From a virus: 24,918 nucleotides of DNA. Made by a program: the position numbers and the translations under genes. Shown here in pieces: positions 1 through 24,918 of the stretch. Every line of letters begins with the position of its first letter. Position 1 is the first letter of the stretch. The stretch covers positions 1-24,918 of the IMG/VR virus record IMGVR_UViG_3300047094_000277; one strand, 5' to 3'. Below the pieces are notes generated by a model. That model saw only the letters and a list, made by a program, of their open reading frames with translations, did no database searches and was not told the DNA's origin.

Positions 1-156
1 GACACGCCGACCCCGACGCCCTAAGTTAGCCAGCGTGGCGAATCTCTGGCGGGGTTCCCATATCCTCCTCTGGTGTGCCAAAGCCCTCGGATTGTCGTCC
101 GGGGGCTTTGTGCATCCGTCAGCGATAGAAGTGCCCACTGGGCATATATCTGCCCA
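1..156. other. Intergenic region at the left edge
   Basis: Holds the hairpin at 79..110 and otherwise no supported gene. A minus-strand AGGAGG near 64..69 is followed two bases later by an ATG frame of only 11 codons. The spacing is too short and the frame too small to call a gene. Confidence 0.6.
79..110 (-). terminator. Terminator-like hairpin downstream of the endolysin
   Basis: CAAAGCCC pairs with GGGCTTTG, and inside it CGGA pairs with TCCG across one mismatch, with a 6-base loop. In minus-strand RNA the mismatch is C-A; in plus-strand RNA it is a G-U wobble, so pairing is slightly better in that direction. No long U-tract follows on either side, only the TTT inside the stem arm. It sits about 50 bases past the endolysin stop and could end the late transcript, perhaps from both directions. 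Confidence 0.6.
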
Positions 157-636
157 CTACAGCGCCCGCACGACCGTCCACACGGATTCGACGCTCCCGT
201 TTTCCAAGAGCTTGGCGGCAGACGGGGATGGGCTGCGGCGCATCGGCGCTCCCCACTGGATGTGCGGGTAGTCGCGGAACGTCCAGTCCCCGCCCCAGAC
301 CAAGCCCTGCGCCTTGGCTGCCGCGCCCAATTCCTGCCACCACTGCATCGGGGCTTGCCAGCCCTTTGCCTTGTGGATGATGTCAGCAGCCAGCCCGTAG
401 TGGTGCCATGTGTCGAGGGCTGTCTCGCTATGCGTGACAATGCCGCGCCCGTCGTCATAGTCGCGCCCGAAGCCATAGAGATACCGCTGCCGCGCATCCG
501 TCCGCAGCGTCTCCGCCACGGTCGCATACGGCACCGACTCCAGCACCCGTTCGATCTTCGCCCGAAACGCCGGGGCCAGTCCGTCGAGGGACTTGACCAC
601 CGGCACAGGCGCAGGGAGTGTGCCCCGCTTCGGCAT
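157..636 (-). CDS. Endolysin, M15-family peptidase
   Basis: 159 residues, no signal peptide, consistent with holin-dependent release. It has the M15 layout: ETLRTDARQRYLYGFGR (42-58), then WHHYGLAADI with H78 and D85 as zinc ligands in H-x-x-G-x-A-x-D spacing, and DYPHIQW with D122 as likely catalytic acid and H125 as third ligand. This matches the L-alanyl-D-glutamate or D-alanyl peptidase endolysins (M15C type), which cut peptide cross-links in peptidoglycan. The last 30 residues (MRRSPSPSAAKLLENGS, then SVWTVVRAL) may form a small tail or cell-wall contact. Three bases separate its ATG from the holin TAA. It is the last gene of the late unit within the window. Confidence 0.93.
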   Translation of the reverse strand: MPKRGTLPAPVPVVKSLDGLAPAFRAKIERVLESVPYATVAETLRTDARQRYLYGFGRDYDDGRGIVTHSETALDTWHHYGLAADIIHKAKGWQAPMQWWQELGAAAKAQGLVWGGDWTFRDYPHIQWGAPMRRSPSPSAAKLLENGSVESVWTVVRAL

Positions 637-639
637 CCC

Positions 640-945
640 TTACGCCTTCTTCTGCTTGGCGAGGTGGAGGGCGTAGGCAATCGCTGCCGCTACCATGCCC
701 TTCACGGCGTCCGTGTCGAGCGTGGCAAGGCAGTCCTGTACCCCATTCGGATCACACGCGACTTCGACGCCCGAGAGGTGTGAGGCGACGGTCAGGGCCA
801 CGGCAATCGCGGCCACGGCGAACCGCTTGGCGATCGGCGGGAGGGCGTCCACGGTGGCGGACAGCCCCTTGAGGCCCTGCATCAGCACGAACGTGATCGG
901 GCCAACGACGAGGGGGAGGGTGGCCGAGAGGAGTAGCTTGGTCAT
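640..945 (-). CDS. Holin (three membrane segments)
   Basis: 101 residues. Three hydrophobic segments are visible: about 3-22 (TKLLLSATLPLVVGPITFVL), 42-58 (FAVAAIAVALTVASHLS) and 81-95 (AVKGMVAAAIAYALH), ending in a basic tail (LAKQKKA). That is the layout of class I holins, which open the inner membrane for the endolysin. The frame also has a GTG one codon earlier at 948, but GGAG is 6 bases before the ATG at 945, the better spacing. It immediately precedes the endolysin gene (TAAGGG-ATG). The assignment is by topology and position, since holins share little sequence. A Cys pair (VACDPNGVQDC) lies in the loop before segment 3. Confidence 0.8.
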   Translation of the reverse strand: MTKLLLSATLPLVVGPITFVLMQGLKGLSATVDALPPIAKRFAVAAIAVALTVASHLSGVEVACDPNGVQDCLATLDTDAVKGMVAAAIAYALHLAKQKKA

Positions 946-957
946 CACAGGCTCCAG

Positions 958-1245
958 TTAGGAATGGGAATCCAGTCGCCCTTCCAGCTTGGCGACTTTG
1001 GTCAGGCTTTCCCGCACCAGCGTATAAATGTCGCTCATGTCTTTCCGCATATCACGCACATCGCGTTCCATCTTCTGCACGGTCGTCTTGAGTACCGCGT
1101 AGCTCATCAGCCCCCCGACCACCGCTGAAATAATCGGCACCAATAACGAAGTCATAGACATCCCGGTAGGGGGAGCGTTCTGGAGGACGGCACTGCTGAC
1201 ACCCAACAGGGCGCTGATCTTGAGGGAGGCGGATTCGATGGTCAC
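958..1245 (-). CDS. Membrane/coiled-coil lysis-region protein (GTG start)
   Basis: 95 residues from GTG at 1245, two bases after the upstream TAA, with GGAGA about 9 bases before it. Inner ATGs at 1161 and 1155 are alternatives. One clear transmembrane helix (about 32-52: TSLLVPIISAVVGGLMSYAV) is followed by a charged coiled coil (about 55-92: VQKMERDVRDMRKDMSDIY). A weaker hydrophobic patch precedes it (SALLGVSSAVL). Next to holin and endolysin this topology fits a spanin-like (Rz) protein or an accessory holin/anti-holin, but the classic Rz arrangement with a nested Rz1 lipoprotein is not seen. It could also be a membrane-bound regulator unrelated to lysis. Confidence 0.72.
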   Translation of the reverse strand: MTIESASLKISALLGVSSAVLQNAPPTGMSMTSLLVPIISAVVGGLMSYAVLKTTVQKMERDVRDMRKDMSDIYTLVRESLTKVAKLEGRLDSHS

Positions 1246-1247
1246 GG

Positions 1248-3206
1248 TTAGAGTTCTCCGCGCACTCGACGCACAGATTCGCGCCCAGATACCCCGCCAA
1301 GGAGCGCACCAACACGGCTTCCAAACTGTGCGCCCTTTGCTCTGGCTGCGTATTCGCGCTCCACATTGGTGAGGAGATCGCCCATACGCTCGGCTGGCGT
1401 TAAGAGGGCTTGCGCCTTCTGCACACGACGAGATGCCGCCCGTTCTCCGCCGATCCGCTCGCCAGCACGAGTGACCCCAGCTTCCAGCAGGTTGACTGCC
1501 GTTGCCCGAGGCGAAGCCGCAGCACGGACGAGCCTTCCCAAGCGTGTTGGCGCAAGTTCCTGTGCGATGTCCGCTTGCAGCGGTGCTGTGCGTGACCCTC
1601 CCATGATGGACGAGGCGTTCGCTCCCAACTGCATCTCTGCGTCCAGCGCCGAGAGAATCCCTTCGGCTTGGTCGCCAAAAAGCACCTGCACCTTTTCGCG
1701 GTACTTCGGCGTCTTGATTTCAGAAGGGCGTAAGGCGTTCTCTGAAATCCGCTCACGCTGCGTATCTAGCCACCCACGCCGTACAAACTCCTGCTCGCTG
1801 TCAGACAGCCCATCGAGGGCTTGGGCAATGGCAGGAGCCGTTTTGTTCTTCTTCGCAAATTCCTGTCCTGTCTCTAGCGCATTGAGCAGTGCGGTTTCAC
1901 CTGCCCACGCATCACGCGCCTCCTTGTACCCCGGGATCATCATATCCAGCATATCCACGAAATCTCGGCGTGTCTGCTTGATAAGATTCTGTTCTGTCAG
2001 ACCGAGTTCGCCGGGACCGGGGCGCTTCCCGTTATACAGGCGGTCATCCAACGCTCGCTTCATATAGTCCAGATACTCAGGAGTACGGAGTGGCGTTGCT
2101 CCTGCGGCAGTGTCCATCGTGGGGAGCGTAATCCCCGCTTCTGCCATCAGCGCCCTCGCTTTCTTCTGGGCAACGCGGAGCGCAGGGCGTGACGCAATGA
2201 ACTTCTCAAGCTCATCACTTATTACTGGAGCCTGTTGCTTCATCTCCTCGTAGAGCGGGTCAGCAACCTGCTTCCGTCGTGCGGCAATGTCTTCTACGGT
2301 TTCCAGCAGGTTCTCTTGCGCCTTGCCCGTGGTCCGAGTCAAGGCTTGCTGCAACCGCTCCGGGCGAGATTCAGCACGGGCAGCCATCGTAGCGCCAATG
2401 TCCTGTCCTGCTTCTCCGCCGATGGCTTGCAAGCGTCGGCCAATACGCACTCCGGGCTCACCCAGTACATCCATCGCTCGCGCTTCTGGGGCGGCTGCTG
2501 CCATTTGCGTCGCACGTTCACGGATGGCGCTAGGGGTCGCTTTTTGCGCTTCCATCGCTTCACGAAGCGCCGCAACACCAGCAGACTCCTTTACGCCACC
2601 ACGCGCCAACGCTCGGGCGCCCTTCTCAGCAGCAAGTCCGCCAGCCCTGCCGAGTGCCCCGCCGATTACACCACCAGTCGCAGCGCCAACTAGTCGATTC
2701 CCAAGACCTTCATCGGAAGCGCCAGCCCCGCCCAATGCCCCTTGCAGCGCGGCGCTCTTAGTCAGCGCACGGGCGACAGATGACGCCCCCTTCGCGCCAA
2801 TCATCGCGCCACGCGCCAGTCCACCGCCAGTGGCGATGCCGCCAACAATCTGTGACGCCAACACCGTCTTCGGATAGGCTTTCTCAAACTCGCCCATCTC
2901 GCCACGGATGCGCTGCAACTCCTCGCTATAGGTCTTGCTCCCCGGCAAGAGCGAAGTGATAAGCGCCTCGGCTTCATCGCCAAAGCCAAAGCCCGCGCCC
3001 TGTCCAATGGCCTCTCGCGCTACGCTCAAGGCCTTCCCGCGAGCGGACCATCCTTCCGCTGCTTTCGGAGCGGCAGGGGCAACTGGAGCCTTTGCCGTTG
3101 ATGGCGATGGACCGCCAAACTCACGAGCCAAATCTTCTTCGGAATAGCCCATCGAAAGCAGTTGCTTACGCTCTGCGGCTGTTGGCGGCTGAATGCGGTT
3201 TGCCAT
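1248..3206 (-). CDS. Internal virion/ejection-type protein D (glycine-zipper region)
   Basis: 652 residues, the longest of the ejection group. Residues 1-30 (PPTAAERKQLLSMGYSEEDL) resemble the openings of similar phage proteins. Residues 115-195 are a Gly/Ala-rich, weakly hydrophobic stretch with repeated GxxxG spacing (ASQIVGGIATGGGLARGAM, LVGAATGGVIGGALGRAGG), suited to membrane insertion. The rest is mostly helical (ARRKQVADPLYEEMKQQ, TEQNLIKQTRRDFVDMLDMM), ending with Arg-rich low complexity. No lytic transglycosylase motif is evident. A role in forming the channel for DNA across the host envelope, as with T7 gp15/gp16 or P22 gp16/gp20, is inferred from order and composition only. Confidence 0.78.
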   Translation of the reverse strand: MANRIQPPTAAERKQLLSMGYSEEDLAREFGGPSPSTAKAPVAPAAPKAAEGWSARGKALSVAREAIGQGAGFGFGDEAEALITSLLPGSKTYSEELQRIRGEMGEFEKAYPKTVLASQIVGGIATGGGLARGAMIGAKGASSVARALTKSAALQGALGGAGASDEGLGNRLVGAATGGVIGGALGRAGGLAAEKGARALARGGVKESAGVAALREAMEAQKATPSAIRERATQMAAAAPEARAMDVLGEPGVRIGRRLQAIGGEAGQDIGATMAARAESRPERLQQALTRTTGKAQENLLETVEDIAARRKQVADPLYEEMKQQAPVISDELEKFIASRPALRVAQKKARALMAEAGITLPTMDTAAGATPLRTPEYLDYMKRALDDRLYNGKRPGPGELGLTEQNLIKQTRRDFVDMLDMMIPGYKEARDAWAGETALLNALETGQEFAKKNKTAPAIAQALDGLSDSEQEFVRRGWLDTQRERISENALRPSEIKTPKYREKVQVLFGDQAEGILSALDAEMQLGANASSIMGGSRTAPLQADIAQELAPTRLGRLVRAAASPRATAVNLLEAGVTRAGERIGGERAASRRVQKAQALLTPAERMGDLLTNVEREYAARAKGAQFGSRVGALLGGVSGRESVRRVRGEL

Positions 3207-4357
3207 TACTTCTTCCCTCCAGAGCGTAGGCGACTCAGCGCGTCAGATGCACTCATTGAAGGCGTCTGACTCCCAGCAGGAGCATACTCTGGAAGTCCAT
3301 AGAATGATCGCTTGGCGTTGAGTTCCATGATAGCCTTTTCTTTCAGGCCAGAAGTTTTGTCTAGCGCAGCAGGAGCGGCATCGCCGGTACTGATGTACAC
3401 TGGAACCATTGACTCTTTTTCGGTCTTGCTTTGTGCCGTGCCAAAGTCTGTTCTGCGAACCTTCGTCATTGCACCAAAAGCAATAGCGCGAGCCTTCGTC
3501 CCCGGCATTGTGCCGAGGACAACGTTGGGGAGCATTGTCTTTAGCCCAAAGGCATCGGGGTTGTCCTTGATAACCTGTTCTGCCTTCTCTAGCTCTTTGA
3601 TGGTCGCTTCTAGCTCGGTCATGCTGCGCCTGTCTGGTGCGGGGATGCGCTCCATCGCTTGCTTGTCCTGCTTCTCCGCTCGCTTCTTATCAAAATCAAA
3701 CCGCTCACGGCTTAGTCCATACTGCAATTTTTGATATGGGGTTAGTGCGTTCTGATCCTCAAAGATCGCCTTGTACGCCGCAGGGCTTTCCATCGCCAGC
3801 CGTACAGCCGCCTGAGATTTTGGCCCACCACTAATTGCATCAGCGGCAAGTTTTTCCTGTCGCTCCTGCTCTGCTCGCTTGGCTTGGGCCAGCGCGGTGG
3901 CTTTCTCTCGCTCAATCTGGCGCTCTCGCATCTCCTGCCCACGCGCCAGCCGCTCCTGCCGCTCGCCCGCTGTCTCACGCAGCGCAAACTGCTGACCGCC
4001 GTACTCCAGCGTCCGTTCCGGCTTGGCCTCTGCGTACCCCTGCATGAGCGACTGCTGGCTGGCCGCAGAGGGGAGGGACATCCCCGCCCCTCGCGTGGAG
4101 TTCATCGCCGCGACCGCAAGTGACCGTGCTGCATCTGCGGCCTCCTGCTGTTTGCGCTGAACGTTACCCACCGGCTCATAGCCCTGCGCCTGAAGGCCAG
4201 CAATGTCCATTGCCATCTGCCGCGCCTCGGCTTTGCGAAGACGCTCTCGCTCGGCCTCCTGTTCTTCTCGCAGCGTCTTGGCCTGAGTGTAACCCTGAAT
4301 CCCGCTTCCGACCGACCCAAGCGCCAACTGGAGCGCGTTCATTGCTCGTCGTGCCAT
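3206..4357 (-). CDS. Internal virion/ejection-type protein C
   Basis: 383 residues. A basic, Ala/Leu-rich start (MARRAMNALQLALGSVGSG) is followed by a strongly charged helical region (about 25-180: REEQEAERERLRKAEARQ, ERQERLARGQEMRERQ) likely to form coiled coils. A more globular second half follows (about 195-360: YKAIFEDQNALTPYQKL, LEATIKELEKAEQVI, LGTMPGTKARAIAFGAM, VPVYISTGDAAPAAL). GGAGAG lies 7 bases before the ATG at 4357. Its TAA overlaps the next ATG (TAATG at 3206). Context between two other long virion-type proteins supports an injected or internal role; I know no catalytic domain in it. By eye, codon use is somewhat less GC-biased than in the neck genes. Confidence 0.77.
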   Translation of the reverse strand: MARRAMNALQLALGSVGSGIQGYTQAKTLREEQEAERERLRKAEARQMAMDIAGLQAQGYEPVGNVQRKQQEAADAARSLAVAAMNSTRGAGMSLPSAASQQSLMQGYAEAKPERTLEYGGQQFALRETAGERQERLARGQEMRERQIEREKATALAQAKRAEQERQEKLAADAISGGPKSQAAVRLAMESPAAYKAIFEDQNALTPYQKLQYGLSRERFDFDKKRAEKQDKQAMERIPAPDRRSMTELEATIKELEKAEQVIKDNPDAFGLKTMLPNVVLGTMPGTKARAIAFGAMTKVRRTDFGTAQSKTEKESMVPVYISTGDAAPAALDKTSGLKEKAIMELNAKRSFYGLPEYAPAGSQTPSMSASDALSRLRSGGKK

Positions 4358-4370
4358 GATCTACTCTCCG

Positions 4371-6029
4371 TTAAGATTGGCCTGGGTCGGTGATGTCACC
4401 AATCCCCTTCGCTGGCTGGTTGATCCCTAGCTTCTTTGCGTCAAGGCCAATCGTGCGAAGGAACTCGTCGCGCTTCTTCGGGTCCATCGGGGCGAGCGTT
4501 GCCGCCAACTGCGAGAGGAACTGGTTCGACGCCTGACCCTTCTCAAAGCCGAACCGCTCCATGTCGAGCTTGTAGGTCTTCTCAAACCGTGCCTGAGCCG
4601 CGTCGAGATCCTGCTTAGAAAGCAACGTCCGCAGGTCGCGGTCCAGCTTGCTCTGCTCCCCTTGCCACTTCTCCGTCTGCTGACGCTGCTCGGTCTCAAA
4701 CCGCTGGCGATCAGCCTGTGCCGCCTTGTTGGCTTCAATCTCCGCCAACTGCCGCTTCTCCTGCGCCGTCAGCTCGGTCGTCTGCATCTTCTCGCGGAGG
4801 CCGCGCTCCAATGCGGACTGCCCCGCCTCAAACGCCTGTCTGCCCGTCTGCAACTCACGCTGCGAGGCGATGTCGGCCAACTGGCGCTTCTCCTGCGCGG
4901 AGAGTTCCGTGGTCTGCATCTTCTCACGCAGCGACCGCTCCAGCGCCGACTGGCCCGCCTCAAAAGTAAAGCCACGCTCCTGCATCCTCTCGCGGCTCCC
5001 GATGTCCGCCGAGGCCAGTCGCTCACGGCTCCCCATCTCCGCGTAACCCAAGGCCAACTGCCCACGCGCCTGTTCCTGTGACGCGAGATCACGGGCAGCG
5101 GTCAGGTCTAACTCACGGCCACGCAGACGGGACTCCTGCTGCAACTCCGCAGCACGGGCATCAATGTCTGCCGCCGAACGCACCGATTCCACATTAGCGC
5201 GGAAAGCGCCCAACTCCTGTTCGCCCATCGTGCCCAGCGCGTTACCCAACTGCTGCGTCAAGAACTGCTCGCGCTGCTGGTCCTTGGTCATCGCTTCCTT
5301 CAGGATGTCCGCTTCCAGCGAAGCCTGTGCCCGACCGAACTGGCCCGCGATGTCACCCAAGCGCCCCGCCGCGATGGACGAAGCCGACAGCCCACGCCGC
5401 GCCATCTCCTCTTGAAGTGCCGTTTCCGAGGCTTGCCGCTCGGCCTGGAGGTTCGCCACAGCGGCTTCCCGCTGCGCGGCGAAGGCCGGATCGTTGTACA
5501 CCGATCCCGCTTGCCCCAGATTGGTCAACTGCGCCATCAGTCGGCTCGCCAACTCCTGCGAGCCAGCGCCCTGCTGGAACGACTGCCCGAGTTGGTAGGC
5601 CGCTTGCTGCTGCGGCATAGCGACCGGCTGCTGCGCCACCTGCTCCTGCGGCAGCGAGACAGGGAACGCCATCGGCACCTGCTGCTCCATCGGCTGCGCT
5701 TGCGCTGCGGGCTGCGCTTGCTGCACCGGAGGCGGAGGCGCTGTCTGGGCGAGCTGGTTGCTTAGGGACTGCAACATCTGCGACTGCTGGACGGGCTGGG
5801 CACCCTGCTGCATCGTGTTCTGCTGCGGAGCAGGGCGAGCCTGCCCCTGCTGCTGCATCTGCGCGAAGGTCGGCATGGCGACAGCGCCCGCGCCAGCCTG
5901 TGCTTGCCCTTGGGCTTGGCCCTGCGCTTGCCCTGGCTGCTGCTGCCTCGGCCTCGGTGGCGTGTTGCCGCCAAGAGCCTGTGTCCTCGGGCTGGGCAGC
6001 GAACCGAACGCGGTGTTAAAGGTCGCCAT
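4371..6029 (-). CDS. Internal virion/ejection-type protein B (Gln-rich, coiled coil)
   Basis: 552 residues. The first ~155 are extremely Gln/Pro/Ala-rich (GQAQGQAQGQAQ, QQPVAMPQQQAAY) and probably disordered. Residues about 160-490 are a long helical, coiled-coil-prone region rich in Glu, Gln, Arg and Ala (REAAVANLQAERQASETALQ), including a 44-residue tandem repeat. The C-terminal 60 residues are shorter helices (LAATLAPMDPKKRDEFLRTI). AGGAGA fused to the upstream TAG (TAGGAGATAGCG-ATG) fixes the start. Long rod-like helical proteins in this position of podoviruses are typically internal core or ejection proteins that form the trans-envelope DNA conduit. It could be misread as a tape-measure protein, but no tail-tube gene accompanies it. 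Confidence 0.78.
   Translation of the reverse strand: MATFNTAFGSLPSPRTQALGGNTPPRPRQQQPGQAQGQAQGQAQAGAGAVAMPTFAQMQQQGQARPAPQQNTMQQGAQPVQQSQMLQSLSNQLAQTAPPPPVQQAQPAAQAQPMEQQVPMAFPVSLPQEQVAQQPVAMPQQQAAYQLGQSFQQGAGSQELASRLMAQLTNLGQAGSVYNDPAFAAQREAAVANLQAERQASETALQEEMARRGLSASSIAAGRLGDIAGQFGRAQASLEADILKEAMTKDQQREQFLTQQLGNALGTMGEQELGAFRANVESVRSAADIDARAAELQQESRLRGRELDLTAARDLASQEQARGQLALGYAEMGSRERLASADIGSRERMQERGFTFEAGQSALERSLREKMQTTELSAQEKRQLADIASQRELQTGRQAFEAGQSALERGLREKMQTTELTAQEKRQLAEIEANKAAQADRQRFETEQRQQTEKWQGEQSKLDRDLRTLLSKQDLDAAQARFEKTYKLDMERFGFEKGQASNQFLSQLAATLAPMDPKKRDEFLRTIGLDAKKLGINQPAKGIGDITDPGQS
4701..4964 (-). repeat. Tandem 132-bp (44-residue) coiled-coil repeat
   Basis: Two units start at 4964 and 4832, each beginning FEAGQSALER and continuing LREKMQTTEL and AQEKRQLA. 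The first 32 residues are almost identical, the rest diverged. A third degenerate start (FETEQ) follows at about 4700. Confidence 0.85.
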
Positions 6030-6038
6030 CGCTATCTC

Positions 6039-7025
6039 CTATCGGCGTCCGTAGGTATAAGCGCGGCCTCGCGCAGCAGCTTCTTCTGCGACCTGCCGTG
6101 CCCTATCGCTCCCCCCAAACCCTGTTGCCATGTACTCAGCCCCCGTCATCGGGGCCGTGCGGGTGTTCCCGTACACCGGATTAGTTCTGGCGCGGTAGTC
6201 CTCAAGGTACCGGATGCGCGGGTCATCCGTCGCCAGCATTGCCGCGTTATCCGCGAACTGGGAGAACGATCCCATAGGAGCCCCGCCGCCCAACTGCATC
6301 CCCAGGTTGCCCGCCATCTGCGGGGCAAAGAGCGCCATCAGTTCGGCGCGGTTCTGCAACTGGCGCTGCTGGTCCTCGTACTCCCGCTCCGCCTGTGCCG
6401 CCGTCGCTTGCTGGCCGAGGATGTTCGAGCCCGCCGTCATGCCCTTGCCGATGAACTCCAGCCCTTCCTTCGTCTTGTAGAACGGCGTGGGCTTTGTCGT
6501 ACGCGCAGCATCTGCAACACTTTGCGTCACTCGCGTCTCAATCGGCTTGGGCGCACGCGCAAAATCTGCAACGCTTTGCGCCACTTCCTGTGACGCCACG
6601 GGACGACCCGCGACAAGACTTGTCGCGCTTGGGGCGCTTGGCGCAGCAAAGTTAACTGCCGATGCTGGAGTCGCACTGGCGGTTATCGTGCCGGGAGTCA
6701 TGCCGATCTTGGACGCCATATCCGTTGGGGCGAGCGAGCTAAGAGTCTTTTCTGTTGCGCGACGCGCCATCGCGCCGGTGAACAGGTTCTTCGCCCCAGC
6801 GCCCAGCGACCCAGCGCCGTAGCCGGAAATGCCGCCCTGAATCCCCTGCCCGAAGTCAAAGCCGATCCCGCCCTTGCCTTCGCGGTCAAGGCCGCGCATC
6901 GCTGCGCCAATCGCTGCGCCAGCCAAAGGGCCACCCACTGCGCCAGCCACGAACGGGGCGACCGCCTGAATCGCTCCCTTGTTGCGGTCATAGAATCCCG
7001 CCAGCCCACCACGCTTCCGTGCCAT
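6039..7025 (-). CDS. Internal virion/ejection-type protein A
   Basis: 328 residues. It opens MARKRGGLAGFYDRNKG and then has a Gly/Ala-rich weakly hydrophobic stretch (about 18-75: VAPFVAGAVGGPLAGAAIGA) of the type found in podovirus proteins injected with DNA. The middle is Ala/Ser/Pro-rich with a duplicated 18-residue unit around QSVADxARxxKP. A helical part (about 205-235: AAQAEREYEDQQRQLQN) and a Gly/Met-rich segment follow, ending RGRAYTYGRR. GGGAGA lies 8-9 bases before the ATG. Its place just before the three long coiled-coil or glycine-rich proteins fits an internal core or ejection role. I do not recognise a named family. Confidence 0.75.
   Translation of the reverse strand: MARKRGGLAGFYDRNKGAIQAVAPFVAGAVGGPLAGAAIGAAMRGLDREGKGGIGFDFGQGIQGGISGYGAGSLGAGAKNLFTGAMARRATEKTLSSLAPTDMASKIGMTPGTITASATPASAVNFAAPSAPSATSLVAGRPVASQEVAQSVADFARAPKPIETRVTQSVADAARTTKPTPFYKTKEGLEFIGKGMTAGSNILGQQATAAQAEREYEDQQRQLQNRAELMALFAPQMAGNLGMQLGGGAPMGSFSQFADNAAMLATDDPRIRYLEDYRARTNPVYGNTRTAPMTGAEYMATGFGGSDRARQVAEEAAARGRAYTYGRR
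6477..6584 (-). repeat. Two tandem 54-bp coding repeats
   Basis: Two adjacent 18-residue units (VAQSVADFARAPKPIETR and VTQSVADAARTTKPTPFY), in which the DNA is also recognisably similar (ATCTGCAAC-x-CTTTGCG on the plus strand). It is a recent in-frame duplication in a linker-like part of the protein. Confidence 0.8.
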
Positions 7026-7047
7026 GATCGTGTCTCCCGTGAAGATG

Positions 7048-7224
7048 TTATTTGCGCTTCATCACTGCGGTGCGAGGCTTGCTCTTTTCCGGCATCTTGC
7101 CGTACGCCTTCTTCGGCGTGGCCTCAATCATCTCTTTCGCAACCTTGCGCGATGGGCCGTTCTTCACGGTGCCAGCGGCAGCGGCGTACATCAAACGCTG
7201 CTGGGCCTTCGACTTAACAGGCAT
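7048..7224 (-). CDS. Small basic protein, DUF3008-like
   Basis: 58 residues, just under common minimum lengths and easily missed. It reads MPVKSKAQQRLMYAAAAG, then VKNGPSRKVAKEMIEATPKK, and ends KRK-TAA. The P-x-K-S-K-A-Q-Q-R opening followed by a Val-Lys-Lys/Arg helix matches the small DUF3008-type proteins seen in T4-like and other phages and in some bacteria; function unknown. AAGGAGAG at about 7229..7236, inside the end of the upstream gene, lies 6 bases before the ATG at 7224, so the start is well supported. It is a pair with the equally long upstream 58-residue basic protein, probably co-translated. Confidence 0.85.
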   Translation of the reverse strand: MPVKSKAQQRLMYAAAAGTVKNGPSRKVAKEMIEATPKKAYGKMPEKSKPRTAVMKRK

Positions 7225-7401
7225 CTAGCTCTCCTTAGTTTTACGTGCTACCGCTGAGTTGTCAACCAAATTCGGGTACGGTCTTCCAGCGGCTTTGGCC
7301 CGTGCTTTGGCCGCTTGCTTCTGCTTGGGGGAGAGCGTCGTGCGCTCCTTCTTGGGCAGCGGGTTGTCTTTGCGCCAGAAGGCAACTTTACGCTTGGGCA
7401 T
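7225..7401 (-). CDS. Small basic phage protein
   Basis: 58 residues, strongly basic, starting at the ATG at 7401 with AAGG 7 bases upstream; the longer frame above it is antisense-like overlap with fibre 3. It contains VAFWRKDNPLPKKER, then KQKQAAKARAKAAGRPYPN with VDN after it. The last segment is one I know from small proteins in marine and other podovirus genomes, usually beside other tiny basic proteins. No domain of known function is assigned. Nucleic-acid binding or a minor virion component are reasonable guesses from the charge alone. Its 3' end contains the ribosome site of the next small gene (AAGGAG). Confidence 0.82.
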   Translation of the reverse strand: MPKRKVAFWRKDNPLPKKERTTLSPKQKQAAKARAKAAGRPYPNLVDNSAVARKTKES

Positions 7402-7403
7402 AG

Positions 7404-8792
7404 TTAGACCTTGGAGATGGTGCAGATGATAGACGCCGTGGACGGGTGGACCGCCGTGGCCGGAAGGAACTCCAGCGTCACATCCAGATCGGTCACGGCC
7501 CAGTACAACTGGAGGTAGTCGTTCGCGGCCAGTTCGACGTAGTAATTCCACCCCGGCAACACATGGCCGTTGACCCCGCCGTGCCGCTCAGGGACGGACA
7601 CGATCCCGTTTGATCCCGTGACGTAGGTACCGTTCTTGGCAATCCAGATGTTTACGTCATGGATCTGCGTGTCGGAATTGGTGAACTGCCCCGACCACTG
7701 GAAGTTGTACACCCCCGCCTGACTGACCGTGATCTTGGAGTTGGTCAGCCCCGTATCAATCGACACGCCATAGGCCGTATCAATCGTGTCGAACGTGATG
7801 AGCTTGGCCGTGTTGATTGAGGTGTGCGTCTGGTCCGTAAAGTCTTGGAACGCGCCCCAGCGCCGTCCGCTCTGTCCCGTATCGCCAATGGTGATCCATG
7901 CGCCATTGACGTAGAAGTAGATCAGCCCCGTGTCCGTGCCGACGTACATCCCGCCGTTGGGCAGGACCGCAGGACGGAGCGCCAGCGTCCCAGACTGCAC
8001 ATGGATCAGCGAGTCGGAGTCGTGCGCGTCAATCGCTGCGGCCACCAGATTGTCGTTGGCGCGAACGATGTTGGAGTCCACCTTGCCCTGCGCGTTGACC
8101 GGCGAGGGGAACGGATCGACCCTGTTGCGCCCGATCTGCGACTGCGTATAGATGACATCGGCCACCTGCCCGTTCAGCGTGTAACTGCCCGTGGCAGCGA
8201 CTAGGAGCGGCCCCTTGCGGAGATCCGCTGTCTGCCCTGCCACGCTGAACGCGCCGTAGTCTGCCGCGACCCGTCGAGCGGGGATCAGCCCTGCCGCTTG
8301 CCCTGCGAGGCTGAAGTAGCCCGTGTCGGGAGAAAAGGCGTAGCCCTGCCCGAATGATGTCGCTTGGCCGTCCAGCGTGAACGTGCCGTGGTCTGCCGTG
8401 ACAAGACGGGTGATCGGGAAGCCCGCATCCTGCCCCGTCAGCGCAAACGTCCCGTGGTCCAAGGGGAGCGTGCGGCTGCTGGTCAGCGTGGCGTCTTGGC
8501 CCGACAGCGTGAAGGTGCCGTGGACAGGGCTAAAGGCATAGCCCAGCCCGAAGGCCGTGGACTGCCCATCCAGCGTGTACGTCCCGTGGTCCGCGATAAG
8601 GCGAGCGCCCTTATCAAAGACCACCGCCTCGCCAGAGAGCGTGTACGACCCGTGCGCGGCAGAGAGGCTGAACGAGGCGCTGGTGGCCGCATCCTGCCCA
8701 CTCAGCGTAAAAGTGCCCACGGCGGCGATGAGGACTCGCGCCACCCCCGTCGAGGAGAGTGGCGCACCGCTGATCGGGAACCCAGAAAGCAT
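7404..8792 (-). CDS. Tail fibre protein 3 with nine 22-residue repeats and a C1q-like head
   Basis: 462 residues. A short leader (MLSGFPISGAPLSSTG) precedes nine repeats of exactly 22 residues (about 24-218) with core G-(T/S)-(F/Y)-(T/S)-L-x-G-Q; the leading Gly falls at 26, 48, 70, 92, 114, 136, 158, 180 and 202. Residues about 226-302 are the same module as at the N-terminus of fibre 1 (VRANDNLVAAAIDAHDSD, IHVQS, GTDTGLIYFYVNGAWITI). The last ~150 residues (FDTIDTAYGVSIDTG, VSQAGVYNFQWSGQF, NIWIAKNGTYV, LAANDYLQLYW) look like a C1q/TNF-type jelly roll common in phage fibre tips. It is probably a trimeric receptor-binding or adaptor protein. It starts 4 bases after the glycosyltransferase stop. 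Confidence 0.85.
   Translation of the reverse strand: MLSGFPISGAPLSSTGVARVLIAAVGTFTLSGQDAATSASFSLSAAHGSYTLSGEAVVFDKGARLIADHGTYTLDGQSTAFGLGYAFSPVHGTFTLSGQDATLTSSRTLPLDHGTFALTGQDAGFPITRLVTADHGTFTLDGQATSFGQGYAFSPDTGYFSLAGQAAGLIPARRVAADYGAFSVAGQTADLRKGPLLVAATGSYTLNGQVADVIYTQSQIGRNRVDPFPSPVNAQGKVDSNIVRANDNLVAAAIDAHDSDSLIHVQSGTLALRPAVLPNGGMYVGTDTGLIYFYVNGAWITIGDTGQSGRRWGAFQDFTDQTHTSINTAKLITFDTIDTAYGVSIDTGLTNSKITVSQAGVYNFQWSGQFTNSDTQIHDVNIWIAKNGTYVTGSNGIVSVPERHGGVNGHVLPGWNYYVELAANDYLQLYWAVTDLDVTLEFLPATAVHPSTASIICTISKV
8139..8723 (-). repeat. Nine in-register 66-bp repeats (22 residues each)
   Basis: Nine coding repeats with no insertion or deletion between them. Units 3 and 6 are near-identical (LDGQ, then FGLGYAFSP versus FGQGYAFSP), showing a higher-order 198-bp duplication on top of the 66-bp unit. 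Confidence 0.85.
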
Positions 8793-8796
8793 CGCG

Positions 8797-9786
8797 TTAG
8801 CTCACGGCAGAGGTGGCAATTCGCTCGCGCAAATCTTCCGCGATCTGGGCAAACGGCGCATCCCAGTTCCCGTAAGTTGTTTGGCGATATAGCCTTACCG
8901 TATCATACCACGGGGTCGTTTCTCCGGGGAGTGCCCAGACATAGTACGGCAGCGCCGGAACGATCACCCATGTCTCTACGCCCAACGCCGCCGCGCAGTG
9001 CGCCACGGACGTATCGCTAGTAATCACAAGGTCCAACCCAGCGAGGATGCTGGCCGTAGCGGTCCAGTCTGTCATCTCGTCGCGCAAGTCCGTGAACGGC
9101 ACATCCAGCAGATCGTCGTCACGCTGGAGGCTGTAGAAGTTCGCGCCGGGAATCTTGGTTAGCGCCAGCATGAGGGACGGATTGAACTTCCGGTGTTGCT
9201 CATGCTCAAACTTCGGGTTGCCAGACCAGCGGACCCCGACGTTCAGGCCAGCCGGAAACACCCGAGGCGTAGCGCGAAGGTACGGGGCACCGCTCAAGTC
9301 AGAGTACTCCAGCTTCAAGACATACGGGGCGCTCATCGCAGGAACCCAGTAGTCGTGCGCTGGAAGCTCCTTGTCGGTGTCTGCCACCACTTCGCTTACG
9401 CCGTCGATGGTGCCAAGCAACCCGACCAACGAGGGGTGCGTGGTTAGCACCACCCGCCCGTACTTGGCAAGGTCCGTGGCAAACCGCGCGTTGATAATGT
9501 GGTCGCCCAATCCGCCTTCGCTTCGCAGCAAGATCGTCGGGTTCGGGCCACGGAAGATCGGGGCTGGCGTATTGAGCGGCGGGGAGCCAAAGACGTTTAT
9601 CATGCGCCCCGCGCTCATCATGTCCATGCCACGGCGCAGGTTCCCGTGCCGTAGTTCGTGCCACCCCAAGTTAAACGCCACGCGAGGATCGTCCTGCGGT
9701 TGATCGCGCAGGATGCGCTCCGACTGATCCGCTTTGCCTTCAACGGCAAGCGCCAGCGCGGCGTCCAATGGATGCACGTTAGACAT
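8797..9786 (-). CDS. GT9/heptosyltransferase-like glycosyltransferase with TPR-like N-terminus
   Basis: 329 residues. I start at the ATG at 9786 (MSNVHPLDAA), which overlaps the upstream stop by 8 bases; the 28 codons above it overlap the previous gene out of frame and look spurious. Residues 5-65 are helical and TPR-like (AALALAVEGKADQSERIL, FNLGWHELRHG). Residues 85-330 resemble the GT-B fold of ADP-heptose:LPS heptosyltransferases and TPR-linked relatives: RSEGGLGDHI (88-97), VGVRWSGNPKF (183-193), and SDTSVAHCAAALG (257-269), the nucleotide-sugar-side motif that usually reads D-T-x-x-A-H-x-x-x-A-L-G, followed by WALPGETTPWY (284-294). Such enzymes transfer a sugar from a nucleotide donor. 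Inside a tail-fibre block the acceptor could be a virion protein, or host LPS or a cell-wall glycan. Confidence 0.85.
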   Translation of the reverse strand: MSNVHPLDAALALAVEGKADQSERILRDQPQDDPRVAFNLGWHELRHGNLRRGMDMMSAGRMINVFGSPPLNTPAPIFRGPNPTILLRSEGGLGDHIINARFATDLAKYGRVVLTTHPSLVGLLGTIDGVSEVVADTDKELPAHDYWVPAMSAPYVLKLEYSDLSGAPYLRATPRVFPAGLNVGVRWSGNPKFEHEQHRKFNPSLMLALTKIPGANFYSLQRDDDLLDVPFTDLRDEMTDWTATASILAGLDLVITSDTSVAHCAAALGVETWVIVPALPYYVWALPGETTPWYDTVRLYRQTTYGNWDAPFAQIAEDLRERIATSAVS

Positions 9787-10279
9787 CAGCCGTGGGCGGG
9801 AATACGGGGGACGGCACGTTGCTCGTCGGCGGCTGTGGCGGGAACCCAACGTCCCAGATCGCATCGCCAAGTCCCTGCGTCACCGTGTCTGTCACTGTCT
9901 GGACATACGGAGGCCACTGATCCTTGATCGCCACGGGGAGCGCCGCGTAGGCGTCGGACGCCATAAAGGTTGACGCGAAGGCCAGACGGTTTGCCTTGTC
10001 TTGTTCAACCTCTGTCTGCTTCTCAGCGTTCTGCGCATCCAGTTCAGCTTGCGTCTTGTCGCGCTTGATGAAGGTGCAGATGACCTTTGTTGGGCGAACG
10101 TCAAACTGAATCGGCAAGAACACTTCGTACCGATCTACAAAGCTGTCTGGACGGATGCACTCAGCGTAGTACCACCCCAAGTCGAGCAGCTCAAAGTCCG
10201 ACTTGTTGGACAGGTCTGGAGCCAAGATGCCGGGGCCGCTGACGACGGCCCCTTGTTCAACGTAACAGTAAAGTCGCAT
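9779..10279 (-). CDS. Tail-associated accessory protein (fibre-assembly-like), unknown function
   Basis: 166 residues. The opening MRLYCYVEQGAVVSGPGIL with a later LLDLGWYYAECIRP and TKVICTFIKRDKTQAEL resembles small proteins that follow tail fibre genes and are often annotated as fibre assembly or tail-associated proteins: an N-terminal beta region that begins like a readout of Y-V-E-x-G, then a long helix (about 77-100), then a Pro-rich tail (PPQPPTSNVPSPVFPP). No enzyme motif is visible. It sits between the RCC1 protein and the glycosyltransferase, and its stop overlaps the latter's start by 8 bases. A chaperone or structural adaptor for the neighbouring adsorption proteins is plausible; the sequence does not decide. 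Confidence 0.72.
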   Translation of the reverse strand: MRLYCYVEQGAVVSGPGILAPDLSNKSDFELLDLGWYYAECIRPDSFVDRYEVFLPIQFDVRPTKVICTFIKRDKTQAELDAQNAEKQTEVEQDKANRLAFASTFMASDAYAALPVAIKDQWPPYVQTVTDTVTQGLGDAIWDVGFPPQPPTSNVPSPVFPPTADV

Positions 10280-10290
10280 AGGGTTCTCGG

Positions 10291-11673
10291 TTAGCTGCGA
10301 ATAGCGATAGATGAGTAAACGCCAGCGTCTAGCGCATCAATGGCTTGTAGCCAATTTGTTGCAGACCCAATTTGGACGGGGCTTGACCTAGTAGTTGTGT
10401 TGCCTTGGCCAAGCGAACCATTAGAATTGTCCCCCCATGCCCATAGTGTGCCGTTAGTTCTCACGGCAATGGTGTGGAATAACCCTGCTTTAACGTAAGC
10501 CCAACTTGTCAACGTGCCGACTTGCGTTGGTTCGCTTTTATTGTTCCCAGAATCACCAGTGCCGCATTGACCGTTGAAGTTGTACCCCCACATCCACAGC
10601 GACCCTGTTGTTTTAATGGCACCGCTATGAAAAGTGCCAGCAGCAACTTGCGCCCAGTTGGTGTCTGTTCCAACCTGCACAGGACTGCTAAACCCCCACG
10701 GCAAAGTGTTTGCCGAAGGATAAAACACCGCAACAGATGTTCCATTAACGCCAGTTTCACACTCACTGGTTGATGGGTTAAAAACGTATGGGTAATTTGA
10801 CAAGTCAACAAAACTTGAATACTTCGCCCCAAATGTTGCCGTGCCGCCGCCTCCGCACTCGGAGGTTATAGGAACAACTTCGTAGTAGGACGGGTTGTTC
10901 AGGTCCGTTTTTCCACACTGGTATTGTGTGTTTGTTCCCCACGCATACAGCGCACCGCCTGTGGTAAGCGCAAGGGCGTGTTCACTGCCAGTTGAGACTG
11001 CGGACCAGCTAATCGCTGAACTTACCTGTACAGGAGACGAGTAGCCGGTTTGGCTTACTGTCGGGTAGGGTGTGTTAAGAATCGTTCCATATGCATCAGT
11101 GTACGACTGCCCGCCAAACCCCCACGCCCACAGCGTATTCCCGCTGCGAATAGCATGGCCATTGTAAAGGGCAACCGAGCCATACCCAATCTTCGTCCAA
11201 CTTGTAAGAGTGCCGATTTGCACAGGACTAGACTTGTTTGTGATTGTCCCATCTCCCAACTGTCCATTCGTTCCCTCGCCCCATGCCCACAAAGTCCCAT
11301 CAGTTTTAAGGGCGAGCGTACTAAACCTTTTTGCCTGTGCCGTACTCCAGTTGGTTAGTGAGCCAATTTGCACAGGGCTAGACTTGCTCACTGTTGTCCC
11401 GTCACCAAGACGACCTCCTCCCCCAACCCCCCATGCCCACAGCGACCCACTAGACTGCACGGCAAGAACGTGTGATGATATGGACGCATCTGTCCATGCA
11501 GTTGATGATCCAACCTGCACAGGACTTGATCTGCTAGTGGTATTACCTTGCCCAAGCTGTCCGCTGCTGTTAATCCCCCACGCATACAGCCCAGAGCCAG
11601 CAGTTCCAGCGGCCCGAAGCACCCATCCAAACCCTCGCGCCGTCATCGCGCCTATCGTAGAAAGAACAGGCAT
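10291..11673 (-). CDS. RCC1-repeat seven-bladed beta-propeller protein
   Basis: 460 residues. After a short hydrophobic lead (1-25) come seven RCC1-type repeats, each with a LWAWG core (WG at 32, 81, 131, 184, 245, 362, 412), G-Q/R-L-G, SSPVQ(I/V)G and a closing strand with H/S-x-(L/I)-A. Seven is the full count for an RCC1 propeller. Blade 5 carries about 65 extra residues (252-326) with Cys at 253, 273 and 305. RCC1 propellers are protein- or ligand-binding discs; in phages they occur in tail regions and are presumed adsorption proteins, and no catalytic residues are evident. The start ATG is fixed by TAAGAGGATATT-ATG, fused to the upstream stop. By eye the gene looks less GC-rich than its neighbours, which hints at separate acquisition. 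Confidence 0.88.
   Translation of the reverse strand: MPVLSTIGAMTARGFGWVLRAAGTAGSGLYAWGINSSGQLGQGNTTSRSSPVQVGSSTAWTDASISSHVLAVQSSGSLWAWGVGGGGRLGDGTTVSKSSPVQIGSLTNWSTAQAKRFSTLALKTDGTLWAWGEGTNGQLGDGTITNKSSPVQIGTLTSWTKIGYGSVALYNGHAIRSGNTLWAWGFGGQSYTDAYGTILNTPYPTVSQTGYSSPVQVSSAISWSAVSTGSEHALALTTGGALYAWGTNTQYQCGKTDLNNPSYYEVVPITSECGGGGTATFGAKYSSFVDLSNYPYVFNPSTSECETGVNGTSVAVFYPSANTLPWGFSSPVQVGTDTNWAQVAAGTFHSGAIKTTGSLWMWGYNFNGQCGTGDSGNNKSEPTQVGTLTSWAYVKAGLFHTIAVRTNGTLWAWGDNSNGSLGQGNTTTRSSPVQIGSATNWLQAIDALDAGVYSSIAIRS
10696..10920 (-). other. Insertion within RCC1 blade 5
   Basis: Codes for about 75 residues between the WG core and the SSPVQ motif of blade 5, where other blades have about 15-20. It is rich in Tyr, Asn, Ser and Gly (SECGGGGTATFGAKYSS, STSECETGVN) and holds three cysteines. 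It would project from the propeller rim. Confidence 0.6.
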
Positions 11674-11682
11674 AATATCCTC

Positions 11683-12624
11683 TTACGCGAATCGCGTCTG
11701 ACTGCCGAGCAACGTGTACGTCGGCGTGGATGCGGTCTTGATGACCGTGTAGGTGTAGATGTCGATGCTGCTGGCGTTCCCAGCGGTCGGGGCCGTCCCA
11801 CCCTGCCACCGCACCGTTGCCGATGTTCCGTCGATCTGATGCGCCGTGGGGTAATACGGCGTTGTCCCCTGCTGCACCAAGAACGTAATGGTCAGAGACT
11901 CGCCAACGGCCATCGTTGAGTTCAGTGTTGTCCCACTGTTCCCTCGGATGTTCAACGTCCAATTGGCGCTGGCATTGCTGGTGTAGAACAAGACCGCTTG
12001 CGTAAGGACATCGTAGGCAATAGTCCCCGTGGCTGCGGTGGCGCTTACGGTGGCCTTTTCTAGTGCTTGCTGAATCTTGGTTGTCCCGGCCACCGTCAAC
12101 GCTGTCAACGATCCCACGCTGGTCAGCGAAGACGCGGTGACGCCACTGGCGAGCGTTGCGCCCGTCAACGTGCCAGCCGCCGCTGTTACCGTCCCGCTTG
12201 CGCCAAGGGCAATCGCGGTGCCGTTGACCGTCACGCTGCTATTGGTCAGCGACGAATTGCCAATGTTGGACAGCGTGTTGTCAGCGCCACTGATCGTCTT
12301 GTTCGTCAGCGTGACGCTATCCACCGTCGTGACGGCACGATCCGCGACATAGGAACAGAAGACATCCTTGGTCCCCGCCGAGAACACCACCTTGGCGTCC
12401 GCGTTGGAGGACTGCAACACGGTGTCCCGTGAGAGCGTCCCTGCGCCGGTCGTGCCGATCCCGACCTCCCACTCACTCCCGCCAGCAATGACGTAGTAGA
12501 CCGATACGCCATTGCCGAACGCGGTCGTGAACGACTGGAAGCCTGTGGCTGCGCCGTCAAGCGTCAGCGTTCCGTTGCCAGTGGTTGTCGTACTTTCTTT
12601 GACGCGATCTGCTAATGCTGGCAT
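11683..12624 (-). CDS. Tail fibre protein 2
   Basis: 313 residues. The N-terminal ~97 residues (MPALADRVKESTTTTGNG, then SFTTAFGNGVSVYYVI and GAGTLSRDTVL, ending VFCSYVADRAV) are a widespread phage domain found at the head of tail-associated proteins, probably the attachment part. Residues about 100-185 are a Thr/Ser/Gly-rich low-complexity shaft (TLTNKTISGADNTLSNIG). The C-terminal ~120 residues (YDVLTQAVLFYTSNASANW, SLTITFLVQQGTTPYYP, RWQGGTAPTAGNASSIDIY) match a recurrent fibre-tip domain ending near the C-terminus. The 25-base gap upstream has AGGA 8 bases before the ATG. It is distinct from fibres 1 and 3 at its N-terminus, so it probably attaches at another point or through another protein. 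The ligand is unknown. Confidence 0.82.
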   Translation of the reverse strand: MPALADRVKESTTTTGNGTLTLDGAATGFQSFTTAFGNGVSVYYVIAGGSEWEVGIGTTGAGTLSRDTVLQSSNADAKVVFSAGTKDVFCSYVADRAVTTVDSVTLTNKTISGADNTLSNIGNSSLTNSSVTVNGTAIALGASGTVTAAAGTLTGATLASGVTASSLTSVGSLTALTVAGTTKIQQALEKATVSATAATGTIAYDVLTQAVLFYTSNASANWTLNIRGNSGTTLNSTMAVGESLTITFLVQQGTTPYYPTAHQIDGTSATVRWQGGTAPTAGNASSIDIYTYTVIKTASTPTYTLLGSQTRFA

Positions 12625-12649
12625 AAGGCGGTCCTGTCAGAGAGAGAAC

Positions 12650-13066
12650 TTAGGACAACTGGAGGATGCCGTTCGTGGCGTCAAAGTCCACCGTGAAGGT
12701 ATCGCCCGAAGCCAGCGTCACGCTCGACCCGTAATCCCACCAGCCAATAAGGTCTTGGTTCGTCGCCGTGCTGTTGTAGAAGACGGCGTAGCGGAGCGGA
12801 CCTACCGCACCCGTGGCCGTGAACACCACATCGTTGCCGATCAGCTTGTACAAGCCGCTTGACTGCGCCGACGAGGTGATGGTGACGGTCGCGCCACCAG
12901 CGGTGTAGCCGTTGCCCGCCGAGATCTCCGTAATGTCCGCCTTCACGCTATTGGCCGACGACGGCGCGGTGTTGGACAACATGATCTTGAGCGTGTCGGA
13001 GCCGAGGTTGTGCTTCTTCTCCGCGACCGCTTCGACGAAGGCGTTGAACTTGTTAAACGAAGCCAT
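12650..13066 (-). CDS. Conserved phage virion-type protein, unknown function
   Basis: 138 residues starting MASFNKFNAFVEAVAEKKHN. I recognise this as a common uncharacterised protein in tail regions of many phages: N-terminal helix, then LKIMLSNTAP, ADITEISAGNGYTAGG, RYAVFYNSTA, DLIGWWDYGS and DTFTVDFDATNGIL. It is beta-rich and probably a structural tail-associated protein, though no role is proven to my knowledge. The frame extends 18 codons further up, but those read as non-coding and the MASF start is the family's normal one. No Shine-Dalgarno precedes it; the 23-base gap instead carries the pyrimidine run CTCCTCCT. Translation may rely on re-initiation from the upstream stop. Confidence 0.85.
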   Translation of the reverse strand: MASFNKFNAFVEAVAEKKHNLGSDTLKIMLSNTAPSSANSVKADITEISAGNGYTAGGATVTITSSAQSSGLYKLIGNDVVFTATGAVGPLRYAVFYNSTATNQDLIGWWDYGSSVTLASGDTFTVDFDATNGILQLS

Positions 13067-13089
13067 GATAGGAGGAGTTAGAGTATGCG

Positions 13090-14220
13090 TTAGTTGACGC
13101 GAATAGCAACGATAGTGCAAGCCCCACCAGAAACGCTTGCCGTATTCCCCGCTGCAAGCTTATACGCAGACACCGTAACGGTTCCAGCACCAGAAAATGT
13201 GACAACATCATTTACAGCAAATCCAAGCGACCATGACGTTGGCGTTGTTGACGATGCGCCAGTTACCCCAAGCATCTGTGCGGAACTCCAAATGCTTGCC
13301 CCGCTAATCGTTGCCGTGGCTGTCATTTGTACACGCTCAAGCGCAACAGCCCCAGCACTGCACGTTGGGTTGGCGGCGCTCATGAGCAAGTAGCTGCCAG
13401 CGGACGAAATGTTAAGGGTGGCAACAGTCGTTGCTGTCGTCCCAATGGTGACGGAACTCACGTTTGACGCAGAGACCACTGTTGGGTTGACGTTTAGCCC
13501 GGACACCGTACCAGTAAAGGTCGTGTTATTGAGCGTAGCCCCAGCAATCGTCCCGCCGTTGCGCGTGGAGCCGGTCGCCGTAATGGTGCCAGTTTCCGTG
13601 TGCGTGGGGATGGTCGTGCCGCTAGGAACGGTCAACGTAGTGGGCGAAACCGTGCCGCCGCTCAATGTCGCGGAAGTAAAGTTCGCCGTGCCTGTTACGG
13701 TTGGGGACGGCAGTGAAGTGCCTGACGGTGCGTTTAGCGTAGTCGGAGATACCGTGCCGCCACTAATTGTACCGCTGTTCGTAGTCGTTCCTGACAGTGT
13801 GGCGTTGCTCAGGGTGCCAGAGCCAATCACCGTGCCAGCCGGAAGGTTTAGCGTGGACGGAGAAAGCGTCCCGCCCGTGATTTCGCCGTTGTTGGTCGTC
13901 GTCCCAACTAGCGTTGCGTTGATAAACGATGGGTTCCCCGTGGTCGGGACATAGCTGATCTCCTCCCACGCCGCCCCAGTATCAAACCAGAGCTTGACCG
14001 ATCCGGCATCGGTTGTGAGCCACTTACGACCAGCCGTTCCGGCGATGGGACGAGCAGCTAAGGCAGACGACTGGAGGTGGATGCCACCATCACTGTCGTG
14101 ATCCACATACGCGCCGCGAACAGAGTTGTCGTTCGCTTTCACTACAGTCGCATCCAGCGGATCGCCGTTTGACGGATTGGTAAACGCCGCGACCCCATGT
14201 TGCCCCACGGTTTGTGCCAT
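13090..14220 (-). CDS. Tail fibre protein 1
   Basis: 376 residues. Residues 13-89 form a module with VKANDNSVRGAYVDHDSDGG, IHLQSS, LAARP and TTDAGSVKLWFDTGAAWEEI. A related module occurs mid-protein in the fibre encoded at 7404..8792, so it may be a virion-attachment or trimerisation domain. Residues about 100-235 are a Gly/Thr/Ser shaft with imperfect repeats of 34-38 residues keyed by GGTxSPxTL (116, 154, 188). The C-terminal 110 residues are beta-rich (LNISSAGSYLLMSAAN, LGFAVNDVVTFSGAGTVTVS), ending in ACTIVAIRVN, and look like a compact jelly-roll head. It directly follows the hub gene (TGATG overlap). The receptor is unknown. Confidence 0.83.
   Translation of the reverse strand: MAQTVGQHGVAAFTNPSNGDPLDATVVKANDNSVRGAYVDHDSDGGIHLQSSALAARPIAGTAGRKWLTTDAGSVKLWFDTGAAWEEISYVPTTGNPSFINATLVGTTTNNGEITGGTLSPSTLNLPAGTVIGSGTLSNATLSGTTTNSGTISGGTVSPTTLNAPSGTSLPSPTVTGTANFTSATLSGGTVSPTTLTVPSGTTIPTHTETGTITATGSTRNGGTIAGATLNNTTFTGTVSGLNVNPTVVSASNVSSVTIGTTATTVATLNISSAGSYLLMSAANPTCSAGAVALERVQMTATATISGASIWSSAQMLGVTGASSTTPTSWSLGFAVNDVVTFSGAGTVTVSAYKLAAGNTASVSGGACTIVAIRVN
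13516..13923 (-). repeat. Degenerate shaft repeats in tail fibre 1
   Basis: About three imperfect units of 34-38 residues, each with a GGT(L/V)SP(S/T)TL block followed by P(A/S)GT and TGT or SGT strands. The repeats are clearer in protein than in DNA, implying an old duplication. Confidence 0.6.
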
Positions 14221-15752
14221 CAGCGCCTCCCCAGCGCAAAGGTTTCCAACTGGAACCGACTAAAAATCGGAGCAGCCGCCCCAGAGTCGATGATATAGAC
14301 ATCAATGTAGTACCCCGTGCCGCTCATCTGAACGCGGTAGTTGCGGCTGCTGGGACCACCCCAGGAGCCAGACCCCCAGGAACCATAGCCCCAGAACCCG
14401 CCACTAGAAAACGCTGTCGGCAACGTGAAGCCACCTGCGTCCGTATCGGTGCGCCATGTGATGCTTGTGGAGTCTGACCCTTTAAGCTGGGCGGTTAGGT
14501 ATCCAAACCGTAGGGACTTAGCAAGCGCATCGTCCCCGCAGTACATCCGATGAAGCTGCGCGGTCATCGTGTAGGTCGTCCCGCCCGTGCCATCTGACAA
14601 CTGATTATCGACGAACACGCCGTTGGCATCGCAGACCGTGATGTACCCAGACGCATCGCCCTTGAGCGTAGCGGGCAGTCCGTTGAAGTCCACCGAGTCA
14701 AAAAGCGTGGTGGTCGCAGGGCTGACGTACCCCGTGTCCCACGGACCCGACCACGCTTGCAGGATGGTGTGGTACACATACACGCCGTAGTTGGGGATGC
14801 TGATCCACAACTCACGGGTCGAACGGTTGAACGTGGTACGGATATTGGCGAAGTCGTTGCTCGTCAGATTGCGGATCGCCGCCAGCGTCGGGTCCGGTGT
14901 ATCGACCGTGCCGACCGGAGCCACCTCGGCCTCGTTACACTTGTACAGCCCACGCTCGGAGATAAAGAACGCCAAGTTGCCGATCCCCGTGATCGACTTT
15001 GGCGCAATGGTCCCAACGTCCGCTGTGAGGCCCTGCGGAGCCACGGTGATGTCGTCCTGCCCGTAGCCCGTCAAGCGCGAGATACCGCGCCGGTGAAAGA
15101 TCAAGAGCGAGGTGTTGACCGAGGCAAGACCGACCACCGTTTCGTCGGAGAACGTGCGGACAATGATCTGCCCGCCGCCAGAGCTGCCATCGCCCAACGT
15201 GCTGCCGTTGTTCAGCGCCGAGTAGAAGATGGAATCGGGGAACGTGCTGTTGCCGCATCCCCACAGGCGCTCGTTGTGCACGACGATGGTTTCTGTCGCC
15301 ACCGTGCCAGACAGGTCCGTGTTCAGCGCACTGCCGCTCCACACACTCAACTGTCCGCCGTCTGCGATGTACACCACATCCACGGTGCCATTGCGGAACT
15401 GGGCGAATGAGGGTGGGACTGTCGTAGAGAGTGCCCCTGCCTGAGCCACCCATGTCCAGGGGTACGAGGCGCTGAACGTGGAGGTGTAGAGCGTCCCGTT
15501 GCAAACCGCCATCAACTGCTGCGTTCCACCGTCCTTGCGCCATGTGTAGCCGTTGAGGATCGGCGCACTCGCCAGCGGGGTCGCCGAAGTCCGCTTCGTG
15601 CCACCGCGCTTGGTGATGGCCCCGTAGTCCGTCAGACGGGCGTTATCGGCCCGCCTGAGCTGGTTCGGGAGCAGCGCCGGATCGTCGGATACGTTGTTCA
15701 GCCCGCCGTCGAACTTGGGCTGCTGGTCAACGATCTTCTCTCTGTCGGCCAT
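14220..15752 (-). CDS. Tail hub/nozzle beta-protein (tail tubular B or P22 gp10-like)
   Basis: 510 residues. The opening (QPKFDGGLN, LLPNQLRRADNARL, then GAITKRGGTKR) is the hallmark I associate with podovirus tail nozzle proteins that plug and later open the DNA channel below the adaptor. The body is a run of beta strands separated by Gly/Asn/Asp turns (LMAVCNGTLYTST, VVYIADGGQLSVW, LAFFISERGLYKCN, ELWISIPNYGVYVYH), consistent with a beta-propeller. A Gly/Ser/Trp-rich loop sits near 445-465 (GFWGYGSWGSGSWGG), followed by a terminal strand pair (YRVQMSGTGYYIDVYII). Both ends overlap neighbours (TAATG at the start, TGATG at the stop), showing tight coupling with adaptor and fibre. Exact homology to T7 gp12 versus P22 gp10 is not decided. 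Confidence 0.87.
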   Translation of the reverse strand: MADREKIVDQQPKFDGGLNNVSDDPALLPNQLRRADNARLTDYGAITKRGGTKRTSATPLASAPILNGYTWRKDGGTQQLMAVCNGTLYTSTFSASYPWTWVAQAGALSTTVPPSFAQFRNGTVDVVYIADGGQLSVWSGSALNTDLSGTVATETIVVHNERLWGCGNSTFPDSIFYSALNNGSTLGDGSSGGGQIIVRTFSDETVVGLASVNTSLLIFHRRGISRLTGYGQDDITVAPQGLTADVGTIAPKSITGIGNLAFFISERGLYKCNEAEVAPVGTVDTPDPTLAAIRNLTSNDFANIRTTFNRSTRELWISIPNYGVYVYHTILQAWSGPWDTGYVSPATTTLFDSVDFNGLPATLKGDASGYITVCDANGVFVDNQLSDGTGGTTYTMTAQLHRMYCGDDALAKSLRFGYLTAQLKGSDSTSITWRTDTDAGGFTLPTAFSSGGFWGYGSWGSGSWGGPSSRNYRVQMSGTGYYIDVYIIDSGAAAPIFSRFQLETFALGRR

Positions 15753-16438
15753 TAGCCGCCGCTCCAGTCATACTTCTGGTCGGGGTAGGCCATGCGCGTC
15801 GGGTTGATCGTGTAGCGGCGGATGTCGTCAAGGAGCGTCTTGCGGTCGTCATCGGCCAGCGCCTTGAGGTTCGCTGCCGCTGCCGCTTCCGTGCCGCCCT
15901 TGAGGAGCAACTGCGCCGCCGCGTTCCAGACGAGAATGAGGTGGCAGTTGTCGGGGTAGTCCACGACCGACGTATCGCTGGCAAGGTCCAGCAGCGCGGT
16001 CGGTTTGTAGTTCACCCCGACGTACAGCCCCGTGCCAGAGGCGACCGGAAGAATCTGAACCCCCTGCCCGATGATGTAGTACAGGCGCGGGTAGGTCGGC
16101 AGATAGTTCGTCGTCGTCGCCAGCGGCACATCTTGGAATCGCGTCTGGTCGTACAGCACGTTGCCGTCGCTGACCGACATGACGCGATAGAAGTTCTGTT
16201 GCGTGTCGCCCGACCCTGCGTTGAGGGAGGCGAACGTAAACTGGCCGTTCACATCCGTCGTCACCTGCCGCAACCCGAAGGTGTAGTACGGCGCAGCGTT
16301 CAGGATGTTCGACCACTCGTTGTCAAACACGTTGTTGAGTACCGTCTTGATCGTGTTATCCGACCAGCGCGTAGATCCCACCGCGTCCATGTACTCGCGT
16401 GTGTCCGTGACAAGTTGCTGGAGGGTAACTGATGGCAT
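15752..16438 (-). CDS. Head-tail adaptor (tail tubular A-like)
   Basis: 228 residues. The N-terminal part (MPSVTLQQLVTDTREYMD, then TRWSDNTIKTVLNNV) is the usual opening of podovirus adaptor/connector proteins that bind the portal after packaging, comparable in role to T7 gp11 and P22 gp4. A central beta-rich region (YYTFGLRQVTTDVNGQFTF, RVMSVSDGNVLYDQTRF) is followed by a C-terminal helical part (LVWNAAAQLLLKGGTEAAAA) ending in PDQKYDWSGG. Placement between the head proteins and the large hub protein agrees. The upstream junction again fuses stop and ribosome site (TAAGAGACTGTC-ATG), and its TAA overlaps the next ATG by one base. Family assignment is by pattern. Confidence 0.85.
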   Translation of the reverse strand: MPSVTLQQLVTDTREYMDAVGSTRWSDNTIKTVLNNVFDNEWSNILNAAPYYTFGLRQVTTDVNGQFTFASLNAGSGDTQQNFYRVMSVSDGNVLYDQTRFQDVPLATTTNYLPTYPRLYYIIGQGVQILPVASGTGLYVGVNYKPTALLDLASDTSVVDYPDNCHLILVWNAAAQLLLKGGTEAAAAANLKALADDDRKTLLDDIRRYTINPTRMAYPDQKYDWSGG

Positions 16439-16447
16439 GACAGTCTC

Positions 16448-16885
16448 TTAGGAGTTCTTGCGGGGGCGACCACGACCGCGCTTGGCGGTGCCAGACGGGT
16501 CTGCGCCATCTAAGACTTCGGCAATCGCCGCTTCCACCGCGGCCTGTGCTGGTTGCTCGTTGAAGGCGTCGAGCGCATCAAGCATCCGGTTCACATCGGT
16601 GCGAGGGAACTCGCGGAACATCTTGGACAAATACCCCGGCGCAGAGTCAGGGGGACAGTCCATCGGCAGATAGCCAATGATGTCATACGCTTGGGCTGGG
16701 CTGTAGGACTCGTTCTGAATCCACTGCCGCCGCGTATCGTCGTCCGTCCATGTCAGGCACACACCCCATGCGCCTTGGACGAATCGGAGATGGAGGCCCG
16801 AATGGATCTCCCGAAGCCGCCGCTCAATCGTGGGCGACGGCTCAGGAGAGCCAAGGGCGTTCAAGAGAACGACCGGAGATGTCAC
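16448..16885 (-). CDS. Neck/head-completion-position protein with AT-hook-like tail (GTG start)
   Basis: 145 residues, starting with GTG directly after the upstream TAA (TAAGTG); no ATG lies near enough to be the start, so translation is probably coupled. The N-terminal half carries REIHSGLHLRFVQGAWGV and a Trp/Asp-rich stretch (LTWTDDDTRRQWIQ), then AYDIIGYLPMDCPP. This pattern occurs in uncharacterised proteins between capsid and adaptor in related phages. A helical acidic region (about 98-128) follows, and the last 12 residues read AKRGRGRPRKNS, matching the AT-hook core G-R-P flanked by Arg/Lys. AT-hooks bind the minor groove of AT-rich DNA, so contact with packaged DNA at the neck is possible. 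Family function is unknown to me. Confidence 0.8.
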   Translation of the reverse strand: MTSPVVLLNALGSPEPSPTIERRLREIHSGLHLRFVQGAWGVCLTWTDDDTRRQWIQNESYSPAQAYDIIGYLPMDCPPDSAPGYLSKMFREFPRTDVNRMLDALDAFNEQPAQAAVEAAIAEVLDGADPSGTAKRGRGRPRKNS

Positions 16886-17317
16886 TTAGTTCTCGATGAG
16901 GAGTTCGACGTTCACCGTGATGTCTTCCGGCTGGGTCGTGACCGACCCGACCGTCACGATGGACACCCGAAGGCTATCGCCGGGGTTGAGCGTCCGCTCT
17001 GCGTCGGTCAGCGTGGACAGCACCGTGAACTGAAGCGGCGTGTCCGCCGTCTTGGTGTTGATGTCCAAGCCGCTGGTCAGCGCCAGCGCCGTCGCACCCG
17101 TCATCTTGAACAGCGTCACCACGCAGCTCGTCGCCGCCGTGGGGAAGGTTTCCGCGCAGAGGGTCGCACGGTTGATGTAGCAGGTCGGGGCAAAGCCGCC
17201 AATGTTGTGCGTCTGCGTTCCCGCCGCCAACGTGCCGGTGTTCAACCGACCGCTCTGGAACGGGACCGGCAGCACCCCAAGGCGTCCCGGTCGTGGAGCA
17301 AAATAGTTATACGGCAT
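16886..17317 (-). CDS. Beta-rich capsid-associated protein, unknown function
   Basis: 143 residues, immediately downstream of the capsid gene and hairpin. The frame extends nine codons further up, but the ATG at 17317 (MPYNYFAPRPG) has GGAG 7 bases upstream while the outer ATG has nothing similar, so I use the inner one. The sequence is rich in Thr, Ala and Val with alternating strands (CVVTLFKMTGATALALTSG, NPGDSLRVSIVTVGS, ITVNVELLIEN), which suggests one beta-sandwich domain. No enzyme motif is present. Proteins in this slot are often head-decoration or head-stabilising proteins; that is inference from place and composition. Its TAA abuts the GTG of the next gene with no gap. Confidence 0.8.
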   Translation of the reverse strand: MPYNYFAPRPGRLGVLPVPFQSGRLNTGTLAAGTQTHNIGGFAPTCYINRATLCAETFPTAATSCVVTLFKMTGATALALTSGLDINTKTADTPLQFTVLSTLTDAERTLNPGDSLRVSIVTVGSVTTQPEDITVNVELLIEN

Positions 17318-17344
17318 CAGAGTCTCCGAGGGGATCAAGGGCAT

Positions 17345-17382
17345 GGATGGGGAGCGACCCAGAGTGAGCCGCCCCCCGATCC
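17345..17382 (-). terminator. Stem-loop after the capsid gene (attenuator or mRNA-stability hairpin)
   Basis: On the minus strand GGAT-C-GGGG-G-GCG pairs with CGC-T-CCCC-ATCC: 11 Watson-Crick pairs plus one G-U wobble, with one bulged C and a 13-base loop. It begins 5 bases after the capsid stop codon. No U-tract follows, so it is not a canonical Rho-independent terminator. Partial termination, an RNase site or 3'-end protection of the capsid message are more likely. It lies in the longest intergenic gap between genes of the window. Confidence 0.65.
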
Positions 17383-17387
17383 ATTAC

Positions 17388-18698
17388 TTAGACATGGCTG
17401 TAACGCGCCGTGTCGGTGTAGCCCGTGATGCTGCCGTGAGCGTTACGGGCAAGGCAGGCAAGGTTGCCGTACCAGCCGTAGGTCGTCTCGAACGCATCGC
17501 GGCCCTGAATCCAGCGCCACGGACCCGCACCCTCGAACTCGACGAAGCCCCAATCCTTCGCGTCCACCCACGCCAGCGACGGGAGGTGGAGGAGATAGAT
17601 GGTGCCAGCCGGAACGTAGTAGTCCGTCACGCACGGGATGCCGCAGACTTCAATGGCCTTGTAGCCGCCCTTGATCGTCGTGCTGAACTCGCTCGCCGTG
17701 AAGCGACGCTGGCCGACCATGCTCTCCATGAGCTTCTTGGCAAGGCCCGGGGTCGTCATGAGGAGGAAGTCCTTCGGACGGGTCATCGCGTCCTTACCGG
17801 AACGACCCGAGATCTTCTGAATGAGATCCCAGATGTCCGATTCGGTCGGGTTGTTCGCGTCCGGCGTATCGGTCCCCGCCACCAGTCGGGTCGCATCCCA
17901 AATGCTGTAGGTGCTGGCCGACACATTGTGCAGCGAAGCATACGCCCCGCCACGGTTCGTGATGTTGATCAGACCGTTCATGGCAGCGTTGAACGAGGTG
18001 TCGCTCGCCGTCGCCTTCACGATCTTGTCCGTCGCAGCCATGCTGGAGATGGCCGTGCCAAGCGTCAGCGTGGCGTTGTCGCCGCTGTTGCTGATGGCGG
18101 TGATCGCCGCACGACCCAGCACGGCGTTGGACGAGGAGGTGTCCAGCACCGCGATGTAGTCGCCCACCGAGAGGAGGAGCGACCCCTGACCCGCCGACGC
18201 CACGCCATAGGGCGAGGACACGACGATTTCCGTGGTGCTAGTCACGGAGCCAATGAGCGCCACGATGCCGTCCTGCTTGTTGTGGAGGGCCTGCTGCATG
18301 AGCAGCGAGGAGGCGTCCTTGATTTCTTCCATCGTCTTCTTGGCGATGGTCGTGAAGGCCGCGTCCTTGCTCTGGGTGCCGACGAACGCCAGCCCGTCGA
18401 TCTGACGGGTCGTGTAGGCGCGGACGACACCGACGTTACCCTGCACTTCCTGCGCCGTGGTGTCGGGCGGGAAGTAGCCAGCGGACGAGAACGTCGCGCC
18501 AGCCGGACGGCCAACCACCACGTCGAAGAACACGTTGTTACCGCCCCAGCGCATGTTGCGGGGACCGCCAGCGCGACCCTTCTCAAGCTGCGCGAGCAGC
18601 GGGGTCACGAGGTTCTGCACCTTCTCGCGGAACTGGCTATAGACGTTCTTCAGAAGGCCAGTCAGTTCCGCATCCGTAATAACCGTAGGATTCGGCAT
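17388..18698 (-). CDS. Major capsid protein (HK97-fold type)
   Basis: 436 residues, the shell subunit. The N-terminal part has a helix (KNVYSQFREKVQNLVTPLL) followed by NNVFFDVVVGRPAG and YFPPDTTAQEVQG, resembling the N-arm/E-loop arrangement of HK97-fold subunits. A beta-rich insertion occupies about 155-235. The C-terminal part (WGFVEFEGAGPWRW, then ETTYGWYGNLACLA) is characteristic of capsid proteins in podovirus-like metagenomic genomes. It lies just downstream of the scaffold, as expected. No strong Shine-Dalgarno is obvious before the ATG (only CAGGT, about 10 bases upstream), which is odd for the most abundant virion protein. A stable hairpin follows its stop codon (17345..17382), possibly to set transcript dosage. 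The call rests on position, length and fold-like pattern. Confidence 0.92.
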   Translation of the reverse strand: MPNPTVITDAELTGLLKNVYSQFREKVQNLVTPLLAQLEKGRAGGPRNMRWGGNNVFFDVVVGRPAGATFSSAGYFPPDTTAQEVQGNVGVVRAYTTRQIDGLAFVGTQSKDAAFTTIAKKTMEEIKDASSLLMQQALHNKQDGIVALIGSVTSTTEIVVSSPYGVASAGQGSLLLSVGDYIAVLDTSSSNAVLGRAAITAISNSGDNATLTLGTAISSMAATDKIVKATASDTSFNAAMNGLINITNRGGAYASLHNVSASTYSIWDATRLVAGTDTPDANNPTESDIWDLIQKISGRSGKDAMTRPKDFLLMTTPGLAKKLMESMVGQRRFTASEFSTTIKGGYKAIEVCGIPCVTDYYVPAGTIYLLHLPSLAWVDAKDWGFVEFEGAGPWRWIQGRDAFETTYGWYGNLACLARNAHGSITGYTDTARYSHV

Positions 18699-18724
18699 GA
18701 GTTAGTACCTGTTACGAGAGTGAG

Positions 18725-19807
18725 TTACCGGATGGATGACAACACTTCGTCCAGCGCACTGGACACGGCATCGTCAACCGAAGCAATTCGTGATGCCCGT
18801 GGCTTCTCTGTCGATGTCCCGCCAGAGCGTCCAACAGGCTTGGTGGCCTGACCGACCACCCGCTTGGCCTTCTGTGCGTCCACACGCGCTCGCTCCAGTT
18901 CCTTGCTTTCCTTCACTTGTACGGGCGAAGGCGCAACGGGCTGGGCACGACGGCTATGCTGGAATTGCGCCCATGATGCCAAGTCATCCACGATGTACTT
19001 CCGCACCGCATCGTAACGTGACGCCGGAATGTATGGCTGCCCGTTGGGAGCCACCTCGACGTGCGCTTGCATCGCGTAAGTAAACCGTTCTAACAGTTCG
19101 TCGGGAGCGACGGTCGGCAGTGCAGTCACAATCATGTCGATGGCTGGCGACACTTCGCTCTCGTAAAACTGCGCCCCACTGCGTTCAATATCGGCCATCT
19201 GGTACTGAACGCGCAAGTTTTCTGTTTCCCGCATCGCTCGCTCGGCACGTTTCTCCGGCGAGTTCTCTACTTCATACGCTTCACGCACGGCATACAAGAA
19301 GTCTTCGTCCGTGAGCAGTCGTTCGATCTGCGCTTCGCGCTCCTGCAACACGGTTGCGTACTGTTCCAACTCCTGCTGCGTAAGTTGCGCTTGCTGTTCC
19401 ACCTGCTTGATCTGCTGTTCGCGTTCGGCGTTGTACACGCCCCACTGCGCGAGCTTTACCACTTGGTCGAGCCGGTCCTGCCGCACCTTTCCGTTGGCCT
19501 TGTACTCTACGACCAGATCGGGGATTTCGACTTCGCCTTCCGCGTCCTTGAGGGTGAACTCGGTCGCCAGCGCATCCTTCACCACGGGGACCGCGACATA
19601 CCCTTCTGGGAGTTCGACGGCTGCTTCGTCTGCTGTCTCGTCGTCGGAAGACGTTACCGCTTCGTCTGCGTCGGTCGTGTGGTCGATGTCTGGTGCCGCC
19701 TCCACTTCCGGCGTGTCCGTCACGAGGGCTTCCGTGTCGTCTACGTCGGGAGTGGTGGGAGGCAGCGCAGAGTCTACCGCACTGGCAATCGCTTCGGAAA
19801 TATCCAC
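18725..19807 (-). CDS. Scaffolding protein (GTG start)
   Basis: 360 residues, located directly between portal and major capsid protein as scaffolds usually are. The first 75 residues are Asp/Glu/Thr-rich and acidic. A coiled coil spans roughly 115-195 (EREQQIKQVEQQAQLTQQEL, then a second Glu/Arg-rich helix). A helical central domain follows, and the last 70 residues are basic (KAKRVVGQATKPVGRSGG), which suits electrostatic capsid binding as in known scaffolds. The start codon is GTG at 19807: the codons after it read D-I-S-E-A, and AGAGG sits 5 bases upstream, fused to the portal stop (TAAGAGGATCTT-GTG). No in-frame ATG lies nearby. I see no maturation-protease motif. It would direct procapsid assembly and be absent from the mature head; this is inferred from family behaviour. 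Confidence 0.85.
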   Translation of the reverse strand: MDISEAIASAVDSALPPTTPDVDDTEALVTDTPEVEAAPDIDHTTDADEAVTSSDDETADEAAVELPEGYVAVPVVKDALATEFTLKDAEGEVEIPDLVVEYKANGKVRQDRLDQVVKLAQWGVYNAEREQQIKQVEQQAQLTQQELEQYATVLQEREAQIERLLTDEDFLYAVREAYEVENSPEKRAERAMRETENLRVQYQMADIERSGAQFYESEVSPAIDMIVTALPTVAPDELLERFTYAMQAHVEVAPNGQPYIPASRYDAVRKYIVDDLASWAQFQHSRRAQPVAPSPVQVKESKELERARVDAQKAKRVVGQATKPVGRSGGTSTEKPRASRIASVDDAVSSALDEVLSSIR

Positions 19808-19816
19808 AAGATCCTC

Positions 19817-22045
19817 TTAGGGTTGACCCGACAGGGCATCGGCAGCTTGCGCGGCCTGTTCCGCTTCTGGGGTTCCCGTCAATTGCTGCTGGAGCATCCC
19901 AACAACACCGATTGGGGGGTTCCCAGACGCCAGCGGCATCTGTCCGGGGGAAATGGCGGGCACACTTGCGGCTGGCCCCACACCGGCAGGAGCAGGGGCG
20001 GGTGCGCCGCCCTGCGGTGGCATCCCTCCCTGTTTCTGCGTGGCTTGATTCGCCAAGGCCATCCACCGCTCTTGCGCGGCTTGGATGATCTCCGGCGACA
20101 AGTCGTCTTGTAGCAGGATCTCGCGCTCCAATACATCTTGGTGGATCGCTTCGTTGTCCTGCCAGCGCATATCAGGCACGAGTTCGCCAGAGCGGATCGC
20201 GTCAGCCACCCGTTTGGCTCGCGCTTCTTGGTCTTCGTCGGGCGTCCCGATGTCCTTCGCCATCGCAAACATCTGGCGGCGGCGGTATTCCTTGAGGTCG
20301 ATCACGCCCGTCTGGAGCCAGTTGTCCAGCAGGTAGAGGCGGAACGCCATCGGCATCGGCATCAGTGTCGCCGGTTCCACGCGCACATCCGACTGTCCAT
20401 CAAAGTCACTGGCGCTGACCGCACGGGCCAAGTCGGGGCGATTCTTGCCAATCGCGCCCAGTGACCGGGGCAGAGAATAGCCCCACGCCATCGCGGCCAT
20501 CGTGACCTTGCACCAGTCGGTGTAGGCATACGACAGGGCCGTGATGGGCGGCGAGAAGACGCGCTCCAACTGCTCACGGCTGGCGATGATCGCTCGACCC
20601 GATTCGCCAGTGACCTGCCCACGGCTGACCGCGTTCCAGCCGGACGCATCCTCAAACGCCGTCTTCTCCAGCGCCAAGGCTTCCTTCACATCGTTTCCGA
20701 CGCTGAAACCCTGCACCGGCTGGATGGTATCACTCATCGGTCCTGCGCCACGGACTTCGATCATGGAGGTCACGCCACCCATGAAGGTTTCCGTGGAGAT
20801 CGCGTTCGGGCGCGTCAGGAACCGCCCACCCGCGTTCACGCGAATGTTCTCGACCCACTTGGACAGCAGCGCATTGACGCGCATCTGATGGTCAAGCCAC
20901 TGCTCCATGATGGGGCGCGGATAGTACGACGGATCGCTGGACCCATCACGCACCGCCACGACAGGGATCACGCCCCAGAGCAACGGGGACGGACCAAAGA
21001 CCACGTTGTTGCCCACCACCACCATCTGCAAACCTTCGGGGAGGGCATCGGGATGGGGCGCAACGTAGACCGTCAGGCGCTCGGTCACATCTTCGTTTCG
21101 TAGGCGCTGGCCTTCGCCTATCGTCGTCTGCGTTAACACCCACGACCCGATACCCTCAGCACCCGAATAGGTCGGCGCATTGCCGGGGGACTGCATCGTG
21201 TCCGACGCATCCAAGCCCGTCACGCCATACCGGAAGCTGGCTTCTGACCGCGAGATCACTTCGCGGATAATGACCCAATACGGCGCTTGCGTAGCGGTCG
21301 CGTTCGGGCTGACGCGCACCTGCTCGACGCGCAACGTCTGACAGCCGATGTCGCCTAGCGGCTTCCGCTGACCGGGACGCTCGCCCAGTCGCTCATCCCA
21401 CGGGCCACGGTCGGGGTCCCAGAACATATGCCAGAAGCTCAGGCCGTCCGTCTGCGCCCAGAACGCGGCTTCACGCCCGATGCGCTGCATCTGCTGTTGC
21501 TCGTACTGGTACTCCAGCGCGAGCTGCTGCGCGGTGGCCTTGCGCTTGTCGTCAGGGTCTTGCGTCGAGGGCGTGACCGCGAAGCCCGGCTTCTGGTCCA
21601 TCATGATCTGGAGCCGCTGGTCCAGCGCCTTGTCAATCATGTTGTACACGACACGGGCAGCGTCACGCGGACGGGCCGGTTCACGCCACGGTCCAAGGCC
21701 CGAGGCCGAGATCCACTGCTGCCCAGCGCGGAACAGACGGTTGCGCTCGACGAGGTGCAAGTGCATCTGCACGGACTCGCGGCGGCTCACCCACAGGCCG
21801 TGGCACCAAGATGCCCACGCTTGCATCGACTCCGCCATGTCTGGCGTGGCCAGCGGGAAGTCTGCGCCGTACATCGCCTTCTGGAGCGCGGAGAGATCTT
21901 CGTCCGGCGTTGCGCCCGTATCCTCTGGCGCGTTCGGTGCGACTTCCGCGTTCGGATCACGCGGCGTTTCCGCACTCAGCAGATCAACCATCATCTGCTC
22001 AAGATTCATCCCTTCTTCTAACTCTGGCGTCAGCGGCAGCGTCAT
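19817..22045 (-). CDS. Portal protein
   Basis: 742 residues. Forms the dodecameric ring at the capsid vertex through which DNA is packaged and ejected, bound by terminase from outside and by the adaptor afterwards. Length, position between terminase and scaffold/capsid, and composition fit large podovirus portals. Near residues 125-150 the RVVYNMIDKALDQRLQIMM stretch is typical of the segment leading into the portal wing, and Trp-rich stretches (FWHMFWDPDRGPW) follow. Residues about 640-690 are helical and acidic. The last 70 residues are Pro/Gly/Ala/Gln-rich low complexity (GGMPPQGGAPAPAPAGVG), probably disordered. The first 70 residues are acidic and likely flexible. No protease domain is fused. 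The start ATG lies 5 bases after the upstream TAA. I call it portal from overall pattern and context rather than a single catalytic motif. Confidence 0.9.
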   Translation of the reverse strand: MTLPLTPELEEGMNLEQMMVDLLSAETPRDPNAEVAPNAPEDTGATPDEDLSALQKAMYGADFPLATPDMAESMQAWASWCHGLWVSRRESVQMHLHLVERNRLFRAGQQWISASGLGPWREPARPRDAARVVYNMIDKALDQRLQIMMDQKPGFAVTPSTQDPDDKRKATAQQLALEYQYEQQQMQRIGREAAFWAQTDGLSFWHMFWDPDRGPWDERLGERPGQRKPLGDIGCQTLRVEQVRVSPNATATQAPYWVIIREVISRSEASFRYGVTGLDASDTMQSPGNAPTYSGAEGIGSWVLTQTTIGEGQRLRNEDVTERLTVYVAPHPDALPEGLQMVVVGNNVVFGPSPLLWGVIPVVAVRDGSSDPSYYPRPIMEQWLDHQMRVNALLSKWVENIRVNAGGRFLTRPNAISTETFMGGVTSMIEVRGAGPMSDTIQPVQGFSVGNDVKEALALEKTAFEDASGWNAVSRGQVTGESGRAIIASREQLERVFSPPITALSYAYTDWCKVTMAAMAWGYSLPRSLGAIGKNRPDLARAVSASDFDGQSDVRVEPATLMPMPMAFRLYLLDNWLQTGVIDLKEYRRRQMFAMAKDIGTPDEDQEARAKRVADAIRSGELVPDMRWQDNEAIHQDVLEREILLQDDLSPEIIQAAQERWMALANQATQKQGGMPPQGGAPAPAPAGVGPAASVPAISPGQMPLASGNPPIGVVGMLQQQLTGTPEAEQAAQAADALSGQP

Positions 22046-22050
22046 GTGTC

Positions 22051-22341
22051 TTACCCGTCAATGCGTCCAATGCCTACGGCGCTGCGGACCTTGTTCCAGT
22101 CACGCAACTCCTCAAACCGCTCACGCACAGCGCGGAGGACTTCTTCCTGCGCCCATGCTTCGCGCTCTTGCATCGCGTAGGCCACGAGGTCTTCTGGTAC
22201 GTCAATCTCATCATACGCTGTCGCCGTTGCCGTTGCGCGGTGTGGCGCAAACGCCAAGGCCACCTTGCACACACGGAATACCGACGCGAGAACGACCGCT
22301 GCCCATATTCCGTGTGCGAGGAGGGACATATCAGACGCCAT
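22051..22341 (-). CDS. Small membrane-anchored protein, unknown function
   Basis: About 96 residues. One hydrophobic segment near the N-terminus (LAHGIWAAVVLASVF continuing to VALAFA) looks like a transmembrane helix or signal anchor. A soluble helical domain rich in Glu and Arg follows (REAWAQEEVLRAVRERFEEL). Two starts are possible: ATG at 22341, overlapping the upstream gene by 11 bases, or ATG at 22329, one base after the upstream TGA. Neither has a convincing Shine-Dalgarno, so coupling to the upstream gene is likely, and the choice changes only four residues. I do not recognise a family. A membrane protein between terminase and portal is unusual; it might tether assembly to the membrane or be an accessory spanin-like factor, but nothing in the sequence decides this. 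Confidence 0.7.
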   Translation of the reverse strand: MASDMSLLAHGIWAAVVLASVFRVCKVALAFAPHRATATATAYDEIDVPEDLVAYAMQEREAWAQEEVLRAVRERFEELRDWNKVRSAVGIGRIDG

Positions 22342-22669
22342 TATACTTGAGCGTGATGACGGGCGAACCGGACGTATAAGCACTGCACCGCGCTCGGACG
22401 CCGGAGTACGCCTGAGTGCTGGCGTTCCAAATCCCTGCTGCCGTCGCCGTGGTCACGGCAGTCGTTGCCGCCGGAGCCGACCCAACCGGCTGCATATGCA
22501 GCGCCACCCAGTTCGTGTTGTCGCAGGTCGCCTCAAAGGTGATCGTCGCGCTCAACGATCCCGCGATCTGCACGGACACGTTACCGCTTGACGGAAAGCC
22601 TACCAATGTCGCGGCATCGTTCTGTGCTGCCACCGTCACACTGTTGCGCATCTGGTTGCCAACGGACAT
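22331..22669 (-). CDS. Small beta-rich virion-type protein
   Basis: 112 residues, rich in Ser, Thr, Ala, Val and Gly with alternating hydrophobic strands (VQIAGSLSATITFEATCD, WVALHMQPV, VITLKYNG). The pattern (SGNVSVQIAG, then a TNWVAL strand, then IWNAS) resembles small uncharacterised phage proteins that look like single beta-sandwich domains of the decoration or fibre-head type. The start is well supported: AGGAGGT, fully complementary to the 16S tail, lies at 22675..22681 with 5 bases to the ATG. It sits between small basic proteins and the portal, so a capsid-surface or neck role is plausible but inferred. The strong ribosome site suggests high expression, as expected for a structural protein. 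Confidence 0.82.
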   Translation of the reverse strand: MSVGNQMRNSVTVAAQNDAATLVGFPSSGNVSVQIAGSLSATITFEATCDNTNWVALHMQPVGSAPAATTAVTTATAAGIWNASTQAYSGVRARCSAYTSGSPVITLKYNGV

Positions 22670-22674
22670 CGCCT

Positions 22675-22681
22675 ACCTCCT
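22675..22681 (-). promoter_or_regulatory. Full-consensus ribosome binding site
   Basis: AGGAGGT on the minus strand, 5 bases before the ATG at 22669. It is the best Shine-Dalgarno match I found in the window and fixes the start of the 112-residue beta-rich protein. Confidence 0.8.
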
Positions 22682-22693
22682 CAGTCTTCGTGG

Positions 22694-22966
22694 TCAGTTA
22701 CAGTCCCATGCCCGCAACGACTTATTGATCCGCGAGTTCGGATCATTGGCCGTTTTCGCGCTGGTCAGCTTCTCCTTCATGCCCTTCATGCGCCGACAGA
22801 ACGCCACCCGACGCTTGGCCTTGGTGGGCGACTGTGCTGCCGCCTCCTTCTTGACGGGCGGCTTAATGTCTCGGCCTTCAGCGCGAAGCGAGGCGCGGCC
22901 CTTCGCGTTCAGGCCACCCTCGGGGTTCTTCCCCTCAGCTCGTTGCCACGCTGGAGACTTCGGCAT
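22694..22966 (-). CDS. Conserved small basic phage protein
   Basis: 90 residues, strongly basic. The N-terminal part (MPKSPAWQRAEGKNPEGG followed by LNAKGRAS) matches a small protein type I know from many podovirus-like genomes near terminase and portal genes. I believe it is catalogued as DUF6321, but that number is from memory and unverified. A second block (KAKRRVAFCRRMKGMKEKL) is Arg/Lys-rich. No enzyme motif, signal peptide or membrane segment is present. Its function is not known; the charge suggests nucleic-acid binding, possibly in packaging or the virion. The start ATG overlaps the upstream TAA (TAATG at 22966), so translation is probably coupled. The gene is confident, the role is not. 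Confidence 0.88.
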   Translation of the reverse strand: MPKSPAWQRAEGKNPEGGLNAKGRASLRAEGRDIKPPVKKEAAAQSPTKAKRRVAFCRRMKGMKEKLTSAKTANDPNSRINKSLRAWDCN

Positions 22967-23334
22967 TACTCGTACTCGTCTTCGTCTTCTTTGTCTTCCG
23001 AGTCGTCTTCCGACTCGTTCATGTCTTCGTCGTCCATCTCGTCGGACTCGTCTTTGAGCAGCGCGAGTTCTGCCTTGAGATAGCCGATCTTTTCTTCGAG
23101 CGCGGCAATCTTGTCCGCCTTGGACATCTTCTCGTCCTGCTCGTCTTTGCCTTTACCCATCGGACCGTCCATCGGGCCACCCATGCCCTTCGGCTTCCCA
23201 ATGGCGATCATCACCGCTACGCCGGGGCCTTTGCCCTTGCGCTGCATAACGGGCTTCCGCTTGAGCTTGGCGGCGAGCTTGTTTTTCATGTCCTGTTGCT
23301 TGGTGGCGACCGCTTCCATTCCACGTTTCGGCAT
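22966..23334 (-). CDS. Small charged protein with basic head, coiled coil and acidic tail
   Basis: 122 residues, not assigned to a named family. Residues 1-60 are Lys/Arg-rich (MPKRGMEAVATKQQ, KLKRKP) with a Gly/Met-Pro linker. Residues 65-100 form a likely coiled coil (KADKIAALEEKIGYLKAELALL). The last 25 residues are almost entirely Asp/Glu. I start at the ATG at 23334, six codons inside the longest frame, because GAGGA lies 6 bases upstream directly after the TerL stop (TAAGAGGAATTCAG-ATG). The bipolar charge would suit a DNA- or capsid-associated accessory protein, or a small scaffold or packaging helper, but this is inference. Its position next to terL also makes it one of several weak candidates for an unrecognised small terminase, though it lacks a visible helix-turn-helix. 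Its TAA overlaps the next ATG by one base. Confidence 0.8.
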   Translation of the reverse strand: MPKRGMEAVATKQQDMKNKLAAKLKRKPVMQRKGKGPGVAVMIAIGKPKGMGGPMDGPMGKGKDEQDEKMSKADKIAALEEKIGYLKAELALLKDESDEMDDEDMNESEDDSEDKEDEDEYE

Positions 23335-23345
23335 CTGAATTCCTC

Positions 23346-24686
23346 TTACCACCCGTCAGACGGGAGTTGTGACGTAAAATTGCCCACCGCCGTCAAAGAC
23401 CGTGGCGGTCCTGACTCGCCATCCTCCACGTTACCGTCCCGTCCCCGTTCGCGCAATGGGAATGGCGTAAACTCTGCTGGCGGAACGCCTTGCACACGGT
23501 CCCACCCGTGCAATGCCAGCCCTAACGCCATCACGCCGTCGTCGTGGAAGCCAGAGGGCGCTTCATAGCGGACGCCCGAGGCGGTATAGGTGAACTCAAA
23601 CGCTTCTAGCTCGGCAATCAGCCATCCATCGGGCAGTTTTAGCTCATCGCTCTGAAACGCGGCGACCAATCGCTGCATCAAGCGCAGTTTGGACGGCTGG
23701 GTGAACACATGGGGGCTGACATTCACCCCCATCTGCTGCAAATCCGCCACAATCGCATCGCCGACGCCCGTGGCATCCGCCACAATCGGGGTTTGGCCGA
23801 CCATCTGGCGGATCTTGTCCTTGGTCGTCGCCCACGGCGCTTGCCACCGCTCTAACGTGACGACTCGGCGGAAGGCGTCGAGGCCAACGACGACGGTGAA
23901 GTCCAACGAACGCGCCAAGTCCACGCCGTAGACGACGGGTTCGGCCTTGGGCTGTCCATCGTCGGGAGCAATGCTGCGTCGAATGGCGTCCAAACCGAAG
24001 GGGTTCGCGCCATCATCTGTCGGAACGCCCTCGAACTCCTGCGCGAAGACCTCTGGTGGCAGTTCGCGGCGAGCGATTTCAACGTCTTCTGGCGGAAGGT
24101 AGATATTTTCCAACGTCGGTGCCCGGAAGCTCTGCCAATGTGGATCACCTTCAAGCCCTTTGTTGAATAACGTAATAAACCCATGTCGCCGACCCTTCGG
24201 CGTCCCCAGAATTAATGCTCGTCCAACTAAATCCACGAGGGTTGGACGGATCGCGGCTTGCCAGACTTCTAGCAAATCTCGGACAATCCCCGCCTCATCA
24301 ATTACGGCCAGCGCATATTTTCGCCCACGCGCTGGGTCAGGAGTGTCAAGCGTCCAGACTTCAATAACGCCGCCAGTTACTAACTCCAACCGCTTATCTT
24401 GCTCGTTCATGCGGCTGGTGACGGGGGCCAGTCTGTTAACTAGCTCACGCCACGCTTCTAGCGCAATCTTGTAACTCGGGGCAAACCACGCGACAGGCTG
24501 CCCAGCAAGCGCCACATCGCAGACTTCCCGAATCCCGCAGGCCGATTTGCCCCAGCGACGACCGCACATCACGACCTTGAATCGTGCTGGATGTTCGTGA
24601 ATACGCTGCTGACCGGGGTGTCGTTTGTGCAAATGCACTTCGACATGTTCCTGCCCCTTTTGGTGCTTCCCTTTTGCGCTGGCCAT
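23346..24686 (-). CDS. terL: Terminase large subunit (packaging ATPase/nuclease)
   Basis: This is the DNA-packaging motor, 446 residues, docking on the portal to translocate and cut concatemeric DNA. An N-terminal ATPase shows Walker A CGRRWGKS (41-48), Walker B ALAVIDE (125-131) and a coupling motif LGTPKG (160-165). A C-terminal RNase H-like nuclease shows YGVDLARSLDF (253-263), VADATGVGD (302-310) and HDDGVMA (381-387), giving acidic metal ligands near D256, D304 and D382/D383. The length is normal for the family. I start at the ATG at 24686 because the frame above it is the antisense-like overlap with the metallopeptidase gene, whose TGA shares a base with this ATG. No small terminase is recognisable nearby; it may lie beyond the right edge or be one of the small neighbours. 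Function is confident; the packaging mode (cos, pac or terminal repeats) cannot be told. Confidence 0.96.
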   Translation of the reverse strand: MASAKGKHQKGQEHVEVHLHKRHPGQQRIHEHPARFKVVMCGRRWGKSACGIREVCDVALAGQPVAWFAPSYKIALEAWRELVNRLAPVTSRMNEQDKRLELVTGGVIEVWTLDTPDPARGRKYALAVIDEAGIVRDLLEVWQAAIRPTLVDLVGRALILGTPKGRRHGFITLFNKGLEGDPHWQSFRAPTLENIYLPPEDVEIARRELPPEVFAQEFEGVPTDDGANPFGLDAIRRSIAPDDGQPKAEPVVYGVDLARSLDFTVVVGLDAFRRVVTLERWQAPWATTKDKIRQMVGQTPIVADATGVGDAIVADLQQMGVNVSPHVFTQPSKLRLMQRLVAAFQSDELKLPDGWLIAELEAFEFTYTASGVRYEAPSGFHDDGVMALGLALHGWDRVQGVPPAEFTPFPLRERGRDGNVEDGESGPPRSLTAVGNFTSQLPSDGW

Positions 24687-24918
24687 CAGCCGAACCGCTC
24701 CCGCATCCGGGCGCTGGCAATGGCATCGCAGATGGCTTCTACGATAGCCGCCTCCATCCCATTGGATAAGCCCGAATCGTCCAGCGCGACATGGCAGAGT
24801 TCGTGGAACAAGACCTTCCACTGGTGGCGCTTCGTGGCGGTCTTGTCCAGCGTAATAGTGCGGATCGACTCGTCCCAGATCCCCCAGCACTCGCTGCCAT
24901 CGGGATGTTTGATCTTGG
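24686..24918 (-). CDS. HExxH zinc-metallopeptidase-like protein, 5' end missing
   Basis: An open frame enters from the right edge and runs 76 complete codons to TGA. It contains F-HELCH-V (HELCH at about 24791..24805), the classic HExxH zinc signature, in which the two His bind zinc and the Glu acts as general base. A helical stretch follows with several acidic residues (EAAIVEAICDAIA) that could supply the third ligand. An upstream beta-like run (IRTITLDKTA) before the helix fits minimal zincin domains such as ImmA/IrrE- or SprT-like phage proteins, but the exact family is not decided by what is visible. Its stop overlaps the terminase ATG by one base (TGATG), so the two are translationally coupled. 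The substrate is unknown; anti-repressor cleavage or processing of a virion or host protein are only possibilities. The true start lies outside the window. Confidence 0.75.
   Translation of the reverse strand, partial: KIKHPDGSECWGIWDESIRTITLDKTATKRHQWKVLFHELCHVALDDSGLSNGMEAAIVEAICDAIASARMRERFG

What the first reader, a model, noticed from the sequence alone, without database searches (positions are those of the whole stretch)
10291..11673. Complete seven-bladed RCC1 propeller in the adsorption block
The sequence shows seven LWAWG-type blades, the full number for a closed propeller. RCC1 domains are best known as eukaryotic chromatin or GTPase-exchange factors and as bacterial surface or effector proteins. 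A phage version between a tail fibre and a glycosyltransferase is probably a host-binding disc. About 65 extra residues with three cysteines project from blade 5, where a receptor loop might sit. By eye the gene also looks less GC-rich than its neighbours.
Basis: partly seen in the sequence, partly recalled or inferred. Interest (0 to 1): 0.62.

Follow-up and report, generated by a model that had tools for sequence, protein, structure and literature searches.

The report
Phage fibre-tip adhesin with RCC1 propeller
This phage gene encodes a seven-bladed propeller that probably sits on the tip of a tail fibre and grips the host, plugged in by a short tag that many environmental phages put on very different heads, so proteins published as phage 'DNA condensation' proteins may really be host-binding parts.

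Summary
The gene is on the minus strand (10291-11673, 460 aa): seven RCC1 repeats, predicted as 28 strands in seven blades, with a ~65-residue insert holding three cysteines in blade 5, and codon usage unlike its neighbours.

The main result lies outside the propeller. Residues 1-17 (MPVLSTIGAMTARGFGW) match a short N-terminal tag found on 65 distinct ORFs in environmental phages. The tag precedes unrelated domains: glycine-rich, RCC1, other beta-propellers, FN3. The gene directly upstream nearly always ends in one conserved ~125-aa 'cap' domain (phrog_5906), as it does here. In loci chosen by the cap alone, 66 of 73 following genes carry the tag or a clear variant, against 2 of 489 other genes.

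The best explanation is a fibre-plus-tip-adhesin pair like T2/S16 gp37-gp38, with interchangeable heads, RCC1 being a minority head. Published mass spectrometry finds RCC1 proteins in virions of other phages, where they were guessed to condense DNA. Two T7-like phages fuse RCC1 to a T7 tail-fibre N-terminus.

Docking and receptor binding are inferred, not shown. A tag-cap covariation test was not significant. Phage RCC1 genes are common in viromes; the tag-cap arrangement is the new part.

The parts
11623..11673 (-). N-terminal tag, residues 1-17 (MPVLSTIGAMTARGFGW): proposed docking peptide
   Evidence: Same peptide at the N-terminus of 65 distinct ORFs with unrelated C-terminal domains; conservation falls off after residue ~17; third codon positions vary freely, so the protein is what is conserved
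10297..11592 (-). Seven-bladed RCC1 propeller, residues 28-459
   Evidence: Pfam, AlphaFold2, Foldseek to UVR8, HERC2, RPGR and RCC1
11044..11118 (-). Blade-4 A-B loop, residues 186-210, 25 aa against a median of 14
10696..10932 (-). Blade-5 A-B loop, residues 248-326, 79 aa against a median of 14, with C253, C273 and C305
11674..11682 (-). 9-nt gap between fibre stop and RCC1 start, with a ribosome-binding-site-like GAGGA
   Evidence: sequence; the same tight spacing is typical of cap-tag pairs
11683..12624 (-). Partner fibre gene, 313 aa
   Evidence: phrog_5906 (2.1e-27) and phrog_6002 virion structural protein (3.8e-19)
11686..12066 (-). C-terminal 'cap' domain of the fibre (~127 aa), proposed dock for the tag
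   Evidence: conserved at the C-terminus of upstream fibres of very different length; no Pfam family
9779..10279 (-). 166-aa gene after the RCC1 gene, candidate fibre/adhesin chaperone (inferred)
   Evidence: 69% identical to the gene after an RCC1 gene in L002; a related 149-aa gene follows a second RCC1 gene there; no PHROG and no solved relative
8797..9786 (-). GT9-like (weak) glycosyltransferase candidate, part of the conserved cassette
   Evidence: Pfam GT9 E 0.0023, 17.7 bits, below the 22-bit cut-off; 75% identical to the syntenic gene of L002; no solved relative

Best explanation
The protein is a tail-fibre tip adhesin. The upstream gene makes a fibre whose C-terminus is a conserved cap. 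The RCC1 protein docks on that cap through its first ~17 residues, and the propeller forms the outer disc, with the enlarged loops of blades 4 and 5 on one face as the likeliest receptor contacts. The tag-cap joint is general: many phages use it to carry other heads (glycine-rich, LamG, other beta-propellers, FN3), so heads can be exchanged by swapping everything after the tag. Shown: the propeller (predicted fold), the shared tag, the tag-cap gene pairing, the conserved cassette. Inferred: physical docking, position on the virion, receptor binding, the role of the loops.
For: Tag on 65 distinct ORFs; of 61 scanned, 34 glycine-rich, 4-5 RCC1, 3 SBBP propellers, 1 fn3. Residues outside the search pattern are also conserved at fixed distance (P 60/65, T 59/65). 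The cap lies at the C-terminus of the gene 0-22 nt upstream in most cases. Converse test from the cap alone: 52/73 following genes at tag score 5 or more against 1/489 other genes; at -10 or more, 66/73 against 2/489, both of which are visibly tagged genes. A cap-following gene in podophage MW202481 is annotated 'phage tail fiber adhesin gp38'. L002 has two caps and two tag versions, each on two heads; those paralogues match at 90% over the first 30 nt, then drop to background. Window and L002 share fibre end, RCC1, small gene and GT-like gene at 71, 49, 69 and 75% identity: the head diverges fastest. RCC1 fused to a T7 tail-fibre N-terminus in PollyC and Ppr_SeaP2. RCC1 after 'long tail fiber protein distal subunit' in S-SRM01. 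RCC1 proteins in virions of W70, phAPEC6 and GAP32.
Against: No direct evidence of docking or receptor binding. Tag and cap similarities do not covary significantly (r 0.08; 277 of 2000 permutations as high). Two of the three tagged RCC1 genes in L002 do not directly follow a cap gene. RCC1 is only 1 of 70 heads in the cap-selected set. Phage RCC1 genes elsewhere carry other N-termini, so the tag is not universal to phage RCC1. The virion mass spectrometry concerns distant phages and does not locate the protein on the particle.
Confidence: 0.8

Rival explanations
1. RCC1 virion proteins organise or condense the phage DNA inside the capsid, as proposed for phAPEC6 and suspected for W70.
For: Eukaryotic RCC1 binds nucleosomes; RCC1 proteins are found in virions and the authors suggest this role (PMC7247149, PMC11370258).
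Against: The proposal rests on the domain name. RCC1 is fused to a T7-type tail-fibre N-terminus in PollyC and Ppr_SeaP2, follows a distal tail-fibre gene in S-SRM01 and here shares its N-terminal tag with heads of the gp38 kind. The 121Q array gives RCC1 genes and one glycine-rich protein the same MLPF..RMVKYGN start.
Confidence: 0.07
2. The tagged RCC1 protein is a fibre-assembly chaperone or a structural connector, not the receptor binder; another protein, such as the 7404-8792 product, is the adhesin.
For: T4 gp38 sits after its fibre gene and is a chaperone that leaves the virion (PMC12892980). The window has further fibre-like genes.
Against: A chaperone should keep one fold, but the tagged partner changes fold from phage to phage. 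RCC1 proteins stay in virions of W70, phAPEC6 and GAP32. The small gene after it is a better chaperone candidate.
Confidence: 0.09
3. A moron-like gene, recently acquired, acting inside the cell or on the cell surface and unrelated to the virion.
For: Codon usage unlike the rest of the contig (z -13.4); RCC1 genes are common in bacteria.
Against: 9-nt coupling to a virion-type fibre gene, shared docking tag, conserved four-gene cassette; lower GC3 is a general trend of phage RCC1 genes, not special to this one.
Confidence: 0.04

Closest known systems
T2/S16/PP01 gp37-gp38 tail-fibre tip adhesins
   Same: Separate gene right after the fibre gene; N-terminus of the tip protein joins the fibre C-terminus; variable outer part binds the host (PMC12892980). 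One cap-following gene is annotated gp38, and many sister heads are glycine-rich.
   Different: The attachment part here is ~17 residues rather than a domain (113 residues were exchanged in the T2-PP01 chimera); many unrelated head folds; a cap with no Pfam family; an RCC1 propeller instead of polyglycine.
Anchor-branched receptor-binding proteins with short conserved N-terminal peptides (K1-5, SP6, G7C, Klebsiella KP34/KP32 groups)
   Same: A 7-11-residue or longer conserved N-terminal peptide is proposed to dock a second receptor-binding protein (PMC6872550).
   Different: There the dock is a T4gp10-like domain in another receptor-binding protein and heads are mostly depolymerases; here the dock is proposed to be a fibre's C-terminal cap and heads are propellers, lectin-like or glycine-rich domains.
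RCC1-containing phage proteins, phrog_4219 (W70 gp237-239, PollyC gp12); 'DNA condensation proteins' of GAP32, 121Q, phAPEC6
   Same: RCC1 propeller, often several copies, in virions of W70, phAPEC6 and GAP32; 121Q copies share an N-terminal motif.
   Different: Low sequence identity; a different tag (MLPFARMVKYGN in 121Q) or direct fusion to a tail fibre; published role is DNA condensation.
UVR8, HERC2 RLD, RPGR and RCC1 propellers
   Same: Same fold (TM-score 0.78-0.85 by target length).
   Different: Eukaryotic photoreceptor, ligase or exchange-factor functions; no sign of these here.

Membership tests
RCC1-like domain (PF25390/PF00415) | Seven RCC1 repeats above Pfam cut-offs | tested here: met
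   200.4 bits against 150 and 172 against 21.7; seven motifs
RCC1-like domain (PF25390/PF00415) | Closed seven-bladed propeller | tested here: met
   AlphaFold2, 28 strands, pTM 0.78; Foldseek to UVR8, E 7.7e-31. Predicted, not solved
RCC1-like domain (PF25390/PF00415) | Guanine-exchange activity on Ran or nucleosome binding, as in eukaryotic RCC1 | not testable with these tools
   No assay; not expected in a phage
gp38-type fibre tip adhesin (T2, S16, PP01) | Encoded directly after the distal fibre gene | tested here: met
   9-nt gap to the fibre gene
gp38-type fibre tip adhesin (T2, S16, PP01) | Conserved N-terminus paired with a conserved fibre C-terminus | tested here: met
   tag and cap; covariation not significant
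gp38-type fibre tip adhesin (T2, S16, PP01) | Polyglycine (PGII) receptor-binding domain | tested here: not met
   this head is RCC1; sister heads after the same cap often are glycine-rich
gp38-type fibre tip adhesin (T2, S16, PP01) | Located at the fibre tip and binds the receptor | not testable with these tools
   needs virions
Anchor-branched RBP with conserved docking peptide | Short conserved N-terminal peptide before a variable head | tested here: met
Anchor-branched RBP with conserved docking peptide | Dock is a T4gp10-like domain | tested here: inconclusive
   cap has no Pfam hit; no structure of the cap was predicted
Capsid DNA-condensation protein | Inside the capsid, binds DNA | not testable with these tools
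   published as a suggestion only

The most novel reading that the evidence does not exclude
A widespread plug-and-socket joint in environmental tailed phages: a ~17-residue N-terminal plug and a conserved fibre-end socket (phrog_5906) allow tail-tip adhesins of unrelated folds to be exchanged. Phage RCC1 proteins in general, including those published as DNA-condensation proteins of jumbo coliphages, are receptor-binding heads on their own short plugs.
Probability: 0.6. Interest if true: 0.75.

Novelty: new variant of a known kind. Interest (0 to 1): 0.6.

Why it matters
Host range of uncultured phages is hard to read because adhesins share no sequence. A fixed tag after a fixed cap finds the adhesin whatever its fold: among cap-following genes, 66 of 73 were recognised by the tag. 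It gives phrog_5906 (listed as unknown function) a proposed role, and it offers a testable alternative to the published view that phage RCC1 virion proteins condense DNA. It also shows one natural route by which folds with no common origin are put in the same host-recognition slot.

Tried and rejected
Single-sequence AlphaFold2 failed (pLDDT 32). tblastn of the 22-25-aa tag against named phages found nothing, probably because of the low-complexity filter and short length. Tag-cap covariation: r 0.08, not significant; both parts may be too conserved for the test. A simple regular expression undercounted tags after caps (25 of 80); the position-specific score replaced it. No megablast relative of the window in named phages; terminase and portal have only distant relatives, so the host is unknown. 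The glycine-rich head in 121Q (gene 243) is glycine-rich by inspection only: no Pfam hit and weak BLASTP similarity (E 0.009). GTPase exchange or photoreceptor roles were set aside: only the fold is shared.

Full report
What is there. The window is a complete IMG/VR contig of 24,918 bases carrying terminase, portal, capsid and fibre genes on the minus strand. The gene in question is 10291-11673, minus strand, 460 aa. It has seven RCC1 repeats well above Pfam cut-offs. With 58 homologues AlphaFold2 gives a seven-bladed propeller of 28 strands (mean pLDDT 78, pTM 0.78), with a low-confidence N-terminus and two low-confidence loops. Foldseek finds UVR8, HERC2, RPGR and RCC1 in the PDB and phage RCC1 proteins in BFVD, including the GAP32 'DNA condensation protein' and the tail-fibre proteins of PollyC and Littlefix. 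The blade-5 loop has about 65 extra residues with three cysteines; blade 4 has about 11 extra in the same loop; among 58 homologues only L002 shares both.

Composition. GC3 is 0.49 against 0.74 expected from the contig's own codon usage (z -13.4). Phage RCC1 genes in general have lower GC3 than their neighbours (60 of 75 loci; all 15 loci with neighbour GC3 above 0.6). This fits repeated import of heads but could also be a property of the family.

The tag. The first 17 residues, MPVLSTIGAMTARGFGW, recur. A degenerate DNA pattern for G-A-x-[ST]-A-R-G-F-G-[FW or similar] found 99 stretches in IMG/VR; most lie at the very start of an ORF. There are 65 distinct ORFs, window included. Residues outside the pattern (P at -6 in 60/65, T at -2 in 59/65) are conserved at fixed distance, and conservation ends after the tag. 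Third codon positions vary (entropy 1.59 against 0.59 and 0.49), so selection acts on the peptide. What follows the tag differs: glycine-rich domain (34 of 61), RCC1 (4-5), SBBP propeller (3), DUF7483 (2), fn3 (1) and others.

The cap. The gene directly upstream of tagged ORFs is a fibre of very variable length (115 to over 1000 aa) that nearly always ends in the same ~125-aa domain, usually 0-22 nt before the tagged gene. Here that gene is 11683-12624 with a 9-nt gap. The domain corresponds to phrog_5906, unknown function, and has no Pfam family. In the converse test, 80 loci were fetched by the cap alone. A score matrix from the tag set gave 52 of 73 distinct following genes at 5 or more against 1 of 489 other genes in the same loci; at -10 or more, 66 of 73 against 2 of 489, and those 2 are visibly tagged genes. 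The best 80 of 599 confirmed relatives were kept, so the set is biased to close cap relatives. Heads in this set were 27 of 70 glycine-rich, 9 DUF7483, 7 LamG, 4 SBBP, 2 fn3, 1 RCC1. Tag and cap do not covary significantly.

Modularity within one phage. L002 (from a 34-kb contig) has two fibre-cap genes and two tag versions. MSPFLTTLGGGSVRGFGR starts an FN3-like protein and an RCC1 protein; MAILSTFGA..ARGFGW starts two RCC1 proteins. In each pair the DNA is about 90% identical over the first 30 nt, then falls to background. Only one gene of each pair lies right after the cap gene. The window and L002 share the cassette: fibre end (71%), RCC1 (49%), 166-aa gene (69%) and GT-like gene (75%), with the head diverging fastest.

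Phage RCC1 at large. At least 588 IMG/VR stretches encode relatives, a capped count, many in tandem arrays with one of a few other short N-termini. One of these, YSGIWT...AAGTWP, also precedes RCC1, glycine-rich and FN3-like domains (the last two judged by eye). In named phages, PollyC and Ppr_SeaP2 have RCC1 in a protein that begins with a T7 tail-fibre N-terminal domain (Pfam 6e-5, just under its cut-off; PHROG tail families down to 1.7e-66), and in S-SRM01 an RCC1 gene overlaps the end of 'long tail fiber protein distal subunit'. In 121Q most genes of an RCC1 array, and one glycine-rich protein among them, start with MLPF..RMVKYGN.

Literature. RCC1 proteins were found by mass spectrometry in virions of W70 (PMC11370258), phAPEC6 (PMC7247149) and GAP32 (as reported in PMC5259590). 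The W70 and phAPEC6 authors suggest a role in DNA packing, from the domain name. The gp38 tip adhesins of T2-type phages attach by their N-terminus to gp37 (PMC12892980). Short N-terminal docking peptides are known for branched receptor-binding proteins (PMC6872550). A full-text search for the tag string found no paper, and a search for RCC1, phage, propeller and virion together found none; the library is partial, so this is not proof of novelty.

Mechanism and confidence. Best explanation (0.8): a fibre-tip adhesin docked by its tag on the cap of the upstream fibre, with the propeller as receptor-binding head. The genetic pairing and modularity are shown; docking, position and receptor contact are inferred.

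Noticed in passing
phrog_4219 members, e.g. L474:3156-5759 (PollyC gp12): PHROG files this family under DNA/RNA metabolism as 'regulator of chromosome condensation', but full-length members begin with a T7-type tail-fibre domain; the category looks wrong.
   Followed up: partly
L126, L139, L164, L166, L177: Tandem arrays of up to seven single-propeller RCC1 genes in one phage contig, each with a short conserved N-terminus of one of several kinds. Why so many heads per phage is unexplained.
   Followed up: partly
window 8797-9786; L002:9930-10913; L477:8434-14373; L003:2859-8140: Adhesin cassettes carry sugar- or sulphate-handling genes: GT9-like, TPR protein, 2OG-Fe(II) oxygenase, sulphotransferase. 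They might modify the heads.
   Followed up: no
L441:3878-4432 and the ORF before L069:3138: An HNH-endonuclease-looking ORF sits between the cap gene and the tagged gene in L441, and a similar one precedes the tagged gene in L069; possibly a mobile gene targeting the adhesin slot.
   Followed up: no
window 7404-8792 and 13090-14220: Two further fibre-like genes share a start-module sequence type (V.AND..V..A..DHDSD..IH.QSG.LA.RP); 7404-8792 has 'YTLSGQ' repeats and a C1q-like looking end, without Pfam or PHROG hits.
   Followed up: no
L388:11605-12810: An RCC1 protein carrying two different tags in a row (IKPGFNPL then YKGIWT...AANTWP).
   Followed up: no
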